This document shows, in pieces, positions 1 through 61,698 of a stretch of 61,698 bases of DNA. How positions within the stretch are numbered: the first letter of the stretch is position 1; every line of letters begins with the position of its first letter. Below the pieces are notes generated by a model. It made no database searches. It was not told where the DNA came from and worked only from the letters and a program-made list of their open reading frames with translations. Origin of the DNA: Synergistota bacterium (GTDB lineage Bacteria; Synergistota; GBS-1). Both the position numbers and the translations under genes were made by a program. The stretch lies in assembly GCA_025060595.1 (NCBI GenBank), contig JANXBX010000011.1:1-61698 (forward strand), written 5' to 3'.

Positions 1-545
1 TCCAAAGCTATTGAATAAGCCCCCCTAGCTTTAAGAAAACTATAGTAAGCCTCAGCAACTGAATAGAAAACCTCATTCTTAACCTGCCTTAAATTTTCTA
101 ACTCTGCTAACAAATTTTCCCTTGCAGCTCTTATAGTCGCATCTTTCTTATCCCCAAGATAGATTGGATAAGACAAACTAACTCTAACCTGATAATCCGC
201 AGCGGAAGAAGAACTTAGTCTATTCATAACGCTTCGCATAAAATTGTATAGAAACATATCTTCAGCAGTTGGGTTTAACTCTTCAGGAAAACCAGAAATC
301 CCTCCCCCCGCCCTGCTCCTCTCTGTTCTAGTAGCTTGAAAACTCAGTGTTGGGTACAATATACTTTCTGCCTGAATAAGCTTAGCTTTTGCAGCCTCAA
401 CTGCCGCCATAGCCTGCTTCAATTTCAAATTCCTTTGAAAAGCAATATCGAGAGCCTTATTTAAATCTATGACTAAAGAATACGCCTTGCTTAAAGGAAT
501 TAAAAAATTAAGGAAAATTATTACTAAAATCACAGTTCGTTTCAT
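1..545 (-). CDS. TolC-family outer-membrane protein, N-terminal part (cut by window edge)
   Basis: The reading frame runs off the left edge, so only the first ~181 residues are visible. It opens with a signal peptide (MKRTVILVIIFLNF, ending near SKAYS). Next comes a typical TolC-family start, with a DLNKALDIAFQRN-like helix and LKQAMAAVEAAKAKLIQAES, then SYPIYLGDKKDATIRAA and a helix ending in EAYYSFLKA. TolC-family proteins form the outer-membrane and periplasmic channel of efflux pumps or type I secretion. An AGAGAGG ribosome site lies just before the ATG at 543-545. The partner pump genes are not in the window, so the substrate is unknown. A TetR-type operator sits on its promoter. Confidence 0.85.
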   Translation of the reverse strand, partial: MKRTVILVIIFLNFLIPLSKAYSLVIDLNKALDIAFQRNLKLKQAMAAVEAAKAKLIQAESILYPTLSFQATRTERSRAGGGISGFPEELNPTAEDMFLYNFMRSVMNRLSSSSAADYQVRVSLSYPIYLGDKKDATIRAARENLLAELENLRQVKNEVFYSVAEAYYSFLKARGAYSIAL

Positions 546-588
546 TTTCTGCACCTCTCTTTCCTGAGAACCGTACTGTGGTATTTAA

Positions 589-640
589 AACCAACCGGTC
601 AGTCAAAATCATTATACTACTAACTTCGGGCTTCCCTAAA
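589..640 (-). promoter_or_regulatory. tolC-like promoter with TetR/AcrR-type operator
   Basis: A perfect -10 box TATAAT (611-616) precedes the TolC-like gene, with a weak -35 (TTAGGG/TTTAGG, 634-640). Directly over the expected transcription start lies GACTGACCGGTTGG (about 590-604), an imperfect palindrome around ACCGGT. Sites of the form TGACYGACCGGTYGGT are familiar in front of AcrR/TetR-controlled efflux genes. I infer repression by such a regulator, which is not encoded in the window. Confidence 0.5.
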
Positions 641-743
641 GAGGAATACGTAAAGAAGGTTTTAAAATGTGACAAGCCACTTAGAAATTTACCAATCCTT
701 AACAAGAGGAGTCAATGAAAGATAACAAAAGGAGATAATAAAA

Positions 744-833
744 TGGTGCCGGGAGCGGGAATCGAACCCGCACGGACTTTGAAAGTCCATCGGATTTTAA
801 GTCCGATGCGTCTCCCAGTTCCGCCATCCCGGC
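744..833 (-). tRNA. tRNA-Leu (anticodon UAA)
   Basis: The minus strand folds as a class II tRNA. The acceptor stem is GCCGGGA with TCCCGGC, the discriminator is A, and the CCA end is encoded (744-746). The anticodon stem is CGGA/TCCG with loop CTTAAAA, giving anticodon TAA (797-799). A long variable arm (GATGGACTTTCAAAGTCC) precedes the TpsiC arm GCGGG-TTCGATT-CCCGC. The long variable arm and the anticodon fit tRNA-Leu reading UUA. Confidence 0.97.
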
Positions 834-843
834 ACCTGAAGAA

Positions 844-872
844 ATTATATCAGAGAAGTTTCAAGGCTTCAA
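844..872 (-). promoter_or_regulatory. Promoter of tRNA-Leu
   Basis: TTGAAG (867-872), a 17-bp spacer and a perfect TATAAT (844-849) end 11 bp before the tRNA. The tRNA can therefore be transcribed on its own even though it lies just downstream of tpiA. The -35 box overlaps the tpiA stop codon region. Confidence 0.75.
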
Positions 873-1666
873 GAGCGATTGGGCTTAAAACTTCTTTCTT
901 CAGCCACCTTTTTAACTATACCGATAAAGCTTTCGGCATTAATACTTGCTCCCCCGACCAATGCCCCATCTATATCCTCATATCTCATGAATTCCATAAT
1001 ATTCTCGGGTTTGACACTCCCTCCATAGAGTATACGTGTAGCTGATGAAAATTCTCCCCCTAAAAGATCGCTAAGCTTCCTACGTATACCTGTTATTACT
1101 TCCAAAGCATCTTCACCAGTAGCTGGAATACCAGTCCCTATGGCCCATACTGGTTCATAGGCCACAACAAACTCCTTTTGATTTGGGAACCCACTCACAA
1201 CTGAAACGAGCTGTTTTTCTACCACATTCCAGGTTTTTCCATTTTTTCGTTCTTCAAGAGTTTCACCTACACACAAGATAGGTACTAGTCCAACATCAAC
1301 AGCCTTAAAAACCTTCCTTCTAATCTCTTCGTCGGTCTCCTTAAAATACTTCCTTCTCTCGGAATGTCCAAGAATAACATATTTACAACCTAAAGCTAAG
1401 AGCATTTTAGGAGAAATTTCTCCAGTAAAAGCTCCTTCATCCTCCCAAAACATATTTTGGGCACCAAGAGCAATTTGAGTACCACTAATAACCTTGCTCA
1501 CTCTCTCTAAAGCAGTAAAAGGTGGGCACAGAGCTATCTCTACTTTTCTTACATCTACTAAAGCATTCTTTATTTCAAAAGCCAGCTCCTCAGCTTCATT
1601 ATTTGTTTTATGCATTTTCCAATTTCCAGCAATTAAAGGCTTTCTCAAGCTTACCTCTCCCCTCAC
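869..1666 (-). CDS. tpiA: Triosephosphate isomerase
   Basis: Interconverts dihydroxyacetone phosphate and glyceraldehyde 3-phosphate in cytoplasmic glycolysis. The family signature is complete: GNWKMH with the substrate-binding Asn/Lys near residues 15-17, the catalytic His in GHSERR (H101), the catalytic Glu in AYEPVWAIGTG (E171) and the phosphate-binding YGGSVK. It is the last gene of gap-pgk-tpiA. The longest frame starts at a GTG in a GTGA overlap with the pgk stop. A TTG seven codons in (about 1648) has a better-placed GGGGAGAGG ribosome site and matches the usual MRKPLIAGNWK N-terminus, so a ~259-residue product is more likely. Confidence 0.97.
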   Translation of the reverse strand: MRGEVSLRKPLIAGNWKMHKTNNEAEELAFEIKNALVDVRKVEIALCPPFTALERVSKVISGTQIALGAQNMFWEDEGAFTGEISPKMLLALGCKYVILGHSERRKYFKETDEEIRRKVFKAVDVGLVPILCVGETLEERKNGKTWNVVEKQLVSVVSGFPNQKEFVVAYEPVWAIGTGIPATGEDALEVITGIRRKLSDLLGGEFSSATRILYGGSVKPENIMEFMRYEDIDGALVGGASINAESFIGIVKKVAEERSFKPNRS

Positions 1667-2847
1667 TTGTTTAAGAGCACATCTATACCTGGAAGGACTC
1701 TCCCCTCCATAAACTCAAGAGAAGCTCCACCACCAGTCGAAACATGAGTAAACTTCTCATCTATACCTGTTTTCTTTAAAGCAGAAGCAGTATCGCCTCC
1801 GCCAGCAACAGATATTATCCCCTCCAAAGAAACCACAAATCTTGCTATCTCATTTGTTCCCTCATCGAATGGCTCCTTTTCAAACACTCCCAAAGGCCCA
1901 TTCCAAAATACTGTTCTAGCTCTTTCTAACTCCTTCTTAAAAAGCTCAATTGTATGAGGCCCTATATCAAAAGCAGCATATCCCTCTGGAACTTCATTTG
2001 CAGGTGAAACTTTTATTTCTGAAGAATCAAGACTCTTAGCAACTTTGAGATCTATAGGCAAAACTATCTTAGCTCCTTTATCTTTAGCTTTATTAAGCAG
2101 CTCTCTAGCCAAATCAAGCTTATCATTCTCACAAAGAGAATTAGCCATATTACTACCTAGAGCCTTTAAAAAGGTATTAGCCATCCCTCCACCTATAAGA
2201 AATACGTCCACCTTATCTAAAAGATTCTCTATCATAGCTATTTTATCGCTTATTTTTGCTCCTCCAAGAATTATAAAATAAGGTTTCCTAGGATTATCCC
2301 TAACGGCAGATAAAAACCTTATCTCCCTTTCCATTAAAAATCCGGCTACTGCAGGTAAATACTTAGCTACTCCATAGGTAGAAGCATGGGCCCTATGAGC
2401 CGCACCAAAAGCATCATTTACGAATATCTCTGCTAGAGAAGCTAGCTTCGAAGCAAATTCAGGATCATTTTTCTCCTCTTCTGGGTGAAATCTGACATTT
2501 TCAAGAAGAACAACATCTCCTTCTCTCATATTTTTAACAAAACTCTCAACTTCGCTTCCAACGCAGTCGTCAAGTTTATAAACTTCTTTACCCAACAGTT
2601 CACTTAAACGTTTAGCAATAGGATTCATCCTTAAAGTGTTATCTACACCCTTAGGTCTACCTAAATGAGATATCAATATCACCTTTGCTCCTTCACTAAT
2701 CAGATATTCTATCGTAGGCAAAGTAGCTTTTATTCTATAGTCATCTTCTATATTTCCACTTTTATCTAAGGGAACGTTAAAATCAACCCTAACTAGTACC
2801 CTTTTACCTTTAACGTTTATATCCCTTATTGTCCTTTTATCCAACAA
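1663..2847 (-). CDS. pgk: Phosphoglycerate kinase
   Basis: Transfers the acyl phosphate of 1,3-bisphosphoglycerate to ADP in glycolysis. The 394-residue length is normal for the family. It has the N-terminal LVRVDFNVPL motif, the substrate-binding SHLGRPKG motif, and the C-terminal nucleotide motifs FWNGPLGVFE and GGGDTASALKK. The start is a TTG about 9 nt after AAGGAGTGATA. It sits 13 nt after gap and overlaps the tpiA start, so the three genes are clearly one operon. There is no sign of the PGK-TIM fusion known from Thermotoga. Confidence 0.97.
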   Translation of the reverse strand: MLDKRTIRDINVKGKRVLVRVDFNVPLDKSGNIEDDYRIKATLPTIEYLISEGAKVILISHLGRPKGVDNTLRMNPIAKRLSELLGKEVYKLDDCVGSEVESFVKNMREGDVVLLENVRFHPEEEKNDPEFASKLASLAEIFVNDAFGAAHRAHASTYGVAKYLPAVAGFLMEREIRFLSAVRDNPRKPYFIILGGAKISDKIAMIENLLDKVDVFLIGGGMANTFLKALGSNMANSLCENDKLDLARELLNKAKDKGAKIVLPIDLKVAKSLDSSEIKVSPANEVPEGYAAFDIGPHTIELFKKELERARTVFWNGPLGVFEKEPFDEGTNEIARFVVSLEGIISVAGGGDTASALKKTGIDEKFTHVSTGGGASLEFMEGRVLPGIDVLLNK

Positions 2848-2860
2848 TGTATATCACTCC

Positions 2861-3889
<1,029 letters not shown>

Positions 3890-3914
3890 CTAAGACTTTG
3901 CTAATGTTAAACAA

Positions 3915-3946
3915 AAAGCCACACCCCTTTTTCGAGATGTGGCTTT
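3915..3946 (-). terminator. Terminator-like hairpin in the gap leader (candidate attenuator)
   Basis: Perfect 9-bp inverted repeat AAAGCCACA / TGTGGCTTT with a 14-nt loop. On the minus strand it is followed by TTTTTGTTT, as in an intrinsic terminator. It lies downstream of the gap promoter and about 30 nt upstream of the gap ribosome site, so it interrupts the gap leader itself. It may also stop readthrough from the TRAP operon. Confidence 0.7.
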
Positions 3947-3995
3947 CTCTTACCTCTACCACTTTAACTCTACCCACGTAACACATTACTTTTAT

Positions 3996-4024
3996 AGTAT
4001 ACCAGACATTTATTGAAAAGTCAA
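3996..4024 (-). promoter_or_regulatory. Promoter of gap-pgk-tpiA
   Basis: TTGACT (4019-4024), exact 17-bp spacer, TATACT (3996-4001). This is a near-consensus housekeeping promoter beginning 11 bp after the dctM stop codon. The predicted start is near 3989, leaving a purine-rich leader of about 118 nt. Confidence 0.8.
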
Positions 4025-4034
4025 TAAAATTAGA

Positions 4035-5321
4035 CTATCCCATAAACCCTACAAGTAGCAAACTTAGTTGAGGAACAAAAACAAGAATAATAACTAACGC
4101 TAAAAGAGCCACTATATAAGCTACACTTTCCTTAATACAACTTTCTACAGGAATACCTCCTAATGAACACACTGTAAACATATTAACACCAACCGGCGGA
4201 GTGACACCTCCAAGCTGTATCATAATTGCAAAGATAACACCAAAATGAACCGGATCGAAACCAGCTTCCCTAACTATAGGAAGAAATATAGGAGTAAGAA
4301 GCAAAGTATTTACCGTACCTTCCATCACCATTCCCGCAAAGAAAAGAAAAACAATTATAGCAAGCATAATTAATGTTGGATTATTAGTAAGATTTATAAT
4401 AAAGGACGACATCTTAACGGGAACCTTTTCAAAAGCTAACGCATACATTGGTATAGCTGCCATAGAAACAATTAACATTATGATAGCATTATCCTCCGCT
4501 GCATCAAGCAAAGCCTCCTTGAAGCTTTCCCAAGTAAGTTCACGATGAATAACTTTACCAACAAATGCAGCATAAACCACAGCAAAAGCTGCCGCTTCAA
4601 CAGGTGCAAAAATTCCAAACCGAAGGGTAACGATAAGAAAAACAGGGAAAAGTAACGCCCATATAGAATTTCGAAGAGCCTCGTACACCTCGCGTAAAGA
4701 CTTTCTTTTATTTCTACGCTCCATATCATATCCTTTTCGAACAGCTTTCCAATGGGTAACTATCATCATCGTTATACCCATAAGTATACCTGGTATAACT
4801 CCAGCCATGAATAGCTTTCCAACCGAAACTTGTCCAACAAAACCGTATAAAACTAGACCTATACTTGGAGGTATTATTGCCGTACTTAAGGAACTACAGG
4901 CTAATACTGCCGCAGAAAAGCCATCATCATAACCTCTTTTGCGCATTTCCGGGAGAAGTATTCTCGTTTCCATAGCAGCATCGGCATTAGAAGAACCAGA
5001 TATACCACCCATAAGCATACTTAAAACACAGCTTACTTGCGCTAAGGCACCTGGTAAATGTCCAACAAGAGCATCAGCAAGACGTATAAATCGAGAAGTA
5101 ATTCCAGAGGCATTCATAAGATGCCCAGCAAGAATGAAAAAAGGAACTGCTAATAAAGGAAAAGATTGCGTGCCCGCTGCAAGTCTCTGAGCAACTATTG
5201 GAATAGGAATTGTAGCTTGGCTAATAAAATATATTATTCCTGAAATTCCAAGCGTAAAAGCAATAGGAACGTTTAATGCTAACAAAAATATGAAAGCTAA
5301 AGTTCCATAAAGAAACGACAT
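4035..5321 (-). CDS. dctM: TRAP transporter large permease subunit (DctM family)
   Basis: The large 12-helix membrane subunit that carries substrate with Na+ or H+ in TRAP transporters. The 428-residue hydrophobic protein shows DctM family segments such as LNVPIAFTLG, LAVPFFILAGHLMN, MGGISGSSNADAA, IIPPSIGLVLYG and QLGGVTPPVGVNMF. An ATG at 5319-5321 follows AGGTG by 6 nt and is preferred over an in-frame upstream GTG inside the ribosome site. It is the last gene of gntR-dctP-dctQ-dctM, 17 nt after dctQ. The substrate cannot be told from sequence. Confidence 0.95.
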   Translation of the reverse strand: MSFLYGTLAFIFLLALNVPIAFTLGISGIIYFISQATIPIPIVAQRLAAGTQSFPLLAVPFFILAGHLMNASGITSRFIRLADALVGHLPGALAQVSCVLSMLMGGISGSSNADAAMETRILLPEMRKRGYDDGFSAAVLACSSLSTAIIPPSIGLVLYGFVGQVSVGKLFMAGVIPGILMGITMMIVTHWKAVRKGYDMERRNKRKSLREVYEALRNSIWALLFPVFLIVTLRFGIFAPVEAAAFAVVYAAFVGKVIHRELTWESFKEALLDAAEDNAIIMLIVSMAAIPMYALAFEKVPVKMSSFIINLTNNPTLIMLAIIVFLFFAGMVMEGTVNTLLLTPIFLPIVREAGFDPVHFGVIFAIMIQLGGVTPPVGVNMFTVCSLGGIPVESCIKESVAYIVALLALVIILVFVPQLSLLLVGFMG

Positions 5322-5338
5322 CTCCAACACCTACCCTT

Positions 5339-5803
5339 TCATAATCCTCTTATTTTAGTATATATCTGATAAATAAGCGTAAAACTCATAAGAATTGTTC
5401 CAACAGGAACAGCTGCTACAACTACAGAGTAACTAAGGAAAAAGATTTCTTCAAAAACCCTTCCCGTGTTAGCTAAAGTCATTCTGATTCCAAGATAACT
5501 AACATAAATTAGAAATACTAATATAACTATATCAACCAATATACCTATTAGCCATCTAATCCTTGACGGCAACTTCTCAACAAAAAAACCCATACCAATA
5601 TGTTTTTTTCTTCTTAACGCTCTGTCTGCTCCTATATATATTAACCAAACGAATAACCCTGAAGCTAAAGCATTTGTCCAATTTATAGGATAACCAATAT
5701 AACGTAGAAGAGCTGAAACAAAAACAAGCCCTACTATTATACCTAATAATATCTGACAAAATTTTGCCTCTACTCTATCGATAATTCTAAAGATCCGCTC
5801 CAC
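5339..5803 (-). CDS. dctQ: TRAP transporter small permease subunit (DctQ family)
   Basis: A small four-helix membrane protein (154 residues) that pairs with the large TRAP permease. Hydrophobic segments run from about 18-35, 45-62, 85-105 and 125-148. The charged RALRRKKHIGMGFFVEKLP stretch between helices 2 and 3 is typical of DctQ. The start is a GTG preceded by GGGGAAGG. It lies 75 nt after dctP, and a very stable hairpin fills most of that gap. Function is inferred from family and operon position. Confidence 0.92.
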   Translation of the reverse strand: MERIFRIIDRVEAKFCQILLGIIVGLVFVSALLRYIGYPINWTNALASGLFVWLIYIGADRALRRKKHIGMGFFVEKLPSRIRWLIGILVDIVILVFLIYVSYLGIRMTLANTGRVFEEIFFLSYSVVVAAVPVGTILMSFTLIYQIYTKIRGL

Positions 5804-5821
5804 CTTTCCTTCCCCTCCACC

Positions 5822-5866
5822 ATAATTTTATGGGTGGGCTTGAATCAAGCCCACCCATAAAATTAT
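5822..5866 (-). repeat. 21-bp perfect hairpin between dctP and dctQ
   Basis: A perfect inverted repeat with 21-bp arms (5822-5842 and 5846-5866) and a 3-nt loop. The centre of each arm is GC-rich (GGGTGGGCTTG / CAAGCCCACCC). In the transcribed direction it is followed by purines, not a T-run. It is therefore more likely a block to 3' decay or a partial terminator that keeps binding-protein mRNA above permease mRNA. Confidence 0.85.
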
Positions 5867-5878
5867 CAAGAATTTAAT

Positions 5879-6880
5879 TTACTTTTTACCTAAGAAATCC
5901 AAAACCTTCTTACGAATTTCTTGATAACCAAGCTTCTCGTACACAGCCTCAGCACGCTTCTTAAACGGAGTAGTATCTACATCATTTATTATGGCTCCCG
6001 CAGCCTTCATCTTTGCCTCCAGATCAGTCAACATCTTAAGCAAAAGATCCGTGGCAAAATCCCCAGCCTTAACTGCCTCTTCGAACAAGATTTTTTGATA
6101 ATCAGAAGAAAGCCCCTTAAGCCACTTTTCTCCAACTACTGGAGAGTTCCAAAGCTGAATATGTCCTGTTTTTGTTATATATTTCGCAACTTCATAGAGC
6201 TTTGATCCAAAGGTAGCTGGATGCTGTGCCTCAGCACCATCAATAACACCTTGCTGAAGAGCCATATAAACTTCTGTCCAGGGAAGGGCAACTGGTGTAG
6301 CCCCTAAAGCTCTTATAGTCTCCTGCCATACAGGAGCCCCAGGTGTACGAATTTTAAGTCCACTTAAATCCTCAGGTTTAGATATTGGTTTCTTAGTTAA
6401 AAAGTGACGCGCACCTGCATACCAGTTAAATGCAAGAACAACAAGCCCTTTTTCCTTTGTAACTTTAGCGTACCATTCTTTTGCGAGGTCAGACTTTAGA
6501 AGTTTCATCCAATCTTCAATGCTATCAGTAAGATAAGGACAAAGAAGAATCCCTACCTCTTTAGCCCATACTCCCAGGCGACCTGCATCAGTATTAACGC
6601 AAACCTCAGCACCCATTACCGCTTGCTCGAGTATCTCTTCATCTCTTCCAAGAACGCCTCCGGGATAAAGTTCTACCTTTATCTTTCCGTTAGTGCGGGC
6701 TTCAACACCTTGCTTAAACTTTTCATACCCTTCGTAAATATTGTCACCCTTAGTAATGACCATAGAAACTCTTAGAGTATAGGTCTTATCTTGAGCAAAC
6801 GTAGCCCCAACAAATACCATAGATAGAACAAAAACCATTACCACAACCACAACAACGCTATGCTTCCACAACCCACGCAT
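5879..6880 (-). CDS. dctP: TRAP transporter solute-binding protein (DctP family)
   Basis: Periplasmic receptor that delivers a carboxylate-type solute to DctQM. The 333-residue protein has a signal peptide ending near ATFAQD. Family motifs include YPGGVLGRDEEILEQ, the carboxylate-binding Arg region LKIRTPGAPVWQE, and WTEVYMALQQGVIDGAEAQ. The ATG at 6878-6880 follows GGAGGTG by 6 nt; an upstream in-frame GTG lies inside that site. The gene begins 12 nt after the gntR stop, so regulator and transporter share a transcript. The ligand is unknown. Confidence 0.95.
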   Translation of the reverse strand: MRGLWKHSVVVVVVMVFVLSMVFVGATFAQDKTYTLRVSMVITKGDNIYEGYEKFKQGVEARTNGKIKVELYPGGVLGRDEEILEQAVMGAEVCVNTDAGRLGVWAKEVGILLCPYLTDSIEDWMKLLKSDLAKEWYAKVTKEKGLVVLAFNWYAGARHFLTKKPISKPEDLSGLKIRTPGAPVWQETIRALGATPVALPWTEVYMALQQGVIDGAEAQHPATFGSKLYEVAKYITKTGHIQLWNSPVVGEKWLKGLSSDYQKILFEEAVKAGDFATDLLLKMLTDLEAKMKAAGAIINDVDTTPFKKRAEAVYEKLGYQEIRKKVLDFLGKK

Positions 6881-6892
6881 TAGAAACACCTC

Positions 6893-7576
6893 CTATTTAA
6901 AATATTTTGGGTAAAGCTTTTGCAAATTCTCAAAATCAGGATCATTTTGAGGGAGGTGCTCATCGATTAACCCTTCTACATGTGCATTATCGTGAGAAAA
7001 GATACATTCAGCTATTCTTTTGTGTTGATCAACAACTTCTCCAACCCTTATTCCTAAAGAGAGTTTCAAAACTCTAATACGCTTAAAATCAGCATTAATT
7101 TGAGATATAAGATCCCATATGCGCTCCTTCCTGCAAGCTTTATAAATTACTTTATGGAATTCCTCATCAAGTTCAAATAGTTTTAAAAAATTTTTCTCCT
7201 GGAGACAAAGCTCTTGTAAGGCCAAATTAGATCTTAACTCAAATATAAGTTCCTGAGGGAAAGAACTGCATGCTATCTTCATTACAGCCTTTTCAAGCGT
7301 CCTACGCATAAATCTCGCCTCATCCACTCTTTCAAGATCTATAAGAGAGACTATAGTCCCCCTTTGAGGATAAGTTTCAAGAAGACCTTCTTGAGATAGT
7401 CTAACAAAAGCCTCTCTTACTGGGGTCCTACTAACAGATAAAGCTTCAGCAATCTCCGTCTCCGTTACGCTCTGTCCAGGCTCCAGTTTTAAAAGAATAA
7501 TATTTTTTTTCAAAGTTTCATAAACATGATCTCGTGCTGAAGAGTTTCTCTTCTGCGAAACTAATAAATCCATCAT
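6893..7576 (-). CDS. GntR-family transcriptional regulator (FCD type)
   Basis: A repressor-type regulator with an N-terminal winged helix (about residues 15-80), carrying the GntR signature ITETEIAEALSVSRTPVREAF-like region and RLSQEGLLETYPQRGTIVS. An all-helical FCD ligand domain follows, with metal-site elements DEEFHKVIYKA and QHKRIAECI. The start is an ATG directly after AGGAGGGAGG; the adjacent second ATG is equally possible. It leads the TRAP operon and has an inverted TTGTAT / ATACCAA site over its own promoter. I infer that it represses itself and dctPQM until the transported compound is present, and it may also act on the divergent TAXI operon. Confidence 0.93.
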   Translation of the reverse strand: MMDLLVSQKRNSSARDHVYETLKKNIILLKLEPGQSVTETEIAEALSVSRTPVREAFVRLSQEGLLETYPQRGTIVSLIDLERVDEARFMRRTLEKAVMKIACSSFPQELIFELRSNLALQELCLQEKNFLKLFELDEEFHKVIYKACRKERIWDLISQINADFKRIRVLKLSLGIRVGEVVDQHKRIAECIFSHDNAHVEGLIDEHLPQNDPDFENLQKLYPKYFK

Positions 7577-7588
7577 TCCTCCCTCCTT

Positions 7589-7621
7589 TTGTATACTACC
7601 ATACCAAGCTCTATATGTCAA
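7589..7621 (-). promoter_or_regulatory. Promoter of the gntR-dctPQM operon with probable GntR operator
   Basis: TTGACA (7616-7621), 17-bp spacer, TAGTAT (7593-7598). Transcription would start about 10 nt before the ATG, giving a very short leader. TTGTATAC and ATACCAA arms (7589-7607) form an imperfect palindrome across the -10, the expected place and form for an FCD-type GntR repressor. Confidence 0.6.
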
Positions 7622-7684
7622 GAAGTTATAAAAAACCTATTTAATTTTGATTATAATGAAACTATTAAGCCTGAAGTACATATC

Positions 7685-7714
7685 TTGACTCTTTTAAACT
7701 AAATAATTTATAAT
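7685..7714 (+). promoter_or_regulatory. Promoter of the TAXI-TRAP operon
   Basis: TTGACT (7685-7690), 18-bp spacer, perfect TATAAT (7709-7714). It is about 32 bp upstream of the binding-protein gene and divergent from the gntR promoter some 65 bp away. Confidence 0.75.
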
Positions 7715-7746
7715 GATTTTATCTAAATTCATTTTAAAGGGGGGGA

Positions 7747-8754
7747 ATGGAGATGAAAAAGTTAAGATTATGGGTACCAATCATTATCATAACACTTTCA
7801 ATATTTTACGGAACAGCATTTGCACAACTAAAATTCATCGTAATAGGGACTGGATCGACGGGAGGCACCTTTTACCCCGCTGGTACCATACTAGCAAATG
7901 CTTTTAACACATATCTTAAAGAAACTGGTATTAAATGGTCAGCCCAAGCATCTGGAGGAAGCATCGAAAACCTTTCGATGTTAGCAAGAAAAGAAATCCA
8001 AATGGGAATAGCAGGAAGCGCTCCAGCAACATGGGCGTATGAAGGAAAAGAAATGTTTCAGGGAAAACAGGTTACAAACATAAGAGCTATAACCACCTTA
8101 TGGCCAGAAATGACCCAGGTAATATATAGAAAAGATACAGGTATAAAACATTGGAGAGACTTAAAAGGTAGAAAAGTAGCAGTCGGTCCAGCTGGGAATC
8201 CCCATTTCTATATGGAATCTCTTCTTAAAGCAACAGCAGATCTTACATTCAACGACATAATACCAGAATATATGGGATACGGGGACTCTGTTGAAGCTCT
8301 TCAAAGCAGACTTATAGATGCAGCATATCTTTCAGCAGGTATACCTACATCAGCTGTAGCACAAGCATATGTGGGTAGAGTTCCCATAGATATGTTTGAA
8401 ATATCTGATGAAGAGCTCGAAAAGCTACAGAAAATAGCTCCCTTTTATGTCAGAGGCATAATTCCCAAAGGAACTTACCCTGGGCAGGATAGGGACTTAA
8501 AGGTAGCTGCTAACCCAACTGTTTTACTTGTAGAAAAGGACTTACCTGATGAGCTCATATACAAAATGCTCGAAGTAATATACATAAAAGCCCTTGATGA
8601 AATTAAAAAGCAACACCACGCTTTAACTTATTTAAATCTAGAAAGTGCCGCAAAAATAGGAGGCATACCATTCCACAAAGGAGCAATTAAATTTTATCAA
8701 GATCGTGGTATAAAAATCAACGAAGGTATTATTCCTCCTGAGATGAAGAAATAA
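7747..8754 (+). CDS. TAXI-family TRAP transporter solute-binding protein
   Basis: Periplasmic receptor of the TAXI branch of TRAP transporters. Signal peptide of ~25 residues ending at GTAFAQ, then the TAXI hallmark IGTGSTGGTFYPAGTILANAF. AGIPTSAVAQAY and a C-terminal GGIPFHKGAIKFY, both usual in this family, follow. Glutamate and related acids are known ligands of some members, but the ligand here is not deducible. Two in-frame ATGs occur (7747 and 7753). The second is better spaced (7 nt) from GGGGGGG and is probably the real start. The permease follows after a hairpin. Confidence 0.94.
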   Translation: MEMKKLRLWVPIIIITLSIFYGTAFAQLKFIVIGTGSTGGTFYPAGTILANAFNTYLKETGIKWSAQASGGSIENLSMLARKEIQMGIAGSAPATWAYEGKEMFQGKQVTNIRAITTLWPEMTQVIYRKDTGIKHWRDLKGRKVAVGPAGNPHFYMESLLKATADLTFNDIIPEYMGYGDSVEALQSRLIDAAYLSAGIPTSAVAQAYVGRVPIDMFEISDEELEKLQKIAPFYVRGIIPKGTYPGQDRDLKVAANPTVLLVEKDLPDELIYKMLEVIYIKALDEIKKQHHALTYLNLESAAKIGGIPFHKGAIKFYQDRGIKINEGIIPPEMKK

Positions 8755-8778
8755 GAAGTTTAAAATATTTTATTTTTG

Positions 8779-8814
8779 AAAGGGTGGTGTCTTTAAGTTC
8801 TGACACCACCTTTT
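8779..8814 (+). terminator. Hairpin with T-run between TAXI receptor and permease genes
   Basis: Perfect 9-bp stem GGTGGTGTC (8783-8791) / GACACCACC (8802-8810), extended by A-T pairs, followed by TTTTACTTTT. It looks like an intrinsic terminator. The permease follows on the same strand without an obvious new promoter, so partial readthrough is likely. Confidence 0.8.
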
Positions 8815-8850
8815 ACTTTTATAATCCTATTTTTAAGGGGGATTTCGAAA

Positions 8851-10710
8851 ATGCGAAAGTTAAGGGGAACACCTGCCCTGTGGGCTATGATACTTGCAAT
8901 ATTTACATCTCTTCTTCATATATGGATGAATAGCATCGGTCTAACACCTATAATAGAAAGAAATATAGCTCATGTATGTCTACTTATGGCACTCGGGTTT
9001 TTATATTACCCGGCTACCGCTAAATCATTAAGAGATAGGCCCTCCTTATTAGATTGGATACTTTCTTTCACATGTCTTATAATTCCAATTTATTTCTCTT
9101 TGAGCTACGAAAGGATTATTAAGAGCGCTTTTAATCCTTCTACCTTGGATTTTATATACGGAATCAGCTTAATGATACTCGTAACAGAAGCTTCTAGAAG
9201 AATTGTAGGACTTCCTTTAACCATACTATCAGTGTTCTTTTTATTCTATGCCTACTTTGGACCATATTTCCCAGAACCATTTTCTCACCAAGGATATAAC
9301 CTCAGAAGAATAATAATAAGAATGACAATGACAGATGAGGGAATTCCAGGAATAGCATTAATGGTATCCTCCTCATATGTATTCATGTTTGTAATGTTCT
9401 CAAGTTTCTTAAGGGCAAGCGGAACCTCACAGTTTTTCAACGATTTTGCATCAGCTTTAACAGGTATGAAACGTGGTGGACCAGCTAAAATTGCAATTAT
9501 AGCAAGTGCGCTAACCGGCACCATAAATGGAAGTGCCCAAGCCAATGTGGTAACCACAGGTAGCTTCACTATACCGCTCATGATCCAAACGGGCTACAAA
9601 CCATACTTTGCCGCAGCCGTAGAAGCAATTGCCTCCACAGGAGGAATAATAATGCCTCCTATCATGGGAGCAGCAGCATTTATAATGAGCTCGTTTCTAG
9701 GAATCCCCTACCTTAAAATAATGTATGCTGGTTTCATCCCAGCTATACTTTATTACTTCAGCCTATACCAAATGGTAGACCTAGGAGCTCTAAAATGGGG
9801 GCTAGAAGGGGTTCCAAAAAATAAATTACCATTATTAAAGAACGTCATAAGAGAAAGAGGCCACATGATTATTCCCCTCATAGTTCTAATAGCAGCCTTA
9901 ATAATGGGCTTCAGCCCAATAATAAGTGCCCTCTTTGGACTCGCACTTATAATAGCTGTAGGTGCTATCAAGAGCTCAACAAGACTTTCCTTAAAGGATA
10001 TGATTAATGCTCTATACGAGAGCGCTATAGACTCCATATCTATAGCTGTTGTTTGCGCAATAGTAGGGTACATTATCGGAGTTGTAGGAATGACAGGAAT
10101 CGGACAAGAAATAGGTTACACAATTGTAAAAGCAGCAAAAGGAGAACTATGGTTAACTTTAATACTATGTATGATTACTGCTATCATACTCGGTATGGCT
10201 CTACCTGCAGCTGCTTGCTATATAATAACCGTAACAGTAGCAGCTCCAGCCTTATTAATGATAGGTATTGATCCTTTCGTAGCTCACTTCTTTGCCTTCT
10301 ATTTCGGAACTATGTCAGCAGTAATTCCACCTGTTGCATTAACTTCTTATACTGCGGCAGCTATAGCGAAAGCCCCTCCTACTAAAGTAGCAATAACAGG
10401 CCTCGGAATAGGAATAGCTGGTTTCCTAATACCTTACTTATATACCTATAATCCCGTACTGCTTCTCATAAACTTCTCCTGGAGTAGCTTTATATTGAAA
10501 TTTACAACTGCTCTTATCTGCTTATATTCAATGGCAATATCTATAATAGGAACCTTAGGTTCCAAAAAAACCTTACCCTTTTATGAAAGAGGATTTTTTG
10601 CACTAGCTTCGATTTTAATGGTACCAAATTCCTTCAACCTAAATATAATAGGAATTACACTTTTCTTATCACTCTACACTATTAATAGATTTTTAAAGAA
10701 AGAAGTTTAA
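8851..10710 (+). CDS. TAXI-type TRAP transporter fused permease (DctQ-DctM fusion)
   Basis: Membrane protein of 619 residues. The first ~120 residues with about four helices stand for the small DctQ part. From ~120 onward it matches the large permease, with SGTSQFFNDFASAL, GTINGSAQANVVTTGSFTIP, ASTGGIIMPPIMGAAAFIM, MALPAAACYII and the C-terminal SAVIPPVALTSYTAAAIAKA. Fusion of the two permease parts is the rule for TAXI systems. Ribosome site AAGGGGG lies 9 nt before the ATG. Forms a two-gene unit with the receptor at 7747. Confidence 0.94.
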   Translation: MRKLRGTPALWAMILAIFTSLLHIWMNSIGLTPIIERNIAHVCLLMALGFLYYPATAKSLRDRPSLLDWILSFTCLIIPIYFSLSYERIIKSAFNPSTLDFIYGISLMILVTEASRRIVGLPLTILSVFFLFYAYFGPYFPEPFSHQGYNLRRIIIRMTMTDEGIPGIALMVSSSYVFMFVMFSSFLRASGTSQFFNDFASALTGMKRGGPAKIAIIASALTGTINGSAQANVVTTGSFTIPLMIQTGYKPYFAAAVEAIASTGGIIMPPIMGAAAFIMSSFLGIPYLKIMYAGFIPAILYYFSLYQMVDLGALKWGLEGVPKNKLPLLKNVIRERGHMIIPLIVLIAALIMGFSPIISALFGLALIIAVGAIKSSTRLSLKDMINALYESAIDSISIAVVCAIVGYIIGVVGMTGIGQEIGYTIVKAAKGELWLTLILCMITAIILGMALPAAACYIITVTVAAPALLMIGIDPFVAHFFAFYFGTMSAVIPPVALTSYTAAAIAKAPPTKVAITGLGIGIAGFLIPYLYTYNPVLLLINFSWSSFILKFTTALICLYSMAISIIGTLGSKKTLPFYERGFFALASILMVPNSFNLNIIGITLFLSLYTINRFLKKEV

Positions 10711-10711
10711 A

Positions 10712-10758
10712 ATAACAAGAGCAGTGCACCTTTCTTCACCATGCACTGCTCTTGTTAT
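10712..10758. terminator. Bidirectional terminator between TAXI permease and glnA
   Basis: Perfect 17-bp inverted repeat (10712-10728 and 10742-10758, core AGAGCAGTGCA) with a 13-nt loop. It lies between the convergent ends of the TAXI permease (+) and glnA (-) and can serve both. Confidence 0.85.
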
Positions 10759-10778
10759 AAACCAAATAACTCAACTAA

Positions 10779-12113
10779 CTATAGTATTGGCAAATATCTC
10801 TTAAGCTCAAATTCGGTTACCTGCGCACGGTATATATCCCACTCCTTTTTCTTATTACGAATAAAACTTTCAAAAACATGATCTCCTAAACACTCTCTGA
10901 CAAGCTCGCTTTTTTCCATAATAGATACAGCCTCACCCAAACTACCCGGCAAGGTCTCTATGCCAAGTCTTTCTCTCTCTTCCTCAGTCAAATCATATAC
11001 ATCGACTTCCACTGGTTTAGGTGGCTCCAGATTCTCCTCAATGCCCTTGAGACCAGCAGCTAACATAACTGAAAAAGCAAGATAAGGATTACATGCTGGA
11101 TCAGGAGCTCTATACTCCACACGAGTAGCATTTTCCATACCCTCAGAAACAGCGGGAACACGTACTAAGGCGGAGCGATTTTTTCTACCCCAACATATAT
11201 ATGCTGGTGCTTCATAACCTGGGATCAAGCGTTTATACGAGTTAACCCACTGACAAGTCACTGCAGTAATTTCTGGAGAGTACTTTAATAATCCAGCAAC
11301 AAAAGCAAGACCTGTCTTAGAAAGTCCGTAATATCCATTAGGATCATAAAAGGCGTTTTTCCCATTCTTAAAAAGCGACTGATGAACATGCATTCCACTA
11401 CCATTAATACCATAGACAGGTTTAGGCATAAATGTAGCATATACATTATTCATAAGAGCAACCTGTTTAACAACCATCTTATGAGTCATAACATTATCTG
11501 CCATGGTTAAAGCATCAGCATATTTTATATCAATTTCATGCTGACTATATGCTACTTCATGATGACTAACTTCAACTGTTATTCCCATCTCATTAAGCAT
11601 AAGAACCGTCTGTCGCCTTAAATCTATTGCTAAGTCAAGAGGCGTTGCGTCAAAATATCCCCCAAAATCTAAAAACTCTGTACCATCAGATGATTTAAAA
11701 TAAAAATACTCCAATTCTGGACCAACATAATAAGTAAAGCCTTTCTCTGCCGCTTTCTTAAGATTGCGTTTCAAAACGTAACGAGGATCTCCTTCGAAGG
11801 GCGTCCCATCAGAATTAAAAACATCACAAAACATCCTTGCCACACCATATTCTTTAGGACGCCATGGAAGAATACAAAATGTTGTAGGATCAGGCATTGC
11901 CAACATATCGCTCTCTTCGATTCGCACAAAGCCTTCTACTGATGAACCATCAAAGCCAACTCCGTACTCTAAAGCCCCAGGAAGCTCCTCAGCCGTTATA
12001 GTAAAGCTTTTTAAGAAACCTAAAATATCCGTAAACCAGAGCTTGATAAACTTAATATTACGCTCCTTAACTACCTTAAGAACATATTCCTTCGCCTCAT
12101 CGTGTTTCTTCAT
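10779..12113 (-). CDS. glnA: Glutamine synthetase, type I (short form)
   Basis: Makes glutamine from glutamate, ammonia and ATP in the cytoplasm. 444 residues with the GSI signatures GVGFDGSSVEGF near 51-62, GPELEYFYF, SHHEVAYSQHEID, NGSGMHVHQSLF, NSYKRLIPGYEAP and NRSALVRVP. The length and the C-terminus fit the GSI-alpha form, and I see no adenylylation-site tyrosine loop, so control by adenylylation is unlikely. The ATG at 12111-12113 follows GGGAGGGG by 5 nt. Four 11-bp direct repeats upstream suggest activation by the OmpR-family regulator two genes away. Confidence 0.97.
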   Translation of the reverse strand: MKKHDEAKEYVLKVVKERNIKFIKLWFTDILGFLKSFTITAEELPGALEYGVGFDGSSVEGFVRIEESDMLAMPDPTTFCILPWRPKEYGVARMFCDVFNSDGTPFEGDPRYVLKRNLKKAAEKGFTYYVGPELEYFYFKSSDGTEFLDFGGYFDATPLDLAIDLRRQTVLMLNEMGITVEVSHHEVAYSQHEIDIKYADALTMADNVMTHKMVVKQVALMNNVYATFMPKPVYGINGSGMHVHQSLFKNGKNAFYDPNGYYGLSKTGLAFVAGLLKYSPEITAVTCQWVNSYKRLIPGYEAPAYICWGRKNRSALVRVPAVSEGMENATRVEYRAPDPACNPYLAFSVMLAAGLKGIEENLEPPKPVEVDVYDLTEEERERLGIETLPGSLGEAVSIMEKSELVRECLGDHVFESFIRNKKKEWDIYRAQVTEFELKRYLPIL

Positions 12114-12148
12114 CACAACCCCTCCCTATTATGCATTAATTTTTATTA

Positions 12149-12203
12149 ACTATACATCAAATTTGTTACAGAAATTTTACGCTTTTATTACAGAACTATT
12201 ACA
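12149..12203 (-). promoter_or_regulatory. glnA promoter with four 11-bp direct repeats (OmpR/PhoB-type box)
   Basis: On the plus strand TTACA, TTACG, TTACA and TTACA start at 12166, 12177, 12188 and 12199: exactly 11 bp apart, four in a row. In the direction of glnA they read as GTAA units ending 12 bp before a TATAGT -10 box (12149-12154). There is no good -35 box, as in PhoB-type activator-dependent promoters. The distal repeat overlaps the nadE stop codon. The same array with the same offset precedes amt. Confidence 0.8.
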
Positions 12204-13947
12204 AACCGAGGCTTTCTTTATAGCGATTCGTTATAGGAAAACGTCTATCTTTACCAAAGGAAAGCTGTGTTATTTTAATACCAGGAGGGGCCTGGCGACG
12301 TTTATACTCACTTCTATCTATCATTCCAACAACTCGTCTTACAATACTAGCATCTAAACCTAAAGATACTATTTCCTCGAGAGAAAGGTTTTTCTCAATA
12401 TATCCTTCGATTATCATATCAAGCAGATCATAAGGAGGCAATGTATCACTATCTTTTTGATCAGGCTTTAGCTCCGCCGATGGGGGTTTTTCAAAAATCC
12501 TTTTAGGAATAATTTCTCTTCCTTCTACCTCATTTCTCCAACTAGCAAGCTTATAAACAAGCATCTTAGGAACATCCTTTATAACAGCAAATCCCCCAGC
12601 CATATCACCATAAAGAGTAGCATAACCACAGGCCATCTCACTTTTATTCCCTGTAGTTAAAACCAACCAACCAAACTTATTTGATAAAGCCATTAAAATA
12701 TTGCCTCTTATCCTCGCTTGAATATTTTCCTCAGTGGCATCAGGTTCAGTGCCACTGAAATGAGACGAGAGAACATCAAGGTAAACTTGAAAGATCGAAT
12801 CAATAGATATAACTCTAAACTCTATCCCCAAATTGAAAGCAAGTCTTTCTGCATCTTCCATACTTGTAAAAGAAGAATAACGCGAAGGCATATAAACTCC
12901 AATTACATTTTGAGCTCCAAGGGCATCAACAGCTATAGTAGCGACAAGGCTAGAATCTATTCCGCCAGAAAGCCCCACCAAAGCTTTTTTAAACCCGTTT
13001 TTCTTAACGTAATCCCGCGTTCCCAAAACTAAGGCTCTGTATACTTCTTCAGGAAAATCCAAAGCCCTTCCCATATAAGTAGAGATAATTGGTTTTTCTT
13101 CCTTAAGGCATCCGTTAATAAAAACAAACTTAACCTCACCATGCATCAACATACTTCGTATTTTTTCTTTACGAAGCCTTGGATCACGAAGTCTATTTTT
13201 AGGCACTTCCTCAAATAATAGGTCAACCACAAGCAGGCACTCTTCAAAACCGTCACCGCGAGCTATAATCTTGCCTTCCCCGTCTAAAACCAAGCTATAT
13301 CCATCAAAAACTAGCTCATCTTGACCACCTACCAAATTTACATAGGCTATAGGAGTAACCATATCAAGCGCTCTTATAGAGAGCATTCTCTCCCTAAGAT
13401 CCCTTTTACCAATCTGATAAGGAGAAGCGCTTATGTTAACTATGAGTTCCGCGCCATTTAACACTTCGGCTATAGCAGGCCCAATAGAATACCAAATATC
13501 CTCACATATAGTTATACCAACTTTTACCCCAAGCAACTCGAAGAGAACAGGAGTATTTCCAGCTTTAAAATACCTTTCCTCATCAAAAACTCCATAATTA
13601 GGAAGAAACATTTTACGATAAATGCATTTAATATCTCCATCGTATAGCAAAGCTGCAGCATTATATATATCTGAATCCACATCTACGAACCCCAATAATA
13701 TAGCAAGGTTTAATCCTTTTGTAAATTCAGCAACCTTCGAAAGCGCTGCTAAATTATCCCTTATAAATGCTGGCTTAAGAAGCAAATCTTCAGGAGGATA
13801 ACCAGTTATAGCCAACTCCGGGAAACACAATAAATCAACTTTTTTAGATTTTCCTTCTTTAATAAATTCACAAATTTTATAAACGTTATGATTGAAATCG
13901 CCCACGATAGAGTTTAGTTGAGCCAAACCTATTCTAAGCTTCCTCAT
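12199..13947 (-). CDS. nadE: NAD+ synthetase, glutamine-dependent
   Basis: Amidates nicotinic acid adenine dinucleotide to NAD+, taking ammonia from glutamine. Two domains in 582 residues. The N-terminal nitrilase-type glutaminase has Glu in CFPELAITGY (E44), Lys in YRKMFLPNYG (K112) and Cys in ITICEDIWYS (C148). The C-terminal synthetase has the ATP loop SGGIDSS (327-333) and TGNKSEMACGYATLYGD. The ATG at 13945-13947 overlaps the end of the response-regulator gene by 14 nt. Its place in an amt-glnB-regulator operon is unusual and suggests coupling of NAD synthesis to nitrogen status. Confidence 0.96.
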   Translation of the reverse strand: MRKLRIGLAQLNSIVGDFNHNVYKICEFIKEGKSKKVDLLCFPELAITGYPPEDLLLKPAFIRDNLAALSKVAEFTKGLNLAILLGFVDVDSDIYNAAALLYDGDIKCIYRKMFLPNYGVFDEERYFKAGNTPVLFELLGVKVGITICEDIWYSIGPAIAEVLNGAELIVNISASPYQIGKRDLRERMLSIRALDMVTPIAYVNLVGGQDELVFDGYSLVLDGEGKIIARGDGFEECLLVVDLLFEEVPKNRLRDPRLRKEKIRSMLMHGEVKFVFINGCLKEEKPIISTYMGRALDFPEEVYRALVLGTRDYVKKNGFKKALVGLSGGIDSSLVATIAVDALGAQNVIGVYMPSRYSSFTSMEDAERLAFNLGIEFRVISIDSIFQVYLDVLSSHFSGTEPDATEENIQARIRGNILMALSNKFGWLVLTTGNKSEMACGYATLYGDMAGGFAVIKDVPKMLVYKLASWRNEVEGREIIPKRIFEKPPSAELKPDQKDSDTLPPYDLLDMIIEGYIEKNLSLEEIVSLGLDASIVRRVVGMIDRSEYKRRQAPPGIKITQLSFGKDRRFPITNRYKESLGL

Positions 13948-14629
13948 CCTCTTCACCTTCGCTAAATTTATATCCTATATTTCTTACAGTCTGGATATAC
14001 CTATGATCATAGTCCCCTAACTTATTCCTCAACCTACTTATATGAGTATCTACTGTCCTATCCCCACCATAGTAATCATATCCCCAAAGTTTACTTAAAA
14101 GCTCCTCTCTCCTAAAAACCTTACCTTTATTTAAGACAAGAAGCCTTAGAAGCTCGTACTCTTTAAAAGTCAATGATATAACCCTTCCCTTAAAAATAAC
14201 CTTGCATCTTTCCTCATCTATATAAAGATCCCCACACCTTATTACTCTTACTCCTTCACTAACTTGTTCTTTAATCCTGGTAAGTCTTAAAATTCTTATC
14301 AAAAGCTCCTCAATAACAAAAGGCTTAACTATGAAATCCGTAAAATAAACTTCCTCAGAAAACCACCTTAGACTATCTTTAGAAACAATAGCCAACAACG
14401 GGATACCCATTTTAGAAATAGCATTTTTATTCTTAACTTCGTTCAACAATCCCCTGTTATAAGAGAAAAGGAGCTCAAAATCACACACCACAACATCAAA
14501 AGGCTCTTCTTTAACCCTATCAATTAACTCATCTATACTATCTAAAATACACACTTCAAATCCCTTTCTAACCAGGTTTTCAGATACTCTCTTACTATCC
14601 TCAGGCTCAACCAGCAAAATAATTTTCAC
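13934..14629 (-). CDS. OmpR/PhoB-family response regulator, orphan, probable nitrogen regulator
   Basis: 231 residues. The receiver domain (1-~118) has the phospho-acceptor Asp at CDF (D50), a Ser at the switch position (VSKDS) and Lys in VKPF. The usual acidic pair reads EPED, with Pro replacing one Asp, and the conserved LP after the Asp is missing, so phosphorylation may be altered. The winged-helix domain (~125-225) is typical: LTFKEYELLRLLVLNKGKV, REELLSKLWGYDYYGGDR, VDTHISRLRNKLG, IQTVRNIGYKF. No histidine kinase is nearby. It lies between glnB and nadE, and 11-bp repeats suited to this family stand before amt and glnA. I infer a role like that of actinobacterial GlnR. Confidence 0.9.
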   Translation of the reverse strand: MKIILLVEPEDSKRVSENLVRKGFEVCILDSIDELIDRVKEEPFDVVVCDFELLFSYNRGLLNEVKNKNAISKMGIPLLAIVSKDSLRWFSEEVYFTDFIVKPFVIEELLIRILRLTRIKEQVSEGVRVIRCGDLYIDEERCKVIFKGRVISLTFKEYELLRLLVLNKGKVFRREELLSKLWGYDYYGGDRTVDTHISRLRNKLGDYDHRYIQTVRNIGYKFSEGEEDEEA

Positions 14630-14654
14630 TTAAACTTACACCCCCACCTTAAAA

Positions 14655-14996
14655 CTAAAGGGCCTTTTCACCCCTCTCACCTGTTCTTATTCTCACAGCA
14701 TCAACAACTTCGTAGATAAAAATCTTTCCATCTCCAATATCTCCAGTATACGCACTCTTTAACAAACAATCTACAATCTCGCTAAGATTCTCATCCGAAC
14801 AAACTATCTCTACCTTGATTTTAGGCAAAAACTCCACCTTAAATTCCCTTCCCCTAAATTGCTCAACCAAACCCTTCTGTCTTCCATGTCCTTCAACTCG
14901 GGTAACACTCATACCAGAGTATCCCTTTAGATTCTTAATGCTTTCTCTTAAACCCTCAAATTTTTCCGGCCTAATAAAAGCTTCTATTTTCTTCAT
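14655..14996 (-). CDS. glnB: Nitrogen regulatory protein PII
   Basis: Small trimeric sensor of 2-oxoglutarate and ATP/ADP, expected to gate the neighbouring Amt channel. 113 residues with the PII pattern GHGRQKG, the T-loop, FLPKIKVEI, TGDIGDGKIF and the C-terminal RIRTGERGEKAL. The T-loop reads EQFRGREF, so the positions of Tyr46 and Tyr51 are both Phe (F47 and F52 here). Uridylylation or tyrosyl modification is therefore impossible and control must be by ligand alone. The ATG at 14994-14996 is 7 nt from GGGGG; an in-frame ATG two codons upstream is too close to it. Cotranscribed with amt. Confidence 0.95.
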   Translation of the reverse strand: MKKIEAFIRPEKFEGLRESIKNLKGYSGMSVTRVEGHGRQKGLVEQFRGREFKVEFLPKIKVEIVCSDENLSEIVDCLLKSAYTGDIGDGKIFIYEVVDAVRIRTGERGEKAL

Positions 14997-15014
14997 ATCC
15001 ATTCCCCCTTCAAA

Positions 15015-16373
15015 TTATACCCTACTATAGAAATCAGGATAAGCAGGAATCCCATGTTCATAAACATCTAACCCCTTAAGCTCCTCTTCTGGTGAAACAC
15101 GAATACCAAAAGCTTTATCCATTAACTTAAACAAAACATATCCCATTCCAAACGCCCACACAAATAACACAACCGCACCTATAAGCTGAGATAACAATTG
15201 TCCCCAACCACCGTAAAGCAAACCAGTAACATAAGGAGGCTCGATAGAGTAAACACCATACGTTCCATCTGCAAAAATACCTACACTCAAAAAACCCCAT
15301 AAACCACATACTCCATGGACACTGACTGCCCCAACAGGATCATCTATTCCCCAATTATCTAAACACTTAACACTCGCATACATAAGAACTCCAGCAATGA
15401 TCCCTATCAAAACAGAAGCCCATCCCTCAACCCAAGCACAAGGAGCAGTTATAGCAACCAAACCTGCAATTACACCATTTAAAGCCATGGTTATATCCCA
15501 CTTCTTAGTTTTTAAATAAGAAACAATCAAAGCAGCTAATCCCCCAGCTGCAGCAGCTAGGTTTGTATTTACAGCTATAACCGAAATTCTTAAATGATGA
15601 GCACTATATGTGCTTCCAGGATTAAAACCAAACCATCCAAACCACAAAATAAAGACTCCTAAAGCAGCTAAAGATACACTATGACCAGGGATGGCTTGAG
15701 GAACGCCATTTTTATACTTACCATACCTTGGACCTAAAACTATAGTTCCAGCTAATCCTACTAATCCACCAAGAGCATGTACCACTCCACTTCCTGCAAA
15801 ATCTAAAACCCCTAAACCAAAAGGAAGTTTGGAGAGCCAACCTCCTCCCCACACCCAGTGTCCATATATCGGATAAATAATGCTGCTAACTACAATTGTA
15901 TAAATAAGATATGCACTAAACTTTAGCCTCTCCGCAACAGCACCAGAAACAATAGTTGCAGCAGTGGCACAAAATACCAACATCCAAAACATGTTAAGAT
16001 ATTTACTCACATCATAATAATCTCCCAACATAAACCAACCCTTTATACCAATCAATCCGTACCAATCATCTCCCATCATCAAAGCATACCCGAAGGCAAA
16101 AAATATTAGAGAACCTAAAACAAAATCAATCAAATTTTTAGCTATAAGATTAGTAACATTTTTTGCCCTACAAAACCCTGCTTCCAACATAGCAAAACCA
16201 GTCTGCATGAACATAACAAGAAAAGCGCATACCAAGATCCAAACGTAATCAACAGGCATAACAGAATTTCCCCTTAAAGTTTCCAAGCCAGTTGGATCCT
16301 TCGCATAAGAAATACACTCCCCAAACACCATATTCATAATTAAGTATACTAAACACTTTTTAAGTATCTTCAC
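15015..16373 (-). CDS. amt: Ammonium transporter (Amt/AmtB)
   Basis: Trimeric inner-membrane ammonium channel. 452 residues with an N-terminal signal-like segment and about 11 helices. Family motifs visible are FMQTGFAMLEAGFCRAKN, GDDWYG, the first pore His in SGVVHALGG, WFGWFGFNPGS and the second pore His in VSVHGVCGLWG. GTG at 16371-16373 follows GGGAGAGGTGAT; a longer frame to 16409 lacks a ribosome site. First gene of amt-glnB-regulator-nadE. Its promoter carries the same four 11-bp repeats as glnA. Confidence 0.96.
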   Translation of the reverse strand: MKILKKCLVYLIMNMVFGECISYAKDPTGLETLRGNSVMPVDYVWILVCAFLVMFMQTGFAMLEAGFCRAKNVTNLIAKNLIDFVLGSLIFFAFGYALMMGDDWYGLIGIKGWFMLGDYYDVSKYLNMFWMLVFCATAATIVSGAVAERLKFSAYLIYTIVVSSIIYPIYGHWVWGGGWLSKLPFGLGVLDFAGSGVVHALGGLVGLAGTIVLGPRYGKYKNGVPQAIPGHSVSLAALGVFILWFGWFGFNPGSTYSAHHLRISVIAVNTNLAAAAGGLAALIVSYLKTKKWDITMALNGVIAGLVAITAPCAWVEGWASVLIGIIAGVLMYASVKCLDNWGIDDPVGAVSVHGVCGLWGFLSVGIFADGTYGVYSIEPPYVTGLLYGGWGQLLSQLIGAVVLFVWAFGMGYVLFKLMDKAFGIRVSPEEELKGLDVYEHGIPAYPDFYSRV

Positions 16374-16408
16374 CCTTATCACCTCTCCCTTCTTAAAACT
16401 TTTCAACA

Positions 16409-16463
16409 TTTATAATAGGGAAAGGTTACACAAAATTTACCCCAACTTTACAAAAACGTTAAA
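16409..16463 (-). promoter_or_regulatory. amt promoter with four 11-bp direct repeats (OmpR/PhoB-type box)
   Basis: Plus-strand TTACA, TTACC, TTACA and TTAAA start at 16426, 16437, 16448 and 16459, exactly 11 bp apart. A TATAAA -10 box (16409-16414) stands 12 bp from the first repeat, the same offset as at glnA. An alternative -10 TATTAT overlaps it. No -35 consensus is present, which suggests activator dependence. Confidence 0.8.
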
Positions 16464-16468
16464 AATAA

Positions 16469-17236
16469 TCAATATGCATAAAGCCTTCCATAAGGACGGT
16501 GCGATTGAGGATAAAGCTTAATAAAAGGCTTATTCGTTATTACATTAAAATCAAGAGAAAAGTACTCACAGAAGTCTTTTAAATGTTTTTCAAACAACTT
16601 AAAATCTTCATCCTTTGCAACAGTTACACCTACTTCTCTACCCCAAATTACATTTTCTACGCTTCCTCGAATAAATATGCTTCCCCCATGCATTCCAGTC
16701 CCAACAAAATCTCCTACCACTCTTCTCTCGTCAGAATCCAACCCTAGAACTACTATTAAGCCTCCAGCCATATATTCTCCTAAAAAATCACCTGTAGATC
16801 CTCCTATTACTATAACAGGAAAATGCTCCTTATAAGCTTTCATATGTATACCTACCCTATACCCAACGTTCCCTTTTACAAATATTCTTCCACCCCTCAT
16901 GGAATAACCTACTATATCACCAGCATCACCGCAAATCACCACCTCTCCGGAATTCATGGTATTACCAACCCCATCTTGAGCATTCCCTAAAACTATAATC
17001 TTAGAACCATCCATAAACGCCGCTAAGTCATTACCCGGGGTGCCTTTTATGAATATGCCTACGTTTTCTTCACTTAAACCACACCCTATATACCTTTGTC
17101 CAATAACATTATCAATAAAAATTTCTTTAACTCCACTCTTTATAGCATCATGAATCATTTCATTCAAAATTCTATAGTGAAGACCATCCGCACGTATTAA
17201 ATAATCTATCTTCTCCATTTTCCCCATAAAGCTCAT
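16469..17236 (-). CDS. Glutamate synthase GXGXG-domain subunit (archaeal-type, GltB C-terminal domain)
   Basis: A 255-residue right-handed beta-helix protein equal to the C-terminal structural domain of bacterial GltB. It shows the repeated glycine pattern GNAQDGVGNTMNSGEVVICGDAGDIVG-type turns, then RGGRIFVKGNVGYRVG and GTGMHGGSIFIRG, and related repeats also occur in formylmethanofuran dehydrogenase subunit C. In the fragmented glutamate synthase this domain is a separate gene. ATGA overlap with the upstream FAD protein gene shows cotranscription. Last gene of the five-gene cluster. The close alternative is a formylmethanofuran-dehydrogenase-like protein, but the neighbours argue for glutamate synthase. 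Confidence 0.9.
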   Translation of the reverse strand: MSFMGKMEKIDYLIRADGLHYRILNEMIHDAIKSGVKEIFIDNVIGQRYIGCGLSEENVGIFIKGTPGNDLAAFMDGSKIIVLGNAQDGVGNTMNSGEVVICGDAGDIVGYSMRGGRIFVKGNVGYRVGIHMKAYKEHFPVIVIGGSTGDFLGEYMAGGLIVVLGLDSDERRVVGDFVGTGMHGGSIFIRGSVENVIWGREVGVTVAKDEDFKLFEKHLKDFCEYFSLDFNVITNKPFIKLYPQSHRPYGRLYAY

Positions 17237-18525
17237 ACTTCAATCACCTCTCCCACAACCATATGTTTTCTATAATTTTTAGGTAGAACTAAAAAACCAA
17301 AATCATCTTTAAGTAATTCCTCTTTAAAAGGAGAAACCTCTAAACCAAACCTCAAAAGTCCAAGAAATATCCCTGCTCTATCTATTCTTCCCAAAAAAAT
17401 ACCCCCTATTACTTTTCCATCTTTTATCACTATCTTACGATATAAAGGTGCTTTACTTTCCTTTCTCACTAAAACTTCGTACCCGTCTAGGTCAACGGGA
17501 TTGGATATTCCAAAGGATATTACGGGAATACCGGCTATTTCAACTGAATTCATCGCAAAAAGCCCATCATATTTGGTTTCCTTTCCAGCCATATTAAATC
17601 CCGCAACCCTACCTTGACGAAAAGCCACTGGCCATAAGGCTAATACCTCACTATTCGAATTTAAAAAACTTTTCGCTTGAACAACGTCTCCAGCTGCATA
17701 TATCTCTTTTATATTGGTTTGCATATAATCATTTACAACGATTCCCCTATCATAATTTATAGGAGTATCTTTTATTAGATCCAAATTGGGCCTTACTCCA
17801 ATAGCGATAACAAGGAGTGCAGTTTCAATCATCTCTCCACTTCTCAAATACACTTTTTTCAAAATCCCATTATCACCAGAAACAGAAACAATCGTATCCT
17901 CCTTCACCACACTACACCCCAAGTTTGCTAAAGCTCTTTCTAATATGCCAGATGCCTCGATGTCCAAAGTGTTCGGAAGAATTCTATCAGCAAGCTCTAT
18001 AATAGTAACCCTCATCCCTCTCGCCACAAGACCTTCTGCTGCCTTAAGTCCTATTAATCCTCCCCCTAAAACCACAGCAGAATTTATGTTATTTAACTTT
18101 ATATAATCAAGCATAGCCTTTGTATCAGAAAGCTTCGTAAAAGTAAAGATCCCATCTTTTATATCATTAATACCACCTATTGTAGGAATTATGGGCTTAC
18201 CACCTGTGGATATAAGCAATTTTTCAAATCTTATAACTGTTTCATCGGATAAAAAAACTAAACGCTCGTTAACATTAAGCTTCTGAGCTTTTTTCCCTAA
18301 AATTAGCTTTACACCATTTTTAGAGTAAAAATCTTTTTCTCTAAAGTAGATATTTCCTTCGTCTATCTTACCTCCAAGATAGTAAGATATCAGTGGTCTA
18401 GAATAGTTATAAACTTTTTCATCGGAAACCACAGTTAAAGAACCATTTTTGTCCTCTTCTCTTATAGATTCGATAGCTGCTATAGCAGCTACCGAATTTC
18501 CAACTATTAAATATTTACTTTCCAT
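17233..18525 (-). CDS. FAD/NAD(P)-dependent oxidoreductase of the glutamate synthase cluster
   Basis: A 430-residue pyridine-nucleotide oxidoreductase. The N-terminal FAD-binding strand-turn reads VGNSVAAIAAIESI, with Asn and Ala in place of the usual glycines. The NAD-binding motif VLGGGLIGLKAAEGL is near 153-167, and the second FAD motif IYAAGDVV near 275. It most resembles NADH oxidase and nitrite-reductase-like flavoproteins. It overlaps the iron-sulfur gene by 11 nt. I infer that it feeds electrons from NAD(P)H through the Fe-S protein to the FMN subunit, replacing GltD. Confidence 0.88.
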   Translation of the reverse strand: MESKYLIVGNSVAAIAAIESIREEDKNGSLTVVSDEKVYNYSRPLISYYLGGKIDEGNIYFREKDFYSKNGVKLILGKKAQKLNVNERLVFLSDETVIRFEKLLISTGGKPIIPTIGGINDIKDGIFTFTKLSDTKAMLDYIKLNNINSAVVLGGGLIGLKAAEGLVARGMRVTIIELADRILPNTLDIEASGILERALANLGCSVVKEDTIVSVSGDNGILKKVYLRSGEMIETALLVIAIGVRPNLDLIKDTPINYDRGIVVNDYMQTNIKEIYAAGDVVQAKSFLNSNSEVLALWPVAFRQGRVAGFNMAGKETKYDGLFAMNSVEIAGIPVISFGISNPVDLDGYEVLVRKESKAPLYRKIVIKDGKVIGGIFLGRIDRAGIFLGLLRFGLEVSPFKEELLKDDFGFLVLPKNYRKHMVVGEVIEV

Positions 18526-19009
18526 CAGTTAAACCCTCCTTCGATACTTTCTTACCCATATAATCAACCAAAACAAGAGCTTCATTAGGACAATGTTCAA
18601 CACACGCAGGAAAACCAGCATCAATACACAAATCGCACTTAGAGGCAACCTTTTTCTCCTCGTGATCCGGCTTTATAACGCCATAAGGGCAAACCATTAT
18701 ACACATCCAACATCCTACGCACTTACTCCTATTATTTAAAATCTTACTAGTCACAGGATCCCTATACATAGCCCCACTAATACAAGCTTCGATGCAAGGA
18801 GCATCTTCACAATGCCTACATTGAAGGGCAAATGAAGTTGGCCCCCTTTCTTCAAAACATATGCCAGAAACAGGTCTGGGTTCCTCTCCTTTAAAAACCT
18901 TTAAAATATTCTTAGACTTAGAGTGCTGAACTACACAATGAACTTCACATAACCTGCACCCCATGCAATACTCCTCTTTCGCAAGAATTCTCTTAAATTT
19001 TTCTACCAT
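18515..19009 (-). CDS. 4Fe-4S ferredoxin-type electron-transfer subunit
   Basis: A 164-residue protein with cysteines for four 4Fe-4S clusters, in the style of HycB/CooF or DMSO reductase B. The motifs are CMGCRLCEVHC, CRHCEDAPCIEAC, CVGCWMCIMVCPYG and CDLCIDAGFPACVEHCP. ATG at 19007-19009 follows GGGAG and overlaps the FMN subunit gene; a longer frame to 19024 is less likely. It stands between the FMN subunit and the FAD protein, so it probably carries electrons between them. Confidence 0.92.
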   Translation of the reverse strand: MVEKFKRILAKEEYCMGCRLCEVHCVVQHSKSKNILKVFKGEEPRPVSGICFEERGPTSFALQCRHCEDAPCIEACISGAMYRDPVTSKILNNRSKCVGCWMCIMVCPYGVIKPDHEEKKVASKCDLCIDAGFPACVEHCPNEALVLVDYMGKKVSKEGLTDGK

Positions 19010-20490
19010 TGCTCTCCCACGCATTTTACTCCTAATAACCCCCTTTCGGTTTCCGTCAAACCAACAGCCCTCAACTGCTCCCTATTCCCCCTTAGGGACT
19101 CTATAGCATTTATTCCCATTCCACCCAACATTTCTTTGATTTCCAAAGACCAAGCTCTCAAAAGGTTATAAGCCCTCTTGGCACCTATATCGGGATTTAA
19201 TCTCTTTGTGAGATACGGATCCTGAGTAGCTATTCCCCAATTACACCTACCGGTGTAACACTTCTGACACAAGTGACACCCTAAAGCGATCAAAGCTGCA
19301 GTAGCTATATAAACAGCATCAGCACCTAATGCTATAGCTTTTATAACATCAGCTGAACTTCTAAACCCCCCAGCAGCTATTATGCTTGCACAATGCCTTA
19401 TACCTTCCTCTCTAAGTCTTTGATCTACAACAGCTATAGCCATCTCTATAGGTATACCAACGTTGTCCCTTATAACTGTAGGAGCCGCTCCTGTACCACC
19501 TCTTATACCGTCTATAACTACAAAATCCGCACCTGCTCTTACTATTCCAGAAGCAATAGCTGCAACATTATGAACTGCTGCTATCTTAACCCCAACAGGT
19601 TTTTTATACCTCGTAGCCTCTTTAAGAGCGAAAATCAGCTGTCGTAAATCTTCTATAGAGTAAATATCATGGTGTGGTGCAGGACTAATAGCATCACTTC
19701 CTACAGGAATCATCCTCGTCTTTGACACTTCCTCACTTACTTTCTCTCCCGGAAGATGTCCACCAATACCAGGTTTAGCCCCCTGACCTATTTTTATCTC
19801 TATAGCAGCACCTACTTCTAGATACTCTTTGTTAACTCCGAAACGCCCAGAAGCAACCTGAACTATAGCTCTATCAGCATAAGGTTTAAGCTCTGAATGT
19901 AATCCCCCTTCACCAGTGTTCCAATACGTTCCGAAATTACAGGCAGCCTTAGCCAAAGACTTACAAGCATTTAAAGAGATAGAACCATAACTCATTGCAG
20001 AAAACATTATAGGTACCTCAAGCTCAAGCTGAGGTGGAATAGAAGACATAAATCTGTCAGGCTTACGTCCTAAAAAGGTTTTAAGCTCCATAGGTTCTCT
20101 AATTGGATCAATAGAAGGGTTAGTAACCTGTGCCGCATTTAAGACAAGATGCCTAAAGTAATCTCTATAAGGTCTATCGCAGCCCATCCCACTTAACAAA
20201 ATACCACCCGTTTCAGCCTGTTTTATAAGATCATAAACATCCCTATCTGACCAGTGGAAATTACTCCTAATTCTCAACTGATTTCCAACAATAGCTATCG
20301 CACTCGTCGGACAAAGATCCTCACAAAAATGACAACCAACACACTTAGTGCTATCAGAGATAACCAGATTCATCTCTGGATAATAAGAGTGAACATCAAA
20401 AGCGCACATCCTCACACAAACTTGACAATGTATACATTTACTCTCGTCCCTCTCTACATTAAATTCAGACCTATACCTTGCCTTGGCCAT
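19003..20490 (-). CDS. Glutamate synthase FMN/Fe-S catalytic subunit (archaeal type)
   Basis: Reduces 2-oxoglutarate plus ammonia to glutamate. 495 residues. Two N-terminal 4Fe-4S motifs (CIHCQVCVRMC and CVGCHFCEDLCP, within residues ~17-60) are followed by the FMN barrel of GltB: SYGSISLNA, NTGEGG, KIGQGAKPGIGGHLPG, SPAPHHDIYSIEDL, VDGIRGGTGAAP (here IDGIRGGTGAAP) and GADAVYIATAALIALGC. The 3Fe-4S site CHLCQKCYTGRCNWGIATQ closes the domain. This ferredoxin-fused, glutaminase-free layout is the archaeal/Thermotoga form. It lies 3 nt after the amidotransferase gene, and the two must work together. Confidence 0.95.
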   Translation of the reverse strand: MAKARYRSEFNVERDESKCIHCQVCVRMCAFDVHSYYPEMNLVISDSTKCVGCHFCEDLCPTSAIAIVGNQLRIRSNFHWSDRDVYDLIKQAETGGILLSGMGCDRPYRDYFRHLVLNAAQVTNPSIDPIREPMELKTFLGRKPDRFMSSIPPQLELEVPIMFSAMSYGSISLNACKSLAKAACNFGTYWNTGEGGLHSELKPYADRAIVQVASGRFGVNKEYLEVGAAIEIKIGQGAKPGIGGHLPGEKVSEEVSKTRMIPVGSDAISPAPHHDIYSIEDLRQLIFALKEATRYKKPVGVKIAAVHNVAAIASGIVRAGADFVVIDGIRGGTGAAPTVIRDNVGIPIEMAIAVVDQRLREEGIRHCASIIAAGGFRSSADVIKAIALGADAVYIATAALIALGCHLCQKCYTGRCNWGIATQDPYLTKRLNPDIGAKRAYNLLRAWSLEIKEMLGGMGINAIESLRGNREQLRAVGLTETERGLLGVKCVGEQW

Positions 20491-20493
20491 TTT

Positions 20494-21585
20494 TTATCCC
20501 TCCACCTTACCAATAACAGGCTCACCAGCCTTTGGCATCCAAACTTTTTCTAGACCATTAGAAATCGCTCGTATAGCTGACTCTTCAGAAGCTATATATA
20601 AAAAATCTCCTCCTTTAGCAGCTACAAGAGGCCTTAACTTAGTCCTATCATTTAAACCAATCATATAATGTGAATTAGCAATTACTACAGCAAAAGGTCC
20701 ATTAACAAGAGCAGGGCCATAGATTATTCTCAATAATTTCAGAAACTCCTTTTTACTTTCATCTTCTATTTTTTCTATCTGAGACCAGAAAGGGGCTGAA
20801 AGAATATTTGCTACAACATCAAAAGAAAGACCATGTTTACGAACTAACAAATCAAACAAATAGACTAAAACTTCCGTATCAGTCGAGAAAGTACAATAGT
20901 ATCCAAAACCCTCTAAGTACCTCTTATTCACTCCATAGGATGATATTTCTCCATTATGAACTAAAGCCCAATCAAGTATTCCAAATGGATGCGCTCCTCC
21001 CCACCAACCAGGCGTGTTTGTCGGAAACCTATTGTGAGCTATCCATAAATAGCCTCTATATTCCGGAATCTTATAAAACTCTCCCATTACTTCAGGGTCT
21101 CCAACTCCTTTAAAAATACCCATGTTCTTACCAGAAGAAAATATACAAGCCCCGTCTATTTTTCTATTTATCTTCATGACACTGTGAACTATATCTTCTT
21201 CCACACTTTCACTTTCTCTAAAACTAATAAAATATCTCCAGAGTAAAGGAACATTCTCAACAACATTTACCTTCTTAACAGATATAGGTTCATGATAAAC
21301 AATAATAAAGTTGCTCTTTAAATAATCCTCAACAACACACTTAGCCGATTCTGTATAATACATTATATGAAAGCACCAATAATCCTTAAACTCGGGATAA
21401 ATTCCATAACCCGCAAAACCACTGCCTAATCCATTTCCACGCTCACGCATGCAACAAATAGAATTTAAAATAAGTTCCCCCGAAAAAGATTCACCCTTTT
21501 GATTCATTACCCCTACAACTCCACAACCTGATGGATTTCTCAACTCTCGGTCAAAAAACAACCTTTTAAAATCAACTCCGCTCAT
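20494..21585 (-). CDS. Glutamate synthase glutamine amidotransferase subunit (class II)
   Basis: Releases ammonia from glutamine for the FMN subunit. An Ntn-hydrolase of 363 residues. The nucleophile is Cys21 in PSGCGVVGVM, so 20 residues must be removed by self-processing, as in GltB-type enzymes. Further motifs are HNRFPTNTPGWWGGAHPFG, LVHNGEISSYG, FSTDTEVLVYL and GPFAVVIA. The ATG is 8 nt after GGAGGAG. First gene of the five-gene cluster under its own promoter. Confidence 0.93.
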   Translation of the reverse strand: MSGVDFKRLFFDRELRNPSGCGVVGVMNQKGESFSGELILNSICCMRERGNGLGSGFAGYGIYPEFKDYWCFHIMYYTESAKCVVEDYLKSNFIIVYHEPISVKKVNVVENVPLLWRYFISFRESESVEEDIVHSVMKINRKIDGACIFSSGKNMGIFKGVGDPEVMGEFYKIPEYRGYLWIAHNRFPTNTPGWWGGAHPFGILDWALVHNGEISSYGVNKRYLEGFGYYCTFSTDTEVLVYLFDLLVRKHGLSFDVVANILSAPFWSQIEKIEDESKKEFLKLLRIIYGPALVNGPFAVVIANSHYMIGLNDRTKLRPLVAAKGGDFLYIASEESAIRAISNGLEKVWMPKAGEPVIGKVEG

Positions 21586-21622
21586 CCTTACATCTCCTCC
21601 ATCTAAATAATATTAGTTATTA

Positions 21623-21651
21623 ATTTTAATATAACTATAATATTAAGTCAA
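21623..21651 (-). promoter_or_regulatory. Promoter of the glutamate synthase cluster
   Basis: TTGACT (21646-21651), 17-bp spacer, TAAAAT (21623-21628), about 35 nt upstream of the first gene. Unlike glnA and amt it has a good -35 and no 11-bp repeats, so this cluster looks constitutive or otherwise controlled. Confidence 0.7.
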
Positions 21652-22059
21652 GGCATCAAAAAGAATTTTATAAAACAGCATGTAAGGTATTTTGAAGCAA
21701 GATTTAATAGCATCTTATCAATATTGACAAAGATGCTTTCATACTTAAAATGTATTTCCTCTCCTATCACTCTAGTATCACAAAATAACCCATAGCCTCT
21801 CTTCTTTCCATTGCAGAATAAGAATTTAAAAGCTTTTACAATTCTTGAAACCCCTTTTAGCTTAGCTAGGGAATTAATTAGCCTTCCTCACACTAGCCAT
21901 TGATTCTTTATTTAAAACTTTCTTAAAAGTTCTTTACCTTCAAAAGAATAATAACTTCCTGTTACTCTTCTATAACGTATTCTAAATATACTTCCAATAA
22001 GGCTTATCACTTCCATAAACATCCTTGATAAAAGTTAATTATAATAAGCCTAAAATACC
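21652..22059. other. Non-coding stretch between glutamate synthase and trp promoters
   Basis: About 400 AT-rich bases without a credible gene. A plus-strand promoter-like pair TTGACA (21724-21729), 16-bp spacer, TAAAAT (21746-21751) could make a short RNA, but I see no clear terminator or conserved fold after it. Small inverted repeats (around AAAAGCTTTT and AACTTT/AAAGTT) are no more than expected in such sequence. Confidence 0.4.
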
Positions 22060-22088
22060 TTGACAGAGAGAAGAATAACTTGTATAAT
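22060..22088 (+). promoter_or_regulatory. trp operon promoter
   Basis: A perfect consensus: TTGACA (22060-22065), 17-bp spacer, TATAAT (22083-22088). Transcription should start near 22095, giving a leader of ~236 nt to the trpE start. Such a strong promoter needs the downstream attenuator to set expression. No Trp-repressor-like palindrome is evident. Confidence 0.92.
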
Positions 22089-22114
22089 TATTCTTAAATC
22101 AGGAGGAGAAAAAG

Positions 22115-22210
22115 ATGAGAAATTTTTATTCTTGCACAGTAAAGAAATCTAAAGTAAATTGGTGGTGGCAGGCTTTCAGCCTGCCGCGGGTTTATTCCTG
22201 CTATAAATAA
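22115..22210 (+). CDS. trpL: trp leader peptide (TrpL), 31 residues with three consecutive Trp
   Basis: A short frame with its own strong ribosome site (AGGAGGAG, 22101-22108) starts at ATG 22115. Residues 16-18 are WWW (codons 22160-22168), followed by QAFSLP, and the frame ends at TAA 22208-22210. The Trp codons lie at the base and 5' arm of the first leader hairpin. This is the classic design in which a ribosome stalled for charged tRNA-Trp frees the antiterminator. No other leader function fits three tandem Trp codons directly before trpE. Confidence 0.93.
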   Translation: MRNFYSCTVKKSKVNWWWQAFSLPRVYSCYK

Positions 22211-22258
22211 ATTTTAAAAAGCAGGGCCGCGGCAGAAAATGCCGCGGCCCTTTTACTG
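22167..22258 (+). promoter_or_regulatory. trp attenuator: mutually exclusive hairpins 1:2, 2:3 and 3:4
   Basis: Stem 1:2 pairs GGCAGGC (22167-22173) with GCCTGCC (22179-22185). Antiterminator 2:3 pairs CTGCCGCGG (22181-22189) with CCGCGGCAG (22227-22235), a perfect 9 bp. Terminator 3:4 pairs GGGCCGCGGCA (22224-22234) with TGCCGCGGCCC (22240-22250), a perfect 11 bp with loop GAAAA followed by TTTT. Segments 2 and 3 are shared, so only 1:2 plus 3:4, or 2:3 alone, can form. Confidence 0.92.
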
Positions 22259-22271
22259 CTTTTTAAACTTT

Positions 22272-22304
22272 AAAAGGGCCGCTTCGTAAGAGAGCGGCCC
22301 TTTT
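22272..22304 (+). terminator. Second terminator just before trpE
   Basis: Perfect 12-bp stem AAAAGGGCCGCT (22272-22283) / AGCGGCCCTTTT (22293-22304) with a 9-nt loop, then AATTTT. It reuses the GGGCCGC and GCGGCCCTTTT words of the first terminator, so it might also pair across with it. It ends 26 nt before the trpE start. Confidence 0.88.
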
Positions 22305-22330
22305 AATTTTCTTAAGTGGAGGTGAGTAAA

Positions 22331-23803
22331 GTGGAGAAGAGAGAAGATTTAGTAACCCTATACACGACTCTACCCCTATATTCAGAAATCCTCAAACAAG
22401 AGTTCATTAAAGACTTTTTCTCAGATACGAGCCATTCATTTATTATGAGCATCGATAAATCCTACCGAGGAGGTAAAAGGTACACTTATATTAGCAAAAA
22501 CCCTCAAAAGCTATTTAAGCTTTTTAAGAAAAATGGAAAATTTTATTACGAAGTTAACGGTATAACTTATGAGGACAAAGGTAATGACTTTGAAAAAGTT
22601 CTTGAAGAAGAAACTCGAAAACAAACCAATTTCAAAGATTTCCCCCCTTTTTACGGAGGATTATTTGGCTACATATCTTATGAAATTATCGAAAAATGGG
22701 AAGAAATATATCATATGGAGCCTAACAAAAGATTTAAAACATCTTCTATCCCAATAGCGTATTTAGGTCTTTTCAATAATATCATTGCCATAGATCACGA
22801 AGAAAAAAAACTGTATCTAATTAAAAATCTCGAAAAAGAAAAAAGTGAAAATGGACTTTTAGAATTACTTAAGGAAGCCTCCCTTTTAATAGAGAAACAG
22901 TCTAAAACAGAACAAGCAAGTGAAAAATCTAAATACCTCTATATCAAGGGACTTTCTTCAAATATTTCTAAAGAAGGCTTCCTAAAAATGGTTGAAAAAG
23001 CAAAAGATCATATTATTGCTGGAGATATATTCCAAATAGTTCTCTCTCAGAAATTTTCCTTCGAAAGCAATATAGATCCTTTAGATCTATTTTTTGCTCT
23101 CCAAGAGGAAAATCCATCCCCTTACATGTTTCTAATAAACTTCCCAGAAATAAAAATAATAGGCTCTTCACCTGAAATCCTAGTAGAAATAAAGGACAAA
23201 AAGGTAATTACGAGACCTCTTGCCGGAACAAGAAAAAGAGGGAAAAACGCTGAAGAAGACAAGAGAATAGAAAAAGAGCTTCTCGAAGATCAGAAAGAGA
23301 GAGCAGAACACGTAATGCTCGTCGACCTAGCCAGAAATGACCTTGGAAGAGTATGCAAACCTGGAAGCGTAAAAACCTCAGACCTAATGAAAATAGAGTA
23401 CTATCCTCATGTAATGCATATAGCCTCCCAAGTAGAGGGGGACCTTATAGAAAGCAAAAACCCAATCGATGTTTTAAAAGCTACTTTTCCCGCCGGAACG
23501 GTAACAGGAGCACCAAAAATAAGAGCAATGGAGCTAATAAATGATATTGAAAAAGAAGCAAGAGGGCCATACGCCGGTGCAGTAGGTTATATAAGTTTTT
23601 CCGGCGATATGGAAATGTGCATAACTATCAGAAGTCTTTACCTATATAATGGCAGATTTCATGTTCAGGCAGGAGCCGGAATAGTTGCCGACTCTAATCC
23701 AGAATCAGAGTACAAGGAAACCCTATATAAAGCAATGGGTCCTCTTAAAGCCCTAAAAAGAGCTTTAGAAAAGAATAGAATAAAAGAAACTATCAAAAAC
23801 TAA
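22331..23803 (+). CDS. trpE: Anthranilate synthase component I
   Basis: Makes anthranilate from chorismate, the first step of tryptophan synthesis. 490 residues with the chorismate-enzyme core [60 protein letters not shown] and [10 protein letters not shown]. Ala in PLAGTR marks TrpE rather than PabB, which has Lys there. The N-terminal region that carries the LLES tryptophan-feedback motif in enteric TrpE reads FIMSIDKS here, so feedback contacts may differ. GTG at 22331 follows GGAGGTGAG; an upstream in-frame GTG at 22316 has no ribosome site. First structural gene of trpEGDCFBA. Confidence 0.96.
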
Positions 23804-23817
23804 AGGGGGGGAATAAG

Positions 23818-24414
23818 ATGATTCTAGTGATAGACAATTATGATTCTTTTACCTATAACCTGGTTCAATATCTTTTAGAATTTGATGATGTCATAGTATT
23901 TAGAAATGATAAGGTTAGCTTAAGAGAGATAAACGAAATAAAACCATCTCACATAGTAATATCTCCTGGACCCGGAAATCCAAATGATGCTGGAATATCC
24001 AATGAGGTTATTAAGAGTTTCTATAGATATATTCCCATATTAGGAATATGTCTAGGACACCAATGTATAGGATATGTATTTGGAGGTATTATCGGAAGAG
24101 CTAAAATCCCCATGCATGGGAAAACATCTTTTATCTACCACTCTAATAAGGGAATTCTACATAATATACCCTCCCCTTTCTTAGCTACAAGATACCACTC
24201 CTTAGTTGTTAAACAGGATCACCTACCAAAAATCCTTGAGATTATAGCTGAAACTGAAGATGGTGAAATTATGGGAATAATGCATAAGGATTTCCCTACA
24301 TTCGGACTTCAATTTCATCCAGAATCTGTATTAACTTCCGAAGGAAAAAAGATATTGGAAAACTTTCTTAAACTTAACCCTATAAAGAGAGGTGAACTAA
24401 ACAATGTTCGATGA
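23818..24414 (+). CDS. trpG: Anthranilate synthase component II (glutamine amidotransferase)
   Basis: Supplies ammonia from glutamine to TrpE. A class I amidotransferase of 198 residues with the triad Cys78 in GICLGHQ, His167 and Glu169 in QFHPES, and the oxyanion motif SPGPGNP. It is not fused to trpD. It lies 14 nt after trpE and overlaps trpD by 11 nt. It might also serve a PabB elsewhere, as in Bacillus, but the operon position makes TrpG its main role. Confidence 0.95.
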   Translation: MILVIDNYDSFTYNLVQYLLEFDDVIVFRNDKVSLREINEIKPSHIVISPGPGNPNDAGISNEVIKSFYRYIPILGICLGHQCIGYVFGGIIGRAKIPMHGKTSFIYHSNKGILHNIPSPFLATRYHSLVVKQDHLPKILEIIAETEDGEIMGIMHKDFPTFGLQFHPESVLTSEGKKILENFLKLNPIKRGELNNVR

Positions 24415-25432
24415 GTTATACAAAGATTCACTAGAGAAAATATTAGAAGGAAAGCATCTTTCATTCCAGGAAACAGCCACCTTAATGGAAGCTATAGTAA
24501 CAGGAGTATTGACAAACATTCAAGTAGGAGCATTACTAATAGCTTTAAGAGCAAAAGGAGAAACCCCAGAAGAGATAAGTGGAGCAGCAAAGACACTTCT
24601 TGAAAAATCCATCAAGATTAATGTAAGTAAGGATATTTTAGTAGATACATGCGGAACCGGTGGAGATATGCTAAAAACTTTTAATATATCAACTATTGTT
24701 GCTTTAGTCTGTGCAGCCGCCGGAATACCCATAGCTAAACATGGCAATAGATCTGTGTCAAGCGAGAGTGGAAGTGCAGACCTGCTTTCGGAACTGGGAG
24801 TTAAAATAGAACTTTCTCCAGAGAAGATAAAACAATCTATTGAGGAAATTAACATCGGTTTCATCTTTGCTCCTGCTTATCACACCGCAATGAAAAACGT
24901 TGCTCCTATTAGAAAAGAACTTAAAACAAGGACTATGTTTAATCTACTAGGACCATTGATTAATCCAGCTTTTCCAACTCATCAACTACTTGGCGTATAT
25001 GATGAAAGGCTCCTTAAAACCGTCGCTCAAACACTTAAAAATTTGGGGAGAAAAAGGGCTATGGTGGTTCACGGAAGCGGCGCTGATGAGCTATGCACAT
25101 GGGGGATCAATAAGGTAGCGTTACTATCGGAAGATGGAGCTATAGAAGAATTCAGTTTCTACCCAGAAGAAGTAGGAATTAAGAGAAGCCGTTTAGAAGA
25201 CATAAGAGGAGGAAAACCCTCTGAAAATGCTATTATCGCTCTAAAGATTTTAAATGGGGAAAAAGGAGCTAAACGAGACATTGTTTTACTTAATGCAGGA
25301 GCGGTTTTCATGCTCGTAGGGTTAACAGAAACAATTCAAGAAGGTATAAAGATTGCAGCCGAAGTAATTGATAGTGGAAAAGCCAAAGAAAAACTCAAAG
25401 AGCTTATAAAACTCTCTAAGGAGATGAACTAG
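24404..25432 (+). CDS. trpD: Anthranilate phosphoribosyltransferase
   Basis: Joins anthranilate with phosphoribosyl pyrophosphate. 342 residues, the usual length. The N-terminal helical part has the SFQETATLMEAIVTG region. The PRPP loop is DTCGTGGDMLKTFNIST (about 82-98), and KHGNRSVSSESGSADLLSELG and RTMFNLLGPLINPA are typical family motifs. Starts inside the end of trpG and ends 2 nt before trpC, with all signs of tight coupling. Confidence 0.97.
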   Translation: MFDELYKDSLEKILEGKHLSFQETATLMEAIVTGVLTNIQVGALLIALRAKGETPEEISGAAKTLLEKSIKINVSKDILVDTCGTGGDMLKTFNISTIVALVCAAAGIPIAKHGNRSVSSESGSADLLSELGVKIELSPEKIKQSIEEINIGFIFAPAYHTAMKNVAPIRKELKTRTMFNLLGPLINPAFPTHQLLGVYDERLLKTVAQTLKNLGRKRAMVVHGSGADELCTWGINKVALLSEDGAIEEFSFYPEEVGIKRSRLEDIRGGKPSENAIIALKILNGEKGAKRDIVLLNAGAVFMLVGLTETIQEGIKIAAEVIDSGKAKEKLKELIKLSKEMN

Positions 25433-25434
25433 AT

Positions 25435-26178
25435 ATGAAAAAAAATATTATCTCGGATATAATTAAAAATAAAGAAAAATTATTAAAATTAAAGAAAAAT
25501 GATTCTCTTTCTGTATTTAAAAGAAAAAGCTTCTTTTTAATAGGAGAAATCAAAATTTCTTCACCATCTACAGGGGTCATAAACCCAAACCTTAATGTAA
25601 AAACTCAAGTAGAAGCTTATGAGAAAGGAGGAGCAAGCGCTATTTCCGTAGTTACAGAAGAATGCTTTTTTGGGGGAAGTTTGGAACTGTTGAAGAAAGT
25701 AAAGGAACTAACGAATCTCCCTATACTTAGAAAGGACTTCATAATAGACAAGCTTCAGATATATGAAAGCTTCTTTTATGGAGCTGATATTCTCCTCCTT
25801 ATTAGTTCCATACTATCTCTAGCTAAACTTAAATCCTTTATAAGGCTTTGCCAGGATCTCGGCTTAACCCCTCTTGTAGAGGTACATACAGAAGAAGATC
25901 TTGAAAAAGCGTTCAAAGCAGGAGCAAGACTAATAGGAATAAATAACAGAAACCTTGAAACGCTTGAAGTATCTATAGAAAATACTTTAAAACTAATGCC
26001 AATACTTAATAGATTCTCAAAAAACAAAGACATCTTAGTAATTTCAGAAAGCGGAATAAGCTCACGAGAAGATGTTAAATTGCTTAAAAGCATTGGAGTC
26101 AATGGAATACTTGTAGGTTTTTCTCTTTTAACTGCTGAAGATCCATTAAGAAAAATAAAAGAGCTCTTAGAACCTTAG
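25435..26178 (+). CDS. trpC: Indole-3-glycerol phosphate synthase
   Basis: Closes the indole ring from carboxyphenylaminodeoxyribulose phosphate. A 247-residue TIM barrel with EIKISSPSTGVI (catalytic Glu/Lys strand), ISVVTEECFFGGS, PILRKDFIID, GINNRNLETLEV and ISESGISSREDV. Not fused to trpF. An AT-rich N-terminus full of lysine codons follows a short AAGGAG-like site in the trpD end. Confidence 0.96.
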   Translation: MKKNIISDIIKNKEKLLKLKKNDSLSVFKRKSFFLIGEIKISSPSTGVINPNLNVKTQVEAYEKGGASAISVVTEECFFGGSLELLKKVKELTNLPILRKDFIIDKLQIYESFFYGADILLLISSILSLAKLKSFIRLCQDLGLTPLVEVHTEEDLEKAFKAGARLIGINNRNLETLEVSIENTLKLMPILNRFSKNKDILVISESGISSREDVKLLKSIGVNGILVGFSLLTAEDPLRKIKELLEP

Positions 26179-26185
26179 AAGTAAA

Positions 26186-26809
26186 ATGCTTAAGGTAAAA
26201 ATATGCGGGATTAAAAGAGAAGAAGATCTCAAAAAAGCAATAGAGCTAGGTTTTGATGCTATAGGTTTCATATTATGTCAAAGCAATAGACAAATAACTC
26301 TTGAGAAGGCTTTGAATCTCTCAAGCCTAGTGCCTCCTTTTGTATCTCTAGTAGCTGTAGTCAAAGATCCAACTCCCAATGAAATAGAAAATATAATTAA
26401 AGCAAGAATCTTTACATATATTCAATTCCATGGCGAGGAAAGCCCAGAAACTCTTGAAAAAGTTCCGATAAAAAGAATAAAAACCATAGCTATAAGGAAC
26501 GAAAATGACTTAATGATAACTAAACTTTACTTAAAAGTAGCAGATCTCTTTTTATTTGATACTAAGCTTGGGGAAAAAACAGGAGGTACAGGAAGATCTT
26601 TCGATTGGCTAATACTTAAAAAATACGATCGAAGTAAACCTTTTATCTTAGCTGGGGGCATAGGAATTCATAATGTTAAGAAAGCAGTGGAAAGCGTTTT
26701 TCCAAATGCGATAGATGTTAACAGCTCTTTAGAAATAGAACCTGGTATAAAGGATCATCAAAAGATGGAAAAACTTATGAAAATAATTAAAGAAATAAAG
26801 GGAGGATGA
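26186..26809 (+). CDS. trpF: Phosphoribosylanthranilate isomerase
   Basis: Isomerises phosphoribosylanthranilate before ring closure by TrpC. A 207-residue barrel with the catalytic Cys7 in KVKICGIKRE and the catalytic Asp in LFDTKLG, plus GGTGRSFDWL and FILAGGIG for phosphate binding. Genes on both sides are a few bases away. The gene order C-F as separate frames is normal outside enteric bacteria. Confidence 0.96.
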   Translation: MLKVKICGIKREEDLKKAIELGFDAIGFILCQSNRQITLEKALNLSSLVPPFVSLVAVVKDPTPNEIENIIKARIFTYIQFHGEESPETLEKVPIKRIKTIAIRNENDLMITKLYLKVADLFLFDTKLGEKTGGTGRSFDWLILKKYDRSKPFILAGGIGIHNVKKAVESVFPNAIDVNSSLEIEPGIKDHQKMEKLMKIIKEIKGG

Positions 26810-26812
26810 AAT

Positions 26813-28015
26813 ATGGTATATTTAAATGAAAAAAGAGGATATTTTGGAAGCTTTGGAGGAAGATTTGTTCCAGAAACTTTAATTCCAGCATTAGAAGAGT
26901 TAGAAAACATATACTTTTCTTTAAAAGATGATCCTTCTTTTAAAGAGGAACTTGAATCTTTACTCAGAGATTATTGTGGTAGACCAACACCCCTATATTA
27001 TGCAGAAAGACTCTCCAAAGAATATGGAAAGGGTAAAATTTACTTCAAACGAGAGGATTTAGTACATACAGGAGCTCATAAAATAAACAACGCTATAGGA
27101 CAAATACTTCTTGCTAAGAGAATGAAGAAAAAAAGAATAATAGCAGAAACTGGAGCAGGTCAACATGGTGTCGCAGTTGCCACAGTGTGCGCGAAGCTTA
27201 ATCTGGAGTGTTGTATCTACATGGGAGAGGAAGACATAGAAAGACAAAAGCTTAATGTTTATAAAATGAGAATGCTAGGAGCAAGAGTTATATCTGTATC
27301 ATCAGGAAGTAAAACTTTAAAAGACGCCACTAATGAAGCAATGAGAGACTGGGTATCAAATATAGAAACAACTTACTATCTTATAGGATCTGTTGTAGGC
27401 CCTCATCCTTATCCAACTATAGTAAGGGACTTTCAGAAAGTAATTGGGGAAGAAACAAAAAAACAAATTTTAGAAAAGGAAGGAAAGCTTCCAAACTACA
27501 TAATAGCCTGTGTTGGGGGAGGAAGCAACGCTATAGGAATGTTCTATCCCTTTATAAGTGACTTAGAAGTAAAGCTAGTAGGTGTTGAAGCAGGAGGGAA
27601 AGGACTTGCTTCAGGCCTTCATGCAGCATCACTTAATGCGGGTAAAGTAGGAGTCCTTCACGGATGTAAATCCTATGTTTTACAAGATGAAAATGGGCAA
27701 ATAATTAATCCCTACTCCATATCAGCGGGTTTAGATTATCCTGGAGTAGGACCAGAACATGCCTTCCTTAAAGAAATCAAGAGAGCAATTTATGTCACAA
27801 TTAATGATGAAGAAGCCCTTGAAGCAGCAATGATAACTACCAAAACTGAGGGAATCATACCTGCTCTTGAAAGTGCTCATGCTATAGCCTATGCTATAAA
27901 ACTATTAAGAGAAATTAGTAACAATGATATTATAGTTGTTAATCTCTCAGGAAGAGGAGACAAAGATATGCCTACACTAATCAAAAGGTTTAAGTTGGAA
28001 GGTGATGAAAAATGA
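26813..28015 (+). CDS. trpB: Tryptophan synthase beta chain
   Basis: Condenses indole with serine using pyridoxal phosphate. 400 residues of the TrpB1 type: [13 protein letters not shown] at the N-terminus, PLP lysine K90 in [18 protein letters not shown], the phosphate-binding [10 protein letters not shown], and [13 protein letters not shown]. The match to TrpB1 and the adjacent trpA mean a normal alpha-beta complex with indole tunnelling. Ends in an ATGA overlap with trpA. Confidence 0.98.
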
Positions 28016-28818
28016 ACAAAGAAATTAGTTTTAACAATATATTTTCAAGAGGAAAGGTTCTAATACCTTTCATTACAGCTGGATATCCTAATTTAAATTT
28101 ATTTGAGAAAATAATTAGAAACTTATACCAAAGTGGTGCAGACATAATAGAAATAGGCATACCCTTCTCAGACCCACTTGCAGATGGGGTAACTATTCAA
28201 AAATCAAACCAAACTGTCTTAAAACAAGGGATTAATCTTAGGTTAATCTTATCGAGAATATCCAGGATTTCTCAAGAGATTACTTCCCCAATAGTTATAA
28301 TGAGCTACTATAATCCTATTCTATCTTACGGAATTAAAAAATTTATAAATGATGCAAAAGAATCTGGTATTTCAGGAATCATAGTTCCAGATTTACCCTT
28401 TGACGAAAGGGAACCGCTATACTCTATGGCTAAAGAGAAGAACATAAAAACTATACTTATGATAACTCCTGTTACACCTTTAGAAAGAGTTAGAGAAATT
28501 ATTAAACACGGAGATGGTTTTATATACTGCGTATCACTTATAGGAATAACAGGAGATAGTAAAAAACCCTTATTTAGCTGGATATCTCAAGATTTACCAA
28601 ACATACGCAAGTTATCACCTCTACCTATAATCTTAGGTTTTGGAATAGATTCTCCAGAAACAGCACAAAAAGTTTCGCCATACGTAGACGGAATCGTAGT
28701 AGGAAGTGCACTAATAAAAAAGATAGATAACCTTATTAAATCAAGCATTGACGAAAACAGACTACTTAGAGAGATCGAATATTTTATAAGAAGTTTAAAA
28801 TTAGCAATAACTTCTTAA
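28012..28818 (+). CDS. trpA: Tryptophan synthase alpha chain
   Basis: Releases indole from indole-glycerol phosphate and passes it to TrpB. A 268-residue barrel with catalytic Glu47 in [11 protein letters not shown] and Asp58 in PLADGV, the family motif [11 protein letters not shown], and [11 protein letters not shown]. The start codon overlaps the trpB stop (ATGA). It is the last gene of the operon. Only a weak CCAA/TTGG hairpin followed by TTTT (about 28832-28846) could end transcription. Confidence 0.97.
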
Positions 28819-28878
28819 CCTCTTATACCCCAACAGTTGGTTTTATTCCTAACTACTATAGATTTCAATTGGCTCAGA

Positions 28879-28887
28879 TGTTATAAT
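28879..28887 (+). promoter_or_regulatory. Extended -10 promoter of cheR
   Basis: TGTTATAAT (28879-28887) is a perfect extended -10 element. The -35 region (TAGATT near 28859) is poor, which is usual for extended -10 promoters. It lies about 38 bp before the cheR start. Confidence 0.6.
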
Positions 28888-28925
28888 TTTAAAAGTAAAA
28901 ACTAAAAATCGGGGAGGATCAAAGC

Positions 28926-29726
28926 ATGATAAAAGAGGATTTTACCCTTTTCCCTAAAGAATACGAAGATTTTAAGAAAAAGTTTTTAGAGATATCAGGA
29001 ATAGATTTGAACTTTTACAAGCATCAAATTCACAGAAGGGTTCACATGTTTATGAAAAGATGGAACATAGGGAACTATGAAGAGCTTTTTAAGTTAATAA
29101 AAACTGACAAGGAAAAATATAAGTCATTCGTTGATTATCTTACAATAAATGTTTCCGAGTTTTTCAGAAACCCAGAGAGATTTGAGATTCTTGAAAAAGA
29201 AATTATCCCTCTTACTATGAAACCTGATAAATCTATAAAAATATGGAGCGCTGGCTGCTCTACAGGAGAAGAACCATACTCTCTAGCAATCATATTGGAG
29301 GACCTAAAGATGAAGAAAACCCCTCGCATCCTTGCTACTGATATAGATCCTAACGCACTAGAAAAAGCAAAGCAGGGAATATACGATATTAAACAACTAC
29401 AAAATGTTAACCCTGAACGCCTCAAAAACTATTTTATCAAAAAGGGGGAAAATCTCTACGAGGTAAATAACAATATCAAGGAAAGAGTAGAATTTAAAAG
29501 GCATGACCTTCTTAATGATCCCTTCGATAAAGATTTTGACCTTATACTTTGCAGAAATGTAGTAATATACTTTGAAAAGGAAATAAAAGACAAACTTTAC
29601 CAAAAATTTAGAGATGCTCTCCGAATAGGGGGAGTACTAATGGTAGGGAATACCGAACAAATATTTGGATATAGAGAAATAGGTTTTAAGTCAATCAAGC
29701 CATTTTTTTATCAGCGCATCAAGTAG
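28926..29726 (+). CDS. cheR: Chemotaxis-type protein-glutamate O-methyltransferase (CheR)
   Basis: Methylates glutamates of chemoreceptors with S-adenosylmethionine. 266 residues: an N-terminal helical CheR domain (to ~75), then the methyltransferase with WSAGCSTGEEPYSLA (SAM loop), ILATDIDPNALEKA, and DLILCRNVVIYFE. The beta-subdomain and the VGNTE element are present. Ribosome site GGGGAGG is well placed. No receptor, cheA or cheB is in the window. It stands alone and converges with the carbonic anhydrase gene, overlapping it by 16 nt. It may act in taxis or in a Che-like signalling system elsewhere. Confidence 0.95.
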   Translation: MIKEDFTLFPKEYEDFKKKFLEISGIDLNFYKHQIHRRVHMFMKRWNIGNYEELFKLIKTDKEKYKSFVDYLTINVSEFFRNPERFEILEKEIIPLTMKPDKSIKIWSAGCSTGEEPYSLAIILEDLKMKKTPRILATDIDPNALEKAKQGIYDIKQLQNVNPERLKNYFIKKGENLYEVNNNIKERVEFKRHDLLNDPFDKDFDLILCRNVVIYFEKEIKDKLYQKFRDALRIGGVLMVGNTEQIFGYREIGFKSIKPFFYQRIK

Positions 29727-30187
29727 CTTTTTGCAAGTTCCCAATACTTAGCAGCATGTTCTTCAAGACTCTTTTTCTCATCCTCAGTAAGATTTCTCAC
29801 AACTTTACCAGGAACCCCCATAACAAGAACGCCTGGGGGAATCTCTTTCCCAGGCGTTATAACTGTCCCCGCTGCTATTATAGAGTGATCTCCTATAACA
29901 CAATTATCTAACAAAATAGCTCCCATACCTACAAGAGTAAAGTCATCTATTCTACAAGCATGAATAATAGCACCGTGCCCTATAGTAACTCCCTTACCTA
30001 TTATGGTTGGGATATCCTTATCCACATGTATAACCACATTATCTTGCACATTACTCAATTCCCCAATCTCTATGGAAGCTATATCAGCTCTTAAAACGGC
30101 CCCAAACCAAATACTTACCCTTTCCCCTAATACTACATTTCCTATAAGCTTGGCTGTATCTGCTATGAAAACATTAGCTTTAGACAT
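29711..30187 (-). CDS. Gamma-class carbonic anhydrase-like hexapeptide protein
   Basis: A trimeric left-handed beta-helix protein (158 residues) with repeated [VI]G-type hexapeptides. The metal-site histidines are in VVIHVD and in IGHGAIIHAC. The short form without the acidic loop resembles CamH/YrdA proteins, where carbonic anhydrase activity varies with metal. It begins 14 nt after atpD, with GAGGAGG before the ATG, so it belongs to the V-ATPase transcript. Its 3' end overlaps cheR in a convergent way. The reaction is inferred from family. Confidence 0.85.
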   Translation of the reverse strand: MSKANVFIADTAKLIGNVVLGERVSIWFGAVLRADIASIEIGELSNVQDNVVIHVDKDIPTIIGKGVTIGHGAIIHACRIDDFTLVGMGAILLDNCVIGDHSIIAAGTVITPGKEIPPGVLVMGVPGKVVRNLTEDEKKSLEEHAAKYWELAKSYLMR

Positions 30188-30200
30188 TAGTACATCCTCC

Positions 30201-30821
30201 TCAGTGTTTTCTCACGATTTCCTTTATCTTCATTAATCTTGTTAAGGCGGCTCTTTCCATCTCATCAAGCTTCATAGTTATAAAAGATATAGCCTCCTCA
30301 AGGCCCGGGATCAAAACATATTCTAAGGCATTAACCCTTCTCCTAGTTCTTTCTATTTCATCAGCAAGCAAAATAACAGCCTTTTCCATTTCCGCAAGCT
30401 TAATAAGTTTTGGAAGAAAATTAATAAAAGTATATAAGGCCACATCAAGCTCCCCTGATGTCTCCCAGAAACCATAATTCGTAGGATCACCCTCATAAAA
30501 AAAATCAAACTTCGGAACAAAAACACTCATCATGTTAACCTTACTAATTTTAAGGAGAGACTTTATACCAGGCAAAAGCAAAGCCTCTTCCAAGCTTCTA
30601 CTGCTCATAACCGCCCTTGCTCCTAAAAAGTTAACGTACGCTCTTTGAAGCTCCCTTTCAAGCTCCTCTCTCAGGGATCTACTCTCACGAACCAGCTGAA
30701 TAAATTGCTTTATAAGAGCATCCTGTTTATCCTTAAGAAGCTTATGCCCTCTTTTTGCTATAGCAAGTCTCCTCCTTAAGCGGAGGAGTTCCATTCTATT
30801 AGGATTAACTCGCAGCTTCAT
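30201..30821 (-). CDS. atpD: V/A-type ATPase subunit D (central stalk)
   Basis: The rotating shaft of the V/A-ATPase, equivalent to gamma in F-type enzymes. 206 residues, mostly helical, with the N-terminal [31 protein letters not shown]-type motif seen in this family (residues ~6-37) and a long C-terminal coiled coil with [17 protein letters not shown]. Overlaps the end of atpB by 17 nt. Confidence 0.96.
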
Positions 30822-32214
30822 AAGTCCTTTCCCTCACTTTAATTCTTGGTATAAGATATTTTTCTTTGAACTCGTCCCTAACTCTCTTTAGCTCCTTAAT
30901 AGGAAGCATTGCAAGAAGCTCCCAACCAAGGTCGAGAGTTTCCTCTATTGATCTTTCCTCATACTCTCCCTGCCTTACATATTTATCCTCAAACTCATCA
31001 GCAAATTTTACAAATGCTCTATCTTCTTCAGTAAGAGCACCCTCACCAAGTATAATAGCAAGCTCTCTTGCCTCTCTTCCTCTAGCATAAGCAGCAAAAA
31101 GCTGATTTAGTAAATCCGCATGATCTTCTCTTGTTTTTCCATAACCTATTCCTTTATCTTTGAGGCGAGAAAGAGATGGTAACACATCAACAGGTGGATA
31201 TATACCTTTGCGATGTAACTCCCTACTTAATATTATTTGGCCTTCAGTTATATAGCCTGTGAGATCTGGTATAGGATGAGTTTTATCATCTTCAGGCATT
31301 GTCAATATAGGAATTTGCGTTATAGAACCCTTTTTGCCTTTTATTCTTCCAGCTCTTTCATAAATAGTAGCAAGGTCTGTATAAAGATAGCCAGGATAAC
31401 CTCTTCTTCCAGGAACTTCTTTTCTTGCAGCGGATATCTCTCTCAAAGCTTCACAGTAGTTAGTCATGTCCGTTAATATAACAAGAACATGCATATCTAA
31501 GTCAAAAGCCATATATTCAGCAGCAGTCAAAGCTAGTCGAGGAGTTGCTATACGCTCTATAGCAGGATCATCAGCTAAGTTTATAAACATAACGGCTCTT
31601 TTTATTGCTCCAGTTCTATTAAAATCCTCTATAAAGAAATTAGCCTCTTCAAAGGTTATACCCATCGCTGCGAAAACTACCGCAAAATTCTCCTCCGAAG
31701 ATAAAACCTTAGCCTGCCTTGCTATTTGAGCAGCCATTCTAGAATGAGGAAGCCCGCTTCCCGAGAATATAGGAAGCTTTTGCCCTCTAACCAGTGTATT
31801 CATACCATCAATAGTAGAAATCCCTGTTTGAATAAACTCAGAAGGATAATTACGAGAATAGGGATTTATAGGGTTACCATTTATATCAAGCTTTTTCTCC
31901 GGTATTATTTCAGGACCACCATCTATAGGTTTTCCGGAACCATCAAATATTCTACCAAGCATATCCCTACTTACAGGAAGTTCCAAAGCTTTTCCAAGAA
32001 ATCTAACCTTTGCACTTTTTATATCTAAACCTGAAGTCCCTTCGAAAACTTGAACAAGAGCTTTATCTGTGGTAACCTCAAGAACACGACCTCTTCTAAT
32101 TTCTCCACTCCCGAGTTGAATCTCAACAAGCTCGTCATATTTAACATCAGTGACCTTCTCAACCACAATAAGAGGACCAGAAACCCCACTAATCGTTCTA
32201 TATTCCTTTATCAA
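30805..32214 (-). CDS. atpB: V/A-type ATPase subunit B (non-catalytic)
   Basis: Alternates with subunit A in the A3B3 head. 469 residues with the B-subunit start [37 protein letters not shown] (the loop lacks the Walker lysine, as expected of B), [16 protein letters not shown] and [14 protein letters not shown]. The start appears to be TTG, 9 nt after GGAGGTGA. It lies 2 nt after atpA. Confidence 0.97.
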
Positions 32215-32216
32215 AA

Positions 32217-33986
32217 TTATTCACCTCCAGTAGGAATAAGGGAGTAAATCTGCCTCTTAAGCTTTTCCCCAATCTTATCAAACATCTCTAAGTTACCTTC
32301 AGGTATATACTTCATACGCGCTATATCTTCAAGAACTTCCATCTTCTCTATATCTCTTAGAGCAGCTCCTTTCCTAAGAGCATCTTGAGCAAGCTTATAG
32401 AACTCCATTATTATCTTAAGCATCCTATACTGTTTTGCAAAAGAAGTATAAGTATCTACCTCGTGAAAGGCGCTCTGATGTAGAAAGTCCTCTCTTATAG
32501 ATTTAGCAGCTAGAAGTTTAAGCCTGTCTTCCTTTGATAAAGCATCTATTCCAACAAGCCTAACTATCTCTTTTAACTCCGCCTCTTCTTCTAAAAGTTT
32601 CATCGCCTCTTTTCTTATTTCGATCCACTCATCTCCAACTTCTCTCCTCCAATAATCCTCAAGCTCCTCCATGTACAGAGAATAGCTATTAAGCCAATTT
32701 ATGGCAGGAAAGTGTCTCTGATAAGCAAGTTCTGCATCTAATCCCCAGAAAACCTTTACAACCCTCAAAGTATTTTGAGTTACAGGTTCAGATAGGTCAC
32801 CACCTGGAGGAGAAACCGCCCCTATTACACTTATAGACCCTATACGGTTATCCCTGCCTAAACATATTACTTTACCAGCTCTTTCATAGAAAGAAGCTAA
32901 TCTTGTTCCTAAGTAAGCTGGATATCCTTCTTCGCCAGGCATCTCTTCTAGCCTTCCCGATATTTCCCTTAAAGCTTCCGCCCACCTTGAGGTTGAGTCA
33001 GCCATGAGGGCAACATCATATCCCATATCTCTATAATACTCTGCCATAGTTATCCCTGTGTATATAGAAGCCTCTCTTGCTGCAACTGGCATATTAGAGG
33101 TATTAGCAACAAGCACTGTTCTTTTCATCAAAGGTTCGCCTGACTTCGGATCAGTAAGCTCAGGAAATTCTATAAGAACGTCAGTCATTTCATTTCCCCT
33201 CTCGCCACAACCAATGTAAACAACTATATCAGCACTCGCCCATTTAGCAAGCTGGTGCTGAATAACCGTTTTTCCACTCCCAAAAGGTCCAGGAACGCAA
33301 GCTGTTCCCCCTTTAGCTAACGTAAAGAAAGTATCAATTACTCTTTGCCCAGTAGTAAGAGGTTCATCAGGAGGAAGTTGCCTCTTATAAGGTCTCCTTT
33401 GTCTAACAGGCCACTTTTGCATCATTGTCAATTCTATCTCTTCACCATTAACTTCAAGAACAACTACTACATCTTCAACCCTATAATCTCCCTCTTTCAC
33501 TACTTTTTTAACCTTGCCATTCTTCCCAGGCGGAACCATAATTTTATGCTCCACCAGGATAGTTTCTTGGACAACTCCAAGTATATCTCCCGCTTCGACT
33601 TCTTCCCCTTCCCTTACTTTAGGAACAAAATGCCACTTTTTATTTCTATCAAGAGCGTTAACTTTCAAACCACGGGTTATAAAACTACCTTTGGTTATTT
33701 CTTCTATCAAACTGAGAGGCCTCTGGATACCATCAAATATAGATTCTATAAGACCAGGTCCAAGTTCAACACTTAGAGGCATACCTGTAGAAATTACAGG
33801 CTCGCCAGGTCCTACACCAGAAGTTTCCTCATAAACTTGAATGAAGGCCTGATCTCCTTTAAGCTCTATTATCTCCCCTACAAGCCCTTGCTTTCCAACA
33901 TAAACGACATCATACATTTTGGAACCTAACATGTTGTTGGCAACCACAAGAGGACCACAAACTCTTACAATCTTCCCCTCTTTCAT
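32217..33986 (-). CDS. atpA: V/A-type ATPase subunit A (catalytic)
   Basis: The nucleotide-hydrolysing or synthesising subunit. 589 residues with Walker A GPFGSGKT at 233-240, the insertion domain of ~80 residues before it (unique to A subunits), GERGNEM, and [23 protein letters not shown] at 33984-33986 is 6 nt from AAGGAGAGG; a TTG two codons upstream opens the longer frame. The set H-I-K-E-C-F-A-B-D is complete, and no F-type genes are in the window. Confidence 0.98.
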
Positions 33987-34011
33987 ATCCAACCTCTCCT
34001 TTTAATCAGTA

Positions 34012-34335
34012 TCATGAAGTTTTGAATATATCTATACCAACTGCTCTTTCCACGCTCTTCCTTATCCTTTCTCTACTAAAACCAGTTGAGCCCTTAACGC
34101 TTGGAATCACAAGGACTGCACATTCCGCCTCTCTATTAGCTTGATTAATTAGCTCTTCCATAGACGAAGCAATATCCTCTGTTATAAAAACAATACCATA
34201 ACCACTTTTAACTAAAGATAGAAGTATATCTTTAGCTTCTTTAAAATCTCTAACAACATAAGTATCCACTCCAACCGCTTTAAAACCTATAGAAGACTCA
34301 TAATCTCCTATCATTCCAATTTTAAGCATAGACAT
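34012..34335 (-). CDS. atpF: V/A-type ATPase subunit F
   Basis: A small regulatory stalk subunit (107 residues) with the KIGMIGDYESSIGFKAVGVD start, YGIVFITEDIA in the middle and a C-terminal helix after IPSVKGSTG. It caps the central stalk between D and the C subunit. It overlaps atpC by 14 nt. An ATG two codons downstream is an equally possible start. Confidence 0.95.
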   Translation of the reverse strand: MSMLKIGMIGDYESSIGFKAVGVDTYVVRDFKEAKDILLSLVKSGYGIVFITEDIASSMEELINQANREAECAVLVIPSVKGSTGFSRERIRKSVERAVGIDIFKTS

Positions 34336-35335
34336 TTCTCAATCTCTCCTTTAATACATTTTCAGGGATACCAGCCTGCTTTCCTGTTATTACAATCCTC
34401 AGATTCTTTATCTCTGTATCCTTTGCTACCATAAAAGCAACTATAGGTTGAATCCCAAACATAACATACTTGGCTCGCCTCATTGCCTCCATCAAATAAT
34501 CATCCCTAAGTTTTTCTATAGAAGAAATATCCTTCTGATGCTCAAAGACACTAACCATTTTCTCTATCACTTCACCATAGGAGGAATAATAGAGCGCTTT
34601 AGTTAAAGAATCTAAACTATCTTGATAGACTTCAACCAATCTATCTTTATCCACAAAACCACCAGAAATCAGCACATCTCCCAAAAAACTCTTAGATCTT
34701 CCAGCAAGCCTTGACCTAAAGAATGTTGTGATATTAGTGAGGTCTATAAGTACTCTAACATACTCTACCAAAAATGGCTCATTCAGAGATCTAGCATTGT
34801 CAAGCATAAAGTGAAAATAAAGCTTATCAAGATAAAGATCTATGAATCTGGTGTCTAACTCTGCTTTGTCCATTTTATCCAGAAGATCCATCAGTATGTA
34901 AACACTATCCTTGCGATAAAAGGGAAGATAAACATATTGTTCGTTCTCAATAAAAGAAATCATCTTGTCTATCGGTACGGTCCCCATGTCTATAAGAATA
35001 TCCCACTTTTTCTTCATCCCACGCTTAGATAAGATCTTATTCTTAAATAAAATTTTAATGTTAAAAATATCATAAGAGTAAGCAAAAAAGTCCTTCAACC
35101 TTTTATCTGGCAATATTTCTCTGACTATATTTGAAGTTCTTCTAATCTCATCCTCCCAAAGAACATCAAAACTTTCTATTTCTTTTAAACCATATACAGT
35201 TTCTCCTAAAATCTTCTTGATATCAGCAATAGAATTTGCTCCAATCAATCTATGAAAGAAAGCTAACGGCAAAAGCTCATTCTCTAAATACCTAATACGG
35301 GAAACTGCATAAGTATATTTAAAATTTCTTTCCAC
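34322..35335 (-). CDS. atpC: V/A-type ATPase subunit C (d-type rotor socket)
   Basis: Joins the central stalk to the membrane ring. All-helical, ~337 residues, with the usual N-terminus FKYTYAVSRIRYLENELL and repeated helical units such as LIGANSIADIKKILGETVYG. The longest frame reaches 35371 inside atpE, but the GTG at 35333-35335 gives the normal N-terminus and is preceded, though at some distance, by GGAGGG. Expression is probably coupled to atpE. Confidence 0.92.
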   Translation of the reverse strand: MERNFKYTYAVSRIRYLENELLPLAFFHRLIGANSIADIKKILGETVYGLKEIESFDVLWEDEIRRTSNIVREILPDKRLKDFFAYSYDIFNIKILFKNKILSKRGMKKKWDILIDMGTVPIDKMISFIENEQYVYLPFYRKDSVYILMDLLDKMDKAELDTRFIDLYLDKLYFHFMLDNARSLNEPFLVEYVRVLIDLTNITTFFRSRLAGRSKSFLGDVLISGGFVDKDRLVEVYQDSLDSLTKALYYSSYGEVIEKMVSVFEHQKDISSIEKLRDDYLMEAMRRAKYVMFGIQPIVAFMVAKDTEIKNLRIVITGKQAGIPENVLKERLRNVYA

Positions 35336-35336
35336 T

Positions 35337-35927
35337 TTAAGGGTTACCCTCCTCAAAAAGCATTTTAACAACCTCAGCTTCCCATTTTTCTTTTACATCC
35401 TTAACTATGGTATCTATTGATAAGTTAACCTCCACGTCTCCTCGACTAAGAATTAACCCTTTCCCAAAATTACCACGATGACTAGAAAGTTTTAAATTCC
35501 AGGCTTTTTTCCTATTAATGTCCTGTATAAAATTCCCGTTAAGTAAATTTTCATCCCTTCCTAATATAACCTCCTCGTCTTTCGTTTCAACAGCACGCTC
35601 AAGTAATCTTCCAAAAAAAGAAATATAATCTCCTTTAGAAAGGCTTTCTAACTTTAAACGCAATTTATTAAAAACTTCATCGAGTAAATTTCTTTTAGCT
35701 GCAAGAAGTTTTTTCCCCATTTCCAACTCAGCTACAATACGTTTATTTTCTATTTCTCGCTTTTTTATTTCCTCAAACTCAAGCTTGGCCTTATTTATTA
35801 GCTCGTTAACTTTTACCTCAGCCTCTTTCAATATATGATTTCTCCTTGCCTCTGCTTCTTTAAGAATCTTTTCTGCTTCTTTTTTAGCATCTTCTATAAT
35901 TTTTAACTTTATATCCTCTAAAGACAT
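35337..35927 (-). CDS. atpE: V/A-type ATPase subunit E (peripheral stalk)
   Basis: Forms the peripheral stator with subunit H/G. 196 residues: the first ~100 are a charged coiled coil (DAKKEAEKILKEAEARRNHILKEAE type), and the rest is the globular head that binds A/B, with LSLDTIVK-like strand LSIDTIVKDVKEKWEAEV at the end. ATG at 35925-35927 is 8 nt from GGAGG; a GTG two codons upstream begins the longer frame. Confidence 0.94.
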   Translation of the reverse strand: MSLEDIKLKIIEDAKKEAEKILKEAEARRNHILKEAEVKVNELINKAKLEFEEIKKREIENKRIVAELEMGKKLLAAKRNLLDEVFNKLRLKLESLSKGDYISFFGRLLERAVETKDEEVILGRDENLLNGNFIQDINRKKAWNLKLSSHRGNFGKGLILSRGDVEVNLSIDTIVKDVKEKWEAEVVKMLFEEGNP

Positions 35928-35940
35928 ATCCACTGCCTCC

Positions 35941-36435
<495 letters not shown>

Positions 36436-38445
36436 TCATTCTGCTATATTAGTAAACTTAGTTCTAATAGCAAACGGCTCGAAAGCCTTACCACCACCAG
36501 AGTAAAACTTACTAAAAAACTCTACATATTGCAAACGTGTTGAGTGAACAAAAGCTCCTAAAGCATTCACTAAAAGACTCAACGTATGCCCAATAATCAA
36601 GATAAGTAAAGCAACTATAATCCCTATTATGGGAACTTTAGATACCATATTAGCAAGCATATTAACTATCATAGCTATAACTGCACTGCCTAAACTTAAA
36701 GCAAGAATCCTACTATAAGAAAGAACATCACTTAAATAACTCATAACTCCATAGAGACTTAAAATACCCTTTATACCTCTTTTAACTACTCTTTTCTCCT
36801 CTCTTCCTTGAGTTATAACCAAGAAGACGGCTCCTAAAATAACCAAAACTTGAGATATTTTTAATAAAGAACTAGAAAACCACCCCACCTTAACCCCACC
36901 AAAGAAAAGAAGCGAAGACAGAAACCAAAGCCATCCTATTTGATCAAATAACGCATCTTTTATCTTGCCTTGCTTTATATTTATATATGCCTTGAGTATT
37001 AACCCTAAGAAAATATGTATTACACCCAGAGCTAAAGACATTCCCAGAAACTTCATAGGATCTTCAAGAGGATCTATAACTTTAAACCTATCCAAAACAG
37101 ATCCCAATCCCTTCAGCCACAATAGTTGATTAAAAAGACCATTAAACCATGCTCCTTGAAGGGCACCAAATATAATGGTTGAAATACTTCCTAAAAATAG
37201 AAGGTTTCCAAATTTTTTCGCATTTAAAGGAATCCTTTCACCGTACTTTAACAAAAACCAACCTATTAACAAGGCCATTATGAGCCCATATCCAGCATCA
37301 GAAAGACAGAGGCCAAAGAAAACAAAGAAAAAAGGTGCAACATACGGAGTCGGATCTATATCTCTACCGTATTGGGGAAGCCCATAAAGGGTAGTTAATA
37401 CCTCAAAAGGCTTAACTACTGAGCAATTTTCTATCACTACAGGAACCTCTTCCTCCGGAGAAGGCTCTTCAAGAGCGTAAGCTACGACTCCCTGGTATTC
37501 CTTAAAAAGCTTTTCCACTTTTTCCTTGTCCTTTTTCCTTATCCATCCTTCAAACATAAAAACCTTAGAAGTAGTTAAAAAACTTGCATTTACCTTATGC
37601 TTAAGAAAAGCTATAGAAAGGTAATCATATATGACCTTAAGATCATTAATAAAGGCAGAATAACTCTTAAGCCTATTAATTATAGATTCTTTCTCTTTAT
37701 CTAACTCTATGAGTTCCCTATCTATTCCCTTAACAACATCCTTCGGCAATCCCTTTCTTTTAGGCAAAGTAATTGCACTAAATGTATAATTTCTAAGTAT
37801 CAATTGAAGCTTCTCATTTTCTTCTTTTAGATAAACCAGAGCAAAAGATTTCTCCTGAGGAGAAGAAGGAAGATAAAAAATATTCCATAAAGAGAGATTA
37901 TTCTTCAAACTTTCAATAAACTTATCAAACTCTTCTAATTTTAAGGAACCAATAACTCCTGCCGTTTTTAACGTTCCTTCGTCAAAAAACTCCAAAGGGA
38001 TCTCCAACTCTTTCCACTGCTCTAAAAGCTTTCTATCAGAAATGAGTTGTGTTTGTTTGTTCTTCAACTCAACAAGTTTTCTTTCGAGATTCCTTATCTC
38101 CTCAACAATCTCTTTATAGTTAACCTTTTTAACCCTTTCTTCAAACTCGTCGACTGAAAGAGAAATCTTTTCCACAAGTATTGAATCTACTAAACCCTTT
38201 CGATTCTCATTAACATTCCCAAGAAACTCTATAGCTAACCTAAGGTCGTTCAAAAAACTCTCCATTTCAGATAAAGTTTTACCATCACTATCTCTACTTA
38301 CGCCAAAACTTTGAATCTTATCTCCTAACACAGCTGGAAGATCCACAAACTCGATAACTCCTAATCTCATAAGAGCATCTACTATTTTGTCTCTAATAGA
38401 TTTATGCGATATGACTTTGAGTTTCAACATTTCATTAACCGCCAT
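36436..38445 (-). CDS. atpI: V/A-type ATPase subunit I (a subunit, membrane stator)
   Basis: 669 residues. The N-terminal half (to ~345) is the cytoplasmic arm with long coiled coils that holds the peripheral stalks. The C-terminal half has about 8 helices with the channel region, including PFFFVFFGLCLSDAGYGL, SYSRILALSLGSAVIAMIVN and LIIGHTLSLLVNALGAFVHSTRLQYVEFFSKFY. The channel Arg is in LSYSRILALSLG. It overlaps atpH by 11 nt. Confidence 0.96.
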   Translation of the reverse strand: MAVNEMLKLKVISHKSIRDKIVDALMRLGVIEFVDLPAVLGDKIQSFGVSRDSDGKTLSEMESFLNDLRLAIEFLGNVNENRKGLVDSILVEKISLSVDEFEERVKKVNYKEIVEEIRNLERKLVELKNKQTQLISDRKLLEQWKELEIPLEFFDEGTLKTAGVIGSLKLEEFDKFIESLKNNLSLWNIFYLPSSPQEKSFALVYLKEENEKLQLILRNYTFSAITLPKRKGLPKDVVKGIDRELIELDKEKESIINRLKSYSAFINDLKVIYDYLSIAFLKHKVNASFLTTSKVFMFEGWIRKKDKEKVEKLFKEYQGVVAYALEEPSPEEEVPVVIENCSVVKPFEVLTTLYGLPQYGRDIDPTPYVAPFFFVFFGLCLSDAGYGLIMALLIGWFLLKYGERIPLNAKKFGNLLFLGSISTIIFGALQGAWFNGLFNQLLWLKGLGSVLDRFKVIDPLEDPMKFLGMSLALGVIHIFLGLILKAYINIKQGKIKDALFDQIGWLWFLSSLLFFGGVKVGWFSSSLLKISQVLVILGAVFLVITQGREEKRVVKRGIKGILSLYGVMSYLSDVLSYSRILALSLGSAVIAMIVNMLANMVSKVPIIGIIVALLILIIGHTLSLLVNALGAFVHSTRLQYVEFFSKFYSGGGKAFEPFAIRTKFTNIAE

Positions 38446-38758
38446 ACTTAATCAACACCTCTTTTAATAAAAACTCCGCCACCTTTTCAACTTTATCCCT
38501 ATAATTATTCTTGAATTTCTCTGCCTCTTTCTCACCCTTTTGAATAATTTCCATAAGAAGTCTTTCTCCTTCTTCTTTCCCTTCTTCAACAGCCTTTCTC
38601 CTTATCCTTACAGCTTCTCTCCTCCCTTCCGCAAGCATTTCAGAAACTTTCATGCTCGCTTCCTCCATAAGCTCTCTCGCCTTCCTTTTCGCTTCCTTAA
38701 CTATTTCATCTGCTTCCATCTCTATCCTTTTTATTTCTTCTATAATGTTTTCTTCCAC
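38435..38758 (-). CDS. atpH: V/A-type ATPase peripheral-stalk subunit H/G
   Basis: A small all-helical coiled-coil protein (107 residues) rich in Glu, Lys and Arg with heptad-like spacing, e.g. EEIKRIEMEADEIVKEAKR. It pairs with subunit E in the stator. The GTG start is 7 nt after GGAGGTGATATAA. First gene of the operon. Family assignment rests on composition, length and position more than on conserved residues. Confidence 0.88.
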   Translation of the reverse strand: MEENIIEEIKRIEMEADEIVKEAKRKARELMEEASMKVSEMLAEGRREAVRIRRKAVEEGKEEGERLLMEIIQKGEKEAEKFKNNYRDKVEKVAEFLLKEVLIKYGG

Positions 38759-38788
38759 TTATATCACCTCCAAAGCTTTTACTTTGAT

Positions 38789-38817
38789 ATTCTAATTGCC
38801 AAGCCACACTGTGTCAA
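38789..38817 (-). promoter_or_regulatory. V-ATPase operon promoter
   Basis: TTGACA (38812-38817), 17-bp spacer, TAGAAT (38789-38794), 30 bp before the atpH start. A strong promoter driving atpHIKECFABD and the carbonic-anhydrase-like gene. Confidence 0.85.
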
Positions 38818-38837
38818 GTCATACAAAAGATAACAAA

Positions 38838-39464
38838 CTATATTTCCATAGCCTCTACCACTAATCTCAAAAACTCTTTCAGCTCTCCCGTTTTCGGTCT
38901 AAGATGCAGATATAATCTATTCGTAGATGGAACCAAAGCCAAATGTTTTATAATTTTTAAATCACCCCTATATTTTCTGATCAACCTTAAAACCTTATCC
39001 AAAACCATCTCATTTTCACAAAAAGTACTAAAGTTAACCCCAGACAAAGAAATCCGTTTCTCCCGAAGCTCTCTCGCTCTTCTAATTTTCGGTCTAAACC
39101 AAAAGGCTCCTTCTCTTATAACGTGCACCTCACTTTCTACTTTCTTCCCACGAGGTGTTAGTAAAAAGAAAACCCTATCCCCTCTAAATAAAAGCAATGA
39201 TATCGGCAAATAAAGAAGACTATGCCTTGGAGACAGAATGAGAGAAACCTCTAAAACAGAAAAAAGTTTATTCTCAATCTTATACCCAGCTTTAAAACCA
39301 ACATAACCACCTATCCATGTATAATCCTTATCTTTTATCCTCAAAACAGACTCTATTTCTTCCAAATAGCTTTTCATCAATATAAGATTTAACTTTCTAC
39401 CCTTAAAAAACTGCAAAGTAAGAACAGCAGAAAAAATGATTAAGATCAAAATTAAATCAGACAA
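38838..39464 (-). CDS. Unknown membrane-anchored protein next to ArsA-like ATPase
   Basis: I do not recognise a family. One N-terminal hydrophobic segment (LILILIIFSAVLTLQFF) is followed by a basic ~185-residue region, with a second hydrophobic patch near LLYLPISLLLF and Arg-rich RPKIRRARELREKR. It looks like a membrane-anchored cytoplasmic domain. The TTG at 39462-39464 is about 10 nt from AAGGAGG; another TTG three codons earlier abuts that site. It overlaps the ArsA-like gene by about 13 nt, so the products are probably made together. Confidence 0.7.
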   Translation of the reverse strand: MSDLILILIIFSAVLTLQFFKGRKLNLILMKSYLEEIESVLRIKDKDYTWIGGYVGFKAGYKIENKLFSVLEVSLILSPRHSLLYLPISLLLFRGDRVFFLLTPRGKKVESEVHVIREGAFWFRPKIRRARELREKRISLSGVNFSTFCENEMVLDKVLRLIRKYRGDLKIIKHLALVPSTNRLYLHLRPKTGELKEFLRLVVEAMEI

Positions 39465-40357
39465 GCAAGGCAAACCTCCTTAAGTTTTTCCAATCCTCTC
39501 GGACTTTCATCAGTATAAGGTATAACTTTAATCTCGTATTTTGCAAAACTTGTGATAATTTTATCCATAACCTCTTTCTGCTTTAAAATTTTATCAGGCA
39601 TGTATTTGTTCACTACTATTTTTTCTATATGCATACCAAATCTTTCCAGAAAGTGAACTATCCTCTCCGTTTCAATCAGTGGAACTTCCTCAGCATTCAA
39701 AATAGGTATGTACGTAACCTCTTCACTTCTGAGTTTCTTCTCCAAAACAAGACATTCTTCTTTTATCTTTATTAACTCCCTCATCACATCATCGTCTTCC
39801 TCTCTAGAGGGAAGCGATTGTGGACTCTTACCTTTAACTCGCTCTATAATTCCCCGCCTATCTAGTATAAGCCTCCTTATTTTTATTAACTCATCTACCC
39901 ATATAGATGACACAGAAGGCAAGCTTAAAACTCTTAAGGTGTGTCCCGTAGGAGCCGTGTCAAACAGTACAAAGTCAAACTCATTAGAAAAAACATACTT
40001 TTTGATTGATTCAAGAGTAGCTTGTTCCTCCATACCCGGAGAAAACCTAAGAACATTAAAATAACTATCCATATTGAGAACAGATAAATATCTATAAGTC
40101 ATCTTCAAGCTAGAAGCTATCTTATTTAAATAGGAGGAAATTTCTCTATCTATATCTACCTCTCTTGCAAAAAGGTTTTCACCTACTTGAGAGACCTTGT
40201 CTGATAGTTTAATTCCCAATATATCCCCCAGGTTATGTGCAGGATCAAGAGATACTATAAGAGTTTTATATCCTTGCGTAGAAAGATAAACGGCATATGA
40301 CGCAGCAACACTTGTCTTACCAACCCCGCCTTTACCTACGAAAAATTTTACCCTCAT
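39452..40357 (-). CDS. ArsA/Get3-family ATPase
   Basis: A soluble P-loop ATPase of the ArsA/TRC40 class. 301 residues with the deviant Walker A GKGGVGKTS (8-16), the switch I-like LDPAHNLGD and the signature FDTAPTGHTLR (132-142). It has a single ATPase half. It lacks the paired cysteines of arsenite pumps in the middle but has CLAC at the extreme C-terminus. No arsB or arsR is nearby, so arsenite export is unlikely. The neighbours are cstA, a small protein and a membrane-anchored protein, which makes membrane-protein targeting or assembly a possible role. Confidence 0.9.
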   Translation of the reverse strand: MRVKFFVGKGGVGKTSVAASYAVYLSTQGYKTLIVSLDPAHNLGDILGIKLSDKVSQVGENLFAREVDIDREISSYLNKIASSLKMTYRYLSVLNMDSYFNVLRFSPGMEEQATLESIKKYVFSNEFDFVLFDTAPTGHTLRVLSLPSVSSIWVDELIKIRRLILDRRGIIERVKGKSPQSLPSREEDDDVMRELIKIKEECLVLEKKLRSEEVTYIPILNAEEVPLIETERIVHFLERFGMHIEKIVVNKYMPDKILKQKEVMDKIITSFAKYEIKVIPYTDESPRGLEKLKEVCLACLI

Positions 40358-40623
40358 GCTTCAAAATACCCCGCTATTCTTCCAAAAGCATCATCAAGAT
40401 TAAGAGTCATCGACGTCATTATTCTTAACTCATGCTCTAAAAAAGGAAGAAGCCTTAAAGATAAAGTGGTTGGGGGACTAGGCATACCCACAAGTCCCCC
40501 AACCACCAAAAGAGCAAAGAGATTCTCATACTCTGCGCACTCAAGCTCTATCAAGCTAATCGCATTTTCCTTAAGCCCCTGCGAAAATCCTTTTAAAAAA
40601 TCTATTATATGCTTAATAACCAT
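40354..40623 (-). CDS. Small protein of unknown function between cstA and ArsA-like gene
   Basis: An 89-residue protein I do not recognise. A mildly hydrophobic centre (FALLVVGGLVGMPSPPTTL) is followed by LRLLPFLEHELRIMTSM and an acidic end. The MPSPPTTLSLRLLP stretch looks like a conserved motif. The ATG lies 2 nt after the cstA stop, and its stop overlaps the next start (ATGA), so it is translated in step with both neighbours. It is not the YbdD-type small partner known for E. coli CstA. Confidence 0.8.
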   Translation of the reverse strand: MVIKHIIDFLKGFSQGLKENAISLIELECAEYENLFALLVVGGLVGMPSPPTTLSLRLLPFLEHELRIMTSMTLNLDDAFGRIAGYFEA

Positions 40624-40625
40624 TA

Positions 40626-42383
40626 TTAAGTAGTTGGCTCAAAGAGTTGCGACCCTCTTTTCAAAGCCTTGGAAAAGTCATAAAGCAACCAGAAGTTAAG
40701 TATAAGCATTACTACTATCATTCCACCGATAGTATACTTAGCAATCCCAGCCTGTGCAGGAACAACAGCCACTAAATACCAGAATAATGCTACTGTAACA
40801 GTAAGCCATAAGAACATTGCAGGAATTATTGCAGCCCATTTATAACCTGCTGAAGCTTTCTGAACATTTGTTACCCAAACAGCAACCGTTAATAAAGCTA
40901 TAGAAGCAAGAAGCTGATTAGCACCTGCAAAAGCAGGCCAAAGCAAGCTTAAAGCTCCTCCCCATGCAAGACCAACTCCAAATATAGCTGCTATAAGAGA
41001 GCCAACCCATCTATTAGCTATGAAAGCATATAAACCAGGTGAAGATTCACGGAGAGGTTCGAATATTTCAGCCCAAGCAAAACGTGCCAATCTGTTAGTG
41101 GTATCAAGGGTCGTTAGTACAAAACAGGAAACCCAAAGACCAGCAAAAGTTCTTCCTATTTTAAATGGGATACCCAAGATGCTTTCAAGTCCCTTAGCAT
41201 AACCAAAGTAGAATGGACCCAATGGCCCACCCACAGCACCAGCAGATTTTAGATAATTTTGCCCAAGATAAGTTCCACCGGCTTTTAACATATTTAAATT
41301 AATGTTCATCTGGGTTAACTTATCAGCAGCTCCCTCCAAAGCAGATAAACCAAAAACAGCAACGGAAATAATAACTATTGTTGAAAGGAAGCCCTCTGTA
41401 AACATAGAACCATAACCAACCAAAAGCCCACTAAGTTCACTATCGAGCTGCTTAGAAGAAGTTCCTGAAGCAACAAGAGAATGAAAACCTGACAAAGCTC
41501 CACATGCAATGACTAATGGAACCGTGGGCCAGAAGGGGGATGGCTTTCCACCAACAATATTAGGACTGAAGGTAGTATAAGCAGGGAAGTTAAATCCTTT
41601 CGCAAGAAAGAGAAAAGATATGCCACCTAATATCAAACCAACCCAGAGTATATAAGCATTAAGATAATCACGCGGTTGGAGCAATATCCATACTGGCAAG
41701 GCTGCAGCAAAAACGATGTAAATAAAAGTAAGAACATACCACGTTTGAGTCGAAAGCTTTATAGGAAAAACATAACCTAACCATATAGATAAAGCAACTA
41801 AAATAAGACCTATTACAGTTCCACCTTTCATTCCCCAACTTGTTCTATACATTATGTACCCAGAAATCACAGCCGCTATTATGAACCCTATTGAAGCGGT
41901 TGGAACAGATGGATCAGCTACAAAGGTTTGAGCCAAAGTGACAGTAAAAGCAGCTACCACAAGAATAAGTGCAAAATAAACAAACAACTCAAAGATGTAA
42001 GATGTTCTCTTACTCATAATCTTACCTGCGACATACTGAATAGATTTTCCTTCATACCTTACAGAAGCCATCAAAGACAGATAATCATGAATGCTCCCGA
42101 TAAAGATATTACCAAGCCAAACCCACATTAAAGATGGAAGCCAACCCCATGCCATCGCCATAGCAGGACCTAATATAGGCCCAGCACCAGCTATAGAGGC
42201 AAAATGATGTCCATAAAGAACAAAGGGATGAGCAGGATAATAATCCACACCATCCTTCAAAGCTACTGCTGGAGTTGGCCTGTTGGGATCAGCTTTAACT
42301 ACATTTTTCTCAAGCCTTTTACCATAAGTAAAGTAAGCTACAAGATAAATTGCCGCTGCTATTAATACTATTAAACTCGACAC
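40626..42383 (-). CDS. cstA: Carbon starvation protein CstA (pyruvate/peptide transporter family)
   Basis: A polytopic inner-membrane transporter. 585 residues, the shorter form common in anaerobes (E. coli CstA is about 700). Family motifs: DYYPAHPFVLYGHHFASIAGAGPILGP-type N-terminus, GNIFIGSIHDYL, ACGALSGFHSLVASGTSSKQL and DTTNRLARFAWAEIFEP. Known members import pyruvate or peptides. GTG at 42381-42383 is 8 nt from GGAGGTGG. First gene of a four-gene unit with an extended -10 promoter. Confidence 0.95.
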   Translation of the reverse strand: MSSLIVLIAAAIYLVAYFTYGKRLEKNVVKADPNRPTPAVALKDGVDYYPAHPFVLYGHHFASIAGAGPILGPAMAMAWGWLPSLMWVWLGNIFIGSIHDYLSLMASVRYEGKSIQYVAGKIMSKRTSYIFELFVYFALILVVAAFTVTLAQTFVADPSVPTASIGFIIAAVISGYIMYRTSWGMKGGTVIGLILVALSIWLGYVFPIKLSTQTWYVLTFIYIVFAAALPVWILLQPRDYLNAYILWVGLILGGISFLFLAKGFNFPAYTTFSPNIVGGKPSPFWPTVPLVIACGALSGFHSLVASGTSSKQLDSELSGLLVGYGSMFTEGFLSTIVIISVAVFGLSALEGAADKLTQMNINLNMLKAGGTYLGQNYLKSAGAVGGPLGPFYFGYAKGLESILGIPFKIGRTFAGLWVSCFVLTTLDTTNRLARFAWAEIFEPLRESSPGLYAFIANRWVGSLIAAIFGVGLAWGGALSLLWPAFAGANQLLASIALLTVAVWVTNVQKASAGYKWAAIIPAMFLWLTVTVALFWYLVAVVPAQAGIAKYTIGGMIVVMLILNFWLLYDFSKALKRGSQLFEPTT

Positions 42384-42428
42384 AAAAACCACCTCCTTTT
42401 AAAGTGTTAGAAACAATCCCGGTTACAT

Positions 42429-42437
42429 ATTATATCA
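42429..42437 (-). promoter_or_regulatory. Extended -10 promoter of cstA cluster
   Basis: On the minus strand TGATATAAT (42429-42437), a perfect extended -10, about 45 bp before the cstA start. No good -35. TATTAAG/CTTAATA arms upstream (about 42446-42475) may form a weak hairpin ending the CheY-like gene. Confidence 0.6.
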
Positions 42438-42475
42438 CAAACCTATTAAGTTTCGCACATGCTTGCTTAATAACC

Positions 42476-42862
42476 TCATAGCAAAGTCTCTTTACTTTTT
42501 AAGTAATTTTCAATAACTACTCTAAGCTTTGCAGGACTAAAGGGCTTAAAAAGAATGTCTTTAACCCCTAAAGCTTTCAATTCACCGACTATAGTTTTCT
42601 CGCTAAGAGCAGTTAATCCTATCACTAAAACATTTCTGTAAACGCCAAGTTCATTAAACTTTTTCATAAAAGATATACCATCCATATCAGGCATCATAAC
42701 ATCCAAAAGAATGATGTCTGGCTTATATTTTTTTAATAGAGCAAATGCCTCTTCTCCATTCGAAGCTTCAAGAATATCCAAATTTCTTCCAGCTAATGAC
42801 TGTTTTACTAAATCCCTAACTAAAGGTGAGTCATCAATTATAAGGATACTTCTCCCAGCCAT
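42476..42862 (-). CDS. CheY-like single-domain response regulator
   Basis: 128 residues, one receiver domain. It has the acidic pair IIDDS, phospho-acceptor Asp in ILLDVMMPDMDG, switch Thr in GLTALS and Lys in FKPFS, so it should be phosphorylated. There is no output domain. Ribosome site GGAGAAG comes before the ATG, 2 nt after the ARPP-1-like gene. No kinase is near. With cheR elsewhere in the window it may belong to a chemosensory system, but its place at the end of a transporter operon is unexplained. Confidence 0.92.
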   Translation of the reverse strand: MAGRSILIIDDSPLVRDLVKQSLAGRNLDILEASNGEEAFALLKKYKPDIILLDVMMPDMDGISFMKKFNELGVYRNVLVIGLTALSEKTIVGELKALGVKDILFKPFSPAKLRVVIENYLKSKETLL

Positions 42863-42864
42863 AC

Positions 42865-43779
42865 CTACTTCTCCTTAAAAAGAGAAAGATGAAGGATACT
42901 CTCCTCTACAATCAAAACCTTTCCTAAAAGTTCGCTACTTTCTCCAAATCTTATTTCCTTACTAACACTACTCGGTGTAAAATAATCTTTGAACCCTGAT
43001 ATTAGGGTAGACTTGATAAAGCTTTTAATCCTCTTAACCGAAAGGTTAACACGACCTTTACCTACAAAACCTTCTATTAAATAACTTCTTAAAAGCTTTT
43101 TCAAAAATCTAGATAAGATTCGCCTACTACCAAAAAGATCCACAGCTATAAGTGCTGGTGTTTCAATAACAAATCCGGAGATTTCCTCTCCAAGATCTTT
43201 CATTTCTTCTATATAACTTTCTATTTCATTTTTCAAATTATTATAAGCATCATGAAAGGAGAAAGTTTTAGAGGAAACCTTTAAAGTCGTTAACGTTTTA
43301 TTTATTGAATTCCAGAGAGAGCGCTGATCAGACTTATAACCTTTACCTTCAGACAACGATCTAGTCACCCCTTCACATAAAACCTTTCTTAAAGAAGGAG
43401 TAAGTAATGTTGTTCCAGGACTAAAAACTTTTCCTCCACCCCATCTCCTTTGCTCTATACAAGAAACAGGTATTTCGAAAGCCTCCGCTCCCTCAAGCCA
43501 CAATGATGTATTAACTACCCTATCTTGCTGAGCTCCTAATAACTCTTCTCCATCAAGAATGAAAAAGGGAGTGTTAGATAAGCTTCTAAACATAACACTA
43601 TCTATGTTAGGAGCATCAAGCTCAGATATAGAAAAACCACCATCTTCTAACGTGAGAAACTCTCTTGAAAATCCCTCTTCTGGAGCTTGAAGGGGATAGA
43701 TAACCACATTTCTTAAAAACATCGGCTCTCTTACTTCCAAATTATTCCAAAAATCCCTCAATTTCTCATATTTCACCAA
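42865..43779 (-). CDS. ARPP-1-like protein (DUF6569 type)
   Basis: 304 residues. The N-terminal half matches the ARPP-1 domain: LRNVVIYPL, then FLTLEDG, ISELDAPNIDSVMFRSLSNTP, the core FILDGEELLGAQQDRVVNTS, and IPVSCIEQRRWG. This family was described in studies of ADP-ribose-related systems; its activity is not established to my knowledge. The C-terminal half is Lys/Arg-rich without a known match. A TTG start overlaps livF by 14 nt, so it is made from the liv transcript. Confidence 0.8.
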   Translation of the reverse strand: MVKYEKLRDFWNNLEVREPMFLRNVVIYPLQAPEEGFSREFLTLEDGGFSISELDAPNIDSVMFRSLSNTPFFILDGEELLGAQQDRVVNTSLWLEGAEAFEIPVSCIEQRRWGGGKVFSPGTTLLTPSLRKVLCEGVTRSLSEGKGYKSDQRSLWNSINKTLTTLKVSSKTFSFHDAYNNLKNEIESYIEEMKDLGEEISGFVIETPALIAVDLFGSRRILSRFLKKLLRSYLIEGFVGKGRVNLSVKRIKSFIKSTLISGFKDYFTPSSVSKEIRFGESSELLGKVLIVEESILHLSLFKEK

Positions 43780-44470
43780 GGTATGCTCTCCTCACTCTGT
43801 CATCGTTAATGAGCTCTTCTCCACGCCCCTCTATAACTATCCTACCCGTTTCTAAGACATACCCATAATGAGCTATTTTCAATGCAGCCCTAGCGTTCTG
43901 TTCTATCAGGAGTATTGTTTTCCCTTCCTCATTTATTCTCCTTATCACTCTAAAAACTTCCCTAACAAGAAGAGGAGCTAACCCTAAAGAAGGTTCATCC
44001 ATCATAAGAAGCTGGGGTTTACTCATTAAAGCTCTTCCCAAGGCTAACATTTGTTGCTCGCCGCCTGAAAGCGTCCCTGCCTTCTGGTTCTTTCTTTCCT
44101 CAAGACGAGGAAACAGACTGAAAACCCAACTCAAGTCTTCCCTAATACCATCCTCGTCGGTCCTATAATAAGCCCCCATAAGAAGGTTTTCTAGAACTGT
44201 AAGGTTAGGAAATATCCTCCTCCCCTCAGGAACCATAGCAACCCCCTTTTGAATTATTTCATGAGTAGGTTTTCCAAGAATTGCCTCTCCATTTAGGCTA
44301 ATGGAACCCTTAGCATCCACAAGACCACATATCGCTCTTAAGGTTGTAGTTTTCCCAGCCCCATTAGCACCTATAAGGGTAACAATTTTCCCTTGAGGAA
44401 CTTCTAAACTTATACCCTTAAGAGCATGGATACCACCATAATAAACATGAAGATTCTCAATCTTAAGCAT
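43766..44470 (-). CDS. livF: Branched-chain amino acid ABC transporter ATPase LivF
   Basis: One of the two ATPases of a HAAT-type transporter. 234 residues with Walker A GANGAGKTTT, Q-loop MVPEGRRIFPNLT (typical of LivF), signature LSGGEQQMLALGRAL and Walker B LLMMDEPSLGLAP. Follows livG with no gap. It may handle amino acids, amides or urea; the receptor sequence does not settle this. Confidence 0.96.
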   Translation of the reverse strand: MLKIENLHVYYGGIHALKGISLEVPQGKIVTLIGANGAGKTTTLRAICGLVDAKGSISLNGEAILGKPTHEIIQKGVAMVPEGRRIFPNLTVLENLLMGAYYRTDEDGIREDLSWVFSLFPRLEERKNQKAGTLSGGEQQMLALGRALMSKPQLLMMDEPSLGLAPLLVREVFRVIRRINEEGKTILLIEQNARAALKIAHYGYVLETGRIVIEGRGEELINDDRVRRAYLGEI

Positions 44471-45241
44471 CTATTTTTCATCCTCCCCAAGATAAGCTTC
44501 TATAACCTTAGGATCTTTCTGAATAACCTCTGGGGGCCCTTCAGCTATGCTAATACCGTGGTCCATAACTCTTATTCTTTCACATATTCCCATGACAACC
44601 TTCATATCATGTTCTATAAGAAATATGGTAACACCAAATTCGTCACGAACCATTTTAATAAAATCCATTAGATCTTGAGTTTCGCTAGGATTCATACCAG
44701 CCGCAGGTTCATCAAGAAGAAGAAGTTTAGGATGAGTAGCAAGAGCTCTAGCTATTTCAAGCCTTCTTTGCTGACCATAAGGTAATCCTCCTGCAATGAA
44801 ATCCTCATATTTTATAAGTCCAAGTTTAGATAAAAGCTCTCGAGCTTCTCTCCTCAATCTTTCTTCCTCTTTGACATGACGAGGCAGTCTAAAAACTGAT
44901 TCAAATAGGCTTGACCTCATCTGACAGTGATAAGAAACCATAACATTATCAAGAACAGTTAGCTCCTTGAATAGCCTTATGTTTTGAAAAGTCCTAGCCA
45001 CACCCTTTGATACTATGAGATTAGTAGGTTTTCCTGTTATATCTTCACCATCAAAATATATTTTACCGACTACAGGAGTATAAATGCCTGTAATTAAGTT
45101 AAAAACGGTAGTCTTACCAGCCCCATTAGGTCCTATGAGCCCCACAAGTTCTCCCTCCATAATCTCTATGCTAAAATCATTTACAGCTCTCAACCCACCA
45201 AAATCCATCGTTACTCCATCAAGCTTAAGAAGAACCTTCAA
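44471..45241 (-). CDS. livG: Branched-chain amino acid ABC transporter ATPase LivG
   Basis: The second ATPase. 256 residues with Walker A GPNGAGKTT, RTFQNIRLFKELTV (LivG type), signature PYGQQRRLEIARALA and Walker B LLLLDEPAAGMNP, plus the characteristic long C-terminus HGISIAEGPPEVIQKDPKVIEAYLG. The TTG start with GGTGG upstream overlaps livM by 17 nt. Confidence 0.96.
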   Translation of the reverse strand: MKVLLKLDGVTMDFGGLRAVNDFSIEIMEGELVGLIGPNGAGKTTVFNLITGIYTPVVGKIYFDGEDITGKPTNLIVSKGVARTFQNIRLFKELTVLDNVMVSYHCQMRSSLFESVFRLPRHVKEEERLRREARELLSKLGLIKYEDFIAGGLPYGQQRRLEIARALATHPKLLLLDEPAAGMNPSETQDLMDFIKMVRDEFGVTIFLIEHDMKVVMGICERIRVMDHGISIAEGPPEVIQKDPKVIEAYLGEDEK

Positions 45242-46319
45242 CTTCTTCCACCTCCTTAAGAGGATATAAGCGGTTAAGTATAAAGTCCCACGAAATCTCC
45301 TTTCTCCCCAACAATCCCCTCTGCCAATAAAGCATGACTATTATCAGCAAAACCGAAAACACTACCATTCTCATGCCAGGTATACCAGGAATATGTATAG
45401 GACCTATATTTATAGGGCTCTCTACAGCTCTTAATAGCTCTGACAAAACCACAAATATAATTGAGGCTATAGCAGCCCCTGTAAAGCTTCCTAATCCTCC
45501 AAGTACCACAATTATAAGAAGATTAAAGGTAAAAAAGAAAGAAAAAAGCTTTGGATCTATAGTTCCTAGAAGAGATGCTAAAAGCCCACCACCAACACCT
45601 AAAAAGAATCCTGAAATTGTTAAAGCAAGAAGCTTATGTCTTTTAACATCTATACCTACTCCTTCGGCAGCTATCTCATCTTCCCTTATAGATTCAAAAG
45701 CCCTTCCATAAGTTGAGCTTCTTAAAAGCCTCATAAAGAAATACGTTAATAGAGCACATCCCCATGTCCAATAAAGATTGACATACCTTGGAATATCCTT
45801 TAATCCTAAAGCTCCATTAGTTATAGGAACCAAGTTATTGGCTAAAACTACCACCATTTCTCCAAAACCTAAAGTAACTATAGCAAGATAATCTCCCTTT
45901 AACTTGAAAGATGGGATACCAAGTAAATAAGCAGCTGCAGCGCTAAGAATTCCCGCAGCAATAAGGGATGGAAAAAGAGGCCAACAAATCGAATTAAGAG
46001 GCCATATTAAGGGTTCTATTATATAGGAGATCGCCTTTTTATCTATAGGCATTGTAAGAAGAGCAACTGTATAAGCACCTAAGGCTATAAAGGCATTTGG
46101 ACCAAGCATAAATTGTCCCAATATTCCATTTACAAGATTATAAGCCATAGCTAAGACCATATAAACAGCCGAAACGTTTAAGATTCTCACAGTATATGGG
46201 TCAAGAACGTCTTCAGCAAAAGAAAGAAAAACCAAAAAAATCCCGATCAGTATAACGTTTAAAAACAAACGAATTTTTTCCCTCTTTCTAATAAGAGCTT
46301 CCCTGTCAATTGCTATCAT
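45225..46319 (-). CDS. livM: Branched-chain amino acid ABC transporter permease LivM
   Basis: 364-residue membrane protein with about nine helices and the LivM motifs YNLVNGILGQFMLGPNAFIALGAYT, IVTLGFGEMVVVL and SIREDEIAAEGVGID (EAA loop region). Pairs with LivH. It lies 7 nt after livH. Confidence 0.95.
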   Translation of the reverse strand: MIAIDREALIRKREKIRLFLNVILIGIFLVFLSFAEDVLDPYTVRILNVSAVYMVLAMAYNLVNGILGQFMLGPNAFIALGAYTVALLTMPIDKKAISYIIEPLIWPLNSICWPLFPSLIAAGILSAAAAYLLGIPSFKLKGDYLAIVTLGFGEMVVVLANNLVPITNGALGLKDIPRYVNLYWTWGCALLTYFFMRLLRSSTYGRAFESIREDEIAAEGVGIDVKRHKLLALTISGFFLGVGGGLLASLLGTIDPKLFSFFFTFNLLIIVVLGGLGSFTGAAIASIIFVVLSELLRAVESPINIGPIHIPGIPGMRMVVFSVLLIIVMLYWQRGLLGRKEISWDFILNRLYPLKEVEEVEGSS

Positions 46320-46326
46320 TTCAACA

Positions 46327-47220
46327 TCACACCTTTTCTCTCAGCGTTTCTCCTAAAAGTCCTGTCGGTTTAAAAAGAAGTACCGCTACTAATATGCTAA
46401 AGGCAATTGCATCTCTATAACCTGCAATACTTGGCATAAAAGCAACTATCAAAATCTCGATCATCCCAAGAAGGAAACCCCCCAACATGGCTCCAAAGAT
46501 ATTTCCTATACCACCAAAAACTGCTGCTATAAAAGCCTTCAAGCCTGGCATTATACCCATGTATGGATTAATTTGAGGAAATTTTATAGCCCACATTATA
46601 CCTCCTGCAGCAGCAAGGGCAGATCCTACAGCAAAAGTGAAAGATATAACTTTATCCACATCCACGCCCATGAGGCTCGTGGTTTCTATGTCAGTTGCTA
46701 CCGCTCTCATCGCCATACCTATCTTAGTCCTATAGACTAAGTATATTAACCCCAAGAGGAGCAACCCAGTCATGAGCGGAATTAAAAGCGTAAAAGATAT
46801 CATATACACTCCACCAACATTTATCCCTATATCAAGAATCGCCGGTCTAGGAAAAGCCCTGGGCCGACCACCAAATATAACAAGTCCAAGACTTTCTAAT
46901 AGAAAAGAAACCCCTATAGCTGTTATCAAAGCGGAAATTCTTGGAGCTCTCCTTAAAGGCTTATAAGCCCCAAGGTATATGGATACTCCTAAAAGACTCG
47001 TTAAAGATACAGCTAAGATCCAAGATATCTGCCATGGTAAGTGAAACATAAGTACACCAAAATAGGCTAAGTAGCAGCCTATCATCATAATATCCCCATG
47101 CGCAAAGTTTATAAGTCTTATTATCCCATAAACCATAGTATAACCTATTGCTACAAGAGCATACAAACTTCCTAAGGATAAACCATTAGCTAGTTGTTGA
47201 AATAAATCGATAATCCCCAA
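46327..47220 (-). CDS. livH: Branched-chain amino acid ABC transporter permease LivH
   Basis: 297-residue membrane protein with LivH motifs GLSLGSLYALVAIGYTMVYGIIRLINFAHGD, MRAVATDIETTSLMGVDVDKVI and LKAFIAAVFGGIGNIFGAMLGGF. It stands 108 nt downstream of livK, separated by a strong hairpin. Confidence 0.95.
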   Translation of the reverse strand: MGIIDLFQQLANGLSLGSLYALVAIGYTMVYGIIRLINFAHGDIMMIGCYLAYFGVLMFHLPWQISWILAVSLTSLLGVSIYLGAYKPLRRAPRISALITAIGVSFLLESLGLVIFGGRPRAFPRPAILDIGINVGGVYMISFTLLIPLMTGLLLLGLIYLVYRTKIGMAMRAVATDIETTSLMGVDVDKVISFTFAVGSALAAAGGIMWAIKFPQINPYMGIMPGLKAFIAAVFGGIGNIFGAMLGGFLLGMIEILIVAFMPSIAGYRDAIAFSILVAVLLFKPTGLLGETLREKV

Positions 47221-47261
47221 CCTTTAAACCAACCCCCTTTCACCTAAAGAAATAAAAGAGG

Positions 47262-47293
47262 ACCGGTGGCTCTCTTTTAGAGAGACCACCGGT
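47262..47293 (-). terminator. Hairpin between livK and livH
   Basis: Stem ACCGGTGG-CTCTC (47262-47274) pairs with GAGAG-A-CCACCGGT (47280-47293), 13 bp with one bulged base and a 5-nt loop. On the minus strand CTCTTTTATTT follows. It is a partial terminator or mRNA stabiliser placed directly after the binding-protein gene. Confidence 0.85.
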
Positions 47294-47328
47294 TCAAAAA
47301 CAAGTTTTAATAGCTCTTTCTAATTAAC

Positions 47329-48447
47329 CTAAGGTTTAACTATGCCAACATAGGCAAATTTGCCATCCTTAACTGTTTGAATTACAACAGGTCTTATAGC
47401 GTTATGATTCTCATCAAAACCAAACTCTCCCATAAGGCCAGTAAAGTTTTTAATGCCCTCTAAGGCGTCTCTTATCTTCTTGGGATCGGCTTCCCCAGCT
47501 TTATTAATGGCATGAGCTAATACAAAATAGGCCTCAGCAGCTAAAGCTGCAAAAGAGTCCGTATCTCTGCCAAACCTTTTACGATAACTCTCTACAAACT
47601 TTTTACCTATATCAGTTGCTACAGCACTTTGATCGTAAAAGTTAGTAAAGTATATTCCTTCAACAGCTTTACCCCCTATCTGTATCAATTCCGGAGCATA
47701 AGAACCATCAGCAGAGAAGACAATAGACTTAACTCCTAACTCACGAGCCTGTTTAGTAAAGAGAGCTATCTCAGAATAATACCCAGGGATATATATCATG
47801 TCCGGCTCCTTGGCCTTAACAGCTGTAACCTGAGCTGTAAAATCTTGATCTCCCGTTCTATACTGAGCTTTTGCAACTATCTCTCCACCAAGTTTTTTAA
47901 AATTCTCCTCGAAGAAGTTAGCTAAACCGACACAGTAATCCTGCTGAACATCGATAACTAAAGCAACTTTGCGAACCTTCAAAGTCTCATATGCATACTT
48001 TGCAGCAATTTGCCCCTGGAAAGGATCTATAAAACATACTCGGAAAATATACTTTTTACCCTGCGTAACTAAAGGATTAGTAGCAGTTGGAGAAATCATA
48101 GGAACACCATATTGCTCAGCCACAGCCCCTCCAGACATTGTAACAGAACTAATAGCTTCACCAATGATGGCACAAACCTTTTCAAGCTTTATAAGCCTCT
48201 CAACCGCATTAGCTCCCTCAACCTTATCTCCTTTACTATCTACCAAGACAAGTTCAACTTCCTTACCCAATATTGTAGGAACCAGCTCCTTAGCCACCTG
48301 TATACCAGCCCACTCCATCTGCCCATAAGCTGCTACAGGACCAGTCATAGGTAGAACTACACCGATACGAATCTTATCGGTAGCCCAAGCTACAGAGAAA
48401 GAAGAAAAAATCACGCCCACAATAACTAATAACCACAGTCGCTTCAA
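47329..48447 (-). CDS. livK: Branched-chain amino acid-type ABC transporter substrate-binding protein
   Basis: Periplasmic receptor of the HAAT family. 372 residues with a signal peptide ending at AWATDK, the IRIGVVLPMTGPVAAYGQ start, AIIGEAISSVTMSGGAVAEQYGVPMISPTATNPLVT (two-part ligand site), and DVQQDYCVGLANFF. The start is TTG, 7 nt after GGGAGGG. Ligand is probably an amino acid; amides or urea are possible. First gene of livKHMGF-ARPP1-cheY. Confidence 0.95.
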   Translation of the reverse strand: MKRLWLLVIVGVIFSSFSVAWATDKIRIGVVLPMTGPVAAYGQMEWAGIQVAKELVPTILGKEVELVLVDSKGDKVEGANAVERLIKLEKVCAIIGEAISSVTMSGGAVAEQYGVPMISPTATNPLVTQGKKYIFRVCFIDPFQGQIAAKYAYETLKVRKVALVIDVQQDYCVGLANFFEENFKKLGGEIVAKAQYRTGDQDFTAQVTAVKAKEPDMIYIPGYYSEIALFTKQARELGVKSIVFSADGSYAPELIQIGGKAVEGIYFTNFYDQSAVATDIGKKFVESYRKRFGRDTDSFAALAAEAYFVLAHAINKAGEADPKKIRDALEGIKNFTGLMGEFGFDENHNAIRPVVIQTVKDGKFAYVGIVKP

Positions 48448-48481
48448 AAAAAATCCCTCCCTTCGTTAAGTGTTTTAAAAA

Positions 48482-48510
48482 ATTCTACCTAGTTGACTTT
48501 TCAAAGTCAA
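48482..48510 (-). promoter_or_regulatory. livK promoter with overlapping 18-bp palindrome
   Basis: TTGACT (48505-48510), 17-bp spacer, TAGAAT (48482-48487). The palindrome TTGACTTT-TC-AAAGTCAA (48493-48510) covers the -35 and most of the spacer. A dimeric repressor bound here would block RNA polymerase, so the liv operon is probably repressed under some condition. The regulator is unknown. Confidence 0.75.
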
Positions 48511-48616
48511 GGGTTCTAAAAGCTCTTTCGAAAAAAATCCTATTTTAGAATAGCAAGCTTTTTAATTAAGAACACAAAAAAACATTTATTATTAAAACAT
48601 AAAAATACTCGTTACA

Positions 48617-48638
48617 GTCACAAGTATCGGTTTGTGAC
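48617..48638. repeat. Inverted repeat GTCACAA-N8-TTGTGAC
   Basis: Perfect 7-bp arms 8 bp apart, 107 bp upstream of the livK -35. It has the size of a dimeric regulator site. It could serve livK or the divergent gene. There is no T-run, so it is not a terminator. Confidence 0.5.
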
Positions 48639-48747
48639 ACATAACTTTAAAAACACATTGCATTACCCCATTTGTAAACATCTAGCCCTTATTCTTCGAT
48701 GAACTAGAAGTTCCTAAAAGATATCTTAGAGCCCACCTTCAAGAGAC

Positions 48748-48775
48748 CCATGAGTTTAAATTTTCATGGTATAAT
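48748..48775 (+). promoter_or_regulatory. Promoter of the secreted coiled-coil gene with CCATGA palindrome
   Basis: TGGTATAAT (48767-48775) is an extended -10 box. CCATGA-N10-TCATGG (48748-48769) is a perfect 6-bp inverted repeat overlapping the TG element and the region up to the -35, so it may be an operator. Confidence 0.6.
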
Positions 48776-48816
48776 TGCAATTGAGGTCTTCGAAACCCTA
48801 AAAGGGAGGGATTTAA

Positions 48817-49605
48817 ATGAGAAGGATATCAATGTATGCCACAATACTTGTAGCAGTTATCGTAATAATGTTAACACCATTTTCTATGGCTAAAGAAAAG
48901 AGCCCTGCAGTTTCAGAACATGAGAAAGCACTCTCCCGTTGGGAAAAAACTATTATGGATCCTTCCTCAAGAGTTATAGTAAAAGTAACTTATTACTCTA
49001 TGGAGCTTATAAGAGCAATAGTTGCTTATGAGGCAGAAAAAAACTTGTGGACTAAGGATGAAGAAGAAAATTTCAAATACAGACTGCTTGAAAACCTTAA
49101 GTTTGCCGATTGCTTACCATTCAAAATAGAAATAACAAACAATGGTCCAGCCATGCATATGGGACCATTTGATAAAAAAATAAAACTAGTTATAGATAAC
49201 AAGACTTATTCACCCATAGATTATGACAAGGTGTTTAACTTTAAACTCATCGGCTCAAGAGATGGTATGGTCTTCTTTCCCAGGAGAGACGAAAAAACAG
49301 GAAAAGAAATAATAACTCCTAACACGAAGATGTTAACATTGGTAATCTCAAAGGAAATAAGCCCATTGACAGATGAAAAAGGATTTGACTTCATTTTCAG
49401 GTGGGAAAATCCTTACGAGAAAATACCTATAGGAGAATACACTGTTGGAGAAGCTAAAATCGAGCTTGAAAGGCTCTATAGAAGAGTAGAATTACTCGAA
49501 GAAAAGAAGAAGGATCTCTTAAAACAAATACAAGAGATAGAAAAAGAAGTAGAGAGTATAAAAGCGAGAATAGCGGAGCTTGAGAAGATAATCTATAAAA
49601 AGTAG
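48817..49605 (+). CDS. Secreted protein of unknown function with C-terminal coiled coil
   Basis: 262 residues. A signal peptide (to about residue 25, PFSMAKEK) leads to a ~185-residue domain with YY at 59-60, W78, a NNG turn at 108-110 and FFP at 153-155. A charged coiled coil (about 213-262) follows. The same pattern (YY, W, N-G, FFP) occurs in the protein encoded at 59244-60488, so they are divergent relatives of a domain I cannot name. Ribosome site GGGAGGG precedes the ATG. Monocistronic on the lagging strand; its last 87 nt overlap the lnt-like gene on the other strand. Confidence 0.85.
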   Translation: MRRISMYATILVAVIVIMLTPFSMAKEKSPAVSEHEKALSRWEKTIMDPSSRVIVKVTYYSMELIRAIVAYEAEKNLWTKDEEENFKYRLLENLKFADCLPFKIEITNNGPAMHMGPFDKKIKLVIDNKTYSPIDYDKVFNFKLIGSRDGMVFFPRRDEKTGKEIITPNTKMLTLVISKEISPLTDEKGFDFIFRWENPYEKIPIGEYTVGEAKIELERLYRRVELLEEKKKDLLKQIQEIEKEVESIKARIAELEKIIYKK

Positions 49606-50913
49606 GATCACCAAAAGAAATACCCAGTAGTAACCTACCTTGACAAATAAGGTTTTAGAAGAACCTTTAGACATTTCTCCAAAAAGAGTTGATTGAGTAA
49701 AGGGAAGGGTTTCTTTAACCCTTCCTTTTTGAGATGCTAGGAAAGATGGTCCCGAGTTACTCGAAAATACAAGGTATAGTCCTGTTTCTAAAGCCCTTAT
49801 AATAGCATTAGCTTTAAGAATATTAGCTAAAGGATCATCAACTATGCTAACAAAAAAGTTAGCCCCTTTATTAGCCAGCTTTCGCAAAAGAAAAGAATGC
49901 CCCACATCTAGGCCTCTAACAACAGCAAAGCTAAAGTTTTCCGTTTCAATTAAATTACTTTCCAAACTCTGTGCCGTATAAGAGCTTAAAAGATTTTCTT
50001 TTCTAGGCAATATAAAGAGAGCCTTTAATGATCTTTTTTCTTCTCCATCTGAGGAAAAAACCGATATATTATCATCACCAAAACCAACAATAACGTAGCA
50101 ACGGTATTCTTCAGCAAAGTTAGAAATATAATCATTAAGAGAAACACCAGATGACCTAGGATTAATGTAAGAAAGAGGCCAAACTATTATATCTAGACTT
50201 CTCTGATGAAAAAGAAGCCCTGAAAGCCTAAAGCTCCTAGATAAAGCAGCTGTAAAAGAATAAGCCTGCTCCCTACCAATATAAGGCTGAACAAGACCAA
50301 CCTTTATATTCATACCGCTTTCATATTCTGGTTGAGGGAGAAAACTAAGAGAAATAAGAACAGAAAACACGAAACTTAAAGAAACAATCCTTTTTAAAAC
50401 TATTAAACGATGTAATATCCCACCAACCACCAATATAATAAAAGAGAGCCCCCAAACTCCTAAAATGGAAGCAATAAAAGACAAAGGATGAGAATATAAA
50501 ACGATACCCAAGGAAAGCCATGGAGTAGAAAGATGCTTTAAAAAGTGAAAAGGTATTCCTAAAAAGCCCCTATCCTGTAAAAACTCAAAAAAAACCCACG
50601 CACATGGGAGAAAAACATAAAAAGAAGGGGAACATTTACTTCTTAAAATTCTATCAAGAATCAAAGCAAAAATAGCGATCTGAGAAATAGAAGCTATTAA
50701 GAAAACAATAAACGTATCAAAGGGTAGATTTAAAAAACCAAAGGTAAAAAAAATTAAACCCCATCCTAAAAGGGCAGATAGTAGGGATCCCTTTTTAAAG
50801 TAGACATGGTATATAAAAACAGGGAAAAACCAAATAAGATAATGAAATTCAAGCGGAGGAAAAGATAATATAGTGAAGATACCACCTATAAAGCCTAAAA
50901 GAAAACTATACAT
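49519..50913 (-). CDS. Apolipoprotein N-acyltransferase-like protein lacking catalytic residues
   Basis: 464 residues. The first ~200 form about eight helices with an Lnt-like pattern (LSFPPLEFHYLIWFFPVFIY, ACAWVFFEFLQDRG-like PCAWVFFEFLQDRG, WGLSFIILVVGG). A nitrilase-like periplasmic region and a last helix follow. The three catalytic sites of Lnt are changed. The Glu motif WPE reads WPLS. The Lys motif YxKxxLVPFGE is absent. The Cys motif ICYE reads VVRGL. It may be inactive, or have another function. It overlaps the phosphohexomutase gene by 8 nt, and its end overlaps the 48817 gene on the opposite strand. Confidence 0.75.
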   Translation of the reverse strand: MYSFLLGFIGGIFTILSFPPLEFHYLIWFFPVFIYHVYFKKGSLLSALLGWGLIFFTFGFLNLPFDTFIVFLIASISQIAIFALILDRILRSKCSPSFYVFLPCAWVFFEFLQDRGFLGIPFHFLKHLSTPWLSLGIVLYSHPLSFIASILGVWGLSFIILVVGGILHRLIVLKRIVSLSFVFSVLISLSFLPQPEYESGMNIKVGLVQPYIGREQAYSFTAALSRSFRLSGLLFHQRSLDIIVWPLSYINPRSSGVSLNDYISNFAEEYRCYVIVGFGDDNISVFSSDGEEKRSLKALFILPRKENLLSSYTAQSLESNLIETENFSFAVVRGLDVGHSFLLRKLANKGANFFVSIVDDPLANILKANAIIRALETGLYLVFSSNSGPSFLASQKGRVKETLPFTQSTLFGEMSKGSSKTLFVKVGYYWVFLLVILLFIDYLLKLRYSRFYTLYFFFYLLYLF

Positions 50914-52342
50914 TTAAAGTAGCTTCTTTAGCCTTCTCAAGAAGAAAATCCAGCCTTTCTAAAGATGGAGCTTGACAGTAAAGCCTTAAAAGCGGCTCAG
51001 TACCTGATGGCCTTATTAACAGCCAACTTTCATCAGAAAAGTGTAACTTTAACCCGTCTATATCTTCAACTCTCACAGGATATTCGTTAACCAAACTATA
51101 TAAAATAGCACCCAATTCTTTTAACTGCCCAAAAGACACCTTCTTATCAAGCTTAAGATCTAACCTTTTATAATAGTAAGGTCCAAAATCAATATAAAGT
51201 TCCTTAATAAGCTCTTTTATAGCCTTTTTCTTTTTAGACATCATTTCTAAAATTAACAATGCAGACATAGATCCATCTCTTTCCGGAAGATGCTCTACAA
51301 AACCAAATCCACCACTTTCCTCCCCACCTAAAAGCACACCGCCTTGAAGAATATGCTCACATATATGTTTAAATCCTACTGGTGTTATACTATATTCTAT
51401 ACCATATTTTTCAGCCAACTTCTCCGGTTCTCTTCCTAAAGAACAAGTCCATACTACTTTCCCTCTCTTACCTCTATTTTCTATAAGGTGCTTCATGAGG
51501 AGTGCAAAAACCTGATGAGGGTTAACAAAATTCCCTTCCTCATCTACCAACCCTATCCTATCTGCATCTCCATCCAGAACTATACCAACATCACCTCTCA
51601 ACTGAAGAATAGCCCTAGAAAGACCATCAGTATTGGGAGGTATAGGTTCGGGATGCAATCCTCCAAAATAAGGGTTTGTCTCAGCATGGATTTCCTCCAC
51701 CTCAATGTTTATAGAATCTAACACTCGCGATAGAACCCCCTCACCAGAACCATACATGACATCTACCACTACCTTAAAAGGAAGCCCACTTAAGCTAAAA
51801 AGAGAGACTCCTCTTTTTAACCCCTCTATATACTCGTTCTTAAGGTCAACTAAAAACACAGGAGCAGGTTTAGACACTTGTGTCAACCTTGCGTCAAGCA
51901 TTTTCTCAATAAGAGAAGTTACTTCCGGTAATGCTGGACCACCATACTCTGGCTTCAGTTTTATGCCATTATACTTAGGAGGATTATGACTTGCTGTAAT
52001 CATCACTCCTAATGAGGCATTCTTTAACAAAACTCCATAAGATACGGCAGGAGTTGGAACAGGTTCCTTTGACAAAAAAACTGGAATACCATACTTAGCA
52101 ACTTCCTCGGAAAAAGCCATAGCAAATTCATCTGACAAAAATCTCCTATCGTATCCCACTACAATACCCTTATCAGCTCCTCTTAAAGGAACTCCCCATG
52201 AATACATTTTAAGTTTCGGTCTTTCTTCAGATAGAAGATAAGCAACTATTCCTCGAGCAACCCTTTTGACATTCTCAAAAGTAAAGTCTAAAGCTATTAT
52301 ACCCCTCCATCCATCAGTCCCGAACTTTATCTCTGTACTCAT
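50906..52342 (-). CDS. Phosphoglucomutase/phosphomannomutase family protein
   Basis: Moves phosphate between C1 and C6 of hexose phosphates, for cell-wall or LPS sugar supply. 478 residues, four domains: FGTDGWRG near the start, the phosphoserine loop ITASHNPPKYNGIK, the metal loop DGDADRIG, the sugar loop GGEESGGFG and the phosphate loop IRPSGTEPLLRL. Whether glucose, mannose or glucosamine is preferred cannot be told; the RPSGTEP form does not favour GlmM. Follows prmC by 23 nt. Confidence 0.95.
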   Translation of the reverse strand: MSTEIKFGTDGWRGIIALDFTFENVKRVARGIVAYLLSEERPKLKMYSWGVPLRGADKGIVVGYDRRFLSDEFAMAFSEEVAKYGIPVFLSKEPVPTPAVSYGVLLKNASLGVMITASHNPPKYNGIKLKPEYGGPALPEVTSLIEKMLDARLTQVSKPAPVFLVDLKNEYIEGLKRGVSLFSLSGLPFKVVVDVMYGSGEGVLSRVLDSINIEVEEIHAETNPYFGGLHPEPIPPNTDGLSRAILQLRGDVGIVLDGDADRIGLVDEEGNFVNPHQVFALLMKHLIENRGKRGKVVWTCSLGREPEKLAEKYGIEYSITPVGFKHICEHILQGGVLLGGEESGGFGFVEHLPERDGSMSALLILEMMSKKKKAIKELIKELYIDFGPYYYKRLDLKLDKKVSFGQLKELGAILYSLVNEYPVRVEDIDGLKLHFSDESWLLIRPSGTEPLLRLYCQAPSLERLDFLLEKAKEATLNV

Positions 52343-52365
52343 CTATAAGGCCACCCCTTTTAGAA

Positions 52366-53190
52366 TCAATCTTTCTTCAATATAACAACTCTTTTCTTTC
52401 CATTGTAATCATTCCTAATAGATAAATAGGAAAACCCATTAAATAATAATATATCAAGATATTCTTCCTTACCTAACTCAAAAGCCAATATGCCATCTCT
52501 TTTTAACAGATCCTTAGCAAGCTCAAACATCCTCCTATAAAAAAGCGTTCCATCTTCTCCACCATTTAAAGCTTCTATAGGTTCATAAAGTAAGACCTCT
52601 GGTTCAAGGTTCCATATTTCTGAATACGGTATGTACGGTGGGTTAGAAACTATAGCGTCGAATTTAAACCAACCTCTAAGAGATTCTCCCCAATCACTGT
52701 TTAAAAATAAAACTCTATCCTCTACACCTAAAGATTTAGCATTTTCCTTTGCCAGATTAATAGCTATATCTGATATATCAACTCCAACACCTTTAAGCCT
52801 TTTATTAATAGCAAGCATTGACAGCAAAATATTTCCGCATCCTATTCCAAGATCCAATATTAACCCCTCATCTACCCACCTTAAAACTTCTTCCACCAGT
52901 ATTTCTGTTTCAGGTCGGGGTATAAAAACGCCCTTTCTTATTTTAAATCTAAAATCTAGAAAAACAACTTCCCCAAGTATATACTGTATTGGTTCTCTAC
53001 AACAACGGCGAGCAACCCATATACTATAGTCCTTTTCGTTAGGAAGATCTTCATCGAGATGTAATATTATATCAGCTAAGTTTTTTCTTAAAAAGAGAGT
53101 AAGTAAACATTCGCTTTCCTTTCTTGGAGAGTTTATTCCTGCTCTTCTTAAAGCATCTTCAGTCCAGTTCAAAGCTTCTCTTATCTTCAT
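52366..53190 (-). CDS. prmC: Peptide chain release factor N5-glutamine methyltransferase
   Basis: Methylates the GGQ glutamine of release factors. 274 residues: N-terminal helical substrate-binding domain, [15 protein letters not shown] motif [13 protein letters not shown] (112-124) and catalytic NPPY (183-186). An ATGA overlap with prfA, its substrate gene, is the common arrangement. Confidence 0.97.
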
Positions 53191-54254
53191 GCTACTACCA
53201 GCTTTGACAGTTTTTCCGTTCTATCCGCTACTATAAGAGCATCTATTATTTCATCAAGATCTCCGTCAAGAACCTCTTCCAAATTATAAACTGTTAAACC
53301 TATCCTGTGATCTGTTACCCTATTTTGCGGAAAATTATAAGTCCTTATCTTTTCACTTCTTTCACCACTACCAACTTGACTTTTCCTCAAAAACGCTATT
53401 TCCGTTTCCTTTTTCTCTCTTTCCATCTCATAAAGTTTTGCCCTTAGAATACTTAACGCTCTTTGTTTGTTTTTATACTGGGATCTTTCATCCTGACAGG
53501 ATACCACAATTCCAGTTGGAATGTGTGTTATTCTAACTGCTGTATCAGTTTTATTAACATACTGCCCACCCCTACCACTTGCTCTAAAAGTCTCTATTTT
53601 GATATCTTCTTCTTTTATCTCCACTTCTACATCTTCCACCTCTGGAAGTACAGCCACAGTAGATGTCGAAGTATGAATCCTTCCGCTTGATTCCGTGACA
53701 GGAACTCTTTGAACCCTATGAACACCGCTCTCAAACTTCAACCTGCTATAGGCTCCTTTTCCAACTATTCTAAAAACTATTTCCTTATATCCACCTATAC
53801 CTGTTTCATTCCTATCCAGAACTTCAACCTCCCATCCCTTTCTCTCAGCATAACGAGCATACATCCTAAAAAGATCAGCAGCAAATAAAGCTGCCTCTTC
53901 TCCTCCAGCTCCTGCTCTTATCTCCATTATTATATTCCTATCATCCATGGGATCCTTTGGAAGCAAGGCCGATTTTAACTCTTCCTCTAACTTTACAAGC
54001 TCTTCTTCTATCAATTTTATTTCCTCTCTGGCAACTTCCCTTAACTCTTCATCCTCCTCTGCCAAAAGCTTAGTTTCCTCCAACTCCTTGCTTAATTTCT
54101 TATACTCCCTAAACCTAGCAACAATACCCTCAAGCTCCGCGTGAGCCTTAGCTACCCTCTGAAACTCCTTAGGATCATGAACTATTTGGGGATCCGCCAA
54201 CCTCTTAGATAAATTTTCATATTCCTCCTCAAGCTTCTTTAATTTCTCCCACAT
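53187..54254 (-). CDS. prfA: Peptide chain release factor 1
   Basis: Ends translation at UAA and UAG. 355 residues with the long N-terminal helical domain, the stop-codon-reading tripeptide PVT (185-187) in [11 protein letters not shown], and GGQ at 229-231 in [14 protein letters not shown] is 9 nt after GGAGG, and the gene overlaps the DUF1385 gene by 26 nt. Confidence 0.98.
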
Positions 54255-55137
54255 TGCCCAATGCCTCCTTTAAAGCCGCTATACCAACCTCCACTTGCTC
54301 TCTTGATGGCTCACGTGTAGTCAAATATTGAAGCCATAATCCAGGCCCAGCTAAAAATCTTACAATTCTTGATGAGAAGCTCAATTTAAGAACTTCATAA
54401 GAGACTCCTGCAACCAAGGGTATAAGAGACAATCTTACGATAAGTCTCCTTACTATTCCTTCCTGCTCAAAAAGAGCAAAGGAAAAAATGCTTATAACTA
54501 AAACAAGAAGTATAAAAGAAGTCCCACATCTATAATGAAAACGACTGAATCTTTGAACTACATCAGGGGTAAGATCAGACCGCAAAGTTTCATAAGCATT
54601 TATAGTTTTATGCTCAGCCCCATGATAAGAAAAAACACTTCTTATTTCCTTAGAGAAACTTATAACTATAAGATACCCCACAAAAATGATAACTCTTAGG
54701 ATGCCCTCAAGTAAATTAAGGGAAAGCCTGTCCAGGCCCATTCTCAACTCAACTATACGAGATAAAAAGGTTGGTAAAACTATAAAAAGTCCTATAGCTA
54801 AACCTAAAGCTAAAATTATGCTACCAGCCATTTCCCATGAAGATACCTTCTCGTCATTATCTAAAACCTCATCTGCAGAATAACAAAGAGTTTTTATCCC
54901 CCAAACTAAAGCATCATACAAAGAAACTACTCCACGCACTATAGGAAATCCAAATATAGAACTTACCTCACTATAAGGTTTCACCTGCCAGCTCTTAACC
55001 TTAATCAAACCATCCCGCTTTCTAACAGCAATAGCAACCTTATCTTTGCTTCTTATTACTACTCCTTCTATAACAGCTTGCCCTCCAAGAAAGAAATCCT
55101 TAAATGCTTGGAGGATTACCACAAGGTTTTTCCTCAA
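54229..55137 (-). CDS. DUF1385 family membrane protein (YqhQ-like)
   Basis: A conserved membrane protein of unknown activity. 302 residues from the TTG at 55135-55137, which has GGAGGGAAGGTG upstream; the longer frame to 55227 lies wholly inside thyX. It starts with [16 protein letters not shown], a family hallmark, then [24 protein letters not shown]. Several helices follow, with [13 protein letters not shown] and [10 protein letters not shown], whose His and Cys may bind a metal. Lies between thyX and prfA, a frequent neighbour in many phyla. Confidence 0.93.
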
Positions 55138-55777
55138 GACACCTTCCCTCCGTGATACAAGGTGGCCCCGCTTTCTCAAATATGATGGGGGCCACCTTTC
55201 TAACCTCAAGAAAAGCAAGATAAGCAAGTTTTCTTATTTCCCACTGAGACTTAGAACACAATCTTAGCCTGAAAAAGTGATGAAGCTCTCTTGCATTCAT
55301 AGTAAAAATAATTTCACTAGAAACCCCTTGAGGTATGAGAAACCTAGCATCTTCTTTAGGAATACCAAGTTCCACAAGCTTAGCATAAACAACTTTAGCA
55401 AACCTGATAACTTCTTCAAATAACTTTAAAGCTTCCTCATTAGCGCTTACTGATGGTGGAATTATTATCTCCATATCACCTGCATTTACCCATCTTAAAC
55501 TTTGTTGAGAATAACTCGCTATTCTATGCCTTACAAGTTGATGTGTAGTTACACGAGAAACTCCCTCAACACCAAAAGTGAAAGAAGCATGCTCTAAAAC
55601 GGAATGATGCCCAGATTTTATAACTTTCTTTATTAAAGCTTTTACCTTCTCTTCCTTTGCTTCCTTTTCAAGCTCTTCTATGCTAACTTTAGAATAACAA
55701 ACTCTTGCCGCAAGATAAACAGTAAAATCAGGATTGGGCGTAAAATTAAGAAGCTTAACCCTCATTCCTAGATTCAT
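55100..55777 (-). CDS. thyX: Flavin-dependent thymidylate synthase
   Basis: Makes dTMP from dUMP with FAD and methylene-tetrahydrofolate. 225 residues with the ThyX motif RHR at 83-85 followed by Ser88 and Arg95 ([13 protein letters not shown]), the histidine segment [13 protein letters not shown], and [15 protein letters not shown]. An ATG four codons downstream (55763-55765) is a possible start. It overlaps the rpmE end. ThyX in place of ThyA is common in anaerobic and thermophilic bacteria. Confidence 0.96.
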
Positions 55778-55964
55778 ACTTCTTAAGGAACTGCTCTACT
55801 TTACCAGTAGCCGCCACTACCTTTTGTTTACCGGTATAAAAGGGATGACAATTTGAACACACTTCAACCTTTATAAATTTTTTAGTAGAATGAGTTTTCC
55901 AAGTATTACCACACGCGCAAACTACTGTGCACTCTCCATATGAAGGATGAATTCCCTTTTTCAT
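55755..55964 (-). CDS. rpmE: Ribosomal protein bL31, zinc-binding form
   Basis: Large ribosomal subunit protein of 69 residues: [16 protein letters not shown], then [13 protein letters not shown]. The four cysteines make the Zn ribbon of the C+ form. The ATG at 55962-55964 follows AGGAGGTG by 7 nt; the longer open frame upstream is not coding here. Confidence 0.97.
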
Positions 55965-55983
55965 AAAACAACACCTCCTAATA

Positions 55984-57012
55984 TTATTTACCCAATGGGC
56001 AATATACCTGAAGATCCTCCAAGATAGCAGATAAAGCCACCACCGTTGGACCATAACATATTACAGGTTTACCAAGATTTAGAATCCTAGATAGGCTTCT
56101 ATCAAATAGATTTTTCCCTGAAAGAACAAAAACACTCACATCTTCTAATACACCATTTTCTTCAAGAGAGTCTAAAAACTTTACATCAAAACCCTTGCTT
56201 AAAGAAGTTAAAAATTTGCTATTAATTCTCCCTGTATAGATCTTTCCTTTACCCCACGTACTTTTTATCATCGAAATAAGCCTTTCTGCACATACTATTT
56301 GATCTTCGTATTCACAGTGAATTGTCACATCAACTTTTCCTTGGTATCTATAAAGAGCATTTAGGGCAGCCATAAATATAACTTTATCTTTTAAAGAAGT
56401 CGATTCCTTCCAAACAACATCTTTTAACCTGACATTAAAACTTCTAACTCTAATAGAACTAAAGGCCCGTCCTTTATATCCTTTAAAGCTAGCTTCCACA
56501 ACATAACCTTCATTTAAAGAACCTTCACAACATTCTAAAGGAAAACTGTTAATAAAAACAGGTTCTTTTTCAAGCTCTTCATAATCCTTAATAGCTTTTA
56601 AAAAAGATTCCCTTAATATTCTATAGATTCCATCAGGGCTATTTAAAAACCTCCTTCCAATAACTATAGCTGCAAAGTCATCAACCGCTCTATCTGGCAC
56701 CCTCAATCCCTTAGGAAGAAGTTTAATCAAACCTTTGGGAGGAAACTCAGAAAAATAAAGATTTCGTGCCTCCATTGTGGTATCTGTCTCGCTCACTGTT
56801 ATTATTTCAACATCCTTTAAAAAGCGAAGCTTATCTATTGCACCCCTTCTTCTACCAACAACAATAAAAGCAGGATTCTCAGCAAGTTTAATCTCAAGCA
56901 AAACTCTCTCTAAATCATCTATATCAATAATCCCCTTTTTTATAACCTTCTTCCCTTCAAAAAGCGCATAACCCCATTTCCTACTACCAGAGTCTAAAGC
57001 CAAAAACTTCAA
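55984..57012 (-). CDS. Unknown protein: RuvC/YqgF-like N-terminus joined to DUF364-like C-terminus
   Basis: 342 residues. The first ~150 look like an RNase H-fold resolvase: [18 protein letters not shown] (first acidic strand), then PAFIVVGRR, and an acidic helix [11 protein letters not shown]. The C-terminal third has [11 protein letters not shown] and [17 protein letters not shown] with [11 protein letters not shown], which resembles the DUF364/DUF4213 chelation-domain family. A TTG at 57010-57012 with AAAGGAG upstream is the likely start. The fusion, if right, is unusual. It lies between lptD and rpmE, and its role is unknown. Confidence 0.65.
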
Positions 57013-57029
57013 TTTATTATATACTCCTT

Positions 57030-58721
57030 TCAACGAGGAATCAAGCTATCCCTCTCAGGCAAAGTTCCAGAAACAAAGGAGAAAGAAGTAGGAAAGACAT
57101 AAAACCTAACCCAGAGAACATCATCATTTTCTTTTCTAAGATCATCGTGAAATCCAAGTTCCATACTTGTGCATCCACAGGGACAAAGATAATAAACCAC
57201 TCTGTAATCAATTTCTCGCCATTTACCATCATCAAGATAATACCATGGTTTAACGGAAAAGAACATTCTACTTCCTATGCTTTTAGATATCTCTACTATC
57301 AAATCTCTTAAGTTGTCTTTAAGATCATCATAATAAAAATAACTCGTTAGAGATAGGTTTTCTGAAAAGTACTTTACTCCTACAAAATATTTTCTCATTG
57401 GATCATAGCTATCAAAATAAAAGGGTGTTTTTCCAAAAACCTTTCTCTCCATATATCCCGTTAACACAGAAAGTTCTTTCAACCTCCATTTTAAAACCCA
57501 TTGATAGTAAGAAATTTCTCTCTCAAGTTTGTTTTGATAATAATCTTTAAGATAAACAATTTCAAAATCAAATAAAAGGTTTTCCCTTATCTCTTTTTCC
57601 AAGTTTAAAGAGCTACCCAAGGTAAGCTTATTCTGACTAATACCTTTTTCTTCATAATCCCCCCATCTAGCAAAAAGAAGCAAAGATCCCAAACAATATT
57701 TAGCATAGATCTCAGGAATAGCGGAATATGTCACCCTAATATCCTCATCATCCCTAAGAACCCAATACTTTTTGTCCTTGATGTAAGCTAAAGATAGCTC
57801 AAAGTTTTCTTCCTTTTCAACAAATCTTAGTTCTGTTCTCCATTTTGGTTTCCCGTTCCCCCACTCTTCGGATCTCTCTATATCAAGCGAAACTCGAGCC
57901 TCCTCTGACAGCCTCATATCCCCCGTAGCTCTACCTACAAAACCGTGTCTCTCAGAATAAATCAAGGTTATGTTAAAAGGAAAACTATCAGAAGAGCCCT
58001 CAAAGGCTATACCTCCGTACCATCCAAGAGCCGAGGTAAATCCCACAACAGGAACGAAAAGAAAAAATTTTTCTTCTCTAACGTTAAAGGAATAATCGAA
58101 GGGCAAAGGTAAAACTTCAGCTCCCCCAAAATGTAAAACAGGTTTAACCAGTCTAACAGTTCCATCAGGATACAAAATCACCTTGCTTCCAGAAACATAA
58201 TAGGATGGTTTATAAAGTTTACACGTGGTAAAACTACACTTACTTATAGAAACCTCAACCCCCATCTTTTCTAAACTTTTTGGAGCACTTTTAAAAAAGA
58301 AGATCTTCCTGGGAGGAACCTTATCGGTAATATAGAAATCGACTTTCTCCCCTTTAAAATTTATTCCCTTTTCTTCTATCTTGGCTCTTACCAAAAAACC
58401 CCTTTTCTCGAAGACATTATAGTAAAGCTCCTTCCCATAAAGAACATAACTATCATGAGCCACCTTAATCTCCTTCCCTAAAGCGCTTTCAGCAAAAATT
58501 TCACCCTTCTCAATCAAATAAACAGCTTTATCAGCCCATATCTTAAAATCCCTATGCTTTATGAAAACGCTTCCTTCCCCTACTACTTTAGCTTCCTCAG
58601 GGATATAAAGCAAATTAACAGCACCTATTTCCGCTAAAACCTCTTCCGCGTAAGAAGGAGAAACTTCATTCAATATAAAAACTACAACAAGTAACATAAG
58701 TATTAACTTCTTAATCTCCAT
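57030..58721 (-). CDS. lptD: LptD-like LPS assembly outer-membrane protein
   Basis: Expected to insert lipopolysaccharide in the outer membrane. 563 residues: signal peptide to ~25 (PSYAEE), an OstA-type beta-jellyroll (~30-135, e.g. VVGEGSVFIKHRDFKIWADKA), then a long beta-barrel rich in aromatic alternation. Cysteines pair up at C162/C167 (CSFTTC) and C513/C515/C517 (CPCGC), recalling the disulfides that tie the two LptD domains together. Shorter than the ~780 of E. coli. Overlaps lptC by 11 nt. Confidence 0.88.
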   Translation of the reverse strand: MEIKKLILMLLVVVFILNEVSPSYAEEVLAEIGAVNLLYIPEEAKVVGEGSVFIKHRDFKIWADKAVYLIEKGEIFAESALGKEIKVAHDSYVLYGKELYYNVFEKRGFLVRAKIEEKGINFKGEKVDFYITDKVPPRKIFFFKSAPKSLEKMGVEVSISKCSFTTCKLYKPSYYVSGSKVILYPDGTVRLVKPVLHFGGAEVLPLPFDYSFNVREEKFFLFVPVVGFTSALGWYGGIAFEGSSDSFPFNITLIYSERHGFVGRATGDMRLSEEARVSLDIERSEEWGNGKPKWRTELRFVEKEENFELSLAYIKDKKYWVLRDDEDIRVTYSAIPEIYAKYCLGSLLLFARWGDYEEKGISQNKLTLGSSLNLEKEIRENLLFDFEIVYLKDYYQNKLEREISYYQWVLKWRLKELSVLTGYMERKVFGKTPFYFDSYDPMRKYFVGVKYFSENLSLTSYFYYDDLKDNLRDLIVEISKSIGSRMFFSVKPWYYLDDGKWREIDYRVVYYLCPCGCTSMELGFHDDLRKENDDVLWVRFYVFPTSFSFVSGTLPERDSLIPR

Positions 58722-59250
58722 TAGAGCTTATCTCCACCCCTTCTAAAAACATTACAAGTCCTTTATTAAGATATATAACCATTTCATTAGAGCTTCCACT
58801 CCAACCTTTAACTCTAAATTTAATTTTGCCATCTGCTCTAACTTCGTTAGTTCTTATGTTCCATAAGAGGTTATTAGACACCCATTCAAGCTTGCCAAAC
58901 CTCCCCAAAACACCATTGCTAAACACTACTTTAGCCTCATTAAAATCACAATTTCCTTCCCCTCCATGCACATATATAATAGTCTCATCGTTTTCCTTTT
59001 TCAATTGTAGAAGAATATTTTCCCCTTTAATAACACTATTAATCTTGGTCATCTTCTTTGCAGATATCGTTAAAACCCTATTCTCGTCAATAATTTCAGA
59101 AAAACTCACTTCTTCCATAAAAAGCCTTTCTTTATCCTCAGCATACTTGGAAAGTCTTTTATTACCCACATCTCTTAAAAGCATGAAAAAATAACTTATG
59201 ATAGCTATTAAAATTATCAGGATTAAAAATAAATTTCTACTTTTTAAAAT
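58711..59250 (-). CDS. lptC: LptC-like LPS export protein with apparent ATT start codon
   Basis: Inner-membrane-anchored beta-jellyroll that passes LPS from LptBFG to LptA/D. From the first ATG (59182-59184) the protein has 157 residues, no membrane anchor and no ribosome site. The open frame continues upstream to an ATT at 59248-59250 placed 5 nt after GGTGGAGG. That adds 22 residues forming K-S-R and a transmembrane helix (NLFLILIILIAIISYFF), giving 179 residues of normal LptC layout. No ATG, GTG or TTG lies between. The ATT overlaps the stop of the preceding gene. Confidence 0.75.
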   Translation of the reverse strand: MLKSRNLFLILIILIAIISYFFMLLRDVGNKRLSKYAEDKERLFMEEVSFSEIIDENRVLTISAKKMTKINSVIKGENILLQLKKENDETIIYVHGGEGNCDFNEAKVVFSNGVLGRFGKLEWVSNNLLWNIRTNEVRADGKIKFRVKGWSGSSNEMVIYLNKGLVMFLEGVEISSNGD

Positions 59251-60488
59251 TTAATCCTCCACCCTTCCCTATCCAAAAGAAGATTAAAAGTGTAGGTTTC
59301 TAATATCCTTATAAAACCAAGCTTTAAGGTAGAAACTAAACTAATGCTAGCTTCCCTTTCTTTCTTTTTAGATTGTAAAACTTTATAATCCCCACTTCTG
59401 AGCCAATTAGGCATTTTTTCTTCAACCAAATCCTTAAACTGAGAAAGAGAAAACTTGTTACGACTCTCAGAAGAAAGCAAGGAGTACATTTTCTCATAAT
59501 CTTTAAGTTTCCAAGCCTCTAAATACATTTTAAGAATCTCTAACGGATCCGTTTCTTCAACCTTCTCAACCTTAATTTCCTCCAACTGGGCTCCTCCTAA
59601 ATCCGTCTTAACCTCTGAAGAAGTATCAAGCTTAGGTTTTTCCTCAGATTTTTTACCCTCTCCCTGCTTAGGAGGCGATGGAGGAGTCTTAACCTTAGGA
59701 GGTTCAGAGGGAGCAGGTTTAATATTAGATTTCACCTGCCCTTCAGGTTTAACCACCTTAACTTCTACTTTTTGAGTTTCAACCTTACTCTTAGGATCAC
59801 TCTCTTTAGACGCTAAAACCTGTTCCCAAGAAAGCTCTTTCTTGCCCTCAACTGCCTTATGTAATTGGGATTCCAAATTCCAGGCGAGAAGTACTTCCCC
59901 ATCGGGTAATCCCGATATCCTAAGAATTATTTTATTAACATCTTTAGGAATTAGAGGGAAGAAAATCAGGCCCTGGACTTTACCAGTTATCGGAAAATCA
60001 AGGTGAGCCTCATAACTTGAAACTCTATATTTTCTACCATTTGAATCCTCTAAAAATACCCTCTCAGAAAGTGGGGAAATGGTTACCGGTTCTTTTCCGA
60101 GATTCTCAATAGTAAGTAAAAAGGCAGTATTTTTACCGACTTTAAGAGCGCTTTCAATGCCTTTTCTAAATTCTTCCTTTTCTATTTCATTCCAACCGTT
60201 CAACTTAGCATTTAACTCCACCCAAGGCTCTAATATAGAAGGATCATAATAAAGAACATAAATCACACAATTTAATCCCCATCTAAAGGAAACCCATCTA
60301 TTCATTAAATCTACGAAACTTTTCTTCAAACTGATAATATCACTTACCAATCCACTTTCAGCATAAACATTAGAATTATATGCCACAAATATAAACAAAA
60401 ACAATGTCAATATAAAAAAGCTATTTAATCTTTTTAGATTCTGGTTTCTCCTTAGTCTTTGATTTTTCCTTATTGTCTGGTTCTTCAT
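59244..60488 (-). CDS. Secreted or anchored unknown protein with NTF2-like C-terminal domain
   Basis: 414 residues. A long basic N-terminus leads to a hydrophobic helix (about 21-37). A domain follows with YY 80-81, W99, ENLG 128-131 and FFP 176-178, shared with the protein at 48817. Next is a Lys/Pro-rich linker (~220-300), then a C-terminal NTF2-like domain (~305-414; MYLEAWKLKDYEKMYSLLSSESR and ISLVSTLKLG). ATG at 60486-60488 overlaps the previous gene by 68 nt. Probably periplasmic, working with the envelope genes around it. Function unknown. Confidence 0.8.
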   Translation of the reverse strand: MKNQTIRKNQRLRRNQNLKRLNSFFILTLFLFIFVAYNSNVYAESGLVSDIISLKKSFVDLMNRWVSFRWGLNCVIYVLYYDPSILEPWVELNAKLNGWNEIEKEEFRKGIESALKVGKNTAFLLTIENLGKEPVTISPLSERVFLEDSNGRKYRVSSYEAHLDFPITGKVQGLIFFPLIPKDVNKIILRISGLPDGEVLLAWNLESQLHKAVEGKKELSWEQVLASKESDPKSKVETQKVEVKVVKPEGQVKSNIKPAPSEPPKVKTPPSPPKQGEGKKSEEKPKLDTSSEVKTDLGGAQLEEIKVEKVEETDPLEILKMYLEAWKLKDYEKMYSLLSSESRNKFSLSQFKDLVEEKMPNWLRSGDYKVLQSKKKEREASISLVSTLKLGFIRILETYTFNLLLDREGWRIKF

Positions 60489-61464
60489 CAACCTCAGGTT
60501 CTACCTCCTCAACCCTTTTATTTTCTTCCTTCTGAACTTTATCCGTTAATAAACCTTTGATTCTTATATCCTCACTTACCTCAAGGTAAAACTTAGTCCC
60601 AGCCGCAATCTTCGCCTCTTCTCCATGAACAAAAGCTCCCGCAACTAAACCAATAGGACCAAAAACCCCCAAACCAACAAAACTTGTAATAGCAGCCCAA
60701 GCCCTGCCTTCGACCTCCTTCTTTGTTTCCTCAGCAGCGCGTTCCCCAACATAGACTGGAATCTCTTTCCCAACGAGGCTTTCTACATATTTAAACTTTA
60801 CATCTATCTTACCAGCTTTGCCAAAAGCTCCAGCCCTCTCAACTTTAATTATCTCACCCACACCTGTAGCTCCTTTAGGCACAACAAGAATACCGTTATA
60901 TATTAAATCCTCCAAAACTTTTACCTTAACTACATCCCCCGCTTTATTTTGTCTTGAATCCATAGGAGTCAATAGAGAAACTTTAATCAATTGACCTTTA
61001 GGAAGATTTACCTCTTCCATCTTTATTTCACCTGTAGAAATACAAATTTTTATTAAATTTTCAACCCTCCAAGCCATAGGTTTGTCTCCTCGTTTTTGCC
61101 CTAAAACCATTTCCTCAAGCTTATCTATTCTACTAGCAAGAGGACCGGATATAACTTCTCGCAACACAAACCATTCTAGAGAGGCTATTTTAAAAGCTAA
61201 AGGATATTCCCCTTCCACTCCTTCAAACACAAACTCTATAAGTCTTTTCTGTCTTTCTACCACTGTACCCGGTAAAGTCCTACCGAAAAGCATGTTTTCT
61301 ACTCTATTCAATCTTTCTAAAACCGCTCCGCCTTGAGACTCGCCATAAATAAGAGCCTCCACTTTAACAAGATCTCCTGTAAAGATCTCTTGAGCAAGTC
61401 CTGCAGAGGAAAACAAAAAAAATCCCAAAAAAACAAAAACTTCCAAAAGTTTTATCCTTTTCAT
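60421..61464 (-). CDS. Secreted protein with ~21-residue tandem repeats and glycine-zipper domain
   Basis: 347 residues with a signal peptide (to ~25, SSAGLAQE). Residues ~30-155 hold about six copies of a ~20-22-residue unit: [RKS]-hydrophobic-E-x-hydrophobic-[LF]-G, spacer with G-P, then R-hydrophobic-x. Examples are [20 protein letters not shown] and [21 protein letters not shown] beta-rich domain follows ([29 protein letters not shown]), then a glycine-zipper helix ([17 protein letters not shown]) and a charged tail. Likely anchored in the envelope. The start overlaps the pyrG stop (ATGA). Function unknown. Confidence 0.82.
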
Positions 61465-61698
61465 AATATCCCCTCCCTCTGCTTTATACAAGCCTTTAGA
61501 AAATCCCTAAACAAGGGACTAGGTTTATATGGTCGTGATTTAAACTCAGGATGAAATTGAACCCCTACAAACCACGGATGATCCTCAAGCTCTATTATTT
61601 CCACAAGCTCGCCGTTAGGAGATACTCCTGCTATCTTAAGTCCTTTGGAAGATAATATTTCCCTATAATGGTTGTTAAATTCGTATCTATGCCTATGT
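61461..61698 (-). CDS. pyrG: CTP synthase, C-terminal end (cut by window edge)
   Basis: The last ~78 residues are visible: [45 protein letters not shown] and [10 protein letters not shown]. This is the end of the glutamine amidotransferase domain, whose His and Glu (QFHPEF) complete the triad. CTP synthase makes CTP from UTP and glutamine. The TGA overlaps the ATG of the next gene, so the envelope genes downstream are on the same transcript. Confidence 0.97.

Follow-up and report, generated by a model that had tools for sequence, protein, structure and literature searches.

GlnR of Actinobacteria (PDB 8hig, 8hih, 8hml) is an orphan regulator of the OmpR family with a non-functional phosphorylation pocket; its Asp-50 is not phosphorylated (PMC10704036). 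It recognizes gTnAc-n6-GaAAc boxes and, on a promoter with four sites, binds as four protomers arranged head to tail with RNA polymerase (PMC10704036); the A residues of the motif and the spacing are critical (PMC3662644). The Pho boxes of PhoB/PhoP are also head-to-tail 11-bp words that take the place of the -35 element, with the same offset from the -10 box as in the promoters described here, but they consist of T-type words (TTAA), precede phosphate genes, and belong to regulators with a partner kinase and a complete receiver pocket. The GlnR of Bacillota, a MerR-family protein with a palindromic site, represents an unrelated protein family and has only its name and target genes in common with the regulator analyzed in this work.

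The window, i.e. the entire analyzed stretch of 61,698 nucleotides from a Synergistota bacterium, contains a nitrogen locus (Table 1) whose regulator resembles actinobacterial GlnR in being an orphan OmpR-family protein with a non-functional phosphorylation pocket, in belonging to the same clade and in the GGxRTVD recognition helix. The two systems also share four 5-nt sites at a pitch of 11 bp (GTnAC/GaAAC in Actinobacteria) and the targets amt-glnB/glnK and glnA. Unlike its actinobacterial counterpart, the regulator is found outside Actinobacteria and is encoded inside the amt operon, the words consist of GTAA plus A, C or T, and they occur at two promoters only in the genome. A single OmpR-family regulator gene is present between the glnA and amt promoters, and no kinase gene was found beside it in this interval, which makes the regulator an orphan. 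The listed start of the amt ORF coincides with the -10 hexamer; translation more probably starts at GTG 16373, which follows a purine-rich stretch, as inferred from sequence alone. PII proteins have a T-loop motif with Tyr positions that are modified; in the GlnB encoded here (window 14655-15002) the loop reads QFRGREFKVEF, with Phe at both usual Tyr positions, therefore uridylylation or adenylylation is not expected there. The split glutamate synthase genes are syntenic with an island of Chloroflexota; beyond the GXGXG part, their names are assigned by similarity. A second glnA of the same genome (G000; L171 2047-3369, contig C20) is 67% identical and lacks the operator. At 12199-12202 of the window, the nadE stop codon and the outermost glnA operator word overlap.

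Table 1. Features of the nitrogen locus (window coordinates).
Feature	Position	Strand	Remarks
glnA, glutamine synthetase (operator-bearing paralogue)	10779..12116	-	PF00120, PF03951; probable start ATG 12113
glnA -10 hexamer TATAGT	12149..12154	-	10 nt past last word; -35 absent
glnA operator	12165..12202	-	four GTAA words, 11-bp pitch (GTAAT/GTAAT/GTAAA/GTAAC); conserved in G001 (L033) and G003 (L057)
nadE, glutamine-dependent NAD synthetase, last gene of the amt operon	12199..13956	-	3' end reaches glnA operator
GlnR-type orphan OmpR-family regulator, degenerate receiver	13934..14629	-	
glnB, PII signal protein	14655..15002	-	T-loop Tyr positions read Phe
amt, ammonium transporter	15015..16409	-	PF00909; probable start GTG near 16373
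amt operon -10 hexamer TATAAA	16409..16414	-	10 nt past last word
amt operator	16425..16462	-	four words, 11-bp pitch (TTAAC/GTAAA/GTAAA/GTAAC); conserved in G001 (L033 2767)
split glutamate synthase genes	16469..21585	-	GXGXG part, NAD(P)H oxidoreductase-like, ferredoxin-like, GltS, glutaminase part

On the minus strand, the region upstream of glnA (12202 to 12149) reads GTAAT-n6-GTAAT-n6-GTAAA-n6-GTAAC-n10-TATAGT, i.e. the words GTAATAGTTCT GTAATAAAAGC GTAAAATTTCT GTAACAAATTTGATG followed by TATAGT, and the region upstream of amt (16462 to 16409) reads TTAAC-n6-GTAAA-n6-GTAAA-n6-GTAAC-n10-TATAAA, i.e. TTAACGTTTTT GTAAAGTTGGG GTAAATTTTGT GTAACCTTTCCCTAT followed by TATAAA. Seven of the eight words start with G, the exception being the outermost amt word, TTAA. 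The last GTAAC is separated from the -10 hexamer by exactly 10 nt in both promoters, and no -35 element could be identified in either (best match at 16-18 bp spacing: 1/6 in both). In the 1.86-Mb genome the array pattern, with up to 2 mismatches allowed, matches only twice, before glnA and before amt, while a reversed control pattern yields 0 matches at the same threshold. A degenerate pattern gave 21 matches in 372 kb of own and related loci, all just upstream of amt or glnA, versus 0 matches in 30 shuffles of those 372 kb. The initial annotation had reported eight words at 11-bp pitch at these positions, the same array-to-(-10) offset in both promoters without a -35 element, and between them a lone OmpR-family regulator with no kinase and an atypical phosphorylation pocket; all of this held, except that the amt word at 16459 is TTAA and not TTAC. 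It had also argued that the matching offset makes chance unlikely: chance is ruled out by the pattern scans and shuffles, but the offset is shared by T-type (Pho-box-like) arrays, hence on its own it is not specific to GlnR.

The regulator and its family profile both have their best PDB sequence matches in the GlnR proteins of Saccharopolyspora erythraea and M. tuberculosis. In a maximum-likelihood tree of full-length sequences, the three proteins from the family of the source bacterium, 19 from Chloroflexota and both solved GlnR form one clade (100/99), separate from 52 other regulators, and the DNA-binding domain alone, with the protein of the Chloroflexota genome G165 added, gave the same clade (98/95). 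Both trees thus place the regulator with GlnR and not with PhoB, RegX3 or WalR-like proteins; GlnR forms a long branch in them, its two rows having been read from alignments (residues 32/41-219). The string [FY][FY]GGxRTVD is found in 25/25 clade members versus 0/52 of the other regulators. Raw sequence identity does not settle the family: the DNA-binding domain is 49% identical to that of GlnR and 50-52% identical to those of some WalR-like regulators. Relatives from Thermotogota and Clostridia (35-39% identity) were rejected as members, as they fall into another clade and exhibit WGYDYYGD instead of GG; no nitrogen genes were found within the stretches examined around them.

Across 22 members, the Thr/Ser of the receiver pocket is lost in 22/22, the Asp is kept in 16 and the Lys in 11, and no more than one residue of the acid pair is left. 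The regulator from the window keeps both Asp and Lys, of which the Asp is lost in some relatives, and its Pfam receiver score is below the cut-off. It therefore shows the absence of a working phosphorylation pocket that is typical of GlnR and fails to show the complete set of acid pair, Asp, Thr/Ser, Lys and partner kinase that characterizes PhoB/PhoP. With the pocket degenerate in all members, control by phosphorylation is unlikely. The dimer contacts of actinobacterial GlnR (Asp-50/Arg-52/Thr-9) are not reproduced: Arg-52, which pairs with Asp-50, is not kept, the residue two positions after the Asp being Glu here and variable in relatives. These contacts have been described only for actinobacterial GlnR (PMC10704036), therefore we do not take them as defining the wider clade, and we refer to the protein as a "GlnR-type clade member" and not as an "actinobacterial GlnR". 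NCBIfam provides no specific name for it, all matches being below the cut-off. The AlphaFold model (pLDDT 84, pTM 0.53) combines a receiver-like fold with a winged helix, and the fold search reported only the OmpR/PhoB fold, with low full-length TM scores that probably reflect the orientation of the domains.

Among 61 genomes of the phylum, array sites are found only in the three that possess an orthologue of the regulator (5 sites, 5/5 before amt or glnA). The two others besides that of the window, G001 and G003, are of the same family. In G001 (the MAG "bacterium 42_11", L033; 42_11 is presumably a lineage near Synergistota) the gene order is identical and both arrays are present, while in G003 the regulator gene directly precedes glnA, with the array between them. 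The spacers have diverged between species and the words and the -10 offset are kept. G002, from the same family, has neither a regulator orthologue nor an array; no array was found at the second glnA of G000 and G003 or at the sole glnA of G002, and control patterns gave 0 matches in the family comparison. Among 15 genomes tested, amt is present only in the genus of the window, and its product is up to 75% identical to Amt of Chloroflexota, from which we infer that transfer of the island is plausible.

In Chloroflexota, an orthologue of the regulator is present in 19/201 genomes (E<=1e-42), one match being located in a record named Dehalococcoidia (L034). Most regulator-positive genomes contain the same island, composed of the ferredoxin-like protein, the oxidoreductase, the glutaminase part, GltS, the GXGXG part, the regulator, Amt, GlnB, GlnA and often NadE. 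Arrays with the same 10-nt offset are found before amt, and before glnA in three, and they precede amt even where it is unlinked from the regulator (L152, L153, L167, L216). The geometry pattern was detected in 19/19 regulator-positive versus 18/182 other genomes (Fisher 9e-17); this count makes no distinction between G-words and T-words, and the P-value is inflated by the relatedness of the genomes. Of these 18, G165 turns out to encode a divergent member of the clade and to carry an array before amt; for the other regulator-negative matches no amt or glnA was found downstream in the stretches checked, and several lie before phosphate-type genes. In G061 the regulator is present and only T-type matches were found, with no nitrogen-type site. 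G097 has a G-word-rich array before nifH, followed by two PII-like genes (L220 8152), and G115 a mixed array before nifB (L218 4985), so that nitrogen-type sites in Chloroflexota precede amt, glnA, nifH and nifB. In G080, a match with few G-words falls within a glnA-like gene, and we consider it a chance occurrence. The scan of related genomes that had been proposed as a check thus revealed arrays that co-occur with regulator orthologues and precede nitrogen genes, both in the two same-family genomes and in Chloroflexota.

The genome of the window encodes two DNA-binding regulators of the OmpR family, that of the nitrogen locus and a PhoB-like one (L002). The best match of the latter is the PhoB model (233 bits, below the cut-off of 296); it has the complete set of acid pair, Asp, Thr/Ser and Lys, and a HisKA kinase is encoded adjacent to it. 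An imperfect array (2 mismatches) of TTAA words with similar pitch precedes an alkaline phosphatase gene in the same genome (C2:147944; L177 1501-1587) and is likely a Pho box of the PhoB-like regulator. T-type arrays of Chloroflexota, with the same 11-bp geometry and -10 offset, are found before pstS-like genes, polyphosphate kinase (in G097, L219 2325) and methylglyoxal synthase (in three genomes: L151, L154, L155), the last of which hints that the methylglyoxal bypass could be under phosphate control. The shared geometry is therefore common to PhoB-type activators, and nitrogen arrays differ from phosphate arrays in word type (G or T) and in target genes. This is also a weak point of our interpretation, as only word sequence and location favor a GlnR-type binder.

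We propose that the regulator is a GlnR-type activator of amt-glnB-regulator-nadE and of glnA outside Actinobacteria, which we consider very likely (probability ~0.87). The direct activation of these genes claimed in the initial annotation is supported but remains an inference, in the absence of data on binding or expression. The analysis shows the geometry of the sites, their conservation, their specificity across the genome and their co-occurrence with the regulator, as well as the clade to which the regulator belongs; at the sequence level the sites agree with the published consensus gTnAc-n6-GaAAc and with the promoter complex of four sites and four protomers (PMC10704036). That the regulator binds the sites, activates transcription and controls its own gene, and that its signal is independent of phosphorylation, is inferred. 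By analogy with GlnR, four copies of the regulator would line up head to tail on the 11-bp words of each array under nitrogen shortage and, by contacting RNA polymerase at the -35 position, attract the enzyme in place of the absent element; one promoter would drive amt-glnB-regulator-nadE and the other glnA. The amt operon contains the regulator gene in G000 and G001, therefore positive feedback on its own synthesis is expected there; in Chloroflexota the regulator gene is usually upstream of the array, therefore such feedback is not expected. The input signal would not involve receiver phosphorylation; GlnB is encoded next to the regulator.

Three other explanations may be considered. The arrays could be Pho boxes bound by the PhoB-like regulator, which the genome encodes together with an adjacent histidine kinase; Pho-type arrays share the pitch and the -10 offset, and competition between PhoP and GlnR at glnA and amtB is known from Streptomyces (PMC10704036). 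However, TTAA-word arrays precede phosphate genes, which speaks against binding by PhoB in the present case, where 7/8 words have an initial G and nitrogen genes follow, and G002 possesses a PhoB-like orthologue (L014) but lacks the nitrogen regulator and the arrays; we regard this explanation as very improbable. Alternatively, the regulator could bind the arrays but repress or mainly tune amt and glnA, as GlnR of M. smegmatis is both activator and repressor (PMC3662644). Against this, neither promoter has a -35 element, the array ends 10 nt before the -10 hexamer, which is the position of a class II activator, and the arrangement is the same before nifH and nifB, so that this possibility also appears remote. 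Finally, that the arrays are chance repeats of an AT-rich region is practically excluded by the absence of matches in shuffles (0 vs 21) and controls, by the location of 2/2 genome and 5/5 family matches before amt or glnA, and by the retention of words and offset between species with diverged spacers.

GlnR itself is known, and is described as actinobacterial in the literature searched; what is new is the wider phylum range of this kind of regulator. The initial claim that such a circuit is undescribed outside Actinobacteria held within the open-access literature, in which we found no published description, including for Chloroflexi/Chloroflexota/Dehalococcoides. A bolder reading, towards which we lean only slightly, is that control of the GlnR type represents a phosphorylation-independent nitrogen system of at least three phyla, either old or widely transferred, with Actinobacteria as one branch, and that in Dehalococcoidia, the Chloroflexota group of the dechlorinating Dehalococcoides, it controls not only ammonium assimilation but also nitrogen fixation (nifH, nifB). 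The comparison offers a simple sequence rule, according to which, at the same geometry, G-words indicate nitrogen and T-words phosphate. If our interpretation is correct, a minimal two-promoter circuit would allow the unknown input signal of GlnR to be tested, and a defined nitrogen regulator, together with its predicted sites, would be known for small anaerobes of Chloroflexota and of the little-known 42_11 lineage.

Follow-up and report, generated by a model that had tools for sequence, protein, structure and literature searches.

Textbook attenuation uses one terminator, which is leaky. Chained alternative helices, under the name 'chains of RNA helices', were reportedly proposed for some amino-acid attenuators by Lopatovskaya, Seliverstov and Lyubetsky in 2010 (cited in PMC4833913), and this concept, compared by description only, may cover the design presented here. 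In the ermK leader of Bacillus licheniformis, studied by Kwak in 1991 and Choi in 1997 (cited in PMC4335068), stalling on a leader ORF is said to control termination. More than one terminator is reportedly involved. Set beside the present locus by description only, ermK reportedly shares the control of transcription termination by a ribosome stalled on a leader ORF and differs in sensing macrolides instead of Trp-tRNA. Two attenuation devices per leader RNA are known from Salmonella mgtCBR, where tandem attenuators with two leader ORFs respond to the independent signals ATP and proline (PMC3641672). The rimP leader carries two tandem terminators and a potential antiterminator, features it has in common with the leader analyzed here; it belongs to another gene with another signal, and the accessible part of the report gives no leader peptide for it (PMC2965389).

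The locus lies on contig 11 of a 1.86-Mb genome of a Synergistota bacterium, and the whole 61,698-nucleotide stretch analyzed is referred to as the window. Another genome of the phylum, G019, has a contig that matches a 31,872-bp plasmid of the Synergistota member Thermovirga lienii DSM 17291 (CP003097) at 100% identity over the 20 kb compared, which supports the phylum assignment. Promoter, Shine-Dalgarno sequence (SD), leader ORF, attenuator strands, a first terminator (T1), 17 nt, a second terminator (T2), trpE and trpGDCFBA follow each other in this order (Table 1). The consensus promoter noted in a first-pass annotation of the sequence (-35 TTGACA at 22060-22065, 17-nt spacer, TATAAT ending at 22088) matches at 12 of 12 positions, which is unique to the trp leader promoter within the searched region 21601-29000. 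It recurs in two family relatives having trpE (TrpE identity about 61-63%), with an exact -35, a 17-nt spacer and TATAAT or TATACT at the equivalent position; the NWWW leader and both terminators are kept there as well. The 31-residue leader peptide with its WWW motif, recognized in the same annotation, reads MRNFYSCTVKKSKVNWWWQAFSLPRVYSCYK up to the stop codon, with three adjacent Trp codons at 22160-22168, and the NWWW leader is conserved in the family and the phylum. On the minus strand at 17233-21585, a divergent neighbor cluster resembles, from translations alone, a split glutamate synthase, with glutamine amidotransferase-like, ferredoxin-containing synthase-like, ferredoxin and oxidoreductase ORFs.

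Table 1 Features of the trp leader region and operon in the window (strands are numbered 1 to 6).
Feature	Position	Strand	Basis
Sigma-70-type promoter TTGACA-17-TATAAT	22060..22088	+	12/12 consensus
Leader-peptide Shine-Dalgarno AGGAGGAG	22101..22108	+	Sequence
Leader peptide ORF, 31 aa, ...NWWWQ...	22115..22210	+	Translation; NWWW[QR] or close form across phylum leaders
Strand 1 GGCAGGCU	22167..22174	+	1:2 pairing with 22178-22185 in fold
Strand 2 AGCCUGCCGCGG...CCUGCU, partner 1 or 3	22178..22202	+	Minimum-energy fold
Strand 3 AGCAGGGCCGCGGCAG, partner 2 or 4	22220..22235	+	Fold
Terminator 1 (T1, 3:4) including U run	22224..22254	+	Fold, terminator scan
Strand 4 UGCCGCGGCCCUUUU	22240..22254	+	GCGGCCCUUUU (22244-22254) complementary to strand 5
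Strand 5 AAAAGGGCCGCUU, partner 4 or 6	22272..22284	+	Pairing comparison
Terminator 2 (T2, 5:6)	22272..22304	+	Fold, terminator scan
Strand 6 GAGCGGCCCUUUU	22292..22304	+	Fold
trpE, likely start GTG 22331, SD GGAGGUGAG 22318-22326	22331..23803	+	Pfam Anth_synt_I_N, Chorismate_bind
trpG, trpD, trpC, trpF, trpB, trpA in that order	23818..28818	+	Pfam

The complete attenuator that had been proposed is borne out by the fold, in which all pairings could be located. The 1:2 helix joins GGCAGGCU with AGCCUGCC (22178-22185). The 2:3 helix joins CUGCCGCGG (22181-22189) and CCUGCU (22197-22202) with AGCAGG (22220-22225) and CCGCGGCAG (22227-22235), and is the minimum-energy structure of 22178-22240 (-28.4 kcal/mol). 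The 3:4 helix is the stem of T1 and joins GGGCCGCGGCA (22224-22234) with UGCCGCGGCCC (22240-22250), followed by UUUU. Folding of the leader RNA 22160-22310 gives a z-score of -9.0, with none of 200 shuffles equally stable. T1 and T2 rank among the most stable terminator-like hairpins of the window and are the sole closely spaced same-strand pair among about 30. At 22211-22264, an outer stem of T1, AAAAAGCAG with CUGCUUUUU, encloses the U run after T1 and ends in a second U run. Because its 5' side overlaps strand 3, this stem would not survive formation of 2:3.

At the level of sequence and predicted structure, the leader is a ribosome-mediated trp attenuator: a short ORF with an SD carries consecutive Trp codons directly ahead of the hairpins, the 1:2, 2:3 and 3:4 pairings are mutually exclusive, and 3:4 is a predicted intrinsic terminator ahead of Trp genes. 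With enteric trpL (Rfam RF00513, Trp_leader) it shares the promoter, the consecutive-Trp leader peptide, the three alternative pairings and a U-run terminator before trpE, and it adds a second terminator whose 5' arm is complementary to strand 4. Against RF00513 the leader scores 25.8 bits over the full model length, below the gathering score of 41. Rfam gave no T-box or riboswitch match at the gathering threshold, a tRNA being the sole match in the window. In contrast to mgtCBR, there is one ORF, and the 17 nt between T1 (ending at 22254) and T2 (beginning at 22272) are too short to hold a second leader ORF, which separates the leader from the mgtCBR type. We regard the leader as a real ribosome-mediated trp attenuator, its two predicted terminators being well supported, and probably as a little-described variant in which these terminators are coupled by a relay.

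The coupling would involve a further pairing. GCGGCCCUUUU (22244-22254), in strand 4, the 3' arm of T1, can form 11 Watson-Crick pairs with its exact complement AAAAGGGCCGC (22272-22282), in strand 5, the 5' arm of T2. When strand 4 was scored for pairing against the 5' arm of each terminator-like hairpin in the window, T2 reached a stem score of 31 and all others at most 18. The leader can be described as a six-strand chain, 1-2-3-4-5-6, in which every inner strand can pair with either neighbor. The stop register, 1:2, 3:4 and 5:6, contains both terminators while the go register, 2:3 and 4:5, contains neither. We infer termination at T1 and T2, the sequence of steps and the tryptophan response as follows. 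With ample Trp-tRNA, the ribosome would pass the Trp codons and make strand 2 unavailable, 3:4 would form and RNA polymerase would halt at T1; polymerases slipping past T1 would encounter 5:6. With scarce Trp-tRNA, the ribosome would stall on WWW and cover strand 1, so that 2:3 forms and strand 4 is left free. Free strand 4 may then capture strand 5 as it emerges, leaving strand 6 without a partner, and a single stalled ribosome would disarm both T1 and T2. That the two terminators of this attenuator are coupled by such a relay is, in our judgment, likely. If so, a single sensor would govern two terminators whose stop efficiencies multiply, and full induction would still be possible, a simple route to a wider dynamic range of RNA switches. 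Tighter repression from two serial terminators, the first-pass suggestion, is plausible but not the whole account, since a second terminator that does not switch would block induction as well. A second switch had also been proposed through 3:6 pairing (22224-22230 with 22294-22300). This complementarity is real, yet strand 3 is engaged by strand 2 in the go register and by strand 4 in the stop register; the stronger and better placed 4:5 pairing is therefore the better candidate.

Folding was analyzed for 28 representative leaders, which also form the statistical sample for the comparisons below (with a one-per-lineage subset of 18). Before strand 4 is made, 2:3 is favored in all 28, and 4:5 pairs form in every leader once the RNA, with 2:3 held, reaches as far as the end of strand 5. 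At equilibrium, 3:4 beats 2:3 in the window leader. With 2:3 held at full length, the more stable helix is still 5:6 rather than 4:5 in most leaders, including that of the window, and 4:5 would therefore have to win kinetically, by trapping. By analogy, this demand resembles that on the antiterminator, 2:3 against 3:4, in any such attenuator. The equilibrium preference for 5:6 also suits a different reading, in which a classical four-strand trp attenuator is followed by an independent, leaky backup T2 that does not switch and reduces basal expression by a constant factor, the words shared by the hairpins stemming from duplication of T1 or a common preference for GGCC stems. T2 is strong as a stand-alone hairpin, and the 4:5 signal is missing in some lineages, being at or barely above chance in about six of the 28 leaders (G063, G161, G025, G057, G072 and G186). 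However, a strong T2 that does not switch would set a ceiling on expression during starvation, and a backup predicts neither cognate 4:5 covariation, nor complementarity of T2 loops to strand 4, nor a strand 5 that fits strand 4 better than strand 3 does. We consider an independent backup unlikely.

All three features favoring the relay were seen in the comparison of leaders. When strand 5 was exchanged between families, the contiguous-stem value of cognate 4:5 was reached in 2 of 20,000 derangements and its duplex energy in 141 of 20,000; GGCC-rich words occur in T1 and T2 across the phylum and therefore raise non-cognate pairing too. Dinucleotide shuffles of the 28 representatives gave a combined p near 2e-12 for 4:5, which is overstated because the sequences are related. 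A fixed-register column count on an alignment made by eye yielded 235 Watson-Crick pairs compared with a mean of 201 after reassignment, and none of 20,000 reassignments reached 235; for one sequence per lineage, the observed pairing was reached in 3 of 20,000. The covariation stems from other families, as the 4:5 core word is invariant in the window's own. Covariation among relatives, which the first-pass annotation had named as a check, was found for a pairing absent from it. In the compensatory series f7 (CUUCAAGGC:GCCUUGAAG), f9 (CUUCAUGGC:GUCAUGAAG), f4 (CUUCACGGC:GCCGUGAAG) and f11 (CUUCGCGGC:GCCGCGAGG), the 4:5 words differ by family, the partner changing each time, and complementarity persists. 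In several of these leaders the match of strand 4 extends into the T2 loop, and part of 4:5 lies in that loop in Thermovirga lienii. For f7 and f9, a large share of the match falls within the loop and apical portion of T2, which are dispensable for the terminator itself; T2 loops matching strand 4 are therefore not explained by terminator function alone. In f7, strand 5 makes only Watson-Crick pairs with strand 4 at places where strand 3 has G-U pairs. Taken as a set, the Synergistota sequences indicate that complementarity between strands 4 and 5 is maintained by compensatory change. The variation between families also bears on another reading, in which an RNA-binding protein or elongation factor recognizes the tandem hairpins as an array and acts on both terminators, with the ribosome as one input only. 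Repetition of words in T1 and T2 would fit such an array, as would the two terminators and inverted CCC/GGG motifs of the rimP leader, for which a link to NusA is suggested in the accessible part of the report (PMC2965389). What is kept, however, is complementarity rather than sequence, and the three Trp codons are placed where a stalled ribosome controls strand 1, which makes a recognition array very improbable.

Across Synergistota, 39 leaders with consecutive Trp codons were gathered, nearly all before trpE and a few before trpB, trpC or a transporter gene. Tandem terminators are present in 38 of them (five first terminators were placed by hand), G061 having the sole leader with one terminator only. 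The second terminator before trpE that had been annotated in the window is a strong hairpin and has its counterpart in these leaders. T2 is trailed by U runs in nearly all leaders, as intrinsic terminators require. We therefore give almost no weight to the alternative that T2 does not terminate in vivo but serves as a hairpin for processing or stabilizing the trpE mRNA at its 5' end, even though stable hairpins can protect mRNA ends. Leaders of this kind are best known from Proteobacteria and Actinobacteria, and on this point the first-pass annotation agrees with the accessible parts of PMC2965389 and PMC4833913; the design seen here, however, judged from the sequences, is standard in the phylum and no peculiarity of the window genome. 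Several Synergistota genomes with trpE yielded no such leader, and a pattern search of the phylum found no convincing His leaders of the same design. The single-terminator WWW leader of G061 (L023, minus strand from 1501) precedes a TrpB-like ORF. In G135, a genome with a two-terminator leader before trpE, a second one lies before trpC (L073, 631-811) and has its own 4:5 word, unlike that of the trpE leader. A two-terminator WWW leader in G057 (L035, 1501-1894, minus strand) is followed by a Pfam Na_H_antiporter ORF, possibly a Trp-regulated transporter.

Among 80 trpE loci of other phyla surveyed, both Desulfobacterota loci with a WWW leader (L078 and L149, the latter from Desulfatibacillum alkenivorans) have tandem terminators with CCCACGG:CCGUGGG between them, and the lone WWW leader labeled Bacteroidetes has a single terminator. 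An earlier pattern search presupposed the shared word, and the following counts come from an unbiased TrpE search of 117 genomes of the L149 class. Its best 30 loci gave 24 leaders, of which 21 showed, in a terminator scan, two terminators sharing CCGUGGG/CCCACGG-like words. Among these best loci, 4:5 stems comprise 7 to 15 pairs including G-U, the 4:5 word is nearly constant, and cognate values were reached by permuted pairs in 44 of 20,000 cases for energy and, a weak signal, in 1,202 of 20,000 for the stem. With a near-constant word and a weak stem signal, the Desulfobacterota evidence is one of architecture more than of covariation. The chances seem even that trp control in Synergistota and at least one Desulfobacterota class works as a rule through a six-strand relay, in which one stalled ribosome controls two terminators, and that such a relay is experimentally undescribed. 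In our incomplete coverage of the literature on tandem terminators in leader-peptide attenuators, no relay was found. Novelty is claimed for a variant only, with ermK and the 'chains of RNA helices' set beside it, by description, as the nearest possible precedents. Beyond the usual models, ribosome-mediated trp attenuation appears to be common in two phyla, whose natural sequence variation is large enough for pairing rules to be deduced and for kinetic folding to be put to a direct test. In the Desulfatibacillum alkenivorans leaders L149 and L158, the arms of T2 pair via G-U (GGCCGUGGG with CCUGCGGCC), and the T2 5' arm is Watson-Crick with CCCACGG of T1.
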